NCBI RefSeq assembly: GCF_013170705.1
Contig: NZ_CP033334.1
Span: forward strand, 372,001-436,000
Source of the DNA: Mesorhizobium loti
Lineage (GTDB): Bacteria > Pseudomonadota > Alphaproteobacteria > Rhizobiales > Rhizobiaceae
Length of the DNA stretch: 64,000 bases
Reading direction: 5' to 3'
The notes beneath the pieces were generated by a model, which was not told the origin of the DNA, did no database searches, and worked only from the letters and a program-made list of their open reading frames with translations. Positions 1-64,000 of this stretch are shown piece after piece. How positions within the stretch are numbered: position 1 is the stretch's first letter; each line of letters opens with the position of its first letter. The position numbers and the translations under genes were made by a program.

Positions 1-1560
1 GTTCTTGCTTTCCACGGCGGTGCGCAGATCCGCCTTCATCAGCTGACGGTTGCGGAACGCGGCGTCCATCGCCGCCTCGAACAGCCGCCAGCCGTTCTTG
101 CCGAGTTCCTTGGCCTTGTAGAGCGCCAGGTCGGCCTTGACGATCATGGCGTCGACGTCGGTTCCCTCGACCTTCGACAGCACCGCGCCGGCGCTGGCCT
201 GGATCCGCAAGCCGTGGCCGGCGACGTCGACCTCACCCTGCAGGTCGGCGAAAATCTGGTCGAGCAGGCTGGCGAGATGGCTTTCGTCCTCGATGCGATC
301 GAAGAACATCATGAATTCGTCGCCGCCGAAACGGCTGACGGCAATGCCTTGCCCAGCGATCGCCGAGAGCCGTTCCGCGACGGCATAGATCAGGCCATCG
401 CCGACAGGATGGCCGAGCGTGTCGTTGACGCTCTTGAAATCGTCGAGGTCGATCACCGCCAGGCCGCACAGGCGGTCACGCTCGCCGGAGGCCATCAATT
501 CGCCGACCAGTTCGTGGAAATAGGCGCGGTTCGGCAGGCCGGTGAGGTTGTCGTAGCGCGCCATGAAACGGATTTTTTCCTCCGTCTCGACACGCGCCGT
601 CACGTCTTCAAAGGTGATGACGCCCAATTCCTGGTTGCCCTCGCGGGCGGAGAATTCAAAGTGCTGGCCATTGGAAAAGGAAACCAGCACCTTGCGGTCG
701 CGGCCTTCGCGCAAGGCGCGCGTCAGCTGCGCCTCGATATAGCGGCAGTCCTTCGGTGCCAGCATGCCGCCGGCAACGCCACGCAACAACAGTGAATGGA
801 TCGACCGCCCGAGCAACTGGTCGGGCGATTTCAGCGACATCAGACGGGCGGCCTCGGCGTTGCCGACGACCACCTTGCCGTCCGGACCGAGCATGACCAG
901 GCCATGCGACATGGTGTTGAGGGCGCGGTTGAAGCGCTGCGCGATCTGTCTCGCCTGCTTGTGTCCAACAACGGCCGAAAACAGCACATTGCGGACGTGG
1001 TCGGCGCTGCCCTTGATGATGAACATGAAGGGGATGATCAGCAGGCCCAGCACGACATAGGGTAAGTCGAACCTGAGGATGAGCGCCGCGGCGATCGGCC
1101 CGACGAAGGTGACCGCAAAGATCATGACCATGCGCGGCGAGCCGTAATTTCGGCCGACGACGGTCACCAGGGAGGCCATCGTCACCGACAGCGCCCCGAT
1201 CTCGGCATAGGAGTCCGAATAGACATAGATGGAAATGAAGCAAAAGAACCCGAGCAACAACCCCTGAAGGCTACCCTTCAGGATGTATTCGCGCTCCCAC
1301 TTCGTTGCATCGGCGGCGTCGCGAATCTCGCCGCCCGAGCGGTGGAATCGCCGCAGGCTGAAGTAACGCCAGACGCCGATGCCGAGCAGAGCGCCGGCGA
1401 GAACCAGGAAAATAGGCTGGCCGTGGCGCCAGTAGACCATGAGGCTGATCGTGGCGTGGCAAAGCGCGCCGATAACCAGCATATGCGCGTTGTCGAACAA
1501 CGAGCGCACAAACTGGATATAAACATCCACTGGGATGTTATCGGTCTTTGTTTTGCCCAT
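1..1560 (-). CDS. Membrane PAS-GGDEF diguanylate cyclase, probably GGDEF-EAL (3' end beyond window)
   Basis: Signalling protein for cyclic-di-GMP. The start ATG at 1560 gives 520 codons before the left edge cuts the gene. Residues about 25-185 hold roughly six hydrophobic segments. A PAS-like sensor domain follows (about 205-320), then a GGDEF domain (about 330-490) with the active-site motif RFGGDEF near residues 408-414. The four residues where an inhibitory RxxD I-site would sit read GQGI, so product inhibition through that site is unlikely. The last visible residues (MKADLRTAVESKN) resemble the helix that leads into an EAL phosphodiesterase domain, so a bifunctional protein is inferred but not seen. 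The gene is divergent from nothing nearby and is preceded by about 90 bases that also end the ior gene. Confidence 0.85.
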   Translation of the reverse strand, partial: MGKTKTDNIPVDVYIQFVRSLFDNAHMLVIGALCHATISLMVYWRHGQPIFLVLAGALLGIGVWRYFSLRRFHRSGGEIRDAADATKWEREYILKGSLQGLLLGFFCFISIYVYSDSYAEIGALSVTMASLVTVVGRNYGSPRMVMIFAVTFVGPIAAALILRFDLPYVVLGLLIIPFMFIIKGSADHVRNVLFSAVVGHKQARQIAQRFNRALNTMSHGLVMLGPDGKVVVGNAEAARLMSLKSPDQLLGRSIHSLLLRGVAGGMLAPKDCRYIEAQLTRALREGRDRKVLVSFSNGQHFEFSAREGNQELGVITFEDVTARVETEEKIRFMARYDNLTGLPNRAYFHELVGELMASGERDRLCGLAVIDLDDFKSVNDTLGHPVGDGLIYAVAERLSAIAGQGIAVSRFGGDEFMMFFDRIEDESHLASLLDQIFADLQGEVDVAGHGLRIQASAGAVLSKVEGTDVDAMIVKADLALYKAKELGKNGWRLFEAAMDAAFRNRQLMKADLRTAVESKN

Positions 1561-1623
1561 TACTGGCGCCCAATGAGCCCCAGCCTTGGCATAGTCCCAT
1601 TAAAAAACCTTTAGCCTGGGCTG

Positions 1624-1650
1624 AAACGCCTGATTTTAGGCGCTTTTTGG
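1624..1650 (-). terminator. Weak stem-loop after the ior gene
   Basis: On the minus strand, two bases past the ior stop codon, CGCCT and AGGCG form a 5-bp stem (6 bp with a G-T pair) around AAAATC, followed by TTTC. The plus strand reads the same stem followed by TTTTT. It is a plausible but weak intrinsic terminator. Confidence 0.35.
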
Positions 1651-1651
1651 A

Positions 1652-4600
1652 TCATTCGGCGGCCTGAAGTTCCGGCCTTGCGGATGCTTTTGCCAAGCGA
1701 TCGAGCAGCCTTTGGCGCTCGCCCAGGGCCTTTTCGGCGGTGGCCTGCCGGACATGGCCATAACCGCGGATGAGCGCGGGAACCGAAACGAGAGCGACCG
1801 CCGCATCGGCCTTATCGGGTGCCAGCGACTTGGCGACGAGCTGCAGATCACCCTCGTACTGTGCCAAAAGCTGCCGTTCCGCACGCCGTTCGGCGGTGTA
1901 GCCAAAAAGGTCGAAAGCAGTGCCACGCAAGCCCTTCAGCGCCGCCAGCAGCTGAAAACCCTTCATCATCCAGGGGCCGAAGCTCGACTTCCTCGGTTTG
2001 CCATCATTGCCGCGACGTCCCATGAGCGGCGGCGCGAGATGGAATTCGAGCTTCTCGTAGCTCTGGAACTGCTTTCCAAGCTCGGCGGCAAAGGAGCCGT
2101 CGGTGTAGAGCCGAGCCACCTCGTATTCGTCCTTGATCGCCATCAGCTTGAACAGGTTCCTCGCCGCCGCCTCGGTCACGGCGGTCGAGCCGGGCACGGC
2201 CTTGGCCTCGGCGGCGCGCAGCTGCGCCAGCCTGTCGGCATAGCGCTTGCCGTAGGCGGCGTTCTGATAGGAGGTCAGGAAGGCGACACGGCGGGCAATG
2301 ATCTCGTCCAGCGTCTGCGCGACCGGGGCGGTCTGTCCCGCCTTGCCTTGCTGGGAGACAAGGCCGCGCACGAAATCCGGCTGGTGTGCCGCGCGGCGGC
2401 CCCAGCGGAAGGCGGCGATGTTCATCGCCACCGCTTCGCCATTGAGCTCGATGGCCTTTTCGACGGCCTCGGCCGACAGCGGCAGGCCGCCATGCTGGAA
2501 GGCAAAGCCGAGCATGAACATGTTGGCGCCCAGCGAATTGCCGAACAGCGATGTGGCGGTGCGGGTGGCGTCGAAAAAATGCGCCTTGTCCTCGCCGGCG
2601 GCGGTGCGGATCGCTTTCTTCAGGCGTTCTATGGGCAGCGAGAAATCCGCCGAGCGGGCAAACTCGCCGGGCATGATCTCAGCGGTGTTGGCGAGGAAGA
2701 TGGTATGGCCCTCGCGTACCGCCGTCAGCACCTTCTTGGCGCCCGACACGACGAGGTCGCAGCCAAGCACGAGGTCGGCCTTCCCCGCCGAAACGCGGAT
2801 GGCATGGATATCGTCCGGCGTGCGGGCGATGCGGACATGGGTGAACACCGAGCCGCCCTTCTGGGCGAGACCGGCCATGTCGATCATGCCGCACCCCTTG
2901 CTCTCGAGATGAGCCGCCATGCCGAGCACGGCACCGACGGTGACGACGCCGGTGCCGCCGACGCCATCGATGATCGCCGCCCAGCCCTCGGCACCCAGAG
3001 GAAATTCGGCCGGTGCCGGCACGCCGTCGAGCGGATCGGTCTTGCCGGCCAGGCCCTCGGCTTTCCTGATCTTGGCGCCATGCACGGTGACGAAAGACGG
3101 GCAGAAACCGTTGACGCAGGAGAAGTCCTTGTTGCAACTCGACTGGTCGATCTTGCGCTTACGGCCGAATTCGGTCTCGACCGGCTGGATCGAGACGCAG
3201 TTCGACTGCACGCCGCAATCGCCGCAGCCTTCGCAGACCAGTTCGTTGATGAAGACGCGCTTGTCGGGATCGGGAAAGGTGCCGCGCTTGCGGCGCCGGC
3301 GCTTCTCGGCCGCACAGGTCTGGTCGTAGAGCAGGATCGACACGCCCTTGACGTCGCGCAACTCGCGCTGGACGAGGTCGAGGTCGTCGCGGTGGTGGAT
3401 GGTGGCGCCGGCGGGGAATTCGGCCTTGCCGGCATATTTGTCGGGTTCGTCGGTGACGATGGCGATCCGGTCGACGCCCTCTGCCCGCACCTGCCTGGCG
3501 ATCATGTCCACCGTCAGGCCGCCCTCGTGCGGCTGGCCGCCGGTCATGGCCACGGCATCGTTGTAGAGGATCTTGTAGGTGATGTTGGCTCCGCTCGACA
3601 GCGCGAAGCGGATCGCCAGCGTGCCGGAATGGTTGTAGGTGCCGTCGCCGAGGTTCTGGAAGATATGATCGCGCTTGGAGAAAGGCGCCTGGCCGACCCA
3701 TTGCGCGCCTTCGCCGCCCATGGCCGTGAAGCCCAGCGTATTGCGGTCCATCCACAGCGCCATGAAATGGCAGCCTATGCCGGCGGCGGCGATCGAGCCG
3801 TCCGGCACCTTGGTCGAGGAGTTGTGCGGACAGCCCGAACAGAAGAAGGGCGTGCGCGAACCGATGTCGGTGGCGTCCGCCAGCATCGCCTGGAACTGGC
3901 GCAGCTTCGCCACCCGCGCCGAAATCTCTTCCGAAGGGCCGATGGTTTTCACGATGCGCTCGCCCAGGGCAATGGCAATCTCGTTGGGGTCGAGCGCGCC
4001 CTTGGCGGGAAACAGCCAGTCGCCGCGCTCGTCCTTCTTGCCGACGATGACCGGCTGGATGGCGGTACCGTAGAGGTTCTCGCGCAGTTGCACCTCTATC
4101 AGCGAGCGCTTCTCCTCGACGACGACGATGGCGTCGAGGCCACGGGCAAAGTCCGCGATGTGCTGCAGGTCGAGCGGCCAGGGGCAGCCGACCTTGAACA
4201 GCCGCACGCCGATGCGGTTGGCGGCCGCCTCGTCGATGCCGATATCCTCCAGCGCCTGGCGGACATCGAGATAGCTCTTGCCCAGCGTGATGATGCCGAG
4301 CTTCGGGTTGCGGCCACCCGAATAGACGATGTGGTTCAGCCCGTTGGCATGGATGAAAGCGGAGGCCGCGGCACGCTTGTACTCGTGCAGCCGCTCTTCC
4401 TGGCCGAGCATGTCGATCTCGTGGCGGATGTTGAGGCCGCCCGGCGGCATGTCGAACTCCGGCAGGACGATGTTGAGCCGTTCGAGCGAGGCGTCGACCG
4501 AGGCCGTCGATTCGATGTTGTCCTTGACGCATTTGATCGCCGCCCAGGTGCCGGCGAAACGCGACATGGCAAAGCCATACAGCCCGTAGTCGATGATCTC

Positions 4601-5131
4601 CTGGACGCCGGCCGGATTGAGGATCGGCACCATGGTGTCGACGAAGAGGAATTCGGTGGCGTGCGCATTGGTCGAGGATTCGGCCATGTGGTCGTCGCCC
4701 ATGAGCGCGAGCACGCCGCCGTGCCTGGACGAGCCGGCGAGATTGGCGTGACGGAACACGTCGCCCGAACGATCGACGCCCGGCCCCTTGCCGTACCAGA
4801 CCGAAAAGACCCCATCATGAGTGCCCTCGCCCAGCAGCTCCGTCTGCTGCGATCCCCAGCAGGCGGTGGCGGCAAGTTCCTCGTTGAGGCCGGGCTGGAA
4901 GACGATGTCGGCCCCGGCGAGCTGCTTCTTCGCCTTCCACAGCTGCATGTCGAGCCCGCCGAGCGGCGAGCCGCGATAACCGGAGACGAAACCAGCCGTG
5001 TTCAGGCCGGCGCGGCGGTCGCGCTCGCGCTGCATCAGGAGCATGCGGATGACCGCCTGTGCGCCGGACAGGAAGATGCGCTCCTTTCCAAGGTCGAACT
5101 TGTCGTCGAGCGCGACATCATGCAGCGTCAT
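1652..5131 (-). CDS. Indolepyruvate ferredoxin oxidoreductase, fused alpha-beta type
   Basis: Oxidatively decarboxylates aryl pyruvates such as indolepyruvate to the acyl-CoA, passing electrons to ferredoxin; cytoplasmic. The 1159-residue length matches the single-chain alphaproteobacterial and actinobacterial form. The order is an N-terminal pyrimidine-binding half with GYRGSPLGGLD, a thiamine-diphosphate region with GCPHNSSTKVPDG and GIGCHFMALW, a cysteine-rich ferredoxin-like insert (CEGCGDCG with further cysteines to FCPSF), then the gamma-type domain containing DGVGGTGVVTVG, and a C-terminal extension. I chose the ATG at 5131 because GAGG lies 9 bases upstream and the protein then starts MTLHDVALDDK as the family does; the longer reading frame upstream lacks family similarity. 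It stands alone with 214 bases upstream. Confidence 0.92.
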   Translation of the reverse strand: MTLHDVALDDKFDLGKERIFLSGAQAVIRMLLMQRERDRRAGLNTAGFVSGYRGSPLGGLDMQLWKAKKQLAGADIVFQPGLNEELAATACWGSQQTELLGEGTHDGVFSVWYGKGPGVDRSGDVFRHANLAGSSRHGGVLALMGDDHMAESSTNAHATEFLFVDTMVPILNPAGVQEIIDYGLYGFAMSRFAGTWAAIKCVKDNIESTASVDASLERLNIVLPEFDMPPGGLNIRHEIDMLGQEERLHEYKRAAASAFIHANGLNHIVYSGGRNPKLGIITLGKSYLDVRQALEDIGIDEAAANRIGVRLFKVGCPWPLDLQHIADFARGLDAIVVVEEKRSLIEVQLRENLYGTAIQPVIVGKKDERGDWLFPAKGALDPNEIAIALGERIVKTIGPSEEISARVAKLRQFQAMLADATDIGSRTPFFCSGCPHNSSTKVPDGSIAAAGIGCHFMALWMDRNTLGFTAMGGEGAQWVGQAPFSKRDHIFQNLGDGTYNHSGTLAIRFALSSGANITYKILYNDAVAMTGGQPHEGGLTVDMIARQVRAEGVDRIAIVTDEPDKYAGKAEFPAGATIHHRDDLDLVQRELRDVKGVSILLYDQTCAAEKRRRRKRGTFPDPDKRVFINELVCEGCGDCGVQSNCVSIQPVETEFGRKRKIDQSSCNKDFSCVNGFCPSFVTVHGAKIRKAEGLAGKTDPLDGVPAPAEFPLGAEGWAAIIDGVGGTGVVTVGAVLGMAAHLESKGCGMIDMAGLAQKGGSVFTHVRIARTPDDIHAIRVSAGKADLVLGCDLVVSGAKKVLTAVREGHTIFLANTAEIMPGEFARSADFSLPIERLKKAIRTAAGEDKAHFFDATRTATSLFGNSLGANMFMLGFAFQHGGLPLSAEAVEKAIELNGEAVAMNIAAFRWGRRAAHQPDFVRGLVSQQGKAGQTAPVAQTLDEIIARRVAFLTSYQNAAYGKRYADRLAQLRAAEAKAVPGSTAVTEAAARNLFKLMAIKDEYEVARLYTDGSFAAELGKQFQSYEKLEFHLAPPLMGRRGNDGKPRKSSFGPWMMKGFQLLAALKGLRGTAFDLFGYTAERRAERQLLAQYEGDLQLVAKSLAPDKADAAVALVSVPALIRGYGHVRQATAEKALGERQRLLDRLAKASARPELQAAE

Positions 5132-5345
5132 CGGGCATTTCCTCTGCGAAGGCCGCGGCCAGCAGCCAACGTCGGGATCGGATGGCGCATCCTTTCTCCC
5201 CTTGCAAGGCAGGTCAAACAAAATCGAAGGGGCCAGGCCACGCGCAACAAACAGTCCGGCGGGCACCGGACCACGCATGAAACCGTGCGCCGACAGCGCC
5301 ACGGCGCACGAAAATTCCAGACGAAACCGGTGCGGTCGGAAGCTG

Positions 5346-5879
5346 TCAGCCGGCTTTCGAGCAGTCCGGCTTCGGCTCGCCCGGCAGCTTGCCGTCGGGA
5401 TGGCCCGCGAGGTCGGGATTGGCCGTATAGAGCTGGTCGATGACCAGCGGCCGGTCGGGCAGGATCGACTGGTCCTCCGTCGACATCAGCGTGGTGTCGA
5501 TCGTCTGCAAAACGGTACCGTCGGCGCCCTTGATGCTGATGGCGATGGCATAGGGCTTGTTCTTGACGATGCAGGCCAGCGCCGGGCTCTCCAGGCTCAC
5601 CTTGTCGAGCTTCGGCCAGACCTTCTGTTCGACCACCAACGGCGCACCGCCGGCAGGGTTCTGGAAGCTGGCAACCGCCACCTGGCCCTCACCCATCGGC
5701 TGCAAGGGCCGCAGCGTCACGACGTAGGTTGCCCTGGCGAGACGGTAGTTGAAGACGAATATCTTGCCGGAAACCTCGAACAGCTTGCCCTCGCCGCCGG
5801 TATCGCGGCAGCCGCCGAGCGCCGCGGCGGCGATCAAGATGGCGCCGGCAACGAGCGCGCGTGAAAATCCCCTAGGCAT
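5346..5879 (-). CDS. Putative lipoprotein, unknown function
   Basis: The 177-residue protein has a lipoprotein signal peptide: a positive start (MPRGFSR), a hydrophobic stretch and the lipobox-like LGGC at about residues 21-24. The mature part holds a beta-rich region with no family I recognise, ending in a proline and lysine rich tail (KLPGEPKPDCSKAG). The start ATG at 5879 lies inside the end of the upstream CGNR gene, overlapping by 8 bases, so the two are probably translationally coupled. It is likely periplasmic and membrane-anchored. Function cannot be assigned. Confidence 0.75.
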   Translation of the reverse strand: MPRGFSRALVAGAILIAAAALGGCRDTGGEGKLFEVSGKIFVFNYRLARATYVVTLRPLQPMGEGQVAVASFQNPAGGAPLVVEQKVWPKLDKVSLESPALACIVKNKPYAIAISIKGADGTVLQTIDTTLMSTEDQSILPDRPLVIDQLYTANPDLAGHPDGKLPGEPKPDCSKAG

Positions 5880-6483
5880 CCTTGACCTCATGGGCCGCCA
5901 AGCGGCGGCGGCGATAGTGACGACTTGCCTTCTGCCGGTTGCCGCACACCGACATGTCGCACCAAAGACGGCTGGAATTGCGGCTTCTGTCGACAAACAG
6001 CCAGGTGCAGTTGGGACATATCCTGAGCCTCGCGATCGTGTCGTCACGCAGCAGCGAGAGTGCCGAAACCGCCAGCGCCGCCTCGAAAGCGATCGGCGTC
6101 GAGGGATTCCCGAACGGCTTTCCCGGTACACCGATCTCCGTGCGGCTGCCGGCCAGGCCCTCGGCACAGGCCCGCAGGAAATCCGGCAGATCAGCGGTGG
6201 CGAGCGCGCCCTTCGACACCGCGCCGCGAAACAGCCGGTCGGTAGCCTCGCGGATCGACAGCACGACAGGCGCGATTGCCGCCGGTGAGGACACAGCCAG
6301 CCGCCTGTCGCCAAGCTCGGCGGCGCGGAAGCCGCTGGCCGCATCGGCAAAGCGGGCGATTTCGACCTGATCGTCGAAGCGGTCGAATGTGCGTTGGGGA
6401 TCGCCGCGCAGCACGACGGTGTTCGCCGTGTCGAGCGCGAGCAGGCCGCCGGTGAAGCGGTGCGGGGTCCAGGCAACTGTCAT
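5872..6483 (-). CDS. CGNR zinc-finger transcriptional regulator with ABATE domain
   Basis: A 203-residue regulator. The N-terminal part (ALDTANTVVLRGDP) is the ABATE (stress-induced, ligand-binding) domain, and residues 156-183 form the CGNR zinc finger with Cys156, Cys159, Cys175 and Cys180 followed by GNRQKASRHYRRRR, the basic DNA-binding tail. The start at 6483 has no Shine-Dalgarno sequence. A TTGTCA-N16-TAGATT promoter on the minus strand would start transcription next to the ATG, so a leaderless message is possible. The gene is divergent from a LivH-type permease and shares with it an intergenic region with a perfect dyad, so it probably controls that permease and itself. Confidence 0.88.
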   Translation of the reverse strand: MTVAWTPHRFTGGLLALDTANTVVLRGDPQRTFDRFDDQVEIARFADAASGFRAAELGDRRLAVSSPAAIAPVVLSIREATDRLFRGAVSKGALATADLPDFLRACAEGLAGSRTEIGVPGKPFGNPSTPIAFEAALAVSALSLLRDDTIARLRICPNCTWLFVDRSRNSSRLWCDMSVCGNRQKASRHYRRRRLAAHEVKDA

Positions 6484-6490
6484 ATCGCAA

Positions 6491-6526
6491 AATCTAACCG
6501 ATAAATCGCGTTTGACAAGTTAGATT
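6491..6526. promoter_or_regulatory. Perfect 8-bp inverted repeat, likely CGNR operator
   Basis: AATCTAAC at 6491-6498 and GTTAGATT at 6519-6526 are perfect inverted copies 20 bases apart, lying between the CGNR regulator (start 6483) and the divergent permease. The left arm overlaps a possible minus-strand -10 (TAGATT), the region between the arms carries TTGACA on plus and TTGTCA on minus. This placement suits autoregulation and control of the permease, but binding is an inference. Confidence 0.55.
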
Positions 6527-6631
6527 CGACGATGCAAACCTCCGATGCGCACGGTATCGTCGCTTTGTCTTGAGCATTTTCGCCGTCCCGGACCACCGCG
6601 CATTCCGGGCGTTACGCTTCTGGTGTTGAGC

Positions 6632-7537
6632 ATGCTCTATTTTTTCCAGCAGGTGCTGAACGGGCTGCATTCGGGCGCGCTCTATGCGCTGCTCGCCTTC
6701 GGCTACGTGCTGACCAACGGTATCCTGCACCGCACCAACCTCGCCTATGGCGCGCTGTTTGCGTTCTGTGGCCAGGCGATGATCCTGAGCGTCGCCTTCG
6801 GCTATCAGGTTCTGTGGCTGACACTGCTGGCGTCGGTGCTGTTCGGGGTCGTCGCGGCGTTCCTCTATGCCGCGCTGATCAGCCATGTCCTGTCGCGCAG
6901 CATCTTCGAACCGCTGGCGGACCGCTCGCCCAATGCCATCGTGGTGACCACGCTCGGCATCCTGCTCGTGCTTTCGGAGGCCAGCCGTATCGCCGCCGAC
7001 ACGCATGATCTGTGGCTGCCGCCAATGTTGGCGCAGCCCATCGTCTTCGCCGAAACCTCAGGTTTCAAGGCGACGCTGACGCTGATCCAGGTGCTCGACT
7101 GCGCGGTGGTGCTGGCGGCGGTCGCACTCGCCACCTCAGCATTTGCCCACTCCAACTTCGGCCGGTGCTGGCGCGCTGTCTCGGACGATCCACGAGCAGC
7201 CGCCCTGTGCGGCGTCGACGTGCGCGGCGTGTTCCGGCGTGCCGTGCTGCTCGGCGGCTTCTGCGCCGCGCTGGCCGGCGTCATGGCCAGCCTCTACTAC
7301 GGCAATGTCAGCTTCGGCTCAGGTCTGGTCTACGGCCTGAAGATCCTGTTCGTGACAGCGGTCGGCGGCTATCTTTCGCCACCTCGGGCGGCAGTGGGCG
7401 CGGCCGCCTTCGGCATGGCCGAATCACTATGGGCCGGCTATTTTCCGGTCGAATGGCGCGATGCGTGGATGTACCTGTTCCTGGTGGCCATGCTGATACT
7501 GATCGGCGCCGGCCGCGATACCGGCAAGGTCGTCTGA
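6632..7537 (+). CDS. LivH-type branched-chain amino acid ABC permease, orphan
   Basis: An inner-membrane permease of the LivH family, 301 residues from the ATG at 6632, which begins MLYFFQQVLNGLHSGALYAL as LivH proteins do. About eight hydrophobic segments are visible. The conserved cytoplasmic loop is present as RAVSDDPRAAALCGVDV, the EAA-like contact for the ATPase. An upstream in-frame ATG at 6545 would add 29 residues without family similarity. No LivM, LivF, LivG or binding-protein gene is adjacent, which is unusual since these permeases work as heterodimers. The divergent CGNR regulator is its only close neighbour. Either its partners lie elsewhere or it has another role. Confidence 0.8.
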   Translation: MLYFFQQVLNGLHSGALYALLAFGYVLTNGILHRTNLAYGALFAFCGQAMILSVAFGYQVLWLTLLASVLFGVVAAFLYAALISHVLSRSIFEPLADRSPNAIVVTTLGILLVLSEASRIAADTHDLWLPPMLAQPIVFAETSGFKATLTLIQVLDCAVVLAAVALATSAFAHSNFGRCWRAVSDDPRAAALCGVDVRGVFRRAVLLGGFCAALAGVMASLYYGNVSFGSGLVYGLKILFVTAVGGYLSPPRAAVGAAAFGMAESLWAGYFPVEWRDAWMYLFLVAMLILIGAGRDTGKVV

Positions 7538-7538
7538 G

Positions 7539-7574
7539 CCCATCAGACTTTGCTTGCCCATCAGACTTTGGTTG
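7539..7574. repeat. Tandem 18-bp duplication
   Basis: CCCATCAGACTTTGCTTG is followed directly by CCCATCAGACTTTGGTTG, one mismatch in 18 bases, starting just after the permease stop codon. No function can be stated. Confidence 0.8.
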
Positions 7575-7744
7575 CATGACGCCGGGGCAGACCGCCCTTG
7601 TCCCGCGCCCCCCTTCATCCGATACCGTTTTGCCGCCGCCATCCGTGTTGACCCGTCCTGCCACGCGCGGCATACCGTTGGGCCACGCGGCGTGACGGCA
7701 GAAAAAGGGGGAGCCGGCACGCCTCGTATACAAGGGAGGACTGC

Positions 7745-8329
7745 ATGGAAGGGCCGCTCGCTCTGTCGCGAGGCATCGACCGCCTCAACGAATTCATCGG
7801 CAAATCGGTATCCTGGCTGATCCTGCTGGCGATCCTGGTGAGCGCGGCCAACGCCGTCATCCGCAAGATGTTCGACACCTCGTCGAATGCGTGGCTGGAA
7901 CTGCAATGGTACCTGTTCGGCGCCGCCTTCATGCTGGCGGCCGCCTATACCCTGAAGCAGAACGAGCATATCCGCATCGATATCGTCTACGGCCTGTTTT
8001 CACGCCGCGTGCAGCACTGGATCGACCTTCTCGGCCATATCCTCTTCCTGATGCCGTTCGTGACGCTGATGGTCGTCTATTTCGTGCCCTACGTGTCGCT
8101 GTCGTTCCACAGCGGTGAAATGTCGACCAATGCCGGCGGCCTGATCGTCTGGCCGGCCAAGGCGATCCTGCTGGTCGGCTTTTTCCTGCTGGCACTCCAG
8201 GGCATTTCCGAAATCATCAAGAAGATCGCCATCATGCGCGGCGTCATGGACGATCCCAACCCCTTCATTTCCGTGCACGAACAGGCTGAGCTCGAAGCCA
8301 AGGCGCTGGCCGACGAGGTGCGCTCGTGA
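7745..8329 (+). CDS. TRAP transporter small permease (DctQ-like)
   Basis: The 194-residue small membrane subunit of a tripartite ATP-independent periplasmic transporter. Four hydrophobic segments are visible, with the family's tryptophan-rich WLELQWYLFGAAFMLAAAYTL stretch near residues 50-70 that marks the mannitol/chloroaromatic subgroup. AGGGAGG lies 6 bases before the ATG at 7745. Its stop codon shares one base with the start of the large permease, so the two are coupled. The matching substrate-binding protein is on the opposite strand beyond the alcohol dehydrogenase. Confidence 0.9.
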   Translation: MEGPLALSRGIDRLNEFIGKSVSWLILLAILVSAANAVIRKMFDTSSNAWLELQWYLFGAAFMLAAAYTLKQNEHIRIDIVYGLFSRRVQHWIDLLGHILFLMPFVTLMVVYFVPYVSLSFHSGEMSTNAGGLIVWPAKAILLVGFFLLALQGISEIIKKIAIMRGVMDDPNPFISVHEQAELEAKALADEVRS

Positions 8330-10116
8330 TGGAGTTCATCGCCCAGAACATGGCGCCGATCATGTTCGCCTCGCTGATCCTGTTCATGCTGATCGGCTAT
8401 CCCGTCGCCTTCTCGCTGGCCGCCAACGGCCTGATGTTCTTCTTCATCGGCGTGCTTTTGACGCCCTATTCGGGCGGGGCGATCAACCTCGCCTGGCCGC
8501 TGCTCCATGCGTTGCCGGACAATTTCTACGGCAGCCGGGTGATGTCGAACGACACGCTGCTGGCCATTCCGTTCTTCACCTTCATGGGCATCGTGCTCGA
8601 ACGATCGGGCATGGCCGAGGACCTGCTCGACACGATCGGCCAGCTGTTCGGACCGATCCGCGGCGGCCTCGCCTATGCGGTGATCTTCGTCGGCGCGTTG
8701 CTGGCGGCGACCACCGGCGTGGTGGCGGCATCTGTCATCGCCATGGGACTGATCTCGCTGCCGATCATGCTGCGCTATGGCTATGACCGCCGTCTGGCGT
8801 CCGGTGTCATCGCCGCCTCCGGTACGCTCGCCCAGATCATCCCGCCCTCGCTGGTGCTGATCGTTCTGGCCGACCAGCTCGGCCGTTCGGTCGGCGACAT
8901 GTATGCGGGTGCGCTGATCCCGGGCCTCGTGCTCACCGGTCTCTACGCACTCTACATTCTCATCGTGTCGATCTTCCGGCCGAAGATGATGCCGGCGCTG
9001 CCGCTCGAAGCGCGCACGCTCGGCCATGGCGTGATTTCGCTGCTGGTGGCGCTGGCGGCGGCGGTAGCCGTCTCCTATGCGGCGTACAGCTATCTGGCAC
9101 CGACCCATGGCGACAATGCCGACATTCTTGGCGCCTGCGTCGGCGTGATCCTGATCTATGTCGTCGCGATCGCCGACAGAAGGTTGAACATCAACATGAT
9201 GTCGCGGCTGGCGCAGCAGGTCGTCGTCGTGCTGATCCCGCCGCTGGCGCTGATCTTCCTTGTTCTGGGCACCATCTTCCTCGGCATCGCCACGCCGACC
9301 GAAGGCGGCGCCATGGGCGCGGTCGGCGCGCTGGCGATGGCCGCGGCAAAGGGCCGGCTGTCGCTGGACGTGATCAAGCAGGCACTGGCCTCGACGACGC
9401 GGCTGTCGTCTTTCGTGCTGTTCATCCTGATCGGCGCCCGCGTCTTCTCGCTGACCTTCTACGGCGTCAACGGCCAGATCTGGGTCGAGCATCTCCTGAC
9501 CTCGCTGCCGGGCGGCGAAGTCGGCTTCCTGATCGGCGTCAACATCCTCGTCTTCTTCCTGGCCTTCTTCCTCGACTTCTTCGAACTGGCCTTCATCATC
9601 GTGCCGCTCTTGGCGCCCGCCGCCGACAAGCTCGGCATCGACCTGATCTGGTTCGGCGTGCTGCTCGGCGTCAACATGCAGACCAGCTTCATGCACCCGC
9701 CCTTCGGCTTCGCGCTGTTCTACCTGCGCTCGGTCGCCGCGCGCGTGCCCTATCTCGACCGCATCACCGGCAAGCAGATCGCGCCGGTCACCACCGGCCA
9801 GATCTATTGGGGGGCGGTGCCCTTCGTCCTGATCCAGGTGGTGATGATCGGACTGACCATCGCCTTCCCGCAAATGGTGATGCGCTACAAGGGCACGGCG
9901 ATCGATCCCGGCACGATCGACTACAAGGTGCCGGAAGTACCCGGCCTGTCGCCGCTCGGCGCCCCGCAGGATGGTGGCGCGCCCGCCAGTGGCGGCAGCG
10001 CACCGACCGCGCCCGCCACGCCAGACCTGTCGCAACCGCCGAGCTTCGGCGATGCGCCGCCGGCCAAGCCGGCGACACCGGCGCCAGACCTCTCGCAACC
10101 GCCGAGCTTCAATTGA
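8329..10116 (+). CDS. TRAP transporter large permease (DctM-like)
   Basis: The 595-residue channel subunit of the TRAP transporter, with more than twelve hydrophobic segments over residues 1-525. The length is above that of C4-dicarboxylate DctM (about 430) because of a large insert, as in the mannitol/chloroaromatic (FcbT3-like) subgroup. The ATG at 8329 overlaps the stop of the small permease (TGATG); a GTG at 8326 is also possible. The C-terminus is odd: after the last membrane helix there is a proline and alanine rich tail in which PDLSQPPSF occurs twice (about residues 565 and 586). The substrate is unknown; the neighbouring TakP-like binding protein suggests an organic acid. Confidence 0.9.
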   Translation: MEFIAQNMAPIMFASLILFMLIGYPVAFSLAANGLMFFFIGVLLTPYSGGAINLAWPLLHALPDNFYGSRVMSNDTLLAIPFFTFMGIVLERSGMAEDLLDTIGQLFGPIRGGLAYAVIFVGALLAATTGVVAASVIAMGLISLPIMLRYGYDRRLASGVIAASGTLAQIIPPSLVLIVLADQLGRSVGDMYAGALIPGLVLTGLYALYILIVSIFRPKMMPALPLEARTLGHGVISLLVALAAAVAVSYAAYSYLAPTHGDNADILGACVGVILIYVVAIADRRLNINMMSRLAQQVVVVLIPPLALIFLVLGTIFLGIATPTEGGAMGAVGALAMAAAKGRLSLDVIKQALASTTRLSSFVLFILIGARVFSLTFYGVNGQIWVEHLLTSLPGGEVGFLIGVNILVFFLAFFLDFFELAFIIVPLLAPAADKLGIDLIWFGVLLGVNMQTSFMHPPFGFALFYLRSVAARVPYLDRITGKQIAPVTTGQIYWGAVPFVLIQVVMIGLTIAFPQMVMRYKGTAIDPGTIDYKVPEVPGLSPLGAPQDGGAPASGGSAPTAPATPDLSQPPSFGDAPPAKPATPAPDLSQPPSFN

Positions 10117-10129
10117 GAGGGACGATGCC

Positions 10130-11158
10130 ATGAAAGCGGTGCGGCTGGAGGCCGTGGGCATCATCGCGCTGCGCGAGGTCGTCAAACCTGTCCCTGGCCC
10201 GGACGAGCTTCTGGTGCGGATCGAAGCCTGCGGCGTCTGCGGCACCGACCGCCACCTCTTCCATGGCGAATTCCCCTGCCGGCCACCGGTGACGCCCGGG
10301 CATGAATTTTCGGGCATCATCGAGGCGGTCGGCAACGGCGTCTCCGGCTTTGCCGTCGGCGACCGCGTCACCGGCGATCCCAACATCGCCTGCGGGAGAT
10401 GTCCGCATTGCCATGCCGGCCGGGTCAATCTCTGCCGCAATCTCAATGCCATCGGCATCCATCGCGATGGCGGCTTTGCCGAGTATGTCGTTCTGCCGCA
10501 GAAGCAGGCCTTCATCCTGCCCGCCGACTTGCCTCCAACGCATGGCGCATTCTGCGAGCCGCTCGGCTGCTGCCTGCATGGCATCGATCTTGCCGCGATC
10601 AAGCCCGGCAGTTCGGTGATCGTGCTGGGCGGCGGCGTCATCGGGCTGCTCACCGTGCAATTGGCAAGGCTGGCCGGCGCCACGACCATCATCCTGTCGA
10701 CCAGACAGGCCTCGCGGCGCGCGCTTGCCGAGGAACTCGGTGCGACGGCGACGGTCGACCCCACCGCCGAAGATGTCATCGATGCCATTTCCGGACCGGC
10801 GGGCCTGATGCCGGGCGGCGCCGACGTGGTGTTGGAATGCGCGGGCGTGCGCGAGACCGTCGAGCAATCGATGCGGCTGGCAAGGGCCGGCGGCACGGTC
10901 GTCGTCGTCGGCGTGACGCCGCAAGGCATGAAGGCCGAGTTCGAGCCCTTCGACCTGCTGTTCAGGGAATTGAAGGTGGTTGGATCCTTCCTCAACCCCT
11001 ACACGCACCGCCGCGCCGCCGAGCTGATCGCGTCGGGCGCGATCGAGATCGAGCGGCTGATCTCCAGGCAGGTGCCGCTCGAAGAGGCGGCTGACGTGAT
11101 CGCCAATCCGCCGGCGCCGGGCGAGGTCAAGGTGCTGGTGGTGCCAGGCCTCGGCTGA
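10130..11158 (+). CDS. Zinc-dependent alcohol dehydrogenase
   Basis: A 342-residue medium-chain dehydrogenase that oxidises an alcohol or polyol with NAD(P). The catalytic zinc site is visible as CGVCGTDRH and GHEF, and the structural zinc site as CGRCPHCHAGRVNLC. The nucleotide-binding fold carries VLGGGVIGLLTVQLA. The ATG at 10130 follows GAGAGGGACG at a workable distance and starts MKAVRLEAVG, typical of the family. It lies 13 bases after the TRAP large permease gene, so it is probably in the same operon and acts on the transported compound. It resembles threonine/sorbitol dehydrogenases; the exact substrate cannot be told. Confidence 0.88.
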   Translation: MKAVRLEAVGIIALREVVKPVPGPDELLVRIEACGVCGTDRHLFHGEFPCRPPVTPGHEFSGIIEAVGNGVSGFAVGDRVTGDPNIACGRCPHCHAGRVNLCRNLNAIGIHRDGGFAEYVVLPQKQAFILPADLPPTHGAFCEPLGCCLHGIDLAAIKPGSSVIVLGGGVIGLLTVQLARLAGATTIILSTRQASRRALAEELGATATVDPTAEDVIDAISGPAGLMPGGADVVLECAGVRETVEQSMRLARAGGTVVVVGVTPQGMKAEFEPFDLLFRELKVVGSFLNPYTHRRAAELIASGAIEIERLISRQVPLEEAADVIANPPAPGEVKVLVVPGLG

Positions 11159-11196
11159 AGCGATTGCCTTCGCAAATTGTCAATTACGAGTGTTAG

Positions 11197-11376
11197 CGCT
11201 GCCCCTCATCGCCCTGCCGGGCACTTCTCCCCGTATAGCGACGGGGAGAAGGACGCCTCCGTCGCCGGTTTCGCCAGTTGCCAACGTTGCAGGAAGATGC
11301 GCCAAGGGTGCGGCAGCCACCTTCTCCCCGTCACTAAACGGGGAGAAGGTGCCGGCAGGCGGTTGAGGGGCGGCGC
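11197..11376. repeat. Rhizobial intergenic palindromic element, copy 1 (RIME-like)
   Basis: About 39-base imperfect inverted arms (GCGCTGCCCCTCAT, CTGCCGG, CTTCTCCCCGT on the left; their complements on the right) enclose a variable centre that itself contains the CTCCCCGT...ACGGGGAG hairpin. Related copies lie at 21465-21596 and 56956-57070. It sits between the convergent alcohol dehydrogenase and TRAP binding-protein genes and could form a transcription-stopping structure in either direction. Confidence 0.85.
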
Positions 11377-11424
11377 AGGCTTCAGCCATTAGCTGGCGCG
11401 AGCCCGAGGTCTTTCCGGATAGTT

Positions 11425-12747
<1,323 letters not shown>

Positions 12748-12777
12748 CTATTTTGAAGCCAGGACCTACCTTGCCAG

Positions 12778-13569
12778 ATGGAAACCAGAGCCAAAATGCA
12801 GCAGCCGCTCGTCGCCATATCGACCGACGTCCGTCAGTTCGACAACTACACCTGGCATGCCGCCCCTCAGCAATATCTCGAAGCAGCAATCACCGGTGCG
12901 GGCGTGTTCCCGCTGCTGGTGCCATCGTTCGGCGACAGGCTCGACTTCGACGAGCTTTTGTCCTCCGTCGACGGCGTCATGGTCACCGGCTCGAAATCCA
13001 ACGTGCACCCCTCGCTCTACGGTGGCGATGCCAGCGAAGCCAACGGCCCTTATGATCCGGCGCGCGACGCCACCACGCTGCCGCTGATCCGCCGGGCCAT
13101 CGAGCGGGGAGTGCCGCTGCTCGCAATTTGCCGTGGCATCCAGGAGCTGAACGTCGCGCTCGGCGGCACGCTGGGCACCGAGATCCAGGAGCGCGAGGGT
13201 TCGCTCGACCATCGCGCTCCCGCGAGCGACAAACAAGACGAGCGCTTCGCCATGCACCAGACCATTTCGATCAAGCCTGGCAGCTGCCTGGCCGGCGTGT
13301 TCGGTGCCGGAGACATCAAGGTCAATTCGTTGCACCGGCAAGCGATCGACCGGTTGGGGTCGAGGCTTGAGATCGAGGCAGTCGCCACCGACGGCACGGT
13401 CGAAGCGGTTTCGGTCAAGGGAGCCCGCGCCTTCGCCGTCGGCGTCCAGTGGCACCCCGAATACTGGGTCAAATCGGACAGCAACTCGGCCAAGATCTTC
13501 CGCGCTTTCGGTGATGCGGTGCGCCTGCATGCGGCGGCAAAGGCTGGCGCACGGGCCGCGGCGGAGTAG
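12778..13569 (+). CDS. Class I glutamine amidotransferase, gamma-glutamyl-GABA hydrolase-like
   Basis: A 263-residue hydrolase of the peptidase C26 family that probably cleaves a gamma-glutamyl amide in the cytoplasm. The nucleophile is Cys118 in AICRGIQELNVALGG, and the His226/Glu228 pair is in GVQWHPE. The family includes the polyamine-catabolic gamma-glutamyl-GABA hydrolase. The ATG at 12778 is used; a second in-frame ATG at 12796 (MQQPLVAIS) fits the family start as well and has only a weak AGAG before it. No polyamine genes are adjacent, although a ligase of the matching class lies at 24.7 kb. It ends at a strong hairpin shared with the convergent outer-membrane gene. Confidence 0.82.
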   Translation: METRAKMQQPLVAISTDVRQFDNYTWHAAPQQYLEAAITGAGVFPLLVPSFGDRLDFDELLSSVDGVMVTGSKSNVHPSLYGGDASEANGPYDPARDATTLPLIRRAIERGVPLLAICRGIQELNVALGGTLGTEIQEREGSLDHRAPASDKQDERFAMHQTISIKPGSCLAGVFGAGDIKVNSLHRQAIDRLGSRLEIEAVATDGTVEAVSVKGARAFAVGVQWHPEYWVKSDSNSAKIFRAFGDAVRLHAAAKAGARAAAE

Positions 13570-13571
13570 AA

Positions 13572-13596
13572 AAGGCGGCGACAATGTCGCCGCCTT
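13572..13596. terminator. Bidirectional intrinsic terminator
   Basis: AAGGCGGCGA and TCGCCGCCTT form a perfect 10-bp stem around CAATG, between two convergent genes ending at 13569 and 13606. Confidence 0.8.
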
Positions 13597-13605
13597 CAAT
13601 CGATA

Positions 13606-14277
13606 TCAGAACTTGTAGCTGAAGCCGACGCGGACAGCTTGAGTCTTCACCTCGGTGGGGTACAGGAAGCCGCTGTCGGTCGCTGGATTGTCGGTGAATT
13701 TGCCGAAATCGCTGTAGCGATATTCGACGCGCGTCGTCCAGTTCTGCGTGAATGCATATTCGAGACCGGCGCCCACGGTCCACCCAGCTTTGGTATTGGA
13801 CGAGTCGTCAGTCGTTCCACCATCGTCGTACTTGGTCTTGAAGTGAGCAACCGCGAGACCGCCAGTCGCGTACAACAGGGCCGGCCCCATCGCATAGCCA
13901 AGGCGTGCCCGCAAAGAACCTTGGACGTCGATCTTGGTCTTGATATTGCCGGCAAATTCGGAATCGACGGAGCCACTCATTCCCGAGGCTTCGATGTCGC
14001 CTTCAGCGCCAAGAACGAACGAACCGTAAGCCTGGTTGTAGCCAAGATGGATACCGCCGAGCACGCCGTTGGAGCTCCACGAGTCAGCCCAGTCCGAAAA
14101 GCCGTTGCCTATCTGGGAATCGTGGCTATCGACATCGCCCCAGCCATAGCCCAGTTGGACGCCGACATAGGGGCCGCTCCATTCATAGACTGCCGGACCG
14201 GAGGACAGCGCATCCGCGGCAAAAGCGCTGCCCGGAAGGGCGGCAAGAATGGCTGAAGCGAGCAGAATCGATTTCAT
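13606..14277 (-). CDS. Outer-membrane beta-barrel protein, Omp25/RopB-like
   Basis: A 223-residue secreted protein with a signal peptide (MKSILLASAILAALPGSAFA, then ADAL). The mature part has the features of the rhizobial and brucellar Omp25 family: YEWSGPYVGVQLGYGWG near the start, alternating beta-strand patterns, VQGSLRARLGYAMGPALLYATGGLAVAHFK in the middle, RVEYRYSDFG, and a terminal phenylalanine (FSYKF) that marks proteins inserted into the outer membrane. The start at 14277 is followed by the signal peptide directly. It is convergent with the amidotransferase and probably monocistronic. Its role is likely structural or in envelope stability. Confidence 0.88.
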   Translation of the reverse strand: MKSILLASAILAALPGSAFAADALSSGPAVYEWSGPYVGVQLGYGWGDVDSHDSQIGNGFSDWADSWSSNGVLGGIHLGYNQAYGSFVLGAEGDIEASGMSGSVDSEFAGNIKTKIDVQGSLRARLGYAMGPALLYATGGLAVAHFKTKYDDGGTTDDSSNTKAGWTVGAGLEYAFTQNWTTRVEYRYSDFGKFTDNPATDSGFLYPTEVKTQAVRVGFSYKF

Positions 14278-14393
14278 AGGAGCACCCCGAAGCTGTGTTG
14301 TAGTCTAAACTGCTTCGGTTCCGGCGCAATACGGCCGGGTATCCCATGGATGTTTTCCTATCTGAAGTTGCAAAAAGACCACGCCTTGGCCGG

Positions 14394-14786
14394 CTAGTGA
14401 CCGTCGACCGCCAATGACAGCAGCGGCAGCGTGGGCGCGTAGGATTCGTAGCCGTCCCCATCGGCAACGCTGAAAGCGACAATCGGATCGATGCCGTTAG
14501 CGCTGAAGGCGACCGTGCCGTCGTTCTGGTCGCGCCAGAATTTCGCCCGCTCGATGCCCGGCAAGAGCCGGCGGCAATTTGGAGCCACCGTCAACAACGA
14601 CAGCCCATCCGAAATCGCGGCTCCGCGCGTCACCGCGCAGGCCCCCTCGTCGCCATTGGCGACCAGTTTGTAGGTGTTGGATGGCACGGCTTCTTCGGCA
14701 ACGCTTTCACCGCCGCCTTGAAACATCTGAACGCCGCCAAACAGCGCGGCGGCAGCGATCAAGACGGAAAGCGCTTTCATCATCAT
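14394..14786 (-). CDS. Small secreted protein, possibly AprI/Inh-type protease inhibitor
   Basis: A 130-residue protein with an N-terminal hydrophobic signal (KALSVLIAAAALFGGVQMF). The mature part has two cysteines (GACAVT and PNCRRL) and a conserved-looking tryptophan (AKFWRDQNDGTVAFSANG), a spacing that resembles the AprI/Inh metalloprotease inhibitor fold, where a C-C pair and beta strands are typical. I recognise it only by pattern. Three in-frame ATG codons (14786, 14783, 14780) could start it. It could act in the periplasm. An alternative is an uncharacterised rhizobial secreted protein. Confidence 0.6.
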   Translation of the reverse strand: MMMKALSVLIAAAALFGGVQMFQGGGESVAEEAVPSNTYKLVANGDEGACAVTRGAAISDGLSLLTVAPNCRRLLPGIERAKFWRDQNDGTVAFSANGIDPIVAFSVADGDGYESYAPTLPLLSLAVDGH

Positions 14787-14863
14787 TCATCCATTCTTGC
14801 GTACGGGATAAACAATGAATTCAAAGGGTTAAGCTGTCGTTAATAAGTGTGGCAAACTGCCAC

Positions 14864-15847
14864 TCAGCCGCGATCCTTGACATGCGCCGTCTCCGGCACC
14901 GGTGTCAGCGCCCGGCGTTCGGTGAACCAGGAAACCAGATTGTCGACGCACAGATCGGCCATGGCGCGGCGCGTGTGCTCCGAGGCCGAGCCGACATGCG
15001 GCAAAAGAGAGGTGTTGGGGGCGTCGAGCAGCGCCTTGGGCACGTTCGGTTCGTCGGCGAAGACATCGAGCCCGGCTGCAGCAATGGTGCCGTCGGCAAG
15101 GGCCGCCGCCAGTGCAGCCTCATCGACCGTGCTGCCGCGGCCGATGTTGACGAAGACACCGTTGGCGCCAAGCGCCGACAGGATCTCGGCATTGACCGCC
15201 TTCTGCGTCGAAGCACCGCCGGGCGCCACCGAAATCAGCGTGTCGACCGCTTCGGCAAGGCCTTTCAGAGTCGGGTGGTATTGGTAGGAAAGGCCTTCGA
15301 CACGAAGCCGGTTGTGGTAGGCGACCGGCAGTCCGAACGCCTCCAGCCGCCGGGCTATGGCCCGTCCGATGCGGCCCATGCCGAAAATGCCGACGCGGCG
15401 CGCGCGCAAGGTCAGCCGGCTCAGCGGATAGTTGCCCTTGCGAACCCAACTGCCATCACGCAGCCAGTTTTCCGCGCGCGGCAGGTCACGGATCGTGTTG
15501 ATCAGCAGCCCGATCGCGGTGTCGGCGACCTCCTCGGTCAGGACGTCGGGCGTGTTGGTGACCATGATGTTCTTGGCCGCCGCATGGGCGACATCTACCG
15601 AGTCATAGCCGACGCCGAAGGAAGCGATGAGCTCGAGATTGGGCAGCGCGTCCATCATCGCCGCGCTGATGCCGGCAAAGGAGGCAATGCCACGCACCGT
15701 TCGGCGCATCTCCTCGGTGACCAGCGCCGGATCGGCGCGCTCGATCCTCACCTGTTTGAAGGTACGGTCGATACGTCGGACGGCATGGTCGCTGAAGTCC
15801 GCCGGTACCAGGATGGCAACGGCCTGCAGTTGGTCGGCCCTGGTCAT
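14864..15847 (-). CDS. D-2-hydroxyacid dehydrogenase (glyoxylate/hydroxypyruvate reductase-like)
   Basis: A 327-residue NAD(P)-dependent enzyme reducing a 2-oxo acid such as glyoxylate or hydroxypyruvate. Visible are the substrate-domain motif ASFGVGYDSVD, the nucleotide-binding GIFGMGRIGRAIARRLEAFG, the catalytic arginine in NIGRGSTVDE, glutamate in LDVFADEPNVP and histidine in LLPHVGSAS. The ATG at 15847 overlaps the stop codon of the LacI regulator gene by ATGA, so the two are coupled and the regulator probably controls this enzyme. The genus-typical substrate cannot be read from sequence. Confidence 0.88.
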   Translation of the reverse strand: MTRADQLQAVAILVPADFSDHAVRRIDRTFKQVRIERADPALVTEEMRRTVRGIASFAGISAAMMDALPNLELIASFGVGYDSVDVAHAAAKNIMVTNTPDVLTEEVADTAIGLLINTIRDLPRAENWLRDGSWVRKGNYPLSRLTLRARRVGIFGMGRIGRAIARRLEAFGLPVAYHNRLRVEGLSYQYHPTLKGLAEAVDTLISVAPGGASTQKAVNAEILSALGANGVFVNIGRGSTVDEAALAAALADGTIAAAGLDVFADEPNVPKALLDAPNTSLLPHVGSASEHTRRAMADLCVDNLVSWFTERRALTPVPETAHVKDRG

Positions 15848-16866
15848 GTCCGCTCCACCGGTCTGCCGGTCGACTGGCGCACATGCAGCTCCGGCTTGAT
15901 CAATTCCTGCGAGGGCCGCACCGTCTGTCCGTTGAGCTTGTCGAGCAGCGCGCTGGCGGCGCGACGACCGACCTCGCGCTGGCCGTTCCAGACGGTGGTC
16001 AGCGCCGGCGTGGCGATCGCAGCCTCCTCCAGATCGTCATAGCCGGTGACGGAGATGTCGATGCCCGGCACCAGACCGGCACGGGCGATGCCGTTCATCA
16101 GGCCGATAGCGACGAGATCGTTCCAGCAGCAGGCGGCGGTCGGCCTGTCCTTCAGCGCCAGGAATTGTCCGGCCGCCTCGAAGCCGGCCTGCTTGGTGCG
16201 CGGGCCGGCGATGCGCCAGGACGGCCTGACCTCGAGCCCGGCCGCTTCCATGGCATTGACATAGCCCTGGTAGCGGTCGCGGCCGGTCGAGGTCTGGTCG
16301 GTGCCGCCGATCATGGCGATGCGCTTGTGGCCGAGCGAGATCAGATGGTTGGTGGCAAGCCCGGTGCCATAGGCGTCGTCGCCGCGAAAGACCGGCACGT
16401 CGGCGCCCTCGACGGTGCGCGCGATCAGCACCGCCGGCAGGCCGTTCTCCTCGGCCATCAGGATGTCGGAAGCAGGCGTGCCGATGGCCGGCGACATGAT
16501 GACGCCGTCGGCGCCAAGCTGCAGCAGCGTATCGATGAAGGTGCGCTGCTTCTCGAGCTGGTCGTAGTGATTGGACAGGATGAAGGTCTGCCGGCTGCGG
16601 TCGAGTTCGCTTTCGATCGAGCGCAATATCTCGGCGAAGAACGGGTTCATGATGTCGTGCACGACGACACCGACAATGCCCGAGCGCGAGGTGCGCAGGC
16701 TGGCGGCGCGGCGGTTGTAGATATAACCGATGGCGCGCGCATGTTCCTTGATGCGGTCGCGCGTTGAGCCGGCAACCAGCGGGCTGTCGCGCAGCGCCAG
16801 GGACACGGTGGCCGTGGACACGCCGAGTGCATCGGCGATCGTCGAAAGCTTGATTTTTTGTGCCAG
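15844..16866 (-). CDS. LacI-family transcriptional regulator with a probable CTG start
   Basis: A 340-residue repressor with an N-terminal helix-turn-helix and a periplasmic-binding-like sensor. The first ATG, GTG or TTG codon in frame is the GTG at 16821, but starting there removes the first helix of the DNA-binding domain. Reading upstream in the same frame without a stop gives L-AQKIKLSTIADALG before VSTATVSLALRDS, the normal LacI start. The codon at 16866 is CTG, and GGGGAG sits 9 bases before it. I therefore place the start at CTG 16866. The gene overlaps the hydroxyacid dehydrogenase by ATGA and follows a DMT exporter by 78 bases, in which an 11-base palindrome lies. Confidence 0.78.
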   Translation of the reverse strand: MAQKIKLSTIADALGVSTATVSLALRDSPLVAGSTRDRIKEHARAIGYIYNRRAASLRTSRSGIVGVVVHDIMNPFFAEILRSIESELDRSRQTFILSNHYDQLEKQRTFIDTLLQLGADGVIMSPAIGTPASDILMAEENGLPAVLIARTVEGADVPVFRGDDAYGTGLATNHLISLGHKRIAMIGGTDQTSTGRDRYQGYVNAMEAAGLEVRPSWRIAGPRTKQAGFEAAGQFLALKDRPTAACCWNDLVAIGLMNGIARAGLVPGIDISVTGYDDLEEAAIATPALTTVWNGQREVGRRAASALLDKLNGQTVRPSQELIKPELHVRQSTGRPVERT

Positions 16867-16901
16867 CGCCTTGCGCTCCCCGAACGACCCGAATTGCGAC
16901 C

Positions 16902-16912
16902 TAAACTGTTTA
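16902..16912. promoter_or_regulatory. Palindrome TAAACTGTTTA, candidate LacI-type operator
   Basis: An 11-base perfect odd palindrome 35 bases upstream of the LacI regulator's CTG start, between it and the DMT gene. Its place suits autoregulation. LacI sites usually have a central CG, which this one lacks. Confidence 0.35.
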
Positions 16913-16944
16913 AAGGCGGCGTTATGCCACCGATCGGGAGCAAA

Positions 16945-17886
16945 TCAAAGTTTTTTTGCCAGCGCTTCCGCCTCGACATCGGAGGCCGCGCGGCTCCGCA
17001 GCCGGAGCCGGTGCTCGCGATGGACGATGTAGAGGCCGCTGGCAACGATGATGGCCGCGCCGACCAGCGTCCAGCGGTCGGGAAACTGCTTGAAGACGAT
17101 CCAGCCGGAAATGATCATCCACACCATCTGCGAGTAGGGATAGGGGGCGAGCGCCGTGGTCGTCGCCAGCCGATAGGCCTGCACCAGCAGCCAGTGCCCG
17201 ACGCCGCCGAACACGCCAAGCATGAGCAGGACGAACCAATGCCAGCCATCATGCGGCAGCGAGAATGAGAACGGCAGCATGGGCAAAAGCAGCACCGCCG
17301 GCGCCAGCGCCGAGAACAGGATCAGGCTTTCCGACGTCTCGGTCGCCGACATGCGGCGCGTCATGATGACATAGAAGCTGTTCGACAGCATCGAGCCGAG
17401 CGCGAAGAGATGCCCGATACCGAAGACGCCGACACCCGGCCTTGTGATGATCAGAACTCCGGCGAAGGCGGCGAGGATGGCCAGCCAGCGCCGCCAGCCT
17501 GCCCATTCGCCAAGCAGCGGGCCGGCAAGTGCGGTGATCACCATTGGCCCGAAGAAATAGATCGACGTCGTCTCGGCCAGTTGCAGGGAGCGGAGCGCCA
17601 GGATGTTGCACATGGTCGAGCCGAACAGGAACACGCCGCGCAGCACATGCGCCGGCAGGTTGACCGGACGAAACCGCATGGGTTGCCGCCAGCCGCGCAG
17701 CAGTGCGCCGACCAGCACGACATGCACGGCAAAGCGCACCCAGGCGACGATCAGCGCGGAAACGCCGGCCAGGACGAGATATTTGCTTGAGGTGTCGAGG
17801 AAGGTGAAGAAGACATAGGTGGCAAGCATGCACAGGATCGCCACCGGCGGCGTCGCGCTTTCGACATATCTCTGGGAAGCACTCAC
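16945..17886 (-). CDS. DMT-superfamily (EamA) transporter
   Basis: An inner-membrane transporter of the drug/metabolite superfamily with ten predicted helices in two EamA repeats; the second repeat has HLFALGSMLSNSFYVIMTRR. The ORF is open upstream, and I place the start tentatively at GTG 17886 (313 residues, VSASQRYVES), since the earlier part shows no family similarity; no clear Shine-Dalgarno is seen. It may be co-transcribed with the LacI regulator and hydroxyacid dehydrogenase downstream and would then export or import a related metabolite. The substrate is unknown. Confidence 0.8.
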   Translation of the reverse strand: MSASQRYVESATPPVAILCMLATYVFFTFLDTSSKYLVLAGVSALIVAWVRFAVHVVLVGALLRGWRQPMRFRPVNLPAHVLRGVFLFGSTMCNILALRSLQLAETTSIYFFGPMVITALAGPLLGEWAGWRRWLAILAAFAGVLIITRPGVGVFGIGHLFALGSMLSNSFYVIMTRRMSATETSESLILFSALAPAVLLLPMLPFSFSLPHDGWHWFVLLMLGVFGGVGHWLLVQAYRLATTTALAPYPYSQMVWMIISGWIVFKQFPDRWTLVGAAIIVASGLYIVHREHRLRLRSRAASDVEAEALAKKL

Positions 17887-17935
17887 TTGCAGGCCGGGGA
17901 AAAGCTGGGCTGGAACCCACCTTTGCGGGAATTGT

Positions 17936-17951
17936 GGCTTGCCGGCAAGCC
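17936..17951. repeat. Perfect 16-base palindrome
   Basis: GGCTTGCCGGCAAGCC, upstream of the DMT gene start. A similar CTTGC...CCGGCAAG hairpin preceded by the same CTGGAACCCAC string occurs after the LysR gene (34819-34845), so both may be parts of a dispersed short repeat. Confidence 0.6.
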
Positions 17952-18027
17952 AATTGTCGCCCGCCGCCGCGCCAAAACCGGCTGGCACAACAACAGAAGC
18001 CGGCAGGCTCAGTTCAGCCTTCCCCTG

Positions 18028-18435
18028 CTATGCGTGCATGCGGGCGCCCTTGGTGATCTTGTCGACGAGCTTCTTGTCGGCGCGCAGCGCGACGCCGACC
18101 ACCTTGGCGTCCTCGGGCGCGAACTCGGCGAAGACGGCGCGGTTGGCGGCATCGAATCCGGTCGAGAACATCTCCTCGACATAGAGCGACGTCGTCGCGC
18201 CGCGTTCCAGCGCGCGCCGTTGGATCGCGCTTATCGTCGCCTGGTCGGCCGACAGCACGATGACCGGCTGTATCGACAGGGGGTTGTAGAGATTGCCGGC
18301 GCGGTCGCGATAGGGCTCGCCGATGATGTCGGGAAACTGCGCGACGATGCCGCTGGCCAGGAAGGCGGTGACGTTGAGTTTCTGCCAGACGGGCAGGTCT
18401 TCCCGCAGGACGATTGCAAATTTCGTATCGAACAT
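18028..18435 (-). CDS. DUF2000 family protein
   Basis: A 135-residue protein that I recognise as the DUF2000 family from its start MFDTKFAIVLREDLPVWQKLNVTAFLASG. No catalytic role is established for the family; the fold is related to peptidyl-tRNA hydrolase-like proteins. I take the ATG at 18435 as start because the family begins there; an in-frame ATG at 18450 is the alternative. No strong Shine-Dalgarno is visible. The divergent neighbour is an AraC-type regulator, and the two are found side by side with only about 57 bases between their starts, so that regulator probably controls it. Confidence 0.82.
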   Translation of the reverse strand: MFDTKFAIVLREDLPVWQKLNVTAFLASGIVAQFPDIIGEPYRDRAGNLYNPLSIQPVIVLSADQATISAIQRRALERGATTSLYVEEMFSTGFDAANRAVFAEFAPEDAKVVGVALRADKKLVDKITKGARMHA

Positions 18436-18492
18436 GAGAAAATGGACCATTCGAGGTTGAGCCCCCACCGCGAGGCTGAAGGAGACGATGCG

Positions 18493-19359
18493 TTGGAACT
18501 AGACCGCCAAGCCTTCGAGGGTCTTGGACGTTTGTGCGCCGATGCGGCTGAGAACTGCATCATTTCCGCTTCCGACCCCGCGGGGATGGAGCGGATCGAG
18601 GCGCGGTTCCACGGCAGTGCCTTCGACCTGCATCGCCATGACACCTACGCGATCGGGGTGACGCTGCAGGGTGTGCAGACCTTTCGCTATCGCGGCGCGG
18701 CGCGGCAAAGCCTGCCCGGCCAGATCATCGTGCTGCATCCCGACGAAATGCATGATGGCGGCGCCGGCACCGAGGACGGGCTGCGCTACAGGATGCTCTA
18801 TCTCGAGCCGTCGCTGATGCTGGATTGCCTTGGCGGCGCGTCCCTGCCCTTCCTCGGGGAGGCCGTCGTGAGCGACGACGCCTTCTGCGCAACGTTGCTC
18901 TCGGCACTGGGGCCGCTGCAACAGGAACTCGACGAGCTGTTTGTCGACGACTTCCTGACGCAATTGATGCAGAGCCTGGCGCGGCATGCCGGCCAGCCGG
19001 CGAAGCCGATGGCCAGGACGGCCTGGCGGGCCGCCGCACTGGCGCGGGACTATCTCACGGAGAACGTCACGCGCCCCGTGCGTTCCGGCGAACTGGAAGC
19101 CATCACCGGGCTGGACCGCTATGCCCTGTCGCGGCATTTCCGCGCCGCTTTCTCGACCAGCCCGCATCGTTTCCTGGTGATGCGCCGGCTTCAGCGCGCG
19201 CGGCGGATGATCATTGCCGGCGAACCCTTGGCGCAGATTGCCGTCGAGGCCGGCTTCACCGACCAGAGCCACTTCAACAGGCAATTCAAGAAGGCGTTCG
19301 GCATGACGCCGGGACGCTGGTCCTCGCTGAGCCGGGACTCTGCCCCGGCGGCGGCCTGA
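18493..19359 (+). CDS. AraC-family transcriptional regulator (TTG start)
   Basis: A 288-residue regulator with an N-terminal cupin-like sensor (FDLHRHDTYAIGVTLQGVQTF) and a C-terminal AraC double helix-turn-helix (about residues 185-275; LARDYLTENVTRPV, QIAVEAGFTDQSHFNRQFKKAFG). An ATG at 18442 is in frame but lies only 6 bases from the divergent DUF2000 start. TTG at 18493 is preceded by AAGGAG at 8 bases and gives LELDRQAFEGLG, so I prefer it. The frame is open far upstream, but that part overlaps the neighbouring genes and is not credible. Its likely target is the divergent DUF2000 gene. Confidence 0.85.
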   Translation: MELDRQAFEGLGRLCADAAENCIISASDPAGMERIEARFHGSAFDLHRHDTYAIGVTLQGVQTFRYRGAARQSLPGQIIVLHPDEMHDGGAGTEDGLRYRMLYLEPSLMLDCLGGASLPFLGEAVVSDDAFCATLLSALGPLQQELDELFVDDFLTQLMQSLARHAGQPAKPMARTAWRAAALARDYLTENVTRPVRSGELEAITGLDRYALSRHFRAAFSTSPHRFLVMRRLQRARRMIIAGEPLAQIAVEAGFTDQSHFNRQFKKAFGMTPGRWSSLSRDSAPAAA

Positions 19360-19368
19360 CCGTTGCGA

Positions 19369-19839
19369 TCAGTCGTCCGACTCGGCGTCGTCGTCGATCA
19401 GCACCAATTCCTCGTTGGAGAGGTTGGCCTCGATGCGGGCAAGCAGCTTGAACAGCGCCTTCTGATCCTTCTTGTCGAGGCCCTTCAGCGCCTGCTTTTC
19501 AGTCTTCTTCACCGACTTCTCGATGGCGCGGATGGTTTCTCGGCCGGTGTCGGTGAGAAAGATGTGCGCCTGGCGGGCATCGGCTTCCGATGCGCGTTTT
19601 TCCAGAAAACCCTGCGCCTGCAGCCGGTTGATGGTCTTGGTGATGGTCGGCGGGCGCACGCCAAGGCGACCGGCAAGATTACCCGGCGTCTGGCCATCCT
19701 CGCGGTCGAGCGCCAGCATGATCTGGTCCTGGCCGGCATAGAAGCCGTGCGCCAGAAGCCGGGCAGCCAACGCGGTTCTTGCCAGCCTCGCCGCCGAATG
19801 CAGCCGGCTCATTGTTGCAGTCTTGTCCGCCTTGGCCAT
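19369..19839 (-). CDS. MarR-family transcriptional regulator
   Basis: A 156-residue winged-helix regulator. The DNA-binding core is LAGRLGVRPPTITKTINRLQAQGFLEKRASEADARQAHIFLT, including the wing with the family's D-R like residues. The tail is lysine-rich then acidic (LIDDDAESDD). I choose ATG 19839 because GAGGG lies 6 bases before it; ATG 19845 is also in frame but sits on the Shine-Dalgarno. A TTGCCA-N16-TATGCT promoter lies just upstream. It is convergent with the AraC gene, separated by 9 bases. Its target is unknown. Confidence 0.88.
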   Translation of the reverse strand: MAKADKTATMSRLHSAARLARTALAARLLAHGFYAGQDQIMLALDREDGQTPGNLAGRLGVRPPTITKTINRLQAQGFLEKRASEADARQAHIFLTDTGRETIRAIEKSVKKTEKQALKGLDKKDQKALFKLLARIEANLSNEELVLIDDDAESDD

Positions 19840-20271
19840 GGTCATCCCTCTTCGGCCGTACCGGTGCGTGGAGCATAGACGCAGCCGGCCGGTTGGCAAT
19901 CGACGATCAAAAAGATTCCGGCGCTCCAAACAGCTTTGCCGGCAAGCATTGCGGTGTCCGCCGTGGTGATGCCAGATGTTTATTTCAGTTAGATGACAAA
20001 CGAGTTTCCGAAATACCGGATTCACAGCGGCCGCGTCCCAGGCACGACGTTACATTGACAGCACCTGCCAAGACGCCTCCTTTGTCGTTCCTGGCTTTCA
20101 GCATCGCCGAGCGCGGAGCTTTCCCCCAACAATAACCACATGGATACTCCCGGCCGGCCGCTTTGGCCCATTGGTTTGCCCCGTGCAAAAGCCCGGAACA
20201 CACCCTATATGGGACCGACAATCCCTTTTCACGGCCTGGATTTTCAAGGCCCGGTCACTTCGAGGCAAGTC
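19840..20271. other. 432-base intergenic region between divergent MarR and CobW genes
   Basis: Apart from the MarR promoter at its left end I find no gene or RNA here. I looked for a Zur-type palindrome (GTTAT...ATAAC) before the CobW gene and did not see one. A CTATAT stretch at 20204-20209 could be a -10 for the CobW gene, without a good -35. Confidence 0.5.
19872..19899 (-). promoter_or_regulatory. Probable MarR gene promoter
   Basis: On the minus strand TTGCCA and TATGCT are separated by 16 bases, placing the transcript start about 25 bases before the ATG at 19839. Confidence 0.5.
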
Positions 20272-21327
20272 ATGAGCGACGCACAGACACAGATCCCCGT
20301 AACCGTTCTCACCGGCTATCTCGGTGCCGGCAAGACGACGCTGCTCAACCGCATCCTGTCGGAGAACCATGGCAGGCGCTACGCCGTCATCGTCAATGAA
20401 TTCGGCGAAATCGGCATCGACAACGACCTGATCGTGGAATCCGACGAGGAAATCTACGAGATGAACAATGGCTGTGTCTGCTGCACGGTGCGTGGCGACC
20501 TGATCCGCGTCGTTGAAGGCCTGATGCGCCGCCCCGGCCGCTTCGACGCCATCGTGGTCGAGACCACGGGTCTCGCCGATCCGGTGCCGGTGGCACAGAC
20601 CTTCTTCATGGACGACGACGTGCGCTCCAAGACCAAGCTCGACGCCGTGGTGGCCCTGGTCGACGCCAAGCATCTGCCGCTCAGGCTCAAGGATTCCAAG
20701 GAGGCCGAGGACCAGATCGCCTTTGCTGACGTCGTCGTGCTCAACAAGACCGACCTTGTCACCCCGGAAGAACTCGCCAAGGTCGAGGCGACGATCCGCG
20801 CCATCAACCCGGCGGCCAGGATCCACCGCACAACGCGCGCCGGCGTCGCCTTGTCGGAAGTGCTCGACCGCGGCGCCTTCGACCTGTCCCGGGCGCTGGA
20901 AAACGATCCGCATTTCCTCGAGGCGCATGACGACCACCATCATGACCACGACCATGACCACGATCATCATGACCATGACGGGCACGACCATCATCACCAT
21001 GACCACGCGCACCCTTCCGACATCCATGACGTGACGGTGCAGTCGGTGTCGTTGCGCGGCGGCGAGATGGACCCGAAGAAATTCTTCCCATGGATCGAGA
21101 AGATCACCCAGATGGAAGGTCCGAACATCCTGCGGCTGAAAGGCATCATCGCGCTCAAGGGCGATGACGAGCGCTATGTCATCCAGGGCGTGCACATGAT
21201 CATCGAAGGCGACCACCAGCGCGCCTGGAAGGATGGCGAGAAGCATGAGAGCCGGCTGGTCTTCATCGGCCGCGAACTGGACGCCGAGCGGCTGAAGAAG
21301 AGCTTTGATGCCTGCCAGGCGGCTTGA
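20272..21327 (+). CDS. CobW/COG0523-family GTPase, metallochaperone
   Basis: A 351-residue G3E GTPase that probably delivers a metal, likely zinc, to a client protein. Walker A is GYLGAGKTT (15-23), the family's metal motif is GCVCC (Cys68, Cys70, Cys71), and NKTD gives guanine specificity. A long His/Asp tract of about 30 residues (near 219-250) sits between the GTPase domain and the C-terminal CobW domain (about 260-345), a feature of zinc-linked members. The ATG at 20272 has GAGG 7 bases upstream. The WD40 gene downstream on the same strand probably shares its regulation; a rhizobial intergenic element lies between them. Confidence 0.9.
   Translation: MSDAQTQIPVTVLTGYLGAGKTTLLNRILSENHGRRYAVIVNEFGEIGIDNDLIVESDEEIYEMNNGCVCCTVRGDLIRVVEGLMRRPGRFDAIVVETTGLADPVPVAQTFFMDDDVRSKTKLDAVVALVDAKHLPLRLKDSKEAEDQIAFADVVVLNKTDLVTPEELAKVEATIRAINPAARIHRTTRAGVALSEVLDRGAFDLSRALENDPHFLEAHDDHHHDHDHDHDHHDHDGHDHHHHDHAHPSDIHDVTVQSVSLRGGEMDPKKFFPWIEKITQMEGPNILRLKGIIALKGDDERYVIQGVHMIIEGDHQRAWKDGEKHESRLVFIGRELDAERLKKSFDACQAA
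20929..21012 (+). other. Histidine-rich linker coding tract
   Basis: A run of CAT/CAC and GAC codons in the CobW gene encodes alternating His and Asp residues, with a likely metal-binding role. Confidence 0.85.
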
Positions 21328-21708
21328 GCATTGGCCAAGGGCAGGGATGTCGAAACTCATTGACACGAGGACAGGGCATTAGCGAAGCTGCTTAGGGCGA
21401 TCAAAGCGTTGCCGAATAACCGGTAGCAACAGTTCGACGCCAATGCTGGTATCCTCCAACGGCCGGCGCCGCCCCTCATCCGCCTGCCGGCACCTATTCT
21501 CCAGCGTTGGGGATTGGCGAAACCACCCGCGACAGCGTCTTTCTCCCCGTCACTATACGGGGAGAAATGTCCGGCAGGACAATGAGGGGCAGCGCCATCA
21601 TTGGCGATTGGAGAGAGCCTATTGTTCCGACTTCGCGACCTCATGGTTGCCGGACGTGCAAACGTCGAGTAAGCCGCCCTCTGCACTTTCATTGAAACAA
21701 AGATAGTC
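21328..21708. other. 381-base intergenic region
   Basis: This holds the RIME-like element at 21465-21596 and otherwise no gene. No promoter stood out before the WD40 start. Confidence 0.6.
21465..21596. repeat. Rhizobial intergenic palindromic element, copy 2 (RIME-like)
   Basis: Arms GCGCCGCCCCTCATCCG and CTGCCGG on the left match the complement of CCGGCAGGACAATGAGGGGCAGCGC on the right, with the TTCTCCCCGT...ACGGGGAGAA hairpin at 21541-21566. It is the same family as 11197-11376. Confidence 0.85.
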
Positions 21709-22683
21709 ATGCCCACAGTCGCCCCCCTCGATCTCGAAGGCCATTGCCTCGCCGCCGTCTTCCTTGGCGACGTGCCGCATTTCGCGCTCGCCGATGGCGC
21801 CATCCATCGGCTCGACAACGGCCACAAGACGACGCAGGCCAATGACGGGTTGCTCGCCACCTTCCACGATGCGGCGAACGATCGGCTGATCACCGGCGGC
21901 GAGGACGGCAAGGTGTTTTCCGTTGCCGCGGGCGGCAATGTCGGGGAATTGGCCAGCGCCGGAAAAAAGTGGATCACCAGCGTCGCCGCCGGGCCGCAGG
22001 GCGCCATCGCCTATGCCACGGGCAAGACCGCCTTCGTGCGCTTCGCCGATGGCAAGACCAGGGAATTCGCCCATCCGCGTTCGGTCGAGGGTCTGGCGTT
22101 TTCGCCCAAGGGCATGCGCTTCGGTGTCGCCCGCTACAATGGCGCGACGCTGCATTTTCCGGCCGCCGAGGGCAAGCCGGTTGAGCTCGAATGGGCCGGC
22201 GCCCACACCGGCATCACCTTCTCGCCCGATGGCGCCTTCCTCGTCACAACGATGCAGGAGAATGCCCTGCATGGCTGGAAGCTGGCCGACGGCAAGCACA
22301 TGCGCATGACCGGCTATCCCGGCAAGGTCAAAAGCCTGTCATGGAGCATCAAAGGCAAATGGCTTGCGAGTTCCGGAGCACCGGCGGCGATCGTCTGGCC
22401 GTTTTCCGGCAAGGACGGGCCGATGGGCAAGGCGCCGCTGGAACTCGGCACACGCGGCAATACGATGGTGACCTGCGTCGCCTGCCATCCGACCCAGGAT
22501 GTCGTGGCGATCGGTTATGACGACGGCATGGTGATCGCCGCCCGTTTCGCCGATGCCAAGGAAGTTTTGTTGCGCCGGCAAGGCAAGGGCGCCATCACCT
22601 CGATGATGTGGGACAGGGAAGAACGGCGCATCGCCTTCGGCAGTGCCGCTGGCGACTGCGGCGTCATCGACATCACGGCATAG
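21709..22683 (+). CDS. WD40 repeat protein
   Basis: A 324-residue protein made of about seven WD40-type beta-propeller blades, with repeated patterns such as DRLITGGEDGKVFSV, VEGLAFSPKGMRFGVARYNGATLHF, ITFSPDGAFLVTTMQENALHGWKL and WLASSGAPAAIVWPF. It has no signal peptide, so it is cytoplasmic, and no catalytic motif. The propeller is likely a protein-binding scaffold. It follows the CobW GTPase on the same strand, a neighbourhood that suggests a role in metal homeostasis, but that is inference. The start at 21709 follows a stretch with no strong Shine-Dalgarno. Confidence 0.85.
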   Translation: MPTVAPLDLEGHCLAAVFLGDVPHFALADGAIHRLDNGHKTTQANDGLLATFHDAANDRLITGGEDGKVFSVAAGGNVGELASAGKKWITSVAAGPQGAIAYATGKTAFVRFADGKTREFAHPRSVEGLAFSPKGMRFGVARYNGATLHFPAAEGKPVELEWAGAHTGITFSPDGAFLVTTMQENALHGWKLADGKHMRMTGYPGKVKSLSWSIKGKWLASSGAPAAIVWPFSGKDGPMGKAPLELGTRGNTMVTCVACHPTQDVVAIGYDDGMVIAARFADAKEVLLRRQGKGAITSMMWDREERRIAFGSAAGDCGVIDITA

Positions 22684-22696
22684 TTCACATCGGCGG

Positions 22697-23149
22697 TCAC
22701 TCGGCGCCGCAGGAAACCTTGCCGGTCAACTCCGTGGTCTTGCCATCCTTGTCCTTGTCGGCGGTGCTGTCATAGACGGCAAGCGTGTACTGCCCGTCAT
22801 AGATGCCTTCGTCGCTGGCCTTGGTCAGGATCGTCAGTTCGACTGAATCGAAGGTGTCCGCCACCTCGTGCTCGTGGTAGATGTTCAGACGCAGCTCCTT
22901 GTCGTCCAGCCAGTACTGGGTCAGGTTGGAATCCTCGAACGCAGTCTTGCGCAGATGATCGCCAAGCGGCCTCGCCTTGATTTCGAGATCGCCGCGAAAA
23001 TTGAAGGTCGGGCCGCCCATGCCCCTGGTGACGCCGGCGCCGACGTCGATTGTCACCGCCGGATCGTCGACGTTGCACCAGATGCCGCCCGAGGCGAGGG
23101 ACGGGACGGCCGACGCCAGAAGCATTGCCACACAGATGATCGTCCGCAT
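22697..23149 (-). CDS. Secreted protein of unknown function
   Basis: A 150-residue protein with a signal peptide (MRTIICVAMLLASAVPSLASG). The mature part has two cysteines (IWCNVDD near the start and KVSCGAE at the end) that could form a disulphide, and a beta-rich middle with KELRLNIYHEHEVADTFDSVELTI. I recognise no family. The ATG at 23149 is preceded by GGGG at 8 bases; the in-frame ATG 18 bases upstream gives the less likely MAWGPRM start. It converges with the WD40 gene (13 bases apart) and diverges from the aminotransferase gene. Confidence 0.7.
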   Translation of the reverse strand: MRTIICVAMLLASAVPSLASGGIWCNVDDPAVTIDVGAGVTRGMGGPTFNFRGDLEIKARPLGDHLRKTAFEDSNLTQYWLDDKELRLNIYHEHEVADTFDSVELTILTKASDEGIYDGQYTLAVYDSTADKDKDGKTTELTGKVSCGAE

Positions 23150-23325
23150 CCTTGGCCCCCATGCCAATTCCCGCTCACATTGGCGCTGACTTCGACAGCA
23201 CGGTCAAGCAGCACTGCCAGACGCTGAGCCAATGCAGAACAGACACGCGGCCAATTGCGGTTGCGGATGAGGATTGGCTAAGAGGGTTGGAGATTGGCCA
23301 AGAGGAATTGGCCAGAGGGGTTTCC

Positions 23326-24708
23326 ATGCACAGCAGCGACAGTTCAACGACGTCCATCGGTGGCATCAGCCGGGATCGCATCGCGCAATTGCGCGAAACC
23401 GAGGGCGCGGCCTTCCGCGCGGCGCGGCCGAAATCGCAAGCCAAGGTCGGCAACGGCCTGCCGGGTTTCTTCGGCGGCGTGCCGATGCATTGGATGAACG
23501 ACTGGCCGACGCCGTTTCCGATCCTGGTCGACAGTGCCAGGGGTGCCACCATCACCGACATAGACGGCAACAGGCTGGACGATTTCTGCCTTGGCGATAC
23601 CGGTTCGATGTTCGGCCATTCGCCGCCGCCGGTGGCGCGCGCCATCCGCCGCCAGGCCGGACGCGGCCTGACCTACATGCTGCCTTCGGAAGACGCGCTT
23701 GCCATAGGGCCGTTGCTGCAACAGCGCTTCGGCCTGCCGTTCTGGCAGATCGCGACCACCGCGACCGACGCCAACCGCTTCGCGCTGCGCGTTGCCCGCG
23801 CTGTGACTGGCCGGGAAAAAATCCTGGTCTTCAACGGCTGCTACCACGGCTCGGTCGACGAGACGATGGTGCGGCTGATCGACGGCAAGCCCGTCAACCG
23901 GCCTGGCCTCGCGGGCGAGTTCCGCGACCTGACCCGCACGGCCAAGGTCATCGAGTTCAATGATGTCGCCGCGCTGGAGACAGCGCTCAAGGACCGGGAC
24001 GTCGCCTGCGTCATCGCCGAGCCGGTGCTGACCAATTCCTGCATGGTGCTGGCCGATCCCGGCTTCCATGACGCGCTGCGCAGGCTGACGCGCGAAACCG
24101 GCACGCTGCTGTTGATCGATGAGACGCACACCATCTCGACCGGTCCCGGCGGCTACACCAGGAAATACGGGCTCGACCCCGACTTTTTCGTGCTGGGCAA
24201 GCCCATCGCCGGCGGTGTGCCGGCAAGTGTGTGGGGCATGAGCGAGGAGGTCGCTTCCCGCTACGCCGACTACAACCGGACGAAAGAACCAGGCTATTCC
24301 GGCATGGGCACGACACTGTCGGCCAACCCGCTGCAATTCGCCACCATGCGCGCCACGCTCGAGGAGGTGATGACGCCGGAGAATTATGACCGCATGGATC
24401 ATCTCGCCCGGCGCCTGGATGCCGGGCTGACCGGGGTGATCGACCGCTACCGCCTGCCCTGGCATGTGGCCCGTGTCGGCGCCCGCGTCGAGTTCATCTG
24501 CGCACCCGGCCCGTTGCGCAACGGCGCGGAGGCGGAAGGCGCGCACGCGCCGGAACTGGAAGCCGCCATCCATGTAGCGCTGGTCAATCGCGGCGTGCTG
24601 ATCGCGCCCTTCCACAACATGATGCTGATCTCGCCGGCGACGTCAGGCGCCCAGGTGAACCGGCTGATCACCGCCTTCGGCACGGTTGCGGCAAAGCTTG
24701 CGGCATGA
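23326..24708 (+). CDS. Class III PLP-dependent aminotransferase
   Basis: A 460-residue aminotransferase of fold type I related to glutamate-1-semialdehyde aminomutase. The PLP lysine is Lys292 in FFVLGKPIAGGVPAS, and the cofactor site is seen in LIDETHTISTGPGG. FNGCYHGSVDETMV is the usual glycine-rich phosphate-side region. GAGGGG lies 6 bases before ATG 23326. The stop overlaps the start of the ligase downstream by ATGA, so the pair acts together, probably in breakdown or ligation of an amine. It lacks evidence for tetrapyrrole synthesis, and its substrate is not known. Confidence 0.85.
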   Translation: MHSSDSSTTSIGGISRDRIAQLRETEGAAFRAARPKSQAKVGNGLPGFFGGVPMHWMNDWPTPFPILVDSARGATITDIDGNRLDDFCLGDTGSMFGHSPPPVARAIRRQAGRGLTYMLPSEDALAIGPLLQQRFGLPFWQIATTATDANRFALRVARAVTGREKILVFNGCYHGSVDETMVRLIDGKPVNRPGLAGEFRDLTRTAKVIEFNDVAALETALKDRDVACVIAEPVLTNSCMVLADPGFHDALRRLTRETGTLLLIDETHTISTGPGGYTRKYGLDPDFFVLGKPIAGGVPASVWGMSEEVASRYADYNRTKEPGYSGMGTTLSANPLQFATMRATLEEVMTPENYDRMDHLARRLDAGLTGVIDRYRLPWHVARVGARVEFICAPGPLRNGAEAEGAHAPELEAAIHVALVNRGVLIAPFHNMMLISPATSGAQVNRLITAFGTVAAKLAA

Positions 24709-26120
24709 GACAAGCGGCCATGGACAATGCCATCGTGACCTCGCCTTCGGGCTCCTCGCCCACCGAGGCGCAAGCCTTTCTCGACGCCCATCCCGAGATC
24801 GAAGCCTTCGATATCGTGCTGACCGACGCCAATGGCGTCGGCCGTGGCAAGATCGTGCGCCGGCATGAGCTCAAAAGCATTTTCGAGGGCGGCCGGCACA
24901 TGCCGATCTCGATCCTCGGGCTCGACATCACCGGCGAGGATGTGCACGAAACCGGGCTGATCTGGACCACCGGCGACGGCGATCTCAGGGCCTGGCCGAT
25001 CCCCGGCACGCTGGTTCCGCTTTATGGAACCAGCCCGCCGCGCGGCCAGGTGCTTATGGCGATGTACCACCTCGATGGCCAACCAATGTCTTCGGATCCG
25101 CGGCTGGCGCTGGCACGACAGGTCGATATCCTCGCGGCCAAGGGCCTTTATCCGGCCGGTGCCTTCGAACTCGAATTTTTTCTCCTGGCCAACGAGCGCG
25201 ATGCCGACGGCAAGGTACAGCCGGCGCGTGCCGTGCTCGACGGCCGCGTCTCTGGCAAGACGGAAGTCTATTCCGTCGACCATCTGCACGGCATGGAGCC
25301 GCTGTTCTCGGACATCTATGCCGCGGCCAAGGCGCAGGGCATTCCGGCCGAGACGGTTATTTCCGAATATGCGCCCGGCCAATACGAATTGACGCTGAAC
25401 TACCGCAAGGACGTGATGCGGGCGGCCGACGATCTGGTCATGCTGAAGCGGCTGGTGCGGGCGCAAGCGCGCCGCCATGGCGTCACCGCCTGTTTCATGG
25501 CCAAGCCGATCGAGAAATATGCCGGCTCGGGCATGCATTTCCATGTCTCGCTGCAGGACAAGGCCGGCCGAAACGTGTTTGCCGAGGCCGGAGGCGAGAG
25601 CTGGTCGCTACCCCTCCTGCAGGGGCTCGGCGGCCTCATCCAGACGATGGCCGAATCGATGCTGGTGTTTGCGCCGCACGCCAATTCCTGGCGGCGTTTC
25701 GTCTCGCAATCCTACGCGCCGGTGGCGCCGACCTGGGGCGTCAACAACCGCTCGGTGGCGCTGCGCGTGCCGGCTGGCGACGCCAGGAACCGGCGCATCG
25801 AGCACCGGCCGTCCGGCGTCGACGCCAATCCTTACCTGATCGCCGCGACCGTACTCGCAGGCATCATCAAAGGTATCGACGAAGGACTCGATCCCGGTCC
25901 CGAAACGACTGGAAACGGCTATGAGGCGGCCGTCACCCGCACGACGATGCCGGCGGACTGGCGCGCGGCGATCGAAGCGGCCAAGGCCTCCAGCTTCCTG
26001 AAAGGCGCGCTCGGCGAGGACCTGCACCGCACCTTCGTTGCAATCAAGCAATCCGAATATCTGCGCGTGGCGCGCACGGTCAGCGAACTGGACTATCATC
26101 TCTACCTGCACGAGGTCTGA
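24705..26120 (+). CDS. Glutamine-synthetase-family ligase, possibly gamma-glutamyl-amine ligase
   Basis: A 471-residue ATP-dependent ligase that joins glutamate to an amine. Metal and ATP motifs of the GS fold are present: AFELEFFLL (E-x-E), GSGMHFHVSLQDKAG, and RIEHRPSGVDANPYLIAATVLAG. It lacks the adenylylation region seen in true GlnA. The family holds PuuA (gamma-glutamylputrescine synthetase) and GlnT-type enzymes, and the coupled class III aminotransferase upstream (ATGA overlap) supports an amine or polyamine pathway. ATG 24705 is chosen for the overlap; ATG 24720 is also possible. A hairpin with no T-run follows the stop. Confidence 0.86.
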   Translation: MRQAAMDNAIVTSPSGSSPTEAQAFLDAHPEIEAFDIVLTDANGVGRGKIVRRHELKSIFEGGRHMPISILGLDITGEDVHETGLIWTTGDGDLRAWPIPGTLVPLYGTSPPRGQVLMAMYHLDGQPMSSDPRLALARQVDILAAKGLYPAGAFELEFFLLANERDADGKVQPARAVLDGRVSGKTEVYSVDHLHGMEPLFSDIYAAAKAQGIPAETVISEYAPGQYELTLNYRKDVMRAADDLVMLKRLVRAQARRHGVTACFMAKPIEKYAGSGMHFHVSLQDKAGRNVFAEAGGESWSLPLLQGLGGLIQTMAESMLVFAPHANSWRRFVSQSYAPVAPTWGVNNRSVALRVPAGDARNRRIEHRPSGVDANPYLIAATVLAGIIKGIDEGLDPGPETTGNGYEAAVTRTTMPADWRAAIEAAKASSFLKGALGEDLHRTFVAIKQSEYLRVARTVSELDYHLYLHEV

Positions 26121-26134
26121 TGGCTGAGGATCGA

Positions 26135-26156
26135 GCGGCGATCACTTTTTCGCCGC
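26135..26156 (+). terminator. Possible terminator hairpin
   Basis: GCGGCGA and TCGCCGC pair over an 8-base loop containing TTTT, 15 bases after the ligase stop codon. No T-run follows. Confidence 0.35.
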
Positions 26157-26177
26157 CTGCATCAAATGAGGTAGCCT
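26149..26177 (+). promoter_or_regulatory. Possible promoter of the radical SAM/UdgX operon
   Basis: TTCGCC and TAGCCT are separated by 17 bases. It would start transcription near 26184, so that the LexA-type box at 26190 covers the first transcribed bases. The match to the -10/-35 consensus is only fair. Confidence 0.3.
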
Positions 26178-26189
26178 ACTGCCTCTGCA

Positions 26190-26204
26190 GAACATATCAT
26201 GAAC
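26190..26204. promoter_or_regulatory. LexA-type SOS box (GAAC-N7-GAAC)
   Basis: GAACATATCATGAAC matches the alphaproteobacterial LexA site, a direct repeat GAAC-N7-GAAC, exactly. It lies 2 bases before the start codon of a putative DNA-repair gene, which fits the damage-responsive control expected for it. By composition about one such match could occur by chance in 64 kb, so the location carries the weight. Confidence 0.7.
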
Positions 26205-26206
26205 AC

Positions 26207-27442
26207 ATGAGCGCACTCCCTGTTCGTGAAAAACTTGCGATCCTGTCCGACGCCGCCAAATATGACGCTTCCTGCGCCTCTTCCGGCTCGGCGAAAAAGG
26301 ATTCGCTGACGTCCGGCGGCATCGGCTCCACGGAGGGGATGGGTATCTGCCATTCCTACGCGCCGGACGGGCGCTGCATTTCACTCTTGAAAATCCTGCT
26401 CACCAATTTCTGCATCTACGATTGCAGCTATTGCATCAACCGTTCGTCCTCGAATGTACGGCGCGCCCGCTTCAGCATCGACGAAGTGGTGACGCTCACC
26501 ATGGATTTCTACCGGCGCAACTATATCGAGGGCCTGTTCCTGTCGTCAGGCGTCATCCGCTCGCCCGATGAGACCATGGGCGAGATGGTGGAGGTGGCGC
26601 GGCGGCTGCGGCTGGAAGAGAAATTTTCAGGCTATATCCATCTGAAAACGATTCCGGAGAGCTCGGCGGAACTGGTCGAGAAGGCCGGCCTCTATGCCGA
26701 CCGGCTGTCGATCAATGTGGAGCTGCCGACCGACGAGGGCGTGAAGAGGCTGGCACCGGAAAAGAAGCCGGAAACGATCCGCCTTTCCATGGCGAAGTTG
26801 CGCCAGAAGATGGAGGAGAAAGCCGAGCCGACACTTCGGACCAAAAAGCGCGAACGCTTTGCTCCCGGGGGCCAGTCGACGCAGATGATCGTCGGCGCCG
26901 ACAAGACGTCCGACGACGGCATATTGCATACCAGCGCCCGGCTCTATGGCAGTTATCATCTGCGGCGCGTCTATTATTCGGCCTTCAGTCCGATCCCGGA
27001 TTCATCGTCGTCCCTGCCCTTGCAGAAGCCCCCATTGATGCGTGAGCATCGGCTTTACCAGGCCGACTGGCTGATGCGGTTCTACGGCTTCTCACAACCG
27101 GAAATCCTGGCCGGCTCCAGCGACGGCATGCTCGATCTCACCATCGATCCAAAGCTCGCCTGGGCACTGCGCAACCGGGGGCGGTTCCCAGTCGACATCA
27201 ACCGCGCCGACCGCGAAGCGCTGCTGCGGGTCCCCGGTCTCGGCACCAAGGTGGTGGCGAAAATCCTGGAAACCCGGCGCCACCGGCGCATGCGGCTCGA
27301 GGATGTCGGGCGGATTTGCCAGTCGATCGCCAAGCTCAGGCCGTTCATCATCGCCGAGGGCTGGTCACCCGGAGCGCTCACCGACAAGCTGGGCTTGCGC
27401 GGCAAGATCGTGCAACCTTGCGAACAACTGGCGCTGTTTTGA
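26207..27442 (+). CDS. Putative DNA modification/repair radical SAM protein
   Basis: A 411-residue protein of the radical SAM family that is found next to UdgX-type genes. The 4Fe-4S cluster motif C-x3-C-x2-C is at Cys69, Cys73 and Cys76 (FCIYDCSYC). The N-terminus (EKLAILSDAAKYDASCASSGS) matches the family's opening, so the ATG at 26207 must be near the true start. The last quarter has a helix-hairpin-helix (FPVDINRADREALLRVPGLGTKVVAKIL), a DNA-binding element. The reaction is not known. It is 2 bases from the next gene, so both form one operon, apparently under LexA control. Confidence 0.88.
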   Translation: MSALPVREKLAILSDAAKYDASCASSGSAKKDSLTSGGIGSTEGMGICHSYAPDGRCISLLKILLTNFCIYDCSYCINRSSSNVRRARFSIDEVVTLTMDFYRRNYIEGLFLSSGVIRSPDETMGEMVEVARRLRLEEKFSGYIHLKTIPESSAELVEKAGLYADRLSINVELPTDEGVKRLAPEKKPETIRLSMAKLRQKMEEKAEPTLRTKKRERFAPGGQSTQMIVGADKTSDDGILHTSARLYGSYHLRRVYYSAFSPIPDSSSSLPLQKPPLMREHRLYQADWLMRFYGFSQPEILAGSSDGMLDLTIDPKLAWALRNRGRFPVDINRADREALLRVPGLGTKVVAKILETRRHRRMRLEDVGRICQSIAKLRPFIIAEGWSPGALTDKLGLRGKIVQPCEQLALF

Positions 27443-27444
27443 CC

Positions 27445-28914
27445 ATGCGGCCGGCCGAGTTCAACCTGGCCCGGTATAGTGTGCGGCTCGACAGCGAGAC
27501 TGATTTTGCCGGCTGGCGCGACGCGACACGGCGGCTGGCGTTGAACGAGGTCCGGCCCGAAGACATCAGCTGGCATGTCGTATCCAACTCGGAACAGGGC
27601 CAGACAGACTTGCCGACCGTTCCTGCGGGTACCCAGCTGGTCGTGCCACGCGACTTCATCGCGCGTGCCGAAACCGCCTTCTGCCATTCCGATCCCGGCC
27701 GGTTCGCCCTTCTTTACCGGATGCTTTGGCGATTGCGCACGGAGCCGAAGCTGCTGTCGATCGCATCGGATCCCGATACCAGGCGGCTCGAAGCCATGGA
27801 AAAGGCTGTGCGGCGCGACAGCCACAAGATGCATGCCTTCGTCCGCTTCCGGAAGATCGGCGACGGCGACGAGGAGCGCTACGTCGCCTGGTTCGAGCCC
27901 GATCATTTCATCGTCGAGCGCAACGCGGATTTCTTCGTCAGGCGCTTCACCGGCATGCGCTGGACGATCCTGACGCCCCACGCCTCGGCAGACTGGGATG
28001 GCAAAAGGCTGGCGATCGGGCCGGGCGCCGCCAAGGCCGATGCCCCGCCTCAGGACGATACCGAGGCGCTGTGGCGCACCTATTTCGAGAACATCTTCAA
28101 TCCGGCACGGCTGAAGGTGAAAGCCATGCAGAAGGAGATGCCGAAGAAATATTGGCGGAACCTTCCCGAGGCCTCGCTCATTCCAGACCTGATCGCAGGA
28201 GCGGACAAGGCCGCCAAGGAGATGATTGCCAGAATGCCGACGACGCCCGCGCCGCATCACGCCAAGGTGCAGGCAAAGCATTGGCCGAAGCGTGAACCAA
28301 CGCAGACGCCGGAAGATGACGACGCCAGCAGCATTTCAGGGTTGCGCGAGGCCGCGAAAGGCTGCCGCCGCTGCCCGCTCTGGCGCGACGCCACGCAGAC
28401 CGTGTTCGGCGAGGGGCCTGATAAGGCCAAGGTCATCTTCGTCGGCGAACAGCCCGGCGACCAGGAGGACCTCGCCGGCAAACCTTTCGTCGGGCCGGCC
28501 GGCAAGGTGTTCGATTCGATATTGGACGATGCGGGCGTCGATCGCCAGAAAGTCTACGTCACCAATGCGGTGAAACATTTCAAATTCGAGCCACGTGGCA
28601 AGCGCCGCATCCATTCCAAGCCGAATGCCGGCGAGGTGCAGGCTTGCCGCTGGTGGATCGACAGGGAATTCGCGCTGATCAAGCCGGAGCTTGCCGTGGC
28701 GCTCGGCGCAACGGCTGCACTGTCATTGCTCGGCAAGGCGATCCCGGTGACAAAAATGCGCGGCCAGGTCATCGAACGCGAGGACGGCTTGCGGGTCTTC
28801 ATCACCATCCACCCGTCCTTCATCCTGCGCATCCATGAACCAGCGGAGAAGGAGGCGGAGAGGGACCGGTTTTTGGCCGATATGAGGCAGGTGAAGCGGC
28901 TGATGGCCGCCTGA
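27445..28914 (+). CDS. DUF4130-UdgX fusion, uracil-DNA cross-linking glycosylase family
   Basis: A 489-residue two-domain protein. Residues 1-245 match the DUF4130 domain (AWFEPDHFIVERNADFFVRRFTGMRW). The C-terminal part is UdgX: it starts CRRCPLWRDATQTVFGEGP, with an iron-sulfur-cluster cysteine pair, then GEQPGDQEDLAGKPFVGPAGKV and KRRIHSKP with His390. In UdgX that histidine forms a covalent bond with uracil-containing DNA after excision. The domain order and its place next to the radical SAM gene are the known pairing. Start ATG 27445 is 2 bases after the upstream stop. A role in repair of uracil or damaged bases under SOS control is inferred. Confidence 0.88.
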   Translation: MRPAEFNLARYSVRLDSETDFAGWRDATRRLALNEVRPEDISWHVVSNSEQGQTDLPTVPAGTQLVVPRDFIARAETAFCHSDPGRFALLYRMLWRLRTEPKLLSIASDPDTRRLEAMEKAVRRDSHKMHAFVRFRKIGDGDEERYVAWFEPDHFIVERNADFFVRRFTGMRWTILTPHASADWDGKRLAIGPGAAKADAPPQDDTEALWRTYFENIFNPARLKVKAMQKEMPKKYWRNLPEASLIPDLIAGADKAAKEMIARMPTTPAPHHAKVQAKHWPKREPTQTPEDDDASSISGLREAAKGCRRCPLWRDATQTVFGEGPDKAKVIFVGEQPGDQEDLAGKPFVGPAGKVFDSILDDAGVDRQKVYVTNAVKHFKFEPRGKRRIHSKPNAGEVQACRWWIDREFALIKPELAVALGATAALSLLGKAIPVTKMRGQVIEREDGLRVFITIHPSFILRIHEPAEKEAERDRFLADMRQVKRLMAA

Positions 28915-29276
28915 ACCGGTGTTTCGTGCGGAACTTGGCGCAGCAGGCAAGTCGGATAGTGCTTGCGCTGGAGCGTCACATATCGTTGGAGGTTAGCCGA
29001 AACGTCTCCCTCCATCGTCATCCTGGGGCGAAGCAAGGAGCGAAGCGACGCGGCGCAGACCCCGGGATCCATGCCGCGACTTCAAGGCGCCGCTGCGGTG
29101 CAGAATTCTGCTGCGTTGCACCCACGACCAAGGTTATGGAATGGATCCCAGGGTCTCCGCGACGCTGCTGCGCGGCTGCTTCGCCCTAGACTAGGATGAC
29201 GAAGTTGAAAAGCTTCGGCCAATCGCCAACGGTCGTCGTCAATCCAACACTGTAAGCTTCGTTTGTCGCAGTCGAT
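28915..29276. other. 362-base intergenic region
   Basis: It is occupied mostly by the large palindromic repeat at 29016-29201, and otherwise holds no gene that I can see. The flanking genes converge here. Confidence 0.7.
29016..29201. repeat. Large palindromic intergenic repeat
   Basis: Imperfect inverted arms of about 60 bases: the left arm runs CGTCATCCTGGGGCGAAGCA to GACCCCGGGATCCAT, the right arm is its complement from ATGGATCCCAGGGTC to GGATGACG. This layout is typical of short palindromic elements dispersed between genes in rhizobia. It lies between convergent genes. Confidence 0.85.
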
Positions 29277-30542
29277 TTACCGGATCAGAATCGCCCTCAA
29301 ATCATTCACGTTCGTGCCGGTCGGCCCAGGCACGAACAGGTCGCCAACCGCATTGAACGCCGTCCAGGCATTGTTGCCGGCCAGCATCGCCTTGGCGTCG
29401 ACACCGGTCGCGCGCATGCGCGACACGGTCGAGCCGTCGGCGAAGGCCCCGGCATTGTTTTCAGAGCCGTCGATACCGTCGGTGTCGGCTGCCAGGGCGT
29501 GAATGCCCTCCACGCCGTTGATGCCGATGGCGAAGGCGAGCAGGAATTCGGAATTGCGTCCGCCCTTTCCCTTGGCGCGCAGTGTCACCGTGGTTTCGCC
29601 GCCGGACAGGATCAGCACCGGCTTCCGGAAAGGCCGGTCGCGCGTCGCGACTTCGCGCGCGATCGCGGCATGGACTCCACCAACCTCACGCGCTTCGCCC
29701 TCGATGGCATCGGAGAGGATGACGGCTTCGACGCCTTGACGCTTCGCTTCCACTGCCGCCGCGTCCAGCGACACGCCAGCCGAGGCGATCAAGTGAACCT
29801 CATTGCGTGAAAAGCGCCTATCGCCGGGATCCGGCGCATCGGCCGCCGGCGATTTGATATGCGCCATCACCGAGGCCGGCAGGTTAATGCCATAGGCCGA
29901 TATCGACGCCAGCGCGTCTTGACGGCCGCCGGTATCCGGCACGGTCGGCCCGGAGGCGACAAGGGCCGGATTGTCGCCAGGAATGTCGGAGACAACCAGC
30001 GACACCACCTTGGCCGGCCCTGCGGCGGCGGCCAGCCGGCCGCCCTTGATGGTCGAGACATGCTTGCGGATGGTGTTCATCGCCGCGATCGGCGCCCCGG
30101 AGGCGAGCAGCGCCTCGTTGACGGCGATCTCGTCGGCCAGCGTCAGGCCCCCGGCCGGTGACGGCAGCAGCGCCGAGCCGCCGCCGGAAATCAGCGCCAC
30201 GACCAGATCGTCCGCGGTCAGCCCCTGGACCTTTGCAAGCAGGCGCCGCGAGGCTTCGAGGCCGGCGGCGTCCGGCACCGGATGCGCCGCCTCGATGATC
30301 TCGATGCGCTCGCATTTGGCGCCGTAGCCGTAGCGGGTAACGACCAGCCCTTCGATCGGGCCATCCCAGACTTTCTCAAAGGCCGCCGCCATCTGCGCCG
30401 AGCCCTTGCCAGCGCCGATGACGATGGTGCGGCCTTTGGGCTTCGCCGGCAGATGGTCCCGAATGGTCCGCTCCGGATCGGCGGCGGCGACCGCGGCTTC
30501 GAAGATGGAAGTGAGAAAGGCCTTGGGATCGAACACGGTCAT
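29277..30542 (-). CDS. Glycerate 2-kinase (TtuD/GckA type)
   Basis: A 421-residue MOFRL-family kinase that phosphorylates glycerate to 2-phosphoglycerate. Motifs include VIGAGKGSAQMAAAFEKVW, ISGGGSALLPSPAGGLTLADE, VVSDIPGDNPALVASGPTVPD and LSGGETTVTLRAKGKGGRNSEFLLAFA (the MOFRL region). The start ATG at 30542 overlaps the UPF0303 stop by ATGA. Downstream of guaD and puuD in the same direction, it could channel glycerate formed from purine-derived glyoxylate. That link is inference; the enzyme also serves tartrate, serine and hydroxypyruvate routes. Confidence 0.9.
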   Translation of the reverse strand: MTVFDPKAFLTSIFEAAVAAADPERTIRDHLPAKPKGRTIVIGAGKGSAQMAAAFEKVWDGPIEGLVVTRYGYGAKCERIEIIEAAHPVPDAAGLEASRRLLAKVQGLTADDLVVALISGGGSALLPSPAGGLTLADEIAVNEALLASGAPIAAMNTIRKHVSTIKGGRLAAAAGPAKVVSLVVSDIPGDNPALVASGPTVPDTGGRQDALASISAYGINLPASVMAHIKSPAADAPDPGDRRFSRNEVHLIASAGVSLDAAAVEAKRQGVEAVILSDAIEGEAREVGGVHAAIAREVATRDRPFRKPVLILSGGETTVTLRAKGKGGRNSEFLLAFAIGINGVEGIHALAADTDGIDGSENNAGAFADGSTVSRMRATGVDAKAMLAGNNAWTAFNAVGDLFVPGPTGTNVNDLRAILIR

Positions 30543-31042
30543 TCGGATTCCGAAGGCAATGCAAGCCCACGCTTGTCGATACCGAGATGGTCGCACAGCG
30601 CATCGACCACAACGCCGTGATCCTCGCGCTCCGGCAGACCGGACACCGCAATCACGCCAATGACGCCGGCGCCCTTGACGGTGATCGGAAAGCCGCCGCC
30701 AGCGAGCACATAGTCCGAGATGTCGAGGCCCTCGCCGACCTTGAAGGTGCGGTCGGGGCGCTGCTGTTCCAACACCATTCGATAGGTGCTTCTGAGGAAA
30801 CGCCTGACGACATTGATCTTGCGCCGCGCCCAGTCAGGATTGGAAGCGTTCGAACCTGGCATCGCGGCATAGAAGAGCGGCCGGTCCCACAGCCTGATTT
30901 CGACGATGATGGGTAGGTTTTCAGCGATTGCACGATCGCGGATGGCCGAGCCGATCTTGAAGGCGACGGCCTCGTCGAAGGCGGGAAAGACCAGGGTCTC
31001 TTCCTGTCGCTTGATCAGTGCGATGTCGTCAGCAACGGCCAT
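30539..31042 (-). CDS. UPF0303 family protein (heme-degrading-like fold)
   Basis: A 167-residue protein of the UPF0303 (YBR137W-like) family, related to HbpS-type heme-degrading proteins: LIKRQEETLVFPAFDEAVAFKIGS, VEIRLWDRPLFYAAMPGSNASNPDWARRKINVV and a glycine-rich GGGFPITVKGAGVIGVIAVSGLP. Its function is unsettled. It overlaps the glycerate kinase by ATGA and follows guaD by 77 bases. The neighbours suggest a role in oxo-acid or purine-product handling rather than in heme. Confidence 0.85.
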   Translation of the reverse strand: MAVADDIALIKRQEETLVFPAFDEAVAFKIGSAIRDRAIAENLPIIVEIRLWDRPLFYAAMPGSNASNPDWARRKINVVRRFLRSTYRMVLEQQRPDRTFKVGEGLDISDYVLAGGGFPITVKGAGVIGVIAVSGLPEREDHGVVVDALCDHLGIDKRGLALPSESE

Positions 31043-31119
31043 GTCGTTCCCCTGTCAACTTCGCCGCACGCTTTGACCGATGGCTGCCGCGGGGTCAAGT
31101 AATGAACGCACTTGGCGCT

Positions 31120-32433
31120 CTAATTCGCCAGATCGCTCTTGGCCGCCCGCCCTGCGATATAGACCTCGCGCACGGCGCGGTCGTCGCCCAGCGTCTGCAG
31201 CAGAAACAGTTCCTGCGCCAGCGTCTGCGCCGTTTCCATCCTGAGCCGCATCGCCGGCGTCGCCTTGGCGTCGAGCACGACGATGTCGGCGTCGGTGCCT
31301 TCGTCCAGCGTGCCGATCCTGTCGGCCATCGACAGTGCCTCGGCATTGCCGCGCGTGATCTGCCAGAAGGACTGGAACGGGTTGAGCTTCTCGCCGTGCA
31401 GGGCGATCACCTTGTAGCCTTCGTCCATGGTGCGCAGCATGGAGTAGTTGGTGCCGCCGCCGACATCGGTCGCGGCGGCGATCCGGAGGGCTTTGTCGCG
31501 CGTGCGGTAGCGCTGATAATCGAACAGGCCGGAACCGAGGAACAGGTTCGAGGTCGGGCAGAACACCGCCACCGAGCCACTGTCCGAAAGCGCGTCCGCC
31601 TCACGCTCCGACAGATGGATGCAGTGGCCGAACAGGCTTTTTTTGCCCAGCAGCCCGTAGTGCTCGTAGACATCGGTGTAGTCGCGCGACCAGGGGTAGA
31701 GTTCCTGGGTGAAGGCGATCTCGGCGTGGTTTTCGGACAGGTGCGTCTGCATGTGCAAGTCGGGATGCTCGCGGCAGAGCGTTCCGGCCATCTCCATCTG
31801 CTCCGGCGAGGAGGTGATCGCGAAGCGCGGCGTGATGGCATAGTGCTGGCGCCCCTTTCCGTGCCATTCCGCGATCAGCGCCTTGGTGTCGTCATAGCCG
31901 GATTGCGGCGTGTCGAGCACACCGTCGGGTGCATTGCGGTCCATCATCACCTTGCCTGCGATGTTGAGCATGTTGAGGTCATGCGACTCGGCGAAGAAGG
32001 CTTCCGCCGAGGCCTTGTGCACCGAACAATAGGCGACCACCGTCGTCGTGCCGTAGCGGACCATTTCGTCGAGGAACAGGCGCGCTATGCGACGGCCATG
32101 CTGGGCGTTGGCGAATTTCGTCTCTTCCGGGAAGGTGTAAGTGTTCAGCCAGTCGAGCAGTTCGGCGCCATAGGACGCGATGATCTGCATCTGTGGGAAA
32201 TGCACATGCGTGTCGATGAAGCCCGGCAACAAAAGGTGCGGCCGGTGGTCGATTTTTTTGACCCCCTCACCGGCCTGTTTTTCGACATCCACGTAGGCCC
32301 CCGCGGCAACGATCCTGCCGTCACGGATCAAAAGCCCGCCATCTTCCTCGTAACGCCAGGCCGAATGGTCATCGATGGTCCGCGGCCAGCGCACGAAGGA
32401 CAGCGTGCGGCCGCGCAGAAGTGTCGAGGTCAT
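31120..32433 (-). CDS. guaD: Guanine deaminase
   Basis: A 437-residue zinc hydrolase of the amidohydrolase superfamily converting guanine to xanthine and ammonia. The HxH metal motif is LPGFIDTHVHFPQ (near residues 70-82), further ligands are in HLSENHAEI and GHCIHLSE, and the aspartate is in AATDVGGGTN. PLYPWSRDYTDVYEHYGLLG-like sequence is typical of GuaD. It starts 2 bases from the stop of puuD. It supplies xanthine for the XdhAB enzyme encoded at 39-43 kb. Confidence 0.93.
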   Translation of the reverse strand: MTSTLLRGRTLSFVRWPRTIDDHSAWRYEEDGGLLIRDGRIVAAGAYVDVEKQAGEGVKKIDHRPHLLLPGFIDTHVHFPQMQIIASYGAELLDWLNTYTFPEETKFANAQHGRRIARLFLDEMVRYGTTTVVAYCSVHKASAEAFFAESHDLNMLNIAGKVMMDRNAPDGVLDTPQSGYDDTKALIAEWHGKGRQHYAITPRFAITSSPEQMEMAGTLCREHPDLHMQTHLSENHAEIAFTQELYPWSRDYTDVYEHYGLLGKKSLFGHCIHLSEREADALSDSGSVAVFCPTSNLFLGSGLFDYQRYRTRDKALRIAAATDVGGGTNYSMLRTMDEGYKVIALHGEKLNPFQSFWQITRGNAEALSMADRIGTLDEGTDADIVVLDAKATPAMRLRMETAQTLAQELFLLQTLGDDRAVREVYIAGRAAKSDLAN

Positions 32434-32435
32434 GC

Positions 32436-33653
32436 CTATTTCCCTGCGCCTTCGAACCAGGCCACCAGCAACGCCCGTTCCTTGTCTGATATCTGCGAGA
32501 CATTGGCGGGCGGCATGGCGTGGCTGCGGCCGGCCTGCAGATAGATCTCGCGGGCGTGGTTGGCTATGTTGGCGTCGGTATCAAGCATCACGCCCTTGGG
32601 CGCGTGATAGATGCCTTCATAGACCGGTTCCTGAGCATGGCACATCGAGCAGCGGCCGAGCACGGTGTCGCGCACGGCCGGGAAATGCGCCGAGGCGATA
32701 TAGACTTCCGCCGAAGCGGACGCCTTCGGTTCGCCGGTCAACACCTTCGGCACGGTCGACAGCCAGATGATGATGATGAACAGGACAAGGGCGCCCAGCC
32801 ACGTCCAGTGCGGATTGCCGGCACGCTTGTGCACGGTGTTGAAATAATGCCGGATCAGCACGCCGATGATGAACACCAGCGAGGCGATGACCCAATTGAA
32901 CTGCGTGCCGAATGCCAGCGGATAGTGGTTCGACAGCATCAGGAACAGGACGGGCAGCGTCAGATAATTGTTGTGAAGCGAACGCTGCTTGGCGATCTTG
33001 CCGTATTTCGGATCGGGCTTGCGGCCGGCGATGAGGTCGGCAACGACGATCTTCTGGTTGGGAATGATGACCATGAAGACATTGGCCGACATGATCGTGG
33101 CGGTGATGGCGCCCAGATGCAGGAAGGCGGCGCGCCCGGTGAACAGGTGGGTGAGCCCCCAGGCGATGAACACCAGCACGCAGTAGAGCACCAGCATCAG
33201 GCCGGTGTCGCTTTTGCCAAGCGGTGAGCGGCACAAAAGATCATAGACCACCCAGCCGACGCCGATCGTGGCCATGGACAAAAGGATGCCGACCGGCACC
33301 GACATCGGCAGCACATTGGGATCGATCAGGAACAGATCGGCCCCGGCATAGTAGACCACGCACAGCATGGCGAAACCGGACAGCCAGGTGGCGTAGGATT
33401 CCCATTTGAACCACGTCAGATGCTCGGGCATCTCGGCCGGCGCCACCAGATATTTCTGGATGTGGTAGAAGCCGCCGCCATGCACCTGCCATTCCTCGCC
33501 GAAGGCGCCTACAGGCATGCCGGGACGCTGCCGCAGGCCGAGATCGAGCGCGACGAAATAGAAAGACGAGCCGATCCAGGCGATGCCGGTGATGACATGC
33601 AGCCACCGCACGGCGAAGCTCAGCCAGTCCCAGAAAATCGCGAAATCCATCAT
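32436..33653 (-). CDS. puuD: Urate hydroxylase, membrane-bound with cytochrome c domain
   Basis: A 405-residue inner-membrane urate oxidase that makes 5-hydroxyisourate, replacing soluble uricase. About eight hydrophobic segments occupy residues 1-300, with HVITGIAWIGSSFYFVALD at the start and HGGGFYHIQKYLVAP. The C-terminal part is a cytochrome c-type domain with CSMCH (near residue 335), MPP...NVSQISDKER following. The heme suggests electrons are fed into the respiratory chain. Start ATG 33653 (or 33650). It heads the puuD-guaD-UPF0303-glycerate kinase operon. Confidence 0.93.
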   Translation of the reverse strand: MMDFAIFWDWLSFAVRWLHVITGIAWIGSSFYFVALDLGLRQRPGMPVGAFGEEWQVHGGGFYHIQKYLVAPAEMPEHLTWFKWESYATWLSGFAMLCVVYYAGADLFLIDPNVLPMSVPVGILLSMATIGVGWVVYDLLCRSPLGKSDTGLMLVLYCVLVFIAWGLTHLFTGRAAFLHLGAITATIMSANVFMVIIPNQKIVVADLIAGRKPDPKYGKIAKQRSLHNNYLTLPVLFLMLSNHYPLAFGTQFNWVIASLVFIIGVLIRHYFNTVHKRAGNPHWTWLGALVLFIIIIWLSTVPKVLTGEPKASASAEVYIASAHFPAVRDTVLGRCSMCHAQEPVYEGIYHAPKGVMLDTDANIANHAREIYLQAGRSHAMPPANVSQISDKERALLVAWFEGAGK

Positions 33654-33748
33654 TGAAGTCGTCCCTGCCGATTGGGTGACTTTACGGTGTGGCGCGCAAA
33701 CGGAAAGAGGCGAGGTGTACGATGACTTTCAAAAAAAAATGGAAAATA

Positions 33749-33853
33749 CTACAGCGCCGCGCGTCCTCTTGGACGCGCAAAGGACGCTGTAGCACTTTGA
33801 TCTGGCGCATGATCCTTTCCGAAAATCGATTCCGATTTTTCGGGGTCATGCGC
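33749..33853. repeat. Compound palindromic intergenic repeat
   Basis: Two nested palindromes are present. CTACAGCG (33749) pairs with CGCTGTAG (33792) around a perfect GCGCGTCC-TCTT-GGACGCGC hairpin. Then GCGCATGA pairs with TCATGCGC around CGAAAATCG...CGATTTTTCG. This combination is a familiar Mesorhizobium/Rhizobium intergenic element. It lies between the divergent puuD and LysR genes. Confidence 0.85.
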
Positions 33854-33889
33854 TAGGCTGATCGCTGCAAACCGGCGAAGGTGCTCCGC

Positions 33890-34810
33890 ATGGCCTATCT
33901 CGACAACATCGCCGTCTTCGTCCGCGTCGTCGAACTCGGCAATCTGTCGGCGGCGGGCCGCGACATGCGCATTTCGCCGGCGGTCGCCTCCAACCGCATC
34001 AAGGAGTTGGAGAAGCATCTGGGGGTGCGGCTGTTCAACCGCACGACGCGGCAATTGATGCCGACCGAGCATGGCACGGTGTTTTATGCCGGCGCCAAGC
34101 AGGTGCTGGAGGCTATCACCGAGGCCGAGGCCGCCGTCTCGGCCCTTTCCGGCCAGCCGCGCGGCACAATCCGCGTGACCGCGCCGCTTGGCCTCGGCCG
34201 GCGGCTCGTCGCCTCTGGCATTCCCGATTTCCACGATAAATATCCCGATATCGAGGTGCGGCTGAGGCTGTCGGACCACAATGTCGACATCATGAAGGAA
34301 GGCATCGATGTCGCCTTCCGGCTTGGCATCATCGAGGATTCCAGCCTTCGGATGCGCGGCATCATGGAATGCGAGCGCGTGCTGGTGGCGGCGCCGAAAT
34401 ATCTGGAAGCGCGCGGCGAGCCCGTGGAGCCGCAGGAACTGATCGGACGAAAGCACGACTGCCTTATGCTGCGCTATTCCGGCGCGCGCGAATATGTCTG
34501 GACCTTGCAAACGCCCGCCGGGCCCCAGAAATTCGAGGTGCACGGACCTTACGACACGGATGACGGCGACGTGCTGACCGGGTGGGCGCTGTCGGGGCGC
34601 GGCATCATCAACAAGCCGCGCTTCGAGGTCGAACCGTTCATCCGCGACCGGCGGCTGAAGGTGATCCTGGCCAATACGCCACCGACGCCGGTACAGTTCG
34701 CCGCGGTCTATCCACACAAGAAGCTGCAGGACCCGAAAGTGCGGCTGCTGCTGGATTTCATGGCCGAGCGCTGCCAGCGGCTGATCAACGACATTCTTGC
34801 CGGCAAATGA
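33890..34810 (+). CDS. LysR-family transcriptional regulator
   Basis: A 306-residue LysR regulator with an N-terminal winged helix (AVFVRVVELGNLSAAGRDMRISPAVASNRIKELEKHLG) and an effector-binding domain starting around residue 90. The start ATG 33890 is preceded by AAGG at 8-9 bases; a GTG at 33881 is the alternative. It is followed on the same strand by two flavin monooxygenase genes after a hairpin, and is divergent from the urate operon. It could regulate either; a purine-related effector is possible but not shown. Confidence 0.88.
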   Translation: MAYLDNIAVFVRVVELGNLSAAGRDMRISPAVASNRIKELEKHLGVRLFNRTTRQLMPTEHGTVFYAGAKQVLEAITEAEAAVSALSGQPRGTIRVTAPLGLGRRLVASGIPDFHDKYPDIEVRLRLSDHNVDIMKEGIDVAFRLGIIEDSSLRMRGIMECERVLVAAPKYLEARGEPVEPQELIGRKHDCLMLRYSGAREYVWTLQTPAGPQKFEVHGPYDTDDGDVLTGWALSGRGIINKPRFEVEPFIRDRRLKVILANTPPTPVQFAAVYPHKKLQDPKVRLLLDFMAERCQRLINDILAGK

Positions 34811-34825
34811 TGGCTGACTGGAACC

Positions 34826-34845
34826 CACTTGCTGGCCGGCAAGTG
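34826..34845 (+). terminator. Stem-loop after the LysR gene
   Basis: CACTTGC and GCAAGTG form a 7-bp stem over TGGCCG. It may partly separate transcription of the regulator from the monooxygenase genes. No T-run follows. Confidence 0.4.
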
Positions 34846-34932
34846 AGCGGCAGTTGGACCAGCGCCGGCGGTTGCCATCGCTGCGGGCGGCGAACATAGT
34901 CCCGGCTCCATTTCGTCTCGCAGGAACCATCG

Positions 34933-35943
34933 ATGGACAACGGCGCCACAATGCATCTTGCCGTTTCGCTGCTGCCGGGGACTTCCGACCTGACGGGTGA
35001 ACCGGAATTCCGCCGCCTTGTCCGGTTTGTGCAGCAAGCCGAAGCGGCCGTGCTCGACATGGTGCTGCTTGCCGATTGCGCCCCGGCTTCCGACAGCGGT
35101 ACAGTGAACAATCCGATGCCCTTCGAAGCAACGACTTTACTCGCCGCGCTGGCAACGGTGACGAGCCGGATCGGGCTGGTCGCGGCGGCCTCGACAGTCG
35201 CCCACCAGCCCTACAATCTGGCACGCCGTTTCGCTTCGCTCGACATTATCAGCCATGGCCGCGCCGGCTGGAACGCGACGATGGCGCGGAGCCCTCGCGA
35301 GGCCGCCAATTTCAGCCGGCCGGAAGGATTTTCCGACACCGACTTTCGCCGCCGCGGCGAGGAATATATCGGCATCGTCCAAGGCCTGTGGCAGGGCTGG
35401 GACGCGGATGCGCTGCTGTTCGACAAGACCGGCGGACGCTTCCACGATCCCGGGAAAATGCACCTGCTCGACCACAAGGGTGAGTTCTTCTCCGTGCGCG
35501 GGCCGCTGAACGTCGCGCGTTCGCCGCAGGATACGCCGGTGCTGGTGTTCTCCGGTCTGTCGGAGCCTGACCTGGATATTGCGGCCCGCACCGCCGATGT
35601 CATCTTGCTGGACAGCGGGTCGGTCGAGAGCGCGAAAGTACGCCATGACGATCTGAAGCGTCGCGCCACGGCGGCTGGGCGCGATCCGGACGCTGTGAAG
35701 GTGCTGACGAATATCTCGCTCGCCCCCGATGACAGCTCGGCCACCGTGGCCGATAGGCTGGAAACCCAATTTCGTGCAAAAAGCTGCGACGGATTCATCA
35801 TCCAGTTGTCACAGCTTTCGGTATTCGACGATTTCATCAACCGTGTCGCGCCGGAGTTGCGGCGCCGCGGCCTTTTTCGAGACACCTATCGCGGGACAAC
35901 GTTACGCTCGCATCTCGGATTGGCCGGCGGAGGTGAGCAATGA
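34933..35943 (+). CDS. LLM-class flavin-dependent monooxygenase, short form
   Basis: A 336-residue FMN-dependent enzyme of the bacterial luciferase-like superfamily. It resembles the NtaA/SnaA/DszA group (RFASLDIISHGRAGWNATMARSPREAANFS) but is shorter than the usual 430-450 residues. The ATG 34933 is in a weak ribosome-binding context. Its stop overlaps the start of the second monooxygenase (ATGA). The pair is probably an oxygenase unit, and an FMN reductase is not seen next to it. The substrate is unknown; the purine-catabolic neighbourhood suggests a nitrogen heterocycle or its product. Confidence 0.85.
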   Translation: MDNGATMHLAVSLLPGTSDLTGEPEFRRLVRFVQQAEAAVLDMVLLADCAPASDSGTVNNPMPFEATTLLAALATVTSRIGLVAAASTVAHQPYNLARRFASLDIISHGRAGWNATMARSPREAANFSRPEGFSDTDFRRRGEEYIGIVQGLWQGWDADALLFDKTGGRFHDPGKMHLLDHKGEFFSVRGPLNVARSPQDTPVLVFSGLSEPDLDIAARTADVILLDSGSVESAKVRHDDLKRRATAAGRDPDAVKVLTNISLAPDDSSATVADRLETQFRAKSCDGFIIQLSQLSVFDDFINRVAPELRRRGLFRDTYRGTTLRSHLGLAGGGEQ

Positions 35944-37187
35944 CGGCGCAGATGAAGCTCGGCGCGTTCCTGTGGGCAACAGGCCACCACATCGCCGCAT
36001 GGCGCCATCCGAAGTCCCATGTCACGGCCGGCATCGACATCGGCCATTACATCCAGCTGGCGCGCACGGCGGAAGCGGCCAAGTTCGATATGATCTTCTG
36101 CGAGGACGCAGCCGGGCTGCGCGAGGCTAATATCGGCATCGCCAGCCAGACGTCGCGCTCGATCGGCTTCGAGCCGATCAGCCTGCTGTCGGCGCTGGCT
36201 GTCCAGACCAGCCGCATCGGCCTCGTCTCCACCGCCTCGACGAGCTACAATGAGCCCTACGGCCTGGCGCGGACGTTTCTGTCGCTCGACCATCTGAGCG
36301 GCGGCCGCGCCGGCTGGAACCTCGTCACTTCGGCAAGTCCGATCGAAGCCGCAAATTTCGGCGCGACAGGTCTCAAGCCCCATGCCGATCGTTATGAACG
36401 AGCGCGCGAATTCGCCGAGGTCGTCACCGGCCTTTGGCACGGCAAGGCTTCCGGCCATGATGGCCACAGCTTTTCGGTGCGCGACCCACTCGACCTGCCG
36501 CGTTCGCCTCAGGGCGCGCCGGTCATGGTCCAGGCCGGCGCCTCGGATGTCGGCCGCGATCTTGCCGCCCGTACCGCCGACGTGGTGTTCACGGCGGCGC
36601 AGACCTTCGAGGAAGCCAAGGCCTTCTACGATGATCTCAAGGGACGCATGGTGACCTACGGACGCGAACCCGACGACATCAAGATCATGCCCGGCGTCTC
36701 GCCCGTGGTGGCGCAAACCGAGGCCGAAGCCCGCGAGAAGCACGAGGAATTGCAGGAGCTCATTCCCGACGATGTCGGCGTGGCACTGCTCTCCAGCTAT
36801 CTCAGCATCTCCGATCTCGGACGCTATCCGATCGACGGACCGCTGCCCGAACTGCCGGAGAGCGAGGGCATGAAGAGCCGGCAGGCACTGGTCGTCGAGC
36901 AATCGCGCCGTGACGGCCTCTCCATCCGCCAGCTTGCCCGCCATTTCGCCGGCGCGCGCGGCCATTGGCGCATTGTCGGCACAGCGACGCAGGTCGCCGA
37001 CGAGTTGCAGGCGCGGTTCGAGGGTGGTGCCGCCGACGGCTTCAACGTGATGCCGTCTTATTTCCCGGGCGAGCTCGATGCCTTCGCCACGCTGGTGGTA
37101 CCGGAACTGCAGCGGCGCGGTCTGTTCCGCCGGGACTATGAAGGCCGGACGCTGCGCGACCATCTGGGCTTGAAACGGCCGGCCTGA
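35940..37187 (+). CDS. LLM-class flavin-dependent monooxygenase (NtaA/SnaA/DszA family)
   Basis: A 415-residue enzyme related to nitrilotriacetate monooxygenase component A and pristinamycin and DszA-type oxygenases. It begins MKLGAFLWATGHHIAAWR and has FLSLDHLSGGRAGWNLVTSASPIEAANFG, PVMVQAGASDVGRDLAARTADVVFTA and HWRIVGTATQVADELQARFEGGAADGFN. Coupled by ATGA to the short paralogue. Both keep the RAGWN motif of the FMN-binding region. It requires reduced FMN from a reductase that I cannot see nearby. Start ATG 35940. Confidence 0.88.
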   Translation: MTAQMKLGAFLWATGHHIAAWRHPKSHVTAGIDIGHYIQLARTAEAAKFDMIFCEDAAGLREANIGIASQTSRSIGFEPISLLSALAVQTSRIGLVSTASTSYNEPYGLARTFLSLDHLSGGRAGWNLVTSASPIEAANFGATGLKPHADRYERAREFAEVVTGLWHGKASGHDGHSFSVRDPLDLPRSPQGAPVMVQAGASDVGRDLAARTADVVFTAAQTFEEAKAFYDDLKGRMVTYGREPDDIKIMPGVSPVVAQTEAEAREKHEELQELIPDDVGVALLSSYLSISDLGRYPIDGPLPELPESEGMKSRQALVVEQSRRDGLSIRQLARHFAGARGHWRIVGTATQVADELQARFEGGAADGFNVMPSYFPGELDAFATLVVPELQRRGLFRRDYEGRTLRDHLGLKRPA

Positions 37188-37198
37188 GCCGGCGGCTT

Positions 37199-38035
37199 CT
37201 ATGCTTCGTCCATCATGCGGGCCGTGCCCGAAACCCTGATCGAGCTGCCTGTCTCGGGCGAGATATCGGCGCGCAGGCGCGAGCGCATGCCCATGTCCTC
37301 GCCTTGCACGACATCGATCGCGCCGCCATGCGGCCAGCCGATGTCGCGGAGGTAGCCGGCAAAGGCAGCCGTCGAGGCTCCCGTCGCCGGATCCTCATAG
37401 ACGCCGCCGGAGGCAAAGGGATTGCGCGTGTGGAAAAGCCGTGGCGTTTCGGCATAGGCAAGCAGGATCGTCACCAGCCCTTCGCGCCGCATCAAGGCCT
37501 GGCCGGCTTTCAGATCGTAGCGCATGGCGGCCAGTGCCTCGCGCGACTTGAGGGTCAGCACAAGGTGGTCCGCGCCGCCATGGATCAGCGCCGGCGGAAT
37601 CGCCGGATCGAGATCGGTCGCGGCATAGCCGAACAGCGCCAGCGCCTCGGCGATCAGCTCTGGCGGTGCCGGCCTGCTGCGTGTCGGCGGCGACTGCAAC
37701 GCGGCGGCGACGTTCACGCCATCTCGGAAACCTTCGACGGTGATGCTGGCCTGGTTGAGGGTCAGCGGGAACGTTCCATCGCCAAATTGCCGGACGAAGG
37801 CGGCTCCCAAGGCAATTGTGGCGTGCCCGCAGAAGGGAACCTCGGTTTCCGGCGAGAAGTAGCGCACCCGCCAGCTCTCGCCGTCCGGTGCGGCAAAGGC
37901 GGTTTCCGAGAACCCGACCTCCGCCGCCAGACGCTGCATCTCGCCGGCTTCGGGCAAGACGTCGCCTATCAGCACCCCGGCGGGATTGCCGCCGGTGTCG
38001 CCATCCGAGAAGGCCGCGATTTTCAGGACGTCCAT
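37199..38035 (-). CDS. PhzF-family protein (isomerase/epimerase-like)
   Basis: A 278-residue protein of the PhzF/diaminopimelate-epimerase-fold family. Motifs are DGDTGGNPAGV, FSETAF with the catalytic glutamate near residue 45, EVPFCGHATIALG and EDPATGASTAAFAGYL. The family's best-known reaction is the isomerisation in phenazine synthesis, but most members have no known substrate, and this genome region shows no other phenazine genes. It is convergent with the monooxygenase pair (12 bases apart). Confidence 0.85.
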   Translation of the reverse strand: MDVLKIAAFSDGDTGGNPAGVLIGDVLPEAGEMQRLAAEVGFSETAFAAPDGESWRVRYFSPETEVPFCGHATIALGAAFVRQFGDGTFPLTLNQASITVEGFRDGVNVAAALQSPPTRSRPAPPELIAEALALFGYAATDLDPAIPPALIHGGADHLVLTLKSREALAAMRYDLKAGQALMRREGLVTILLAYAETPRLFHTRNPFASGGVYEDPATGASTAAFAGYLRDIGWPHGGAIDVVQGEDMGMRSRLRADISPETGSSIRVSGTARMMDEA

Positions 38036-38127
38036 GTATTCTCACCTCATGCAGGAACGCCGGGTGGATACCGCAAATGCATTTTTCCCGCGATTGAAAA
38101 CAGGCAGGCCAACGAGCAGCTTTTTGG

Positions 38128-39039
38128 CTAACCGGCCATGACCTTGTCCTGCTGACGGTTGGCATTTGACGGCGCGTTGTGAACCACCAGCGCCGTCATG
38201 ATCTCGGCGGCGGCAAGTGCCGCGATGACTGGCGGGCGCTTGTCCTTGACGGCGTCGCCGCCGATCGGCGAGACGAGGCGGGAGAATTCGGCTTCACTGC
38301 CTTCAGCCGACTTCAGGAACCAGTTCTTGAACGTCGCTTTCTTGGTCTTCGAGCCGATCATGCCGACATAGGCAGCGTCGTTCCGTTTCAGCGCCTCGGC
38401 GACGATCAGGAAATCCAGCGCGTGGTCATGGGTGAGGATCGCGAAAGCCGTGCCGGCGGGGGCGTTTCGCACCTCGGCCTCGGGCATCGGCGTCAGCCGC
38501 GTCTCGACGGTCTCCGGCATGCCTTCCAGCGCCTCGGCCCGTGTCTCGATGACGACGCCGTGCACGGGAAGGAGTGCGATCGTCGACGCCAGCGCCTGGC
38601 CGACATGGCCGCCGCCGAAGATGTAGACATGCGGCAGATGCGCTTCCTCGGCTTCAGCGTCGGCAATCAGCCTCTGTTCGATTGCGTTGTCGATCAGCCG
38701 AATCAGGACTTCGACGCGCCCGCCACAGCATTGGCCGATCTCCGGCCCGAGCGGCACGTCGAGCGTGGCGCAGACTTCATCGACCTCGATGCGGGCTTCC
38801 TTGCCCTGCCGCTTGCGGCGAGGTGAAGACGCCACCATCTGCCTGGCCCTGTCGATCGCCATATATTCGAGCTGGCCGCCGCCGATCGTGCCTGATGTCG
38901 CAGATGGCGAGACGAGCATGAAGGCGCCCTTCTCACGCGGCGTCGAGCCTTTGGTGCCGGCCACTTCGACCAAAGCGAGGCGATCTTGGCCGGCAAGGAA
39001 GTCTTTCAGGCTTTGCACTTTCGAATTCATCGTTCGCAT
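38128..39039 (-). CDS. xdhC: Xanthine dehydrogenase accessory protein XdhC
   Basis: A 303-residue molybdenum cofactor maturation and insertion factor for XdhB. The N-terminus has VEVAGTKGSTPREKGAFMLVS and TIGGGQLEYMAI, the C-terminal Rossmann-like domain VYIFGGGHVGQALAS and MIGSKTKKATF. Its CCGG (GQCCGGRVEV) contains the cysteine pair used in sulfurated cofactor binding. ATG 39039 is used; 39030 (MNSK) is an alternative. It is the last gene of the hiuH-xdhA-xdhB-xdhC unit, 52 bases after xdhB. Confidence 0.92.
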   Translation of the reverse strand: MRTMNSKVQSLKDFLAGQDRLALVEVAGTKGSTPREKGAFMLVSPSATSGTIGGGQLEYMAIDRARQMVASSPRRKRQGKEARIEVDEVCATLDVPLGPEIGQCCGGRVEVLIRLIDNAIEQRLIADAEAEEAHLPHVYIFGGGHVGQALASTIALLPVHGVVIETRAEALEGMPETVETRLTPMPEAEVRNAPAGTAFAILTHDHALDFLIVAEALKRNDAAYVGMIGSKTKKATFKNWFLKSAEGSEAEFSRLVSPIGGDAVKDKRPPVIAALAAAEIMTALVVHNAPSNANRQQDKVMAG

Positions 39040-39091
39040 TCCCGTGCGGGAAACATAGGGTTTTTCGGCCTGAATTGCACGTTTGCCGAAT

Positions 39092-41437
39092 TCAGGCGTT
39101 CGCCTCTCCTTTCAGCCGCTCGATCGCCATCAGCACGCGTTCCGGTGTTGCCGGCGCATCGAGGCGCGGGCAGATCTTGTGGTCGGCCACACTGGCCACC
39201 GCATCCGACAGCGCATGCAGCACCGACATGCCGAGCGGGAAGGGCGGCTCGCCAACCGCCTTGGACCGGTGGATCGTCGGCTCGCTCGCCTCCGGCCAGT
39301 CGGCCAAAGTGACGTTGAAGATCTTCGGCCGGTCGGAGGCGAGCGGGATCTTGTAGGTCGACGGCGCGTGGGTGCGCAGCCGACCCTTGTCATCCCACCA
39401 CAATTCCTCGGTCGTCAGCCAGCCCATGCCCTGGATGAAGCCGCCCTCGACCTGGCCGAGATCGATGGCGCGGTTCAGCGAACGGCCGGTCTCGTGCAGG
39501 ATATCGGTGCGTTCGACCACATATTCTCCAGTCAGCGTGTCGACCGAGACTTCCGAGCAGGAGGCGCCATAGGCGAAATAGTAGAAGGGACGGCCCTGTC
39601 CCTTGTCGCGGTTCCAGTGGATTTTCGGCGTCTTGTAGAAGCCCGCCGCCGAGAGCTGGATGCGGGCCATGTAGGCCTGCTTGACGAGATCGGCGAATGC
39701 GATCTCCTGGTTGCCGATGCGCACCCGGTTGGGGAGGAACAGCACCTGATCACGCGGCACCTGGTATTTTTCAGCGGCGAAATCGGTCAGCCGATCCTTG
39801 ATCTGGCGAGCGCCGTTCTGTGCCGCCATGCCGTTGAGGTCGGTGCCGGATGACGCCGCCGTGGCCGAGGTGTTCGGCACCTTGCCGGTGGTGGTCGCGG
39901 TGATCTTCACCTGGTCGAGGTCGACCTGGAATTCTTCCGCCACCACTTGTGCCACCTTGACGTAGAGGCCTTGCCCCATCTCGGTGCCGCCATGGTTCAA
40001 ATGCACCGAGCCGTCGTTATAGACATGCACCAGCGCCCCGGCCTGATTGTAGTGCGTGGCCGTGAAGGAAATGCCGAACTTGACCGGCGTGAGCGCCAGG
40101 CCGCGCTTGATGAAACGGCTGTTGGCATTGAAGGCCGATATCTCGCGCCGCCGTCGCGCATAGCTGGCGCTTTCCTCAAGTTCGGCGACGATACGCTGGA
40201 TGATGTTGTCCTCGACCGTCTGGTGGTAGGGCGTGATGTTGCGGTCGCTGGTGCCATAGAAATTCTTCTTGCGGATCTCGAGCGGATCCTTGCCGACCGC
40301 GAAGGCAACCTCGTCGATGACGCGTTCGGCACCGACCATGCCTTGCGGGCCACCGAAGCCCCGGAAGGCAGTGTTCGACACGGTGTTGGTGTAGAGCGGC
40401 GCCGACTGGGCATGCACGGCCGGCCAGAAATAGGTGTTGTCGCAATGAAACAGCGCGCGATCCGTCACCGGGCCCGACAGATCCGACGAGAAGCCGCAAC
40501 GCGCGGCGAACATGAAATCAACGCCGAGAATGTTGCCCTCGTCGTCGAAGCCGACTTCGTAGTCGACGAGGAAATCGTGGCGCTTGCCGGTGGCGATCAT
40601 GTCGTCGTCGCGGTCGGGCCGGATCTTGACGGCGCGATGGTGTCTTTTGGCCGCGATGGCGGCGAGCGCGGCAAACTGGTTGCCTTGCGTTTCCTTGCCG
40701 CCGAACCCGCCGCCCATGCGGCGGATCTCCACGGTGATGGCATTGCTGGGCACGCCGAGCGCATGGCTCACCATGTGCTGGACTTCGCTCGGATGCTGGG
40801 TCGAGGAATAGATGGTGACGTCTTGGTCCTCGCCGGGAATGGCCATGGCGATATGGCCCTCGAGATAGAAATGCTCCTGGCCGCCGACGCGCATCTTTCC
40901 CTTCAGCCGGCGCGGCGCCGCCTTGATCGCAGCGGCGGCATCGCCGCGCCTCAAGGTAAGCGGCGGCGTGACGAGCTTGTCCTTCCTCGGATCGAGTTCG
41001 CCGATGTCGGTGACGAAAGGTAATTCCTTGTACTCTACCTTGGCCAGCCTGGTGGCGCGGCGTGCCTGTTCGCGGGTTTCGGCGATAACGCAGAAGATCG
41101 GCTGGCCGAAGAATTCGACCTTGCCGTCAGCGAGCACCGGCTCATCGTGCCGACCGGTCGGCGAAATGTCATTCTCGCCCGGCACATCCTTTGCCGTCAG
41201 CACATCGACGACTCCCGAAGCGGCGCGCACCGCCGAAAGGTCCATGCTGGTGATGGTGGCATGCGCGGCGGCCGAGAGTCCGAGGCAGCCATGCAGCGTA
41301 CCCGCCGGTTCCGGCATGTCGTCGATATAGACGGCGGTGCCGCTGACATGCTTGTGGGCGGAGTCATGCCGCTGATCGGTGGCAACGCCGCCGGTGATCT
41401 TCTCGGCCTTGAGATTTGACGTGGCGTGCTTGTTCAT
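39092..41437 (-). CDS. xdhB: Xanthine dehydrogenase molybdopterin-binding subunit
   Basis: The 781-residue catalytic subunit that oxidises hypoxanthine and xanthine to urate. Cofactor-binding motifs are RRMGGGFGGKET, FRGFGGPQG, GGTEMGQGLYVK and KAVGEPPF with the catalytic glutamate of GEPP. The start codon overlaps the xdhA stop by one base (TGATG). It accepts electrons through XdhA's FeS and FAD domains to NAD. The length is typical. Confidence 0.95.
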   Translation of the reverse strand: MNKHATSNLKAEKITGGVATDQRHDSAHKHVSGTAVYIDDMPEPAGTLHGCLGLSAAAHATITSMDLSAVRAASGVVDVLTAKDVPGENDISPTGRHDEPVLADGKVEFFGQPIFCVIAETREQARRATRLAKVEYKELPFVTDIGELDPRKDKLVTPPLTLRRGDAAAAIKAAPRRLKGKMRVGGQEHFYLEGHIAMAIPGEDQDVTIYSSTQHPSEVQHMVSHALGVPSNAITVEIRRMGGGFGGKETQGNQFAALAAIAAKRHHRAVKIRPDRDDDMIATGKRHDFLVDYEVGFDDEGNILGVDFMFAARCGFSSDLSGPVTDRALFHCDNTYFWPAVHAQSAPLYTNTVSNTAFRGFGGPQGMVGAERVIDEVAFAVGKDPLEIRKKNFYGTSDRNITPYHQTVEDNIIQRIVAELEESASYARRRREISAFNANSRFIKRGLALTPVKFGISFTATHYNQAGALVHVYNDGSVHLNHGGTEMGQGLYVKVAQVVAEEFQVDLDQVKITATTTGKVPNTSATAASSGTDLNGMAAQNGARQIKDRLTDFAAEKYQVPRDQVLFLPNRVRIGNQEIAFADLVKQAYMARIQLSAAGFYKTPKIHWNRDKGQGRPFYYFAYGASCSEVSVDTLTGEYVVERTDILHETGRSLNRAIDLGQVEGGFIQGMGWLTTEELWWDDKGRLRTHAPSTYKIPLASDRPKIFNVTLADWPEASEPTIHRSKAVGEPPFPLGMSVLHALSDAVASVADHKICPRLDAPATPERVLMAIERLKGEANA

Positions 41438-42918
41438 CAGGCAGCCTCGTTGCGTGACACCTGGAATGGTGCCCTGGTGCCGGTGGTTTCGACGAAGAAG
41501 CGCAACAACAGGTTTTTCGCGGCCAGAGCCCGGTATTCGGCTGACGCCCGCATGTCGGTGAGCGGGCTGAAATCCCTGGCGTACTCAGCCATCGCCGTCT
41601 CGACCGTCGCTTCGGTCCAGGGCTTGCCGAGGAGTGCCTGTTCAACGAAGGACGCCCGTTTTGGCGTCGCCGCCATGCCGCCATAGGCGATGCGCAGGTC
41701 GGCGACCGTGCCGTCCCTGGCCAGGGTCAGGAAAAAGGCGCCGAGGGCCGCGGTGATATCCTCGTCGCGGCGCTTGGTGATCTTGTGCACCGCGAACTTC
41801 GTGTCCTTGGCCGGCACGGGAACGTGTACCGACTCAACGAACTCGCCCGGCTGCCGGTCCTGCTTGCCATAGGCAATGAAGAAGGTTTCCAGCGGGATCG
41901 TGCGCCGCTTCTTGCCCTTGCGCAGGGTCAGGCGCGCGCCAAGCGCGATCAAGGGCGGCGGCGTATCGCCGATCGGCGAGCCGTTGGCGATGTTGCCGCC
42001 GATCGTGCCCATGTTGCGCACCTGTTCGCCACCGATGCGATCGAACAGCGGCCCCAGCGCCGGGATGCGTTTGGCCAGCGTCGAGAAGGCTTCAGAATAG
42101 GTGACGCCGGCGCCGATCGATATGACGCCCTTGTCCTCGGAGATGGTGCGCAGCCCGTCCAGATTGCCGATGAAGATCACCGGCGAGATGTCGCGCATGT
42201 GCTTTGTCACCCACAGGCCGACATCCGTGGAGCCGGCAACGACCGTAGCGCCGGGTTCCTTGTCCAGCAAGGCGGCGAAGTCGTCGACATTGGCCGGCAC
42301 GATGAGACGCTTCTTGCCCGACCCGATCTCGACACGGGCGCCGTCATGCATGGCTTCCAGCCTCGCCGTGATCGCTTTGCGCTCCACCGCCAGCGGATCC
42401 TTTGCCGCCTTGCCGTAGCTGGAGATGGCGTGCGCCGCGCGCATGATCGCCTCATAGCCGGTGCAGCGGCAAAGATTGCCTTGCAAGGCCTTTTCGATGG
42501 CCGCGTTCGACGGGTCTGGAGACTTCATCCACAGGCCATAGAGCGACATGACGAAGCCCGGCGTGCAGAAGCCGCATTGCGAACCGTGGAAATCGACAAT
42601 CGCCTGCTGGACGGGATGCAGCTTGCCTGGCTCGCCGCGCAGATGCTCGACCGTCACGACATGGGTGCCGACGAGCGAGCCAAGGAAGCGGATGCAGGCA
42701 TTGACGCTTTCATAAACCAGCCCGCCGGCGGAGAGCTTGCCGACAAGCACCGTGCAGGCGCCACAATCGCCCTCGGCACAGCCTTCCTTGGTGCCGCGCA
42801 GCGAACGGTCGAGGCGCAACCAATCGAGCAGGGTCGCGTCGGGAGCCACCGACGTCAGCACGACATCGCTGCCATTGAGGATGAAGCGGATTTCGTTTCG
42901 GACGGTGACCTTGGCCAT
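41437..42918 (-). CDS. xdhA: Xanthine dehydrogenase FeS/FAD subunit
   Basis: The 493-residue electron-transfer subunit. The N-terminal plant-type 2Fe-2S domain has GCAEGDCGACTVLVG; the second 2Fe-2S domain has GSQCGFCTPGF and GNLCRCTGYE. The FAD domain (about 190-490) has TIGGNIANGSPIGDTPP. It lies 3 bases after hiuH and overlaps xdhB. Complete and canonical. Confidence 0.95.
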   Translation of the reverse strand: MAKVTVRNEIRFILNGSDVVLTSVAPDATLLDWLRLDRSLRGTKEGCAEGDCGACTVLVGKLSAGGLVYESVNACIRFLGSLVGTHVVTVEHLRGEPGKLHPVQQAIVDFHGSQCGFCTPGFVMSLYGLWMKSPDPSNAAIEKALQGNLCRCTGYEAIMRAAHAISSYGKAAKDPLAVERKAITARLEAMHDGARVEIGSGKKRLIVPANVDDFAALLDKEPGATVVAGSTDVGLWVTKHMRDISPVIFIGNLDGLRTISEDKGVISIGAGVTYSEAFSTLAKRIPALGPLFDRIGGEQVRNMGTIGGNIANGSPIGDTPPPLIALGARLTLRKGKKRRTIPLETFFIAYGKQDRQPGEFVESVHVPVPAKDTKFAVHKITKRRDEDITAALGAFFLTLARDGTVADLRIAYGGMAATPKRASFVEQALLGKPWTEATVETAMAEYARDFSPLTDMRASAEYRALAAKNLLLRFFVETTGTRAPFQVSRNEAA

Positions 42919-42921
42919 GCC

Positions 42922-43296
42922 TCAGCTCCCCCTGTAGGTCGAATAGCCGTAGGGTGAGATCAGCAAGGGTACGTGATAGTGCACCGCCTCCGCCATGCCG
43001 AAGCGGATCGGCACGCTATCCAGGAAAGCGGGCTCGGGCAGCTTTGTGCCCTGGCCGCGCAGATAGTCGCCAGCCGCGAACACCAGTTCGTATTCGCCGG
43101 TGCGGAACTCAGCGCCTACCAGCAGCGGCGCGTCGCAACGGCCATCGGCATTGGTTGCGACAGTCTTCAGATGTTTCCTGGCCGAACCGTCGAGACGATA
43201 GAGTGCGATCGACAGTCCGGCCGCCGGCTTGCCGGTCGCCGTGTCCAGCACATGGGTCGTCAGGCGCCCGCCATCGGCTTTCGACGTTTCAGCCAT
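42922..43296 (-). CDS. hiuH: 5-Hydroxyisourate hydrolase
   Basis: A 124-residue transthyretin-like enzyme that turns 5-hydroxyisourate into OHCU. The N-terminal [14 protein letters not shown] with the catalytic histidine, [15 protein letters not shown], and the C-terminal signature YSTYRGS are visible. GGAGG lies 6 bases before ATG 43296. It leads the xdhA-xdhB-xdhC operon. It works directly after PuuD and before the UraD domain of the divergent fusion. Confidence 0.93.
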
Positions 43297-43479
43297 TGGC
43301 CGCCTCCCATCCAGGTACATCAGAACAACAGTGATGAATTGTGCGCCAATTAAAGGCGATGCATAAGTCCCGGTCGAGCGGAGTGCGACAAAAACACTTT
43401 CAAAAATTTTCGGGGGAATGCGAGAAGCACCCTTTCGATATCCTGATCATACTTCGGGCGATGCCCGGCGGGAGGGACG

Positions 43480-44898
43480 ATGCGTTACGAAAGAGACATG
43501 CGTGGCTACGGAGCCAATCCGCCGGATCCGAAATGGCCAGGCGGTGCGCATGTCGCCGTACAGTTCGTGGTCAACTACGAAGAGGGCGGCGAAAACTGCG
43601 TGCTCCACGGCGACAAGGCATCGGAAGCCTTCCTGTCGGAAATCGTCGGCGCCGCACCCTGGGTGGGCCAGCGCCACTGGAACATGGAATCGATCTATGA
43701 ATATGGCGCGCGGGCCGGCTTCTGGCGGCTGCTTCGCCTGTTCAGCGAGCAGCAAGTGCCTGTGACCTGCTACGGCGTCGCCACCGCGCTGGCACGCTCG
43801 CCCGACCAGGTCACGGCCATGCAGGACGCCGGCTGGGAGATCGCTTCGCATGGGCTGAGATGGATCGATTACCGCGACCACAGCGCCGCGGATGAGCGCG
43901 GCGACCTCGAAGCGGCGATCAAGCTGCATTACGAAGTGACAGGCCAGCGCCCGACCGGCTGGTATACGGGCCGCACCTCGGTCAACACGGTGCGTCTGGT
44001 CGCCGAGGAAGGCGGCTTCGACTATGTCTCCGACACCTATGATGACGAACTGCCTTACTGGTTCGAGCATGCAGGCGGCACGCAGCTCATCATCCCCTAT
44101 ACGCTCGACGCCAACGACATGCGCTTCGCCACGCCACAGGGCTTCAATTCGGGCGATCAGTTCTTCGCCTATCTCAAGGACAGTTTCGACACGCTCTATG
44201 CCGAGGGCAAGGCCGGACGGCCGCGCATGATGAATATCGGCCTGCATTGCCGGCTCGTCGGGCGCCCGGGCCGGGTCGCGGCGCTGAAGCGCTTCGTCGA
44301 CTATGTGAAGTCTCACGACAAGGTCTGGCTGGCGCGGCGCATCGACATCGCCCGCCACTGGCAAGAGAACCATCCTTACAAGCCGGCGGCGCTAAGACCG
44401 TCGAAGATGGAATTCGAGACATTCGTCCACACGTTCGGCGGTGTGTTCGAGCATTCGCCGTGGATTGCCGAACGGGCCTACGAACTGGAACTGGGTCCGG
44501 CGCACGACACGGCAGGCGGCCTGCACAATGCGCTTTGCCGCGTCTTCCGTGCCGCCAGCGAAACCGAGCGGCTCGGTGTGCTCAACGCCCACCCAGACCT
44601 AGCCGGCAAGCTGGCCAAGGCCAAGCGGCTGACGGCGGAATCGACCCGGGAACAAGCCTCGGCCGGCCTCGACGCGCTGACGGACAAGGAACGCGAACTG
44701 TTCTCCAAGCTCAACGCAGCCTACGTCACCACCTTCGGCTTCCCCTTCATCATCGCGGTGAAGGGCAAGACCAAGGAGGAAATCCTGGCGGAATTCGAGG
44801 CGCGCATAGGCAACAGCCGCGGCGTCGAATTCGAAACCGCCTGCAAACAGGTCGAGCGCATCGCGCTGCTCCGCCTCAGGGACATGCTACCGCAATAG
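43480..44898 (+). CDS. Allantoinase-OHCU decarboxylase fusion (PuuE-UraD)
   Basis: A 472-residue protein carrying two consecutive purine-pathway enzymes. Residues 1-308 are a polysaccharide-deacetylase-fold allantoinase PuuE (PPDPKWPGGAHVAVQFVVNYEEGGENCVLHGD, IASHGLRWIDYR, GWYTGRTSVNT). Residues about 312-472 are the OHCU decarboxylase (HTFGGVFEHSPWIAERAYE, NAHPDLAGKLAKAK, LNAAYVTTFGFPFIIAVKGK), with the HPDL histidine and conserved glutamate. Fusion means OHCU becomes allantoin and then allantoate on one polypeptide. Divergent from hiuH across 183 bases. Confidence 0.92.
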   Translation: MRYERDMRGYGANPPDPKWPGGAHVAVQFVVNYEEGGENCVLHGDKASEAFLSEIVGAAPWVGQRHWNMESIYEYGARAGFWRLLRLFSEQQVPVTCYGVATALARSPDQVTAMQDAGWEIASHGLRWIDYRDHSAADERGDLEAAIKLHYEVTGQRPTGWYTGRTSVNTVRLVAEEGGFDYVSDTYDDELPYWFEHAGGTQLIIPYTLDANDMRFATPQGFNSGDQFFAYLKDSFDTLYAEGKAGRPRMMNIGLHCRLVGRPGRVAALKRFVDYVKSHDKVWLARRIDIARHWQENHPYKPAALRPSKMEFETFVHTFGGVFEHSPWIAERAYELELGPAHDTAGGLHNALCRVFRAASETERLGVLNAHPDLAGKLAKAKRLTAESTREQASAGLDALTDKERELFSKLNAAYVTTFGFPFIIAVKGKTKEEILAEFEARIGNSRGVEFETACKQVERIALLRLRDMLPQ

Positions 44899-44908
44899 GT
44901 TTGAAACC

Positions 44909-45772
44909 ATGGATACGATCAGGATGCCCGACCGAACCTACTACGCGCCGCATGGCGGCCATTCCGGTCAATCCGAACTGCTGACAGGCCGTGCCGTCTT
45001 CACGGAGGCCTACGCCGTCATCCCCAAGGGCGTGATGCAGGATATCGTCACCAGCGCCTTGCCGTTCTGGGACAAGACCCGCGTCTGGATCCTGTCTCGG
45101 CCGCTGTCCGGCTTCGCCGAGACGTTCTCGCAATACATCGTCGAGGTCGCGCCCGGCGGCGGCAGCGAGCGGCCGGAGCCCGATGCCGGCGCCGAGGGTG
45201 CCCTGTTCGTGGTCGAAGGCGAATTGACGGTCATGCTTGCCGGCAGGAAGCATGTCTTGCGGCCAGGCGGCTTCGCCTTCCTGCCGCCGTCAAGCGGCTG
45301 GACAGTTCGCAACGAAAGCACGGCCGCCGTCCGTTTCCACTGGATTCGCAAGGCTTACGAAGCGGTCGACGGCCTCGATATGCCTGAAGCCTTCTTCACC
45401 AACGAGCAGGATATCGCGCCTTCGCCGATGCCTGGCACCGAAGGCCGCTGGGCCACGACACGGTTCGTCGATCCGGCCGATTTGCGCCACGACATGCACA
45501 TGACCATCGTTACGCTCGAGCCCGGCGCCGTCATTCCCTTCGCCGAGACGCATGTGATGGAGCACGGGCTCTATGTGCTGGAAGGCAAGGCGGTCTATCG
45601 CCTCAACCAGGACTGGGTCGAGGTCGAGGCCGGCGACTATATGTGGCTGCGCGCCTTCTGCCCGCAGGCCTGCTATGCTGGCGGCCCCGGCAAATTCCGC
45701 TATCTGCTCTACAAGGACGTCAACCGGCACGCCAAGCTCGGCGGGGCTGGCATCGGCGGCCACTCGCGGTGA
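44909..45772 (+). CDS. allE: (S)-Ureidoglycine aminohydrolase, bicupin
   Basis: A 287-residue double-cupin protein converting (S)-ureidoglycine to (S)-ureidoglycolate and ammonia. Two cupin domains carry GALFVVEGELTVMLAGRKH and the second EHGLYVLEGKAVYRLNQDWVEVEAGDYMWLRAFCPQACYAGG, with histidine and glutamate in THVMEH for manganese. The start MDTIRMPDRTYYAPHGGHS is family-like. It is 10 bases from the fusion gene and overlaps allA by GTGA. Confidence 0.88.
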   Translation: MDTIRMPDRTYYAPHGGHSGQSELLTGRAVFTEAYAVIPKGVMQDIVTSALPFWDKTRVWILSRPLSGFAETFSQYIVEVAPGGGSERPEPDAGAEGALFVVEGELTVMLAGRKHVLRPGGFAFLPPSSGWTVRNESTAAVRFHWIRKAYEAVDGLDMPEAFFTNEQDIAPSPMPGTEGRWATTRFVDPADLRHDMHMTIVTLEPGAVIPFAETHVMEHGLYVLEGKAVYRLNQDWVEVEAGDYMWLRAFCPQACYAGGPGKFRYLLYKDVNRHAKLGGAGIGGHSR

Positions 45773-46275
45773 CCCGCTCCATCCCGGCTCATATCGTCGC
45801 GCGGCCGCTGACCCGCGAGGCCTTTGCCCCCTTTGGCGATGTCATCGACATGGGCGGCGACAACCATTACCCGATCAATGGCGGCAAGGCCGAGCGCTAC
45901 CATGATCTGGCGACCGCCGAGGCGACGGGACCGAACGCGCGGGTGCTGATCTCCATGGTGCGCGGCACGCCTTACGAAATACCGCTCAAACTGACCATGG
46001 TCGAGCGCCACCCCTTCGGCAGCCAGGCCTTCATTCCGCTGTCGCCGCGCCCGTTCCTGGTCGTCGTCTGCCATGACGGCAAGGAGGGGCCGGGCGAACC
46101 GCATGCCTTCATCACCACGCCGGGACAAGGCGTCAACTATTCCCGCAACCTCTGGCACGGCGTGCTGACGCCGCTTGGCGAGGCTCAGGATTTCCTGATC
46201 GTCGACCGTGGCGGCGACGGCTCCAACCTCGAAGAGTTCCATTTCTCGCACGCTTACGAGATCCATCTCCCTTGA
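45769..46275 (+). CDS. allA: Ureidoglycolate lyase
   Basis: A 168-residue enzyme splitting ureidoglycolate into glyoxylate and urea. Motifs are REAFAPFGDVIDMGG, LKLTMVERHPFGSQAFIPLSPRPFLVVV and GVNYSRNLWHGVLTPL. The start is the GTG at 45769, overlapping the previous stop codon (GTGA), because a downstream ATG would remove the conserved N-terminus. It ends the allantoin branch of the island. Confidence 0.9.
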   Translation: MTRSIPAHIVARPLTREAFAPFGDVIDMGGDNHYPINGGKAERYHDLATAEATGPNARVLISMVRGTPYEIPLKLTMVERHPFGSQAFIPLSPRPFLVVVCHDGKEGPGEPHAFITTPGQGVNYSRNLWHGVLTPLGEAQDFLIVDRGGDGSNLEEFHFSHAYEIHLP

Positions 46276-46340
46276 TCTTTGTGCATGTCGCCACCCAAAA
46301 CCGCGGGCACTTTTGGCCGACATGCAGCAGGAGACCCGTC

Positions 46341-46934
46341 ATGACCGACATTTCACTGATCGACCGCCTGCTCGACGTCATCGAGCACGACATCGTTCCA
46401 AAGACGGCGGAAGGCGTCGCGCACGGCAACAAGCTGTTCGGCGCGGCGATCCTGCGCAAGGACGACCGCTCGCTGGTGCTGGCCGAGACCAACAACGAGA
46501 TCGAAAACCCGCTCTGGCACGGCGAGGTGCATTGCCTGAAGCGGTTTTATGAAATGCCCAGGGCCGAGCGTGTCGATACCAAGGACGCGCTGTTCATCGC
46601 CACGCATGAACCCTGCTCGCTCTGCCTTTCGGCGATCACCTGGACCGGCTTCGACAATTTCTACTACCTCTTCAGCCACGAGGATTCGCGCGACAGTTTC
46701 GCCATCCCGCACGATCTGAAAATCCTGAAAGAGGTCTTCACCCTCGACCCCGGCGGCTACAATGCCGAGAATGCCTACTGGAAGAGTTTTTCGATCCGCA
46801 GGCTTGTGCGCGCGCTGCCCGAGGCCGAACGCCAACGGCTGGAAACGCGCATCGGCACCATCTCGGCACGCTACGACGAACTGTCCGAAGCGTACCAAGC
46901 GAGCAAGGCCGAGAACGATATTCCGCTGAATTGA
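46341..46934 (+). CDS. CDA-fold nucleoside/base deaminase, substrate unknown
   Basis: A 197-residue zinc deaminase. The catalytic HxE is in WHGEVHCLKRF (near residues 59-69) and the zinc cysteines in HEPCSLCLSA. It lacks sequence typical of tRNA adenosine deaminase or cytosine deaminase and is longer at the C-terminus. AGGAG lies 7 bases before ATG 46341. It is 65 bases after allA, so it probably belongs to the purine operon, deaminating a purine such as guanine or a ureido compound. GuaD of the amidohydrolase type is present already, so the role may differ. Confidence 0.8.
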   Translation: MTDISLIDRLLDVIEHDIVPKTAEGVAHGNKLFGAAILRKDDRSLVLAETNNEIENPLWHGEVHCLKRFYEMPRAERVDTKDALFIATHEPCSLCLSAITWTGFDNFYYLFSHEDSRDSFAIPHDLKILKEVFTLDPGGYNAENAYWKSFSIRRLVRALPEAERQRLETRIGTISARYDELSEAYQASKAENDIPLN

Positions 46935-47020
46935 GAGAATGAAGCGGTAGCAGCACAGGTCGCATATTTCGCTGCTCCAGTCGCGAATGGCGATTGAAAG
47001 TTGCCGTGCCGCGGGGCGTT

Positions 47021-49015
47021 ATGCGCAGCATGAAAACCATTACCGAATTCCCCCGCAAAGTCGTCGAATTTCCTGACATGGGCATCGTCATGCCGGATGG
47101 CTGCCGGCTGTCGGCGCGGGTGTGGATGCCGGAAGATGCCGGCGACGATCCGGTGCCTGCCATCCTCGAGCATCTGCCCTACCGCAAGCGCGACGGTACC
47201 ATCTTTCGCGATCAGCTGACGCATCCCTATTTTGCCGGCCACGGCTACGCTTCGATCCGCGTCGATATGCGCGGCAATGGAGATTCCGAAGGGCTGATGG
47301 ACGACGAATATTCCGAGCAGGAGTTGCAGGACGCATGCGACGTCATCGCCTGGGCGGCAGCTCAGCCCTGGTGCAACGGCAATGTCGGCATGATGGGCAT
47401 CTCCTGGGGCGGCTTCAACTGCCTGCAGGTGGCGGCCAAGCAGCCGCCTGCGCTGAAGGCGGTGATCAGCCTGTGTTCGACCGTCGACCGCTATGCCGAC
47501 GACATCCACTACAAGGGCGGTTGCCTGCTGATCGAGAATTTCGGCTGGGCCTCGACGATGCTGTCCTTTTCGTCGCGGCCGCCGGACCCGCTGATTGCCG
47601 GCGACAACAGATGGCGGGACCTGTGGCTGACCCGTCTGGAGAACCAGTCGTTCCTCGCACCGCTGTGGCTGAAGCACCAGCACCGCGACGCCTATTGGAA
47701 ACGCGGCTCGATCTGCGAGGATTTTTCCGCCATTCATGCCGCCGTACTGTCGATCGGCGGCTGGCATGACGGCTACCGCAACACGATCTCGCACCTGGTG
47801 ACCAACATCGAGGCGCCGGTAAAGGGCATCGTCGGCCCGTGGATCCACAAATATCCGCATTATGCCGGCCCCCGCCCGGCCATCGGCTTTTTGCAGGAAG
47901 CCCTGCGCTGGTGGGACCATTGGCTGAAGGGCGCCGAGACCGGCGTCGAGAACGATCCCGCCTACCGCGCCTATGTGATGGACAGCGTGCGCCCGGCACG
48001 TTGGCACCCGGAGCGGCCAGGCCGCTGGGTGGCAGAGACAGAATGGCCCTCGCCCACAATCAAGAGCCAGACGATCGATCTGCTCCCCAAGGGAAGCCGA
48101 CCTGCCATCGTCGCCTCGCCGCAGAATTGTGGTCTCGCCGGCGGTGAATATTTTCCGTTCACCTTCGGACCCGAATTGCCGGGCGACCAGCGCCCCGACG
48201 ATGCGCTGTCGGTCTTTTTTGATCAGCCACTGCTCACGGAGCCGATCGACATCGTCGGCGCGCCGGTAGTCGAGGTCACGTTCTCTTCCGACCGCCCACA
48301 GGCCAACATCGCGATCCGGCTGTGCGACGTGCATCCCGATGGCGCTTCGGAACTGATCTCCTACGGCGTGCTCAACCTGACGCACCGGGCGTCGCACGAA
48401 TTTCCGCGGGCGCTGGTGCCGGGCGAAACCGCGTCGGCGCGCGTCGTGCTCGATCAATGCGCCTATCGCGTGCCGGCGGGCCACCGGCTGCGCATCGCGG
48501 TGTCGAACGCCTACTGGCCTGTCATCTGGCCCTCGCCACAGCCGGTACAGCTCGCCTTGTCGGCGGCGACGCTGGCCCTGCCGCTGCGCCCGCTGGCGAC
48601 GGGCGACGAAACGACGTTCGCCGAGCCGGAAGGCGCTACGCCCTGGGCCACGGAAATGGTCCGGCCCGCCAGTTCCGAACGCCATGTCGATCGCGACGAA
48701 AAGACGGGGATCGTCACGCTTTCCATATCTGATGATTTTGGCGAGGTGCGCGATCTCGACCATGGCCTGGTCAACGGCAGCATCGCCCGCGAGACCTGGG
48801 CGATCCATCCAGACGATCCGCTGTCCGCCTCGGGAAAAACCCATTGGACCCAGACCCTGTCGCGGAATGAATGGTCGGTCCGCACCGAGACATGGGCAGA
48901 GATGCGGTCGGACGCGGAAAACTTCATCCTCAGCGCCAGAATCGAAGCCTATGAGGGTGAAAAAATCGTGTTCGAGCGCAATTTCGAGGAGAAAATTCCA
49001 CGCGCGCTCGTTTGA
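47021..49015 (+). CDS. CocE/NonD-family hydrolase
   Basis: A 664-residue alpha/beta hydrolase of the X-Pro dipeptidyl-peptidase/cocaine-esterase family. The nucleophile serine is in MGISWGGFN, the region around HYAGPRPAIGF and GPWIHKYPHY supplies the histidine, and the C-terminal part is the jelly-roll domain (VEVTFSSDRPQANIAIRLCDV). It has no signal peptide. It begins at ATG 47021 or ATG 47030. It precedes a peptide-type ABC importer by 155 bases, so it may process the imported ester or peptide in the cytoplasm. It could be in the same transcript as the deaminase. Confidence 0.82.
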   Translation: MRSMKTITEFPRKVVEFPDMGIVMPDGCRLSARVWMPEDAGDDPVPAILEHLPYRKRDGTIFRDQLTHPYFAGHGYASIRVDMRGNGDSEGLMDDEYSEQELQDACDVIAWAAAQPWCNGNVGMMGISWGGFNCLQVAAKQPPALKAVISLCSTVDRYADDIHYKGGCLLIENFGWASTMLSFSSRPPDPLIAGDNRWRDLWLTRLENQSFLAPLWLKHQHRDAYWKRGSICEDFSAIHAAVLSIGGWHDGYRNTISHLVTNIEAPVKGIVGPWIHKYPHYAGPRPAIGFLQEALRWWDHWLKGAETGVENDPAYRAYVMDSVRPARWHPERPGRWVAETEWPSPTIKSQTIDLLPKGSRPAIVASPQNCGLAGGEYFPFTFGPELPGDQRPDDALSVFFDQPLLTEPIDIVGAPVVEVTFSSDRPQANIAIRLCDVHPDGASELISYGVLNLTHRASHEFPRALVPGETASARVVLDQCAYRVPAGHRLRIAVSNAYWPVIWPSPQPVQLALSAATLALPLRPLATGDETTFAEPEGATPWATEMVRPASSERHVDRDEKTGIVTLSISDDFGEVRDLDHGLVNGSIARETWAIHPDDPLSASGKTHWTQTLSRNEWSVRTETWAEMRSDAENFILSARIEAYEGEKIVFERNFEEKIPRALV

Positions 49016-49035
49016 GATCCCAAGCCGTTGGTCCA

Positions 49036-49072
49036 AATGCGACGTACGATTTACGCCACGGCATGTCGCATT
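49036..49072. promoter_or_regulatory. 8-bp dyad before the first binding-protein gene
   Basis: AATGCGAC (49036-49043) and GTCGCATT (49065-49072) are perfect inverted repeats 21 bases apart, in the 155-base gap between the CocE gene and the first ABC binding protein. It could be an operator or a hairpin ending the upstream transcript. Confidence 0.45.
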
Positions 49073-49170
49073 CGGTCTTGCTTACGGCATTGGCTTACCC
49101 TCATTATTCAGGGAGAATTAAAAACAAAAAATCGACCGCAGAGTCGAACCAACAGAGTGAGGAACTCAAT

Positions 49171-50757
49171 ATGTCAAACGAACTGGAATTCCTTAGCCGG
49201 CGTGTCGCAGCAGGCAAGCTGAGCCGTCGTGACTTTCTCGGCAGGGCGGCGGCACTCGGCATCGCGGCACCTTTCGCCAACTCGCTTCTTTCAAGTGCGG
49301 CGCGCGCGGCAGGCCCGGTCAAGGGCGGCACGCTGAAAGCCGGCCTGGTCGGCGGTGAATCCACCAACAGCCTCGATCCGGCGCTGATGATGACGCAGGT
49401 GCCGTTCGCCTTCGGCAAGTGCTGGGGTGAAATGATCGTCGAGCTGTCCCCGGACGGCAAGCTCGAGAACCGCATCGCCGAGGACATCGGCTCATCCAAG
49501 GACGCGAAGGTCTGGACGCTGAAGATCCGCGACGGCGTCGAGTTCCACAACGGCAAGACCGTGACCGCCGAGGACGTGGCGGCCACGCTTGAGCGCCATT
49601 CCGACGAGAAGTCGAAATCCGGCGCGCTCGGCTACATGAAGGGCATCGAGACCATCAAGGCTAGCGGCAAGGAAGTGGTGCTGACCCTGAAAGAGGCCAA
49701 TGCCGACCTGCCCTACCTGCTCAGCGACTATCACCTGATCGTCCAGCCCAATGGCGGCAAGGACAAGCCCGATGCCGGCATCTCGGCCGGCCCGTACGTG
49801 GTCAAGACCAACGAGCCCGGTGTGCGCCACGGCGGCGAGCGTTTCGCCAACTACTGGCAGGGCGACAAGATGGGCCATGCCGACCAGATCGAAGTCATCG
49901 TCATCAACGACGCCACGGCGCGCACGGCCGCCCTGCAGGGCGGCCAGGTCAACATGATCAACCGCGTCGAGCCGAAGATCGTCGACCTGATCAAGCGCGT
50001 GCCGGGGGTGACCATCCGCAACCATGCGGGTCCGGGTCACTATGTCTTCATCATGCATTGCAATACGGCGCCGTTCGACAACAACGACCTCAGAATGGCG
50101 CTGAAGCTCGCTATCGATCGCGAGGAGATGCTGACCAAGGTGCTGCGCGGCTATGGTTCGCTCGGCAACGACTTCCCGATCAACGCCGCCTACCCGCTGT
50201 TCACCGAGATCGAGCAGCGCAAGTACGATCCGGACAAGGCCAAGTTCCACTACAAGAAGTCGGGCCATGACGGCACCGTGCTGCTGCGGACCTCGGACGT
50301 TGCCTTCCCCGGCGCGGTCGATGCTTCCCAGCTCTTCCAGCAGAGCGCGGCCAAGGCCGGCATCAAGATCGAGCTCAAGCGCGAGCCCGGCGACGGCTAC
50401 TGGAACGAGGTCTGGAACAAGCAGCCTTTCTGCGCTTCCTACTGGGGCGGGCGTTCGACGCAGGACCAGATGTACTCGACCGCCTATCTGTCGACCGCCG
50501 ACTGGAACGACACGCGTTTCATGCGGCCGGACTTCGACAAGATGGTGCTGGCGGCGCGCGCCGAACTGGACGAGGCCAAGCGCAAGCAGATGTACCACGA
50601 CATGGCTGTGATGGTGCGCGACGAAGGCGGCCTGATCCTGCCGATGTTCAACCAGTTCATCGACGCCACCGGCGCCAAGGTCGATGGCTGGGTGGATGAT
50701 CCGCACCAGGAACTGATGAACGGCTACGCCTTGGCGAAGTGCTGGCTGCAGGCCTGA
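49171..50757 (+). CDS. Family 5 ABC substrate-binding protein, Tat-exported (copy 1)
   Basis: A 528-residue periplasmic binding protein of the peptide/nickel type. The twin-arginine signal is LSRRDFLGRAAALG (Arg19-Arg20). The conserved family sequence includes VWTLKIRDGVEFHNGKTVTAEDV and YWQGDKMGHADQIE. TGAGGAA lies before the ATG 49171. It shares most of its length with the second binding protein at 54414. Folding in the cytoplasm before export suggests a cofactor or fast folding. Substrate unknown; peptides, opines or glycosides are all possible for this class. Confidence 0.92.
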   Translation: MSNELEFLSRRVAAGKLSRRDFLGRAAALGIAAPFANSLLSSAARAAGPVKGGTLKAGLVGGESTNSLDPALMMTQVPFAFGKCWGEMIVELSPDGKLENRIAEDIGSSKDAKVWTLKIRDGVEFHNGKTVTAEDVAATLERHSDEKSKSGALGYMKGIETIKASGKEVVLTLKEANADLPYLLSDYHLIVQPNGGKDKPDAGISAGPYVVKTNEPGVRHGGERFANYWQGDKMGHADQIEVIVINDATARTAALQGGQVNMINRVEPKIVDLIKRVPGVTIRNHAGPGHYVFIMHCNTAPFDNNDLRMALKLAIDREEMLTKVLRGYGSLGNDFPINAAYPLFTEIEQRKYDPDKAKFHYKKSGHDGTVLLRTSDVAFPGAVDASQLFQQSAAKAGIKIELKREPGDGYWNEVWNKQPFCASYWGGRSTQDQMYSTAYLSTADWNDTRFMRPDFDKMVLAARAELDEAKRKQMYHDMAVMVRDEGGLILPMFNQFIDATGAKVDGWVDDPHQELMNGYALAKCWLQA

Positions 50758-50773
50758 GTCCGGCTTTGCAGAG

Positions 50774-51733
50774 ATGTCTTCACCCATCCTGAAACTAATC
50801 GCCCAGCGCATTGCGCTGGGCATCCTCCTTCTGTTGGCCATATCGGTCCTTATCTTCGCCGGCACCCAGATCCTGCCCGGCGACGTCGCACAAGCCATTC
50901 TGGGACAATCGGCGACACCGGAGTCGCTCGCCAATCTGCGCGAGCAGCTCGGGCTGAACGATCCGGCCTATGTCAGGTATTTCCATTGGCTCGGCGGCGT
51001 GCTGACCGGCGACCTCGGCACGGCCATGTCGAGCGGCCAGGATATCGCCACGTCGATCAAGGGGCGGCTGTGGAACACGCTGTTCCTCGCCTTCTGGGCG
51101 GCGGTCGTGGCGGTGCCGCTGGCGATCATCCTCGGTCTGATCGCCGTGCGCTTCCGCAATGGCTGGGTCGACAAGCTGATCTCCGGGCTGGCGCTCGCCT
51201 CCACCTCCTTCCCCGAATTCTTCATCGGCTACCTCCTGGTCTATTTCTTCGCCGTGAAATGGCAGATCTTCCCGGCCATATCGACCGTTTATGACGGCAT
51301 GCCGTTCGGCGAGCGGATGCAGGCCATCGCGCTTCCGGCGACGGCGCTCACCCTGGTGGTGCTCGCCCATATGATGCGCATGACCCGCGCGGCGATCCTC
51401 AATGTCATGCAGTCGGCCTATGTCGAGACGGCTGAGCTCAAGGGCCTTTCGGCCTTCGCGGTCATCCGCAAGCACGCCTTCCCGAACGCGATCGCGCCGA
51501 TCATTAACGTCGTCATGCTCAATCTCGCCTATCTTATCGTCGGCGTGGTCGTGGTCGAGGTGATCTTCGTCTATCCCGGCATGGGGCAGTATCTGGTCGA
51601 CCACGTCACCAAGCGCGACGTGCCGGTGGTGCAGGCGGTCGGCCTGATCTTCGCCGCCGTCTACATCAGCCTCAACATCATCGCGGACATAGCGGCGATC
51701 GTCGCCAATCCGCGTCTCAGACATCCAAAGTGA
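50774..51733 (+). CDS. Peptide-type ABC transporter permease (DppB-like)
   Basis: A 319-residue inner-membrane permease with about six helices and the N-terminal LLAISVLIFAGTQILPGDVAQAILGQ. The ATPase-contact loop appears as YVETAELKGLSAFAVIRKHAFPNAIAPI. It follows the binding protein by 16 bases, and the DppC-like gene follows by 10. Start ATG 50774 has only GCAGAG before it. Confidence 0.92.
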   Translation: MSSPILKLIAQRIALGILLLLAISVLIFAGTQILPGDVAQAILGQSATPESLANLREQLGLNDPAYVRYFHWLGGVLTGDLGTAMSSGQDIATSIKGRLWNTLFLAFWAAVVAVPLAIILGLIAVRFRNGWVDKLISGLALASTSFPEFFIGYLLVYFFAVKWQIFPAISTVYDGMPFGERMQAIALPATALTLVVLAHMMRMTRAAILNVMQSAYVETAELKGLSAFAVIRKHAFPNAIAPIINVVMLNLAYLIVGVVVVEVIFVYPGMGQYLVDHVTKRDVPVVQAVGLIFAAVYISLNIIADIAAIVANPRLRHPK

Positions 51734-51743
51734 GGGGGCGGGC

Positions 51744-52568
51744 ATGCTCGATATAAAACGCATCCCCATCCCCGCCCTGATCGGCCTGGTGCTGACCGCC
51801 CTGTTCGTGCTGGCGGCGGTCTTCGCACCGTTGATCGCCCCGCACGGCAATGCCGAGATCGTCGGCGACGTCTGGGAGCCGATGTCGGCAACGCATTGGC
51901 TGGGCACCGACAATCTCGGCCGCGATCTCTTGTCGCGCATGATCTACGGCGCCCGCATCACCTTGTTCATCGCCGTGCTGGCCACAGCGCTGTCCTTCTC
52001 GCTCGGCGCCATACTCGGTTTCTCGGCGGCGGTGTTCGGTGGCTGGTTCGACACGATCCTGTCGCGCCTCGTCGATCTCCTGATGTCGATCCCGACACTG
52101 ATCATGGGCCTGGTCGTGCTCTCCGTGCTGCCGACGAACCTGGTGACGCTTATCCTGGTCATGGGCATCCTCGACTCGACACGCGTCTACCGCCTGTCGC
52201 GCGCGGTCGCCGTCGACATCAACGTCATGGACTATGTCGAGGCGGCAAAGCTGCGCGGCGAAGGCAGTGCCTGGATCATCTTCCGCGAAATCCTGCCCAA
52301 TGCGCTGTCGCCGCTGGTTTCGGAACTCGGCCTGCGCTTCATCTACGCGGTGCTGTTCCTGTCGACGCTGTCCTTCCTCGGCCTTGGCGTGCAGCCGCCG
52401 GACGCCGACTGGGGTGGCATGGTCAAGGAGAACAAGGACGGCATCGTCTTCGGCATTGCCGCCGCGCTCATTCCGGCGGGGGCGATCGCGGCGCTCGCCA
52501 TCTCGGTCAACCTTGTCGCCGACTGGATCCTCAACCGCACGACAAGCCTGAAGGGAGGACGCGGGTGA
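51744..52568 (+). CDS. Peptide-type ABC transporter permease (DppC-like)
   Basis: A 274-residue permease partner of the DppB-like protein, with HWLGTDNLGRDLLSRMIYGARIT and MDYVEAAKLRGEGSAWIIFREILPNALSPL. GAGGGGGC precedes ATG 51744. Its stop overlaps the ATPase start by one base (TGATG). Confidence 0.92.
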   Translation: MLDIKRIPIPALIGLVLTALFVLAAVFAPLIAPHGNAEIVGDVWEPMSATHWLGTDNLGRDLLSRMIYGARITLFIAVLATALSFSLGAILGFSAAVFGGWFDTILSRLVDLLMSIPTLIMGLVVLSVLPTNLVTLILVMGILDSTRVYRLSRAVAVDINVMDYVEAAKLRGEGSAWIIFREILPNALSPLVSELGLRFIYAVLFLSTLSFLGLGVQPPDADWGGMVKENKDGIVFGIAAALIPAGAIAALAISVNLVADWILNRTTSLKGGRG

Positions 52569-54238
52569 TGGCCGACAGCAAAGCGAAACCCGGACAACCC
52601 AAGCCAGGCGTGCTGCTCGATATCAGGAACCTGCGCATCGAGGCCACGGTGTACCCGCCCGGCGAGGCGCCAAAGAACATCGTGCTGGTGCACGATGTCT
52701 CGCTGACGCTGGAAAAGGGCAAGGTGCTGGGCCTGATCGGCGAGTCCGGCGCTGGCAAGTCGACCATCGGTCTGTCTTCCATGGGCTATGGCCGCGGCGG
52801 CGTGCGCATCACCGGCGGCGAGGTGATCCTAAATGGCCGCGACATCCTGAAGGGCGGCAAGGAAGGCTTCCGCAAGCTGCGCGGCCGAGAGGTCTGCTAC
52901 GTGGCGCAATCGGCGGCGGCCGCCTTCAATCCAGCGCACCGGCTGATGGACCAGGTGGTGGAAGCCACGCTGCTGCACGGCACGGCGACACGCGCCGAGG
53001 CGGAAAAGCGCGCTGTGGCACTGTTCAAGAAGCTCAGCCTGCCAAACCCCGAAACCATCGGCGAACGCTTTCCACACCAGGTCTCGGGCGGCCAGCTGCA
53101 GCGCGTGATGACGGCAATGGCGCTGTGCTCGGAACCGGACCTGATCGTCTTCGACGAGCCGACGACGGCGCTGGACGTGACGACGCAGATCGACGTTCTG
53201 TCGGCGATCAAGGACGCCATCCGCGACACCCATGTGGCGGCGCTCTACATCACCCACGACCTTGCCGTCGTCGCCCAGGTCTCCGACGAAATCATGGTGC
53301 TGCGCCACGGCCGGCTGGTCGAATGGGGCGGTACAAGGCAGATCATCAAGGAGCCGCGCCAGGAATACACCAACGCGCTGGTCTCGGTGCATGAGATCGA
53401 ACATGCCGAACAGAAGCCGGGCGCGACACCGTTCCTGTCGGTGAAAAACGTCACCGCCGCCTATGGCGGCGGCCAGGTCAAGGTGCTGAAGAACGTCTCG
53501 GTCGATATCTACCCCGGCCAGACGCTGGCCGTGGTCGGCGAATCCGGCTCCGGCAAGTCAACGCTGGCGCGCGCCATCACCGGACTTTTGCCGCCCGAGC
53601 AAGGCAACGTCACCTTCGATGGGCGGCCGCTGGCCAACCGGCTTGCCGACCGGCCGAAGGAGGACCTGCGCCAGTTGCAGATGATCTACCAGATGGCCGA
53701 CGTGGCGATGAACCCGCGCCAGACCGTCGGCACCATCATCGGCCGCCCGCTCGAATTCTATTTCGGCATGCGCGGCCGCGAACGCGACAAGCGCGTTGCC
53801 GAACTGCTCGACGAGATCGAGATGGGCAAGGGTTTCCTCGACCGCTATCCGGCCGAGCTTTCGGGCGGCCAGAAGCAGCGCGTGTGCATCGCGCGTTCGC
53901 TTGCCGCCAAGCCGAAGCTGATCATCTGTGACGAAGTGACATCGGCGCTCGATCCGCTGGTGGCGCACGGCATATTGAAGCTGCTGCTGAACCTGCAGCA
54001 GCACGAAAAGGTCGCCTATCTCTTCATCACCCACGACCTGGCGACGGTGAAGTCGATCGCCGATTCGATTGCGGTGATGTATCGCGGCGAAGTGGTGCGC
54101 TACGGCTCGAAGAGCAAGGTTCTCACGCCGCCTTTCGATGCCTATACGGACCTTCTCTTGTCGTCGGTTCCGGAAATGGAGATCGGCTGGCTGGAAAAGG
54201 CCATCAAGGGGCGGCGCATGGCCAGCGCGGGGAACTGA
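52568..54238 (+). CDS. Fused two-domain ABC ATPase (DppD-DppF-like)
   Basis: A 556-residue energiser with two nucleotide-binding domains on one chain. Domain 1 has Walker A GESGAGKST, signature VSGGQLQRVM and Walker B LIVFDEPTTALD; domain 2 has GESGSGKST, LSGGQKQRVCIARSL and LIICDEVTSALD. The Q-loop of the second domain reads MIYQMADVAMNPR in place of the usual FQDP. Start is ATG 52568, overlapping the permease stop; a GTG at 52565 is the alternative. It supplies both sites for the DppBC-like permease pair. Confidence 0.92.
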   Translation: MADSKAKPGQPKPGVLLDIRNLRIEATVYPPGEAPKNIVLVHDVSLTLEKGKVLGLIGESGAGKSTIGLSSMGYGRGGVRITGGEVILNGRDILKGGKEGFRKLRGREVCYVAQSAAAAFNPAHRLMDQVVEATLLHGTATRAEAEKRAVALFKKLSLPNPETIGERFPHQVSGGQLQRVMTAMALCSEPDLIVFDEPTTALDVTTQIDVLSAIKDAIRDTHVAALYITHDLAVVAQVSDEIMVLRHGRLVEWGGTRQIIKEPRQEYTNALVSVHEIEHAEQKPGATPFLSVKNVTAAYGGGQVKVLKNVSVDIYPGQTLAVVGESGSGKSTLARAITGLLPPEQGNVTFDGRPLANRLADRPKEDLRQLQMIYQMADVAMNPRQTVGTIIGRPLEFYFGMRGRERDKRVAELLDEIEMGKGFLDRYPAELSGGQKQRVCIARSLAAKPKLIICDEVTSALDPLVAHGILKLLLNLQQHEKVAYLFITHDLATVKSIADSIAVMYRGEVVRYGSKSKVLTPPFDAYTDLLLSSVPEMEIGWLEKAIKGRRMASAGN

Positions 54239-54349
54239 GAATTCAGGAGGGCGAGCGGGTTTTCCGCCCGGGATTGCGCTAAACAAACAAAGGGATAGGC
54301 TGAAGCGACTGGCCGGGGAGCGACCATCGTCATCAGCATGCAACACTAG

Positions 54350-54378
54350 GGCGCCACACGTCCTTCCGGACGGGCGCC
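54350..54378 (+). other. Intercistronic hairpin between ATPase and second binding protein
   Basis: GGCGCC and CGTCC pair with GGACG and GGCGCC over TTCC, with an internal ACA bulge. It lies 36 bases before the second binding-protein gene and could stop processive decay or attenuate transcription, allowing more binding protein than ATPase. Confidence 0.5.
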
Positions 54379-54413
54379 GCCGGTGTGACTTTATTTTCAA
54401 CAAGGGGTAGGAC

Positions 54414-56003
54414 ATGAAGACTGAACTCGACCATCTCGCTGAGCTCGCCGGCCAGGGCCGGATATCACGTCGCGACTTCCTTGGCCGCACCGCGGCGCTG
54501 GGTGTGTCGGCGGCGCTGGCAACGACGCTGGCCGGGAAAGCCTTCGCACAGACGCCGGTCAAGGGCGGCATCCTCAAGGCCGGCCTGCAGGGCGGTGAAT
54601 CGACCAACAGCCTCGATCCCGCGCTGAACCTCAGCCAGGTCACCTACAGCTTCGGCAAGCAGTGGGGCGAATATCTGGTCCGGCTGATGCCGGACAACAG
54701 CCTGACCAACATGATTGCCGAGGAGATCGGCGCTTCCAAGGACGCCAAGACCTGGACGATCAAGGTGCGTGACGGCATCGAGTTCCACAATGGCAAGACG
54801 GTGGCCGCGGAAGACATCGCCGCCACGATCGAGCGCCATGCCGACGAGAAGTCCAAGTCCGGCGCGCTCGGCATCCTCAAGAACATCAAGGGCGTCAAGG
54901 CGAGCGGCAAGGAAGTCATCGTCACGCTCGGCGATGCGGACGCCGACTTCCCCTACCTCATGGCCGACTACCATCTCGTCATCCAGCCGAATGGCGGCAA
55001 GGACAATCCGAATGCCGGCATCAGCGCCGGCCCCTACAAGGTCACCGTCAACCAGCCAGGCGTGCGCCATGGCGGCGAGCGCTTCGCCAACTACTGGCAA
55101 GGCGACAAGCTGGGCCATGCCGACCAGATCGAGATCGTCGTCATCAATGACGCCACGGCGCGGCTGGCCGCGCTGCAGGGCGGCCAGGTGCACATGATCA
55201 ACCGCGTCGAGCCAAAGGTCGTCGACCTGGTCAAGCGCATCCCGGGCGTCACCATCGAGAACGTGTCGGGCAAGGGCTACTATCCGTTCAACATGTTCTG
55301 CGATACGGCGCCGTTCGACAACAATGACCTTCGCATGGCGCTCAAGCTCGCCATGGACCGTGATGAATTGCTGGAAAAGATCCTGCGCGGCTACGGCTCG
55401 GTCGGCAATGACTTTCCGATCAATGAAGCCTACCCGCTGTTTTCCACCGACATCGAGCAGCGCAAGTTCGATCCGGAAAAGGCGGCGGCGCTCTACAAGA
55501 AGTCGGGCCACAGCGGCTCCATCCTGCTGCGCACCTCCGACGTCGCCTTCCCCGGCGCCGTTGACGCGGCCCAGCTCTACCAGCAGAGCGCCGCCAAGGC
55601 CGGCATCAAGATCGAGATCAAGCGCGAGCCGGGCGACGGCTACTGGTCGGAGGTCTGGAACAAGCAGCCCTTCTCGCTCTCCTACTGGGGTGGGCGCGCC
55701 ACGCAGGACCAGATGTATTCCACCGGTTACGTTTCGACCGCCGACTGGAACGACACCCGCTTCAAGCGGCCGGAATTCGACAAGATGCTGTTTGCGGCGC
55801 GCGGTGAACTCGACCAGGCCAAGCGCAAGGCGATCTACCACGACATGGCGGTGCTGATGCGCGACGAAGGCGGCCTGATCGTCCCGTTCTTCAACCAGTT
55901 CATCGATGCCGCCGCCAGCAACAAGATCAGCGGCTTTGCCAAGAGCCCTATCGGCGAAATGATGGATGGCTACGCGCTTGGCGAGTGCTGGCTCAACGCC
56001 TAG
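54414..56003 (+). CDS. Family 5 ABC substrate-binding protein, Tat-exported (copy 2)
   Basis: A 529-residue paralogue of the protein at 49171, very similar over its full length (for example shared RDGIEFHNGKTVAAED and YWQGDKLGHADQIE). The Tat signal is ISRRDFLGRTAALG. A duplication within the operon is likely. The two may bind different ligands for one permease, as seen in other multi-receptor ABC systems. AGGGG precedes ATG 54414 by 6 bases. A strong hairpin follows the stop. Confidence 0.92.
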   Translation: MKTELDHLAELAGQGRISRRDFLGRTAALGVSAALATTLAGKAFAQTPVKGGILKAGLQGGESTNSLDPALNLSQVTYSFGKQWGEYLVRLMPDNSLTNMIAEEIGASKDAKTWTIKVRDGIEFHNGKTVAAEDIAATIERHADEKSKSGALGILKNIKGVKASGKEVIVTLGDADADFPYLMADYHLVIQPNGGKDNPNAGISAGPYKVTVNQPGVRHGGERFANYWQGDKLGHADQIEIVVINDATARLAALQGGQVHMINRVEPKVVDLVKRIPGVTIENVSGKGYYPFNMFCDTAPFDNNDLRMALKLAMDRDELLEKILRGYGSVGNDFPINEAYPLFSTDIEQRKFDPEKAAALYKKSGHSGSILLRTSDVAFPGAVDAAQLYQQSAAKAGIKIEIKREPGDGYWSEVWNKQPFSLSYWGGRATQDQMYSTGYVSTADWNDTRFKRPEFDKMLFAARGELDQAKRKAIYHDMAVLMRDEGGLIVPFFNQFIDAAASNKISGFAKSPIGEMMDGYALGECWLNA

Positions 56004-56033
56004 CTGAACCCTGCCTTTCCGATTCACGTGTAA

Positions 56034-56067
56034 GAACGCCGTGTGCCCGAAACGGCACACGGCGTTC
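56034..56067 (+). terminator. Strong hairpin after the second binding-protein gene
   Basis: GAACGCCGTGTGCC pairs perfectly with GGCACACGGCGTTC (14 bp) over CGAAAC, 31 bases after the stop codon. It lacks a T-run, so it may be an attenuator or RNA-stabilising element, with read-through to the phosphatase gene. Confidence 0.75.
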
Positions 56068-56100
56068 CCATTTCAACTACCAAACCTGATGGAGCTGCCC

Positions 56101-56940
56101 ATGGCGCTCAAATCCAAACTTCTGCTGATCATCCTCGATGGTGTTCCCTACAGGAACTGGCGCCGGCTGATGGGCAATCTCGAGGGCTGGGTGCAATCGG
56201 GCGAGGCACGGGTCTGGAAGATGCGCTCGGTGCTGCCGTCGACCTCGGCCTGCTGCTATGCTTCCATCCACACCGGCGTGTCGCCGCAGGTGCATGGCAT
56301 TCTTTCCAACGAGAACCGCTTCCGGGTCGCGCAGCCCGACATCTTCTCGGAAGTCAGCAAGGCCGGCGGCAAGACCGGCGCGGTGACGCATTCCTACTGG
56401 TCGGAATTCTTCCGGTCCTATCCGTTCGACCTGATCGAGGACATGGAATATGACGAGCTGGGTGGTCCGATCACGCATGGCCGGTTCCATACCATGACCG
56501 GCTATAATGCCCGAAACCAGATGACGCCGAGCGACGTCGACCTGTTCGCGACGCTGACCATGCTGACGAAACGCCACGGCATCGACTACGGCATCCTGCA
56601 CACATGCACGCTGGACTCGATGGGCCATCGCTTCGGCCACGACTGCCACGAGATGGACCATGCCGTCTATGCGATGGACGGCATGCTGGCAGCCTTCCTG
56701 CCTGGCTGGATCGAAGCCGGTTACGAGGTCATGGTCACCGCCGACCACGGCCAGACCGACCGTGGCCACCATGGCGGCCATGACGACGAAATGCAGGATT
56801 TCGCGCTGTATTATTTCGGTCCGGCGAAGGGCCCCGAGGGCGACACGCTGCTCGATCAGCTGCAGCTGGCGCCGACCGTGCTGAGCCGGCTGGGCGTGCC
56901 GGTGCCGGCGACGATGAAGGCGAAGCCCTTTTTGGGGTAA
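56101..56940 (+). CDS. Alkaline-phosphatase-superfamily hydrolase (nucleotide pyrophosphatase/phosphodiesterase-like)
   Basis: A 279-residue enzyme with two-metal-site motifs: LIILDGVPYRNW at the N-terminus, the nucleophile region LPSTSACCYASIHTG, DSMGHRFGHDCHEMDHAVYAMD and TADHGQTDRGHHGGHDDE. It would hydrolyse a phosphate ester or diester. No signal peptide is seen, so it is cytoplasmic. GGAG lies 6 bases before ATG 56101; ATG 56089 is also in frame. It is downstream of the ABC operon on the same strand and might handle a phosphorylated substrate, which is inference. Confidence 0.82.
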   Translation: MALKSKLLLIILDGVPYRNWRRLMGNLEGWVQSGEARVWKMRSVLPSTSACCYASIHTGVSPQVHGILSNENRFRVAQPDIFSEVSKAGGKTGAVTHSYWSEFFRSYPFDLIEDMEYDELGGPITHGRFHTMTGYNARNQMTPSDVDLFATLTMLTKRHGIDYGILHTCTLDSMGHRFGHDCHEMDHAVYAMDGMLAAFLPGWIEAGYEVMVTADHGQTDRGHHGGHDDEMQDFALYYFGPAKGPEGDTLLDQLQLAPTVLSRLGVPVPATMKAKPFLG

Positions 56941-56955
56941 TGTGAAGGGGACGTC

Positions 56956-57070
56956 GGCGCCGCCCTCATCCGCCTGCCGGCGTTCGTCGTTCGAAAAGCC
57001 AAGCAGTTGGCTTTTCGCCCGCTGAGCGGGCCACTCCTCAACTCCCCGTATAGTGACGGGAGAGAAGGGA
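56956..57070. repeat. Rhizobial intergenic element, partial copy 3 (RIME-like)
   Basis: The left arm (GGCGCCGCCCTCATCCGCCTGCCGG) and the CTCCCCGTATAGTGACGGG hairpin match the copies at 11197 and 21465, but the right arm is missing. Within it, CGAAAAGCCAA (56992-57002) and TTGGCTTTTCG (57007-57017) form a perfect 11-bp hairpin, perhaps a second, inserted module. Confidence 0.75.
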
Positions 57071-57101
57071 TGCTCTGGCAACATCCCCATAGTTCGGTTA
57101 G

Positions 57102-57125
57102 CCTCCGCGAATTCCTTGGCGGAGG
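57102..57125 (+). terminator. Hairpin before the sigma factor gene
   Basis: CCTCCGC and GCGGAGG form a 7-bp stem over a 10-base loop, with CTTTTT 6 bases later. Possible terminator of the upstream unit. Confidence 0.35.
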
Positions 57126-57185
57126 ATGAACCTTTTTGGGCCGATCAGCGACAGAGCAGGCAGGAGCCAGGCGGCTCGACCGGCC

Positions 57186-57752
57186 ATGACGGCAGCGACG
57201 GATACCGATCGCGCGCTTGTCGACCGGGTCGCGAAGGGCGACCGTGCCGCCGTGCGGCTCCTGTTCATGCGCCACCATGCGCGGGTCTACCGCTTCGTGG
57301 CGCGCCAGACGGGATCGGAAATGATGGCTGACGATATCGCGAACGAAGTCTTCCTCGAATTGTGGCGCCAGGCGCCAGGCTTCGAGGGGCGCTCCGAAGT
57401 CTCGACATGGCTGCTCGGCATCGCCCGGTTCAAGGCGCTGTCCTTGCTGCGCAAGAAGAAGGAAGACTGGATCGACGACGAGGCCGCCGCCGCGGTGCCC
57501 GACGGCGCCGACACGCCGGAGGTCGTCACGATGAAGGAGGACAAGGCCGCCGCCTTGCGCCGCTTTGTCGATGCCTTGCCCGAAGAGCACCGCACGGTGA
57601 TCGACCTTGCCTATTATCACGGACAATCGGTGACCGATATCGGCGAGGTGCTCGGCATCCCGGTCGCGACCGTCAAGACCCGGATGTTCTACGCCCGCAG
57701 GAAACTCGGAGAGGCCCTCAAGGCCGCCGGTTACGACAGGGGGTGGCCATGA
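57186..57752 (+). CDS. ECF-type RNA polymerase sigma factor
   Basis: A 188-residue extracytoplasmic-function sigma factor. Region 2 is MRHHARVYRFVARQTGSEMMADDIANEVFLELWRQAPGFEG and region 4 is LPEEHRTVIDLAYYHGQSVTDIGEVLGIPVATVKTRMFYARRKLGEAL. Its stop overlaps the membrane anti-sigma gene by ATGA, so both proteins are made together. I found no clear ECF promoter before it. ATG 57186 is used; upstream in-frame sequence has no similarity. Confidence 0.92.
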   Translation: MTAATDTDRALVDRVAKGDRAAVRLLFMRHHARVYRFVARQTGSEMMADDIANEVFLELWRQAPGFEGRSEVSTWLLGIARFKALSLLRKKKEDWIDDEAAAAVPDGADTPEVVTMKEDKAAALRRFVDALPEEHRTVIDLAYYHGQSVTDIGEVLGIPVATVKTRMFYARRKLGEALKAAGYDRGWP

Positions 57753-58417
57753 GCGCCGCTGAGAAAATGTCGCGCCGCGACGAAATGGAAACGCTGCTGC
57801 CGTTCTATCTGAACGGCTCGCTGGAAGGCTCGGAGCTGGAAGCCGTCGAAGAATGGCTGGCGACGGATCCGGCGGCAATGGCAGCCCTTGGCGAGGCCGA
57901 GGCCGAATTCTCCGGCATATCGGCCGCCAATGAGGCGATCCGTCCGCCGGCCGATGCGCTCAGCCGCTTCGCCAGGGCACTCGATGCCGAAGCGGGACCG
58001 GCACGGGCACCGGCAGGCTCCTCCTGGCTGGCGCAGGCCTGGGGGCGGTTCATAGCGGTGCCGGTCGGTGTCGCCTGGGCCACGGCCGCCGTCTTGCTGG
58101 CCCTGATTGCGGTGCAGTCCCTGGTGCAGCCCGGCGGCAAGGGCAAGGATTTCGAGATCGCCGGCGCCGAAGATGACCTGGCGAAAATGCCGTTCGCGCT
58201 GGTCAAGTTCAAACCGGATGCGAGGATGTCCGATATTTCGGGCTTTCTCGGCAGCAGCGGGTTGAAGGTCATTGGCGGACCGACCGCCGATGGCGTGTTC
58301 CGGCTCGGCATTCCCGCGGCCAACGCAGCCGACTACACCAAGCAGCTCGGCCTTATTGCTGCCCAGCCGTTCACCGAGACTGTGATCGAGGGAAGGAAAC
58401 CGGTTGATGGCGGCTGA
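57749..58417 (+). CDS. Membrane-bound anti-sigma factor
   Basis: A 222-residue single-pass membrane protein. The N-terminus (MSRRDEMETLLPFYLNGSLEGSELEAVEEWLATDPA) is the anti-sigma-like domain that would hold the sigma factor. The transmembrane segment is near residues 106-125 (VAWATAAVLLALIAVQSL). The C-terminal part is periplasmic. A zinc HxxxCxxC motif is absent. It overlaps the sigma gene by 4 bases and the protease gene by 11, giving a tight trio. The protease might act on it, but the usual order is regulated proteolysis by others. Confidence 0.85.
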   Translation: MSAAEKMSRRDEMETLLPFYLNGSLEGSELEAVEEWLATDPAAMAALGEAEAEFSGISAANEAIRPPADALSRFARALDAEAGPARAPAGSSWLAQAWGRFIAVPVGVAWATAAVLLALIAVQSLVQPGGKGKDFEIAGAEDDLAKMPFALVKFKPDARMSDISGFLGSSGLKVIGGPTADGVFRLGIPAANAADYTKQLGLIAAQPFTETVIEGRKPVDGG

Positions 58418-59849
58418 GGCGGTCGTTCGATTTGCGGTGATCCTAGCGGCGGCGATGACAATCGCCGCCGTGCCTGCATCGGCACAGACCAACAACAGCA
58501 CCGGCGACCAGACAAGGATCGACTGCCGCAACGGCACCAACGCGGCAGGAGCCGACTGCGCCAAGGACAACGAAAAGGACGGTTCGGGGGCGACGCGACC
58601 CGGCGCCGTCTTTCTTCCGGCGCTGATCGTCGACCTCTTTCCCAATCCCGCCGAAACTCCGGTGCCCGTGCCGACACCCGCACCGCGCCAGGATCCGGGT
58701 ACGCCGTCGGCCGCCCCCGCCGATGCGCAACCGGGAATCTCGGCCGCGATCGTCTCGCCCACCGATCTCATCGCCGTTCAGCCGCCGCGCGCGGTGGCGG
58801 GCGATTTCGTCCCCGACGAGGTGCTGGTGACCGTCGACGGCGATGCCGGCGCCGTGCAGCAGATCGCCGCCTCGTTCGGCCTTCAGGTTCGTTCGCAGCG
58901 CCAGTCGCGGCTGCTCGGCACCACGCTGGTGCGTTTCGGCATTCCAGACGGCCGCCCTGTCGGTGTCGTGCTGGCGCAGCTTGCCGCCGACAACCGCACG
59001 CAGCGCCGCGAGCCCAACCATATCTACTCGCTGCAGCAGGCCGCCGGCATCGTCAACTATGCCTTCGACCGCATCGCGCTCGATGCCAAACAGGCCAGCG
59101 GCGAAAACGTTCGTGTTGCCGTCATCGACACCGGCATCGACGACACCAATCCGGCGCTGGCCGGCGTGATCGCCGCGCAGTTCGACGCCATGCCCGACGT
59201 GCCGGTCGAGAAGCGCGACCATGGTACTTCGATCGACGGCCTGATCGCCGGCGTCGGCGCGCTCGAAGGCATGGCGCCGGGCGCCAGGATCTACCACGCC
59301 CGTGCCTTCGAAGGCGGCAAGTCGACCATGGACGTCATCCTGTCGGCACTCGACTGGGCGGCCGAGCAGAATGTCAGCATCATCAATATGAGCTTCGTCG
59401 GGCCGAAGAACGACCTGCTCGGCGCCGCCTGCCGCAATGCACGGGCACTCGGCATGGTGCTGGTCGCCGCCGCCGGCAATAACGGGCCGAAGGCGCCCTA
59501 TGGCTATCCGGCCGCCTTCGACGGCGTCATCGCGGTGACCGCGACCGACGCCAGGGACGCTCTGATGCCGCAGGCCAATCGCGGCGCCTACGTCTTCATT
59601 TCGGCGCCCGGCGTCGAAATGGTGGCGCCAAGCGGTGCCGGCTCCGATGTCGTCACCGGCACATCGTTCGCGGCGGCGATCGTGAGCGGCGCCATCGCCA
59701 ATCTCCTCCATGCCGCGCCCGGCCGCTCGGCCGACGACATCGAGAAAGCACTGGCGGCGACAGCGAAGGATCTCGGCCCCAAGGGACGCGACAACGATTT
59801 CGGCTACGGACTGCTGGACATCCAGGCGGCCGAAGCGGCGAAGGAATAA
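58407..59849 (+). CDS. Secreted S8-family serine protease
   Basis: A 480-residue subtilase with a signal peptide (FAVILAAAMTIAAVPASA). A low-complexity proline-rich linker (residues 85-115) precedes an N-terminal fold (FVPDEVLVTVDGDAGAVQQIAASFG) that resembles the inhibitor I9 propeptide. The catalytic triad is Asp241 (AVIDTGIDD), His272 (RDHGTSIDG) and Ser420 (GTSFAAAIVSG). Two cysteines close to the start (DCRNG, ADCAK). Coupled to the sigma/anti-sigma genes by overlap. It could be the regulon's main product or the sensor-side protease. Confidence 0.9.
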   Translation: MAAEAVVRFAVILAAAMTIAAVPASAQTNNSTGDQTRIDCRNGTNAAGADCAKDNEKDGSGATRPGAVFLPALIVDLFPNPAETPVPVPTPAPRQDPGTPSAAPADAQPGISAAIVSPTDLIAVQPPRAVAGDFVPDEVLVTVDGDAGAVQQIAASFGLQVRSQRQSRLLGTTLVRFGIPDGRPVGVVLAQLAADNRTQRREPNHIYSLQQAAGIVNYAFDRIALDAKQASGENVRVAVIDTGIDDTNPALAGVIAAQFDAMPDVPVEKRDHGTSIDGLIAGVGALEGMAPGARIYHARAFEGGKSTMDVILSALDWAAEQNVSIINMSFVGPKNDLLGAACRNARALGMVLVAAAGNNGPKAPYGYPAAFDGVIAVTATDARDALMPQANRGAYVFISAPGVEMVAPSGAGSDVVTGTSFAAAIVSGAIANLLHAAPGRSADDIEKALAATAKDLGPKGRDNDFGYGLLDIQAAEAAKE

Positions 59850-59943
59850 GGCTGGGCGACCCGCACTGGCTATCCGCAACGGCCGGGATGGGTGGAATGC
59901 GGTCGCCGCCGGCATGGCGATGGACCACGCTTGGCGCGATCCG

Positions 59944-61299
59944 CTATAGCGCCGGACCCAATCGAACGGCGCTTCCATCATGGAAGCGCGACAGCCGGAA
60001 GCGGCTGAGGTCATGCCCAGTCTCGTTTCCCTGCATCATGTCGGAAACGACGCGCCCGATTCCTGGCCCGATACCGAACCCGTGACCACTCATGCCGGTC
60101 GCGACGAAAAGACCGCCGACCGCCTCCACGTGATCCACGACGGGGACGACATCGGGCATGGCGTCGATCATGCCTCCCCAGCCGGCCTTCAGGCGAACCG
60201 TTTCGAACTGTGGAAAAAGGTGTTTGAAATTGTGTTCTACCGAACGGAGACCGGAGCGTTCGGCGGCTGGGTTGAGCACCCGCATCCTTTCGAAGGGGCT
60301 CCGGGAATCCGGTGCCCAGTCGCGCGGCGTCGACCAGCTGTCGGGGTAGCCTGACGGAGCGAACGGAAAGTAACGCGTCCCGAACGGGTTGGCCATGAGG
60401 GCTGGAAGATACTTGGTGGCGTGCCGGAACGCGTCGGGCCCGACGTAAAGCAAATTACTGCCTCCCGGGGCGAGCGTGTATCCGCCATCCTGTCTGCGCC
60501 TGAACGCGATGTGATCGTCGGCTGCCGCACCGGAATAGATTTCGGGCAGGGGTTCCGTCGCGGCCACGGTTACCCTGACGCTGAGCTGAGGGACGGACAC
60601 GCCGTGTCTTGCCAGGAGCAGGGATGACCAGGCGCCGCCCGCGACCAGCACGCTGGAGGTCTCGATGTACCCCGCTTCGGTCCACACTCCCTTGATCCTG
60701 CCGGCTGAGATTTCGAGGGTCCGCACCGCGCAATTCTCTACGATCCTGGCGCCTTTTCGGGCGGCAAGCCGGGCAAGCGCGGGCACCGCCAACCAAGGCT
60801 CCGCACGCATGTCGGAGGGCGTCGTCATCGCGCCCTTGAACCTGCGCGACATGCCCTTGATGAGTTTTGCGGTTTCGTCCGCGTCCAGGAGGCGGGTGTC
60901 GAGTTCATGGATCGCGGCGATCTTCATGAATTCTTCGAAGCCGGCCATTTTCTTGTCCGAGCTTGCCAGGTAGGTCACACCTGTCTGCTTCAGACCGATG
61001 TCCTCGCCGCATTCCTCGGCCAGCTGCCGCCATAGGCGAGACGCCTCGATAACAATCGGCAGTTCATCCGCGTCCCGCCCCTGCTTTCGAATCCAGCCCC
61101 AATTTCGGGAGGACTGCTCGGCCGCAACGCGTCCCTTTTCCAGGAGCGTCACCGGAATGTTGCGCTGCGCAAGGAAAAGAGCGGTCGTCACGCCAATGAT
61201 ACCGCCGCCAACGATGACCACCTCCGAAGTCTTCGGCGGTGGACCGGCATGTCGGATTGGATCCGCTTCGGAAAACGGGAATAGGGGCAAGTGGCGCAT
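59944..61299 (-). CDS. FAD-dependent oxidoreductase (DAO family)
   Basis: A 451-residue flavoenzyme of the D-amino-acid-oxidase/glycine-oxidase fold. The dinucleotide site is VVIVGGGIIGVTTALFLAQRNIPVTLLEKGRVAAEQSSRNWGW, and GMSGHGFGIGPGIGRVVSDMM near the C-terminus closes it. The substrate is probably an amine or amino acid. It converges with the S8 gene. The ATG 61299 has only a poor Shine-Dalgarno, and the next gene on the same strand is the LacI regulator upstream, separated by about 160 bases. Confidence 0.85.
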   Translation of the reverse strand: MRHLPLFPFSEADPIRHAGPPPKTSEVVIVGGGIIGVTTALFLAQRNIPVTLLEKGRVAAEQSSRNWGWIRKQGRDADELPIVIEASRLWRQLAEECGEDIGLKQTGVTYLASSDKKMAGFEEFMKIAAIHELDTRLLDADETAKLIKGMSRRFKGAMTTPSDMRAEPWLAVPALARLAARKGARIVENCAVRTLEISAGRIKGVWTEAGYIETSSVLVAGGAWSSLLLARHGVSVPQLSVRVTVAATEPLPEIYSGAAADDHIAFRRRQDGGYTLAPGGSNLLYVGPDAFRHATKYLPALMANPFGTRYFPFAPSGYPDSWSTPRDWAPDSRSPFERMRVLNPAAERSGLRSVEHNFKHLFPQFETVRLKAGWGGMIDAMPDVVPVVDHVEAVGGLFVATGMSGHGFGIGPGIGRVVSDMMQGNETGHDLSRFRLSRFHDGSAVRLGPAL

Positions 61300-61456
61300 C
61301 CTGGGAGGAATGATCGATGCTCTGGCTTACTGGTTGCCACCCCCCAAAAGCCAAATCAAGAGCAGACGCAGGCAGACCATTGTCCCACGGCACGGCAATC
61401 GATCGTCCGGCGATGTCCGCAAGGGGCCGGCCTCACGGGGCGATTGGGTCTATCTC

Positions 61457-62491
61457 CTACGCCGGCGCACCGGCGACCGAGCCCCGCACCACCAGATCGA
61501 CCGGCCAGACCTCGCCGCGGGCGCCTTCTTCCAGGCCCGATATCCGTGCCGCCAGCCGCTCGGCGACGCGCTCGCCGGCGAGACGGATGGATGAGCGCGT
61601 CGTCGATAACGGTACGGAAAAGTTTTCCGGCTTCAGCCAGGGGAAGACATCGTCATGGGCGATCAGCGACACATCGCCGGGAATGGTGAGGCCGAGGTCG
61701 CGCACCGCGCGCACGACGCCTAGCGCCATGATCAGGCTTGAGCAAGCGATCGCCGTCGGCGCGTCGCTCGCCTCAAGCAATCGCCTGGTGGCGCGATAGC
61801 CGTTTTCTTCGGTCATGGCCACCGAGCAGACGTGGCGCTCGCCGAGGGTCAGCCCGCTCGCGGCGAGCGCCCGGCGCACGCCGCGCTCGCGATGGATGGC
61901 AAAGGTCTCGCGGTCGTCGCCATTGATCAGCGCCAGCCGCCGATGGCCGAGCTGGACCAGCAATCGCGCCGCCTCGTGGAAGGCGCCCTCATTGTCGATG
62001 TCGAGATAGGGATAGTCGAAATCGAAGCCTTCGCTGCGGCCGTGGACCAGGTAGGGAATGCCGAGCGTGCTGACCAGCGCCACCCGGCTGTCCCGCGGCC
62101 TGGGCGACGAAATATAGACGGCGTCGACCTGCCGGTTGGCGACGATGCGCCGATAAGTGGTTTCCTGGTCGTCGGCATCGGCCGGCGACAGCACAAGGTC
62201 AAGCTCATGCGAGCGGGCATAATCGCCGAGGCCGGACAGGAATTCGACGAAATGCGGATCGATGTCGACGGCCGCACCTGTCGGCAGGACATAGCCGATC
62301 ATGCCGGACTTGCCGGTCGCCAGCCGGCGCGCGCTCGGATTGGGGCGGTAGCCATGGCGCTTGGCGGCGTCCATCACGCGCCTGCGCGTTTCCTCGTTGA
62401 CCTCCGGGTAGCCATTCAGCGCCCGGCTTACCGTGGTCTGCGAAAGCGCCAGCATATGCGCGAGCTGCTTGAGGTTCACAACGGCCTCCAT
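61457..62491 (-). CDS. aglR: LacI-family regulator of alpha-glucoside uptake (AglR)
   Basis: A 344-residue repressor. The helix-turn-helix (VNLKQLAHMLALSQTTVSRALNGYPEVNEETRRRVMDAAKRHGY) is canonical. The sensor domain includes YVLPTGAAVDIDPHFVEFLSGLGDYA. It is divergent from aglE, as in Sinorhizobium aglR-aglEFGAK, so it probably represses the alpha-glucoside transport genes. ATG 62491 lies near an AAAGCGCTTT palindrome (62498-62507), where it would bind its own promoter. Confidence 0.88.
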   Translation of the reverse strand: MEAVVNLKQLAHMLALSQTTVSRALNGYPEVNEETRRRVMDAAKRHGYRPNPSARRLATGKSGMIGYVLPTGAAVDIDPHFVEFLSGLGDYARSHELDLVLSPADADDQETTYRRIVANRQVDAVYISSPRPRDSRVALVSTLGIPYLVHGRSEGFDFDYPYLDIDNEGAFHEAARLLVQLGHRRLALINGDDRETFAIHRERGVRRALAASGLTLGERHVCSVAMTEENGYRATRRLLEASDAPTAIACSSLIMALGVVRAVRDLGLTIPGDVSLIAHDDVFPWLKPENFSVPLSTTRSSIRLAGERVAERLAARISGLEEGARGEVWPVDLVVRGSVAGAPA

Positions 62492-62497
62492 TCCCTC

Positions 62498-62507
62498 AAA
62501 GCGCTTT
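62498..62507. promoter_or_regulatory. AglR operator O1 (AAAGCGCTTT)
   Basis: A perfect 10-base palindrome with central CG, 7 bases upstream of aglR's ATG. It has the LacI-type form and the same core as the site before aglE. Confidence 0.7.
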
Positions 62508-62716
62508 TAAATTGAATCGACCCAAGTGCCACAAAGGCGCGAGGGCATCGACACAACCATAAGCGGGGTCGGGACCGGTTTGAAACAGAAAATTGCTGTT
62601 GCGCTGCCAAAAAGCATGCTGCGGTGCAATTTCTGATGTCAGAATCAACGAAATTAAATCGATTAGCTAACCGAACCTCTTGACTTCCAGTCGATTCAGT
62701 GGCGAGATCAGAAAAG

Positions 62717-62730
62717 CCAAAGCGCTTTGG
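62717..62730. promoter_or_regulatory. AglR operator O2 (CCAAAGCGCTTTGG)
   Basis: A perfect 14-base palindrome 113 bases upstream of aglE, sharing AAAGCGCTTT with O1. It is downstream of a possible TTGACT...GAGATC promoter (62680-62709). Repression of aglE is inferred. Confidence 0.75.
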
Positions 62731-62842
62731 AAGACTCTTCGAAAGGTTGCGGTTCCCTTGCGACTGAGTCACAGTCCTGCGGCGTCGGCGGGCGGAATGG
62801 AGGTTCCGTCCGGTGTGTGTGACCCACTGGGAGGGAATACCG

Positions 62843-64000
62843 ATGAAGAAAATGCTTTTGCTGGGTGCTGCGTTTGCCACGCTCGCCCTGAACGCGCCCG
62901 CGCATGCCGAACTGAAGTTCAAGCCGGGCGAGGACAAGCGTTTCAATTGGGCAAATTACGAAGACCTGAAGAAAGTCGATCTCAAGGGCGAGACCCTGAC
63001 CATCTTCGGGCCGTGGCGCGGCGAGGACGAGGCGCTTGCCCGTTCGGTGCTCGATTATTTCGCCGAAGCGACCGGCGCCGAGGTGAAGTACTCCTCTTCC
63101 GAGAACTATGAGCAGCAGATCGTCATCGACACCCAAGCCGGCAGTCCGCCAAACATCGCCATCCTGCCACAGCCGGGCCTGATCCAGGATCTTGCTTCCA
63201 AGGGCGTCCTGACCCCGCTGGGCGATGACGTCGCCGCCTGGATCAAGGAGAACTACGCCGCCGGCGACTCCTGGGCCAAGCTCGGCACGTATAATGGCAA
63301 GGACGGCAAGCCGGGCTTCTATGCCTTTCCCTACAAGATCGACGTGAAGGGGCTGGTCTGGTACTCGCCCGACAATTTCAACGAAGCCGGCTACAAGGTT
63401 CCGAAGACGCAAGAGGAACTGGCCGAGCTCGAAAAGAAGATCATAGCCGACGGCGGCAAGCCCTGGTGCATAGGGCTGGGCTCTGGCGGCGCGACCGGAT
63501 GGCCGGCGACCGACTGGGTCGAGGACATCATGCTCAGGACGCAACCGCCGGAGGTCTACGACAAGTGGGTCAAGAACGAGATCCCGTTCACCGATCCGGC
63601 GGTGGTCAACGCCATCGACATCTTCGGCAAGATCGCCACCGACGACAAGATGGTGGATGGCGGCGCCAAGGCAGTGGCCGCGACAGACTTCCGCGACAGT
63701 CCGAAGGGCCTCTTCACCGTGCCGCCGAAGTGCTACATGCACCATCAGGCATCGTTCATCCCCTCCTTCTTCCCGGAGGGTGTAAAGCTCGGCCAGGATG
63801 CGGATTTCTTCAACTATCCGCCTTACGCCTCCAAGCCGGAGCTTGGTACGCCGCTGGAAGTGGCCGGAACATTGGTCATGATCACCAAGGATTCCAAGGC
63901 ATCGCGCGAGTTCATCAAGTTCCTCGAAATGCCGCTCGCGCATGAATTGTGGATGGCGCAGAAGAGCTTCGTCACGCCCTTCAAGGGTGCCAACAAGGAC
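62843..64000 (+). CDS. aglE: Alpha-glucoside ABC transporter substrate-binding protein AglE (partial)
   Basis: The first 386 codons of a periplasmic sugar-binding protein, cut by the right edge. The signal peptide is MKKMLLLGAAFATLALNAPAHA. The mature start ELKFKPGEDKRFNWANYEDLK and LKGETLTIFGPWRGEDEALARS match the AglE type of rhizobia, which binds sucrose, maltose or trehalose-type alpha-glucosides. GGGAGGG lies 7 bases before ATG 62843. aglF, aglG, aglA and aglK are expected beyond the window. Confidence 0.92.
   Translation, partial: MKKMLLLGAAFATLALNAPAHAELKFKPGEDKRFNWANYEDLKKVDLKGETLTIFGPWRGEDEALARSVLDYFAEATGAEVKYSSSENYEQQIVIDTQAGSPPNIAILPQPGLIQDLASKGVLTPLGDDVAAWIKENYAAGDSWAKLGTYNGKDGKPGFYAFPYKIDVKGLVWYSPDNFNEAGYKVPKTQEELAELEKKIIADGGKPWCIGLGSGGATGWPATDWVEDIMLRTQPPEVYDKWVKNEIPFTDPAVVNAIDIFGKIATDDKMVDGGAKAVAATDFRDSPKGLFTVPPKCYMHHQASFIPSFFPEGVKLGQDADFFNYPPYASKPELGTPLEVAGTLVMITKDSKASREFIKFLEMPLAHELWMAQKSFVTPFKGANKD

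Follow-up and report, generated by a model that had tools for sequence, protein, structure and literature searches.

The radical SAM gene and its DUF4130-UdgX partner in Mesorhizobium loti form what, judging from sequence comparisons, is very probably a LexA-repressed SOS operon, in which radical SAM and DUF4130 are a putative lesion-processing pair and the fused UdgX is a separable module. The window (64,000 nt of contig NZ_CP033334.1, positions 372,001 to 436,000) contains an exact GAAC-N7-GAAC two bases before the radical SAM ATG at 26207; both the position and the sequence given in the initial annotation were verified.

26190..26204, + strand: LexA-type operator GAAC-N7-GAAC, GAACATATCATGAAC (exact match; cross-locus conservation; matrix rank)
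26195..26200, + strand: predicted -10 hexamer TATCAT, inside the operator and ending 6 nt 5' of the ATG (putative, from sequence)

The match in the window is not significant by itself, because 43 of 100 shuffles reach at least two matches (2 exact matches observed, shuffle mean 1.63). GAAC-N7-GAAC is not enriched genome-wide either (154 sites versus 176 for the reversed control pattern). Scored with a matrix built from 90 sites outside the genus, the operator ranks first of the 73 GAACR-N6-GAAC sites in the genome.

What makes the box significant is its conservation across 145 orthologous loci (38 relatives, 27 further class-level loci and 80 named loci), which are partly non-independent, with some genomes in more than one set and upstream 45-mers distinct in 135 of 144. 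Within 100 nt upstream of the start, GAAC-N7-GAAC is found on the + strand at 132/145 loci and in either orientation at 137/145, versus means of 0.35 and 0.44 in 300 dinucleotide shuffles (maximum 4). GAAC is also the commonest among all 256 4-mer repeats spaced by 7 at these loci. When the search is set to 250 nt of the anchor, a + box is present in 36/38 relatives, 24/27 class-level loci and 73/80 named loci, versus 0, 1 and 1 for the reversed control CAAG-N7-CAAG. The scan of close relatives proposed in the initial annotation thus recovered the box in 36 of them in + orientation and in one more in opposite orientation, where it is common to a divergent imuA-like gene; the last relative is a frameshifted copy with the box one base off. 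An intact box is absent from L131. It was conceded at the outset that a chance match could occur somewhere in the window, which stands (2 versus 1.63), as does the judgement that chance is unlikely at this promoter. Indeed, chance as a full explanation is ruled out by 137 of 145 loci versus a shuffle maximum of 4. It is hardly credible that the box is a chance match or a conserved -10 element merely resembling a LexA site: a window should hold one or two exact matches by chance and the N7 overlaps a -10-like hexamer, but across loci both GAAC halves are constant whereas the N7 and the spacing to the ATG differ, and the box occurs in opposite orientation at some loci (L004 adjoins a divergent imuA-like gene). 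A start at the in-frame ATG 26120 is less likely, because in 22 of the 36 relatives with a + box no in-frame start codon precedes the box; four, the window included, do have an ATG at this place.

The GAAC/GTTC-N7 direct repeat is the alphaproteobacterial LexA motif given in PMC8565304, and the operator at 26190-26204 fits it. Of the 73 GAACR sites in the window's genome, 20 A+T-rich ones were inspected, along with four other places. This showed the same box 5' of lexA, imuA, dinB, a second dinB, parE, ssb and yifB; recA was not recognised among these sites. The lexA product matches TIGR00498 over cut-off; imuA (53.8 of 150) and the cut fragments of parE and yifB do not reach their curated cut-offs. 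The three class-level loci without the box belong to genomes G503, G285 and G492, in which matches to the LexA model either began no earlier than residue 77 or were absent. The conservation of the box, its recurrence at lexA and six SOS-type genes, and the three boxless genomes without a full-length LexA match together strongly support the earlier identification of a LexA site. That some other repressor recognises GAAC-N7-GAAC is very unlikely: the same motif precedes lexA and canonical SOS genes of this genome, and it is missing in the three class-level genomes without a full-length LexA match.

The gap between box and ATG is exactly 2 nt in 77/136 loci (start-codon table compiled without L041, a frameshifted copy). 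TANNNT is found at -12 from the ATG in 44 of 89 distinct loci with a gap of at most 5 nt versus 8 of 38 with a larger gap, and at any other offset from -22 to -5 in at most 5% of loci in both groups. Mesorhizobium has a weak -35 element by our own reading of the sequence. A -10-like hexamer 6 nt 5' of the ATG falls within the operator, which predicts a leaderless transcript, starting at 26207, that LexA would occlude.

The first gene of the operon encodes the radical SAM protein.

26207..27442, + strand: radical SAM gene, TIGR03916 (rSAM_link_UDG), 411 aa (NCBIfam 560.5 bits versus cut-off 343.5; Pfam Radical_SAM 40 bits)
26273..26377, + strand: span with C23, C48 and C57 (three cysteines invariant in 43/43 aligned proteins)
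26411..26434, + strand: CX3CX2C cluster motif, C69, C73 and C76 (invariant in 43/43 aligned proteins)
27191..27280, + strand: helix-hairpin-helix-like stretch, residues 329-358 (PF12836 24.6 bits, just below gathering 27)

We take COG4277 to be the family of this gene. C23, C48 and C57 are a possible second metal site. The helix-hairpin-helix-like stretch probably contacts DNA, and weak ComEA and RuvA matches fall inside residues 281-382 (E 0.07-0.24). SPL is absent among the fold and sequence matches listed for the protein, none of which points to a substrate.

The partner gene starts two bases after the radical SAM gene (stop 27442, partner CDS from 27445), just as initially described, and encodes a fusion.

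27445..28914, + strand: DUF4130-UdgX fusion gene, 489 aa (TIGR03915 213.9 bits and TIGR03914 329.8 bits, both over cut-off)
27445..28173, + strand: DUF4130 / TIGR03915 domain, residues 1-243 (profile matches; stand-alone DUF4130 frames at other loci)
28177..28893, + strand: UdgX domain, residues 245-483
28444..28458, + strand: UdgX motif A, GEQPG (every residue at least 90% conserved in 42 rows; motif described in PMC10359453)
28600..28614, + strand: UdgX R-loop KRRIH with predicted cross-linking histidine (R-loop and H109 described in PMC10359453; aligned to 6ajo)

Sequence comparison did not identify DUF4130 (three PDB matches, best E 1, not credible), and the matches of a fold search with the whole fusion were taken up by the UDG domain, none of them identifying a fold for DUF4130. 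Solved UdgX chains matched to the UdgX of the window are 205-229 aa long. Unlike Mycobacterium smegmatis UdgX, that of the window is fused behind DUF4130 in a radical SAM operon.

UdgX is fused to DUF4130 in 126/145 loci (37 + 16 + 73). In 11 loci, namely 9 of 27 class-level loci plus L127 and L128, the DUF4130 frame beside radical SAM is closed and has no UdgX fused to it; the stand-alone versions in L127 and L128 are 276 aa long. L013 and L073 were left out of this count because the retrieved sequence ends before their frames do. No neighbouring DUF4130 was seen at the named loci L122 and L123. The converse arrangement is found at one Mesorhizobium locus, where the box is present in 19/19 copies with radical SAM versus 1/37 UdgX-only copies (G021). 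Of the 80 genomes with a neighbouring glutamine-synthetase-like gene, 66 entered this comparison, i.e. 30 loci plus 36 genomes chosen mostly because an earlier search had found no radical SAM gene; the 14 left-out genomes all had a radical SAM match, so the count of 19 understates radical SAM frequency. Here, 'with radical SAM' means a tblastn match of more than 300 residues rather than a frame-by-frame check, and the search for radical SAM elsewhere in the genome was made without G507, G511 and G512. UdgX-only L221 and L230 end at a contig end less than 1 kb past the neighbour. All three motifs are kept in 35 of the 37 UdgX-only loci (median pairwise dN/dS 0.17), and where no remnant of DUF4130 is left, the locus may go back to an ancestral free-standing UdgX and not to a deletion. 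On the UdgX tree, built without L017 (short cover), the best tree gives 7 changes, and well-supported branches force only 3. Losses of box and gene are not independent, because one deletion can remove both, and an independent-pairs (sign) test of box versus gene loss was without power (median P-value 0.25).

The initial emphasis on UdgX and deamination is not supported by these distributions, with an exact box in 1/37 UdgX-only loci and 11 loci having DUF4130 without fused UdgX. One could expect UdgX to be the point of SOS control, capping uracil and abasic sites made under stress, with radical SAM and DUF4130 resolving or tuning the UdgX-DNA cross-link. The UdgX motifs are intact in the window, the fusion is frequent, and the proposal in PMC10359453 is that UdgX shields abasic sites during stress, its complexes perhaps being resolved through RecA-dependent pathways. 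However, the 11 loci have no UdgX fused at the locus, and the 37 Mesorhizobium loci keep UdgX without radical SAM and, with one exception, without the box. We therefore consider this alternative unlikely, and favor a radical SAM-DUF4130 pair with UdgX as a separable module.

Genes imuA-imuB and/or dnaE2 lie nearby in 13 of the 80 named loci (neighbour identities confirmed by Pfam/NCBIfam in two examples). In nine named loci the radical SAM/DUF4130 pair has imuB on one side and dnaE2 on the other, and at L152 and L004 it diverges from imuA-like genes. The imuA-imuB-dnaE2 SOS mutagenesis cassette carries the same box as the operon, but the imuA of the window's genome lies at a different place (box at G000 C1:1067556). 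The family is patchy: a match is present in 32/73 genomes of the genus, one copy being broken. Such patchiness could be expected of an anti-phage or mobile-element function as opposed to housekeeping SOS repair. Yet PADLOC gave no defence-system match, only 2 relatives were found in viral contigs, the operon occupies one chromosomal place in 19/66 genomes examined, though it lies elsewhere in some, and imuAB-dnaE2 is nearby in other genera. An anti-phage or mobile role is thus quite improbable.

LexA regulation of COG1573-COG4277 is reported in Verrucomicrobia and Alphaproteobacteria and predicted for Bacteroidetes (PMC8565304 and its references 7 and 65). That operon likewise places a UDG-family gene and its partner under LexA, in a different genus. 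SOS control of the gene pair is therefore already in print and regulon membership is not new. The passages of PMC8565304 consulted mention neither a leaderless operator-promoter overlap nor a box that is separable from UdgX; the predicted -10/operator overlap, the box following radical SAM and not UdgX, and the proximity to imuA-imuB/dnaE2 go beyond these passages. DUF4130 is called a 'predicted mutagenesis-related enzyme' occurring with SplB-like radical SAM and UDG in SOS mutagenesis operons in PMC3765255. The gene association is the same as ours, but radical SAM is grouped there with SplB-like photolyases, whereas the protein in the window matches TIGR03916.

Overall, we suggest a scheme in which LexA would sit on the -10 region and block the leaderless promoter until RecA-stimulated LexA cleavage frees it. 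The radical SAM enzyme might then dock on DNA via its helix-hairpin-helix stretch, with DUF4130 assisting, and would use a 5'-deoxyadenosyl radical to process damaged bases while ImuA-ImuB-DnaE2 carries out translesion synthesis. Where present, UdgX would excise uracil and covalently cap the resulting abasic site. A bolder version, which we regard as tentative and somewhat more doubtful than not, is that radical SAM and DUF4130 constitute a complete, UdgX-independent, SOS-induced lesion-repair or base-processing enzyme working with the ImuB-DnaE2 mutasome from a leaderless LexA-occluded promoter. If true, this would add a radical-chemistry branch to the SOS response. An operator tied to radical SAM and DUF4130 instead of UdgX changes where a substrate should be sought, and Mesorhizobium offers ready-made pairs at one locus, operon versus UdgX-only genomes, for damage-survival and mutagenesis assays.

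An exact LexA-type box stands two bases before a radical SAM gene, and two bases separate that gene from its DUF4130-UdgX fusion partner, both as the initial annotation had described:
26190-26204, plus strand: LexA-type box GAACATATCATGAAC, exact GAAC-N7-GAAC, 2 bases 5′ of the radical SAM ATG
26195-26200, plus strand: predicted –10 hexamer TATCAT, inside the box, ending six bases 5′ of the ATG
26207-27442, plus strand: radical SAM gene, NCBIfam TIGR03916 (560.5 bits, cut-off 343.5)
27445-28914, plus strand: partner gene, NCBIfam TIGR03915 and TIGR03914, starting 2 bases past the radical SAM stop
Pfam finds Radical_SAM, DUF4130 and UDG in the operon proteins, whose best-matching named proteins are of Mesorhizobium origin; the radical SAM family is presumably COG4277. 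Three additional invariant cysteines of the radical SAM protein (C23, C48 and C57; window 26273-26377) suggest a possible auxiliary metal site. On the 3′ side of the operon (~28990-29160) lies a repeat-like stretch, GTCATCC..GGAGCGAAGCGACGCG.., possibly an intergenic repeat that is dispersed in the genus, since a similar stretch follows a glutamine-synthetase-like gene at L237 in a relative (G041).

Taken alone, the match in the window means little, because shuffled windows contain on average 1.63 GAAC-N7-GAAC sites each and the motif is not enriched genome-wide (154 sites versus 176 for the reversed control). The significance of the box is decided by its position and conservation. Conservation in related genomes had been proposed as a check, and we compared 38 loci from relatives, 27 further class-level loci and 80 named loci (the best 80 of 590), three sets that have some genomes in common (135 of 144 upstream 45-mers are distinct). 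A plus-strand box lies ≤250 nt from the anchor in 36/38, 24/27 and 73/80 loci, respectively, versus 0/38, 1/27 and 1/80 for the reversed control repeat. Within 100 nt of the start, it is found on the plus strand in 132 and in either orientation in 137 of the 145 loci (80 of them the best of 590), whereas 300 shuffles under the same test gave means of 0.35 and 0.44 with a maximum of 4. This upholds the initial view that a chance match is unlikely at this promoter.

Some loci deviate from the standard box. At L004, the box has the opposite orientation and is flanked by the radical SAM gene on one side and an imuA-like gene on the other. L041 is a frameshifted operon copy with the box off by one base; its genome, G049, also has a UdgX-only locus (L199) at the usual place, on another contig. 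Three class-level loci (L062, L068 and L072) lack a box ≤250 nt from the anchor, and in their genomes (G503, G285 and G492; completeness 100, 92 and 94%) the LexA model gives either no match or one that begins no earlier than residue 77. Seven named loci have no plus-strand box (best 80 of 590): L147, L151 and L152 carry it in GTTC orientation, in L142, L160 and L169 it departs from the motif at one base, and in L131 it is broken. For the radical SAM genes of Jiella (L122) and Fulvimarina (L123), no DUF4130/UDG partner was detected within the fetched stretch, and it may be lost, moved or too diverged.

The gap between box and ATG is exactly 2 nt in 77/136 loci and ≤5 nt in 97/136. TANNNT is located at –12 from the ATG in 44/89 distinct loci with a gap ≤5 nt and in 8/38 with a larger gap, and at any other offset from –22 to –5 it never exceeds 5% in either group. 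TTG at –35 occurs in 19/89 and 6/38, respectively; in Mesorhizobium this element is weak. The operon transcript is predicted to be leaderless, starting at or adjoining the ATG, and LexA would occupy the –10 region of its promoter.

The same box recurs on other genes of the window's own genome. GAACACAACTGGAAC lies upstream of lexA, and boxes of the same form are found ~100 nt or nearer to the starts of imuA, dinB, a second dinB (box overlapping the predicted start), parE, ssb and yifB; curated cut-offs are not reached by imuA or by the cut parE and yifB fragments. This list is a partial regulon, since inspection covered 20 A+T-rich sites out of 73 GAACR-N6-GAAC sites plus four further places, among which recA was not located. 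A matrix derived from 90 radical SAM boxes found outside the genus gives the window box the highest score among the 73 sites, with imuA at rank 3, second dinB 4, parE 9, yifB 10, dinB 14, ssb 17 and lexA 23. Ranks 2, 5 and 6 belong to boxes at L060 (C1:5764396), L045 (1462074) and L058 (5650102); none of the adjoining genes was recognised as a classical SOS gene, and they are candidate unlisted SOS members. The window holds a second exact GAAC-N7-GAAC, GAACTCGGCAAGAAC (94-108, minus strand), with an N7 less A+T-rich than in the SOS boxes.

Parts of the SOS mutagenesis cassette, imuA-imuB and/or dnaE2, lie inside the 4-kb flanks of 13 of the 80 named loci (best 80 of 590): imuA-imuB precedes the radical SAM gene on its strand in 10, with the imuB frame ending 44-1249 nt 5′ of the radical SAM start, dnaE2 lies downstream in 11, and both occur in 9. 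At L152 the imu-type neighbour and the radical SAM gene are divergent. The naming of these genes relies on Pfam IMS, DUF6504 and DNA_pol3_alpha matches and an error-prone polymerase model (two examples), and the ImuA score is weak. The radical SAM protein also has relatives on two viral-collection contigs (L188 and L189).

The components of the operon can be found apart. A closed DUF4130 frame without fused UdgX is the partner in L127, L128 and 9/27 class-level loci, where stretches end 477-643 nt past the DUF4130 frame and a separate UdgX may lie farther on. The same-locus comparison, at the Mesorhizobium place beside the glutamine-synthetase-like gene, took in 66/80 genomes; the 14 left out all have a radical SAM match. 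The radical SAM gene is present there in 19/66 genomes, all 19 with the exact box; it is absent with UdgX kept in 37/66, with the exact box in 1/37; neither is present in 10/66. UdgX appears to be maintained in loci without radical SAM, because 35/37 UdgX-only frames retain GEQPG, KRRIH and HPS and the median pairwise dN/dS is 0.17 (versus 0.12 in the operon group). Several UdgX-only loci carry differing DUF4130 C-terminal remnants (e.g. residues 201-243, 209-243, 214-234 and 229-243), pointing to several separate deletions. Caution is due, as no more than 3 changes are forced by the tree on well-supported branches (the best tree has 7) and the radical SAM gene and its promoter can disappear in a single event.

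Judged from sequence, the operon is genuinely LexA-type by every comparison made here. Its membership in the SOS regulon is not new, since the COG1573-COG4277 pair is described in PMC8565304 as a uracil-DNA-glycosylase-based repair system with SOS regulation reported in Verrucomicrobia and Alphaproteobacteria and extended there to Bacteroidetes. In PMC3765255, DUF4130 is predicted to be a mutagenesis-related enzyme and is linked with radical SAM and UDG. The open-licence literature yielded no paper joining LexA with UdgX, including with radical SAM, or UdgX, radical SAM and Mycobacterium smegmatis. Neither the predicted leaderless architecture nor the decoupling of the box from UdgX is described in the accessible portions of PMC8565304 and PMC3765255. 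Overall, the loci compared provide evidence that radical SAM and DUF4130 would form the SOS core, with UdgX as a separable module.
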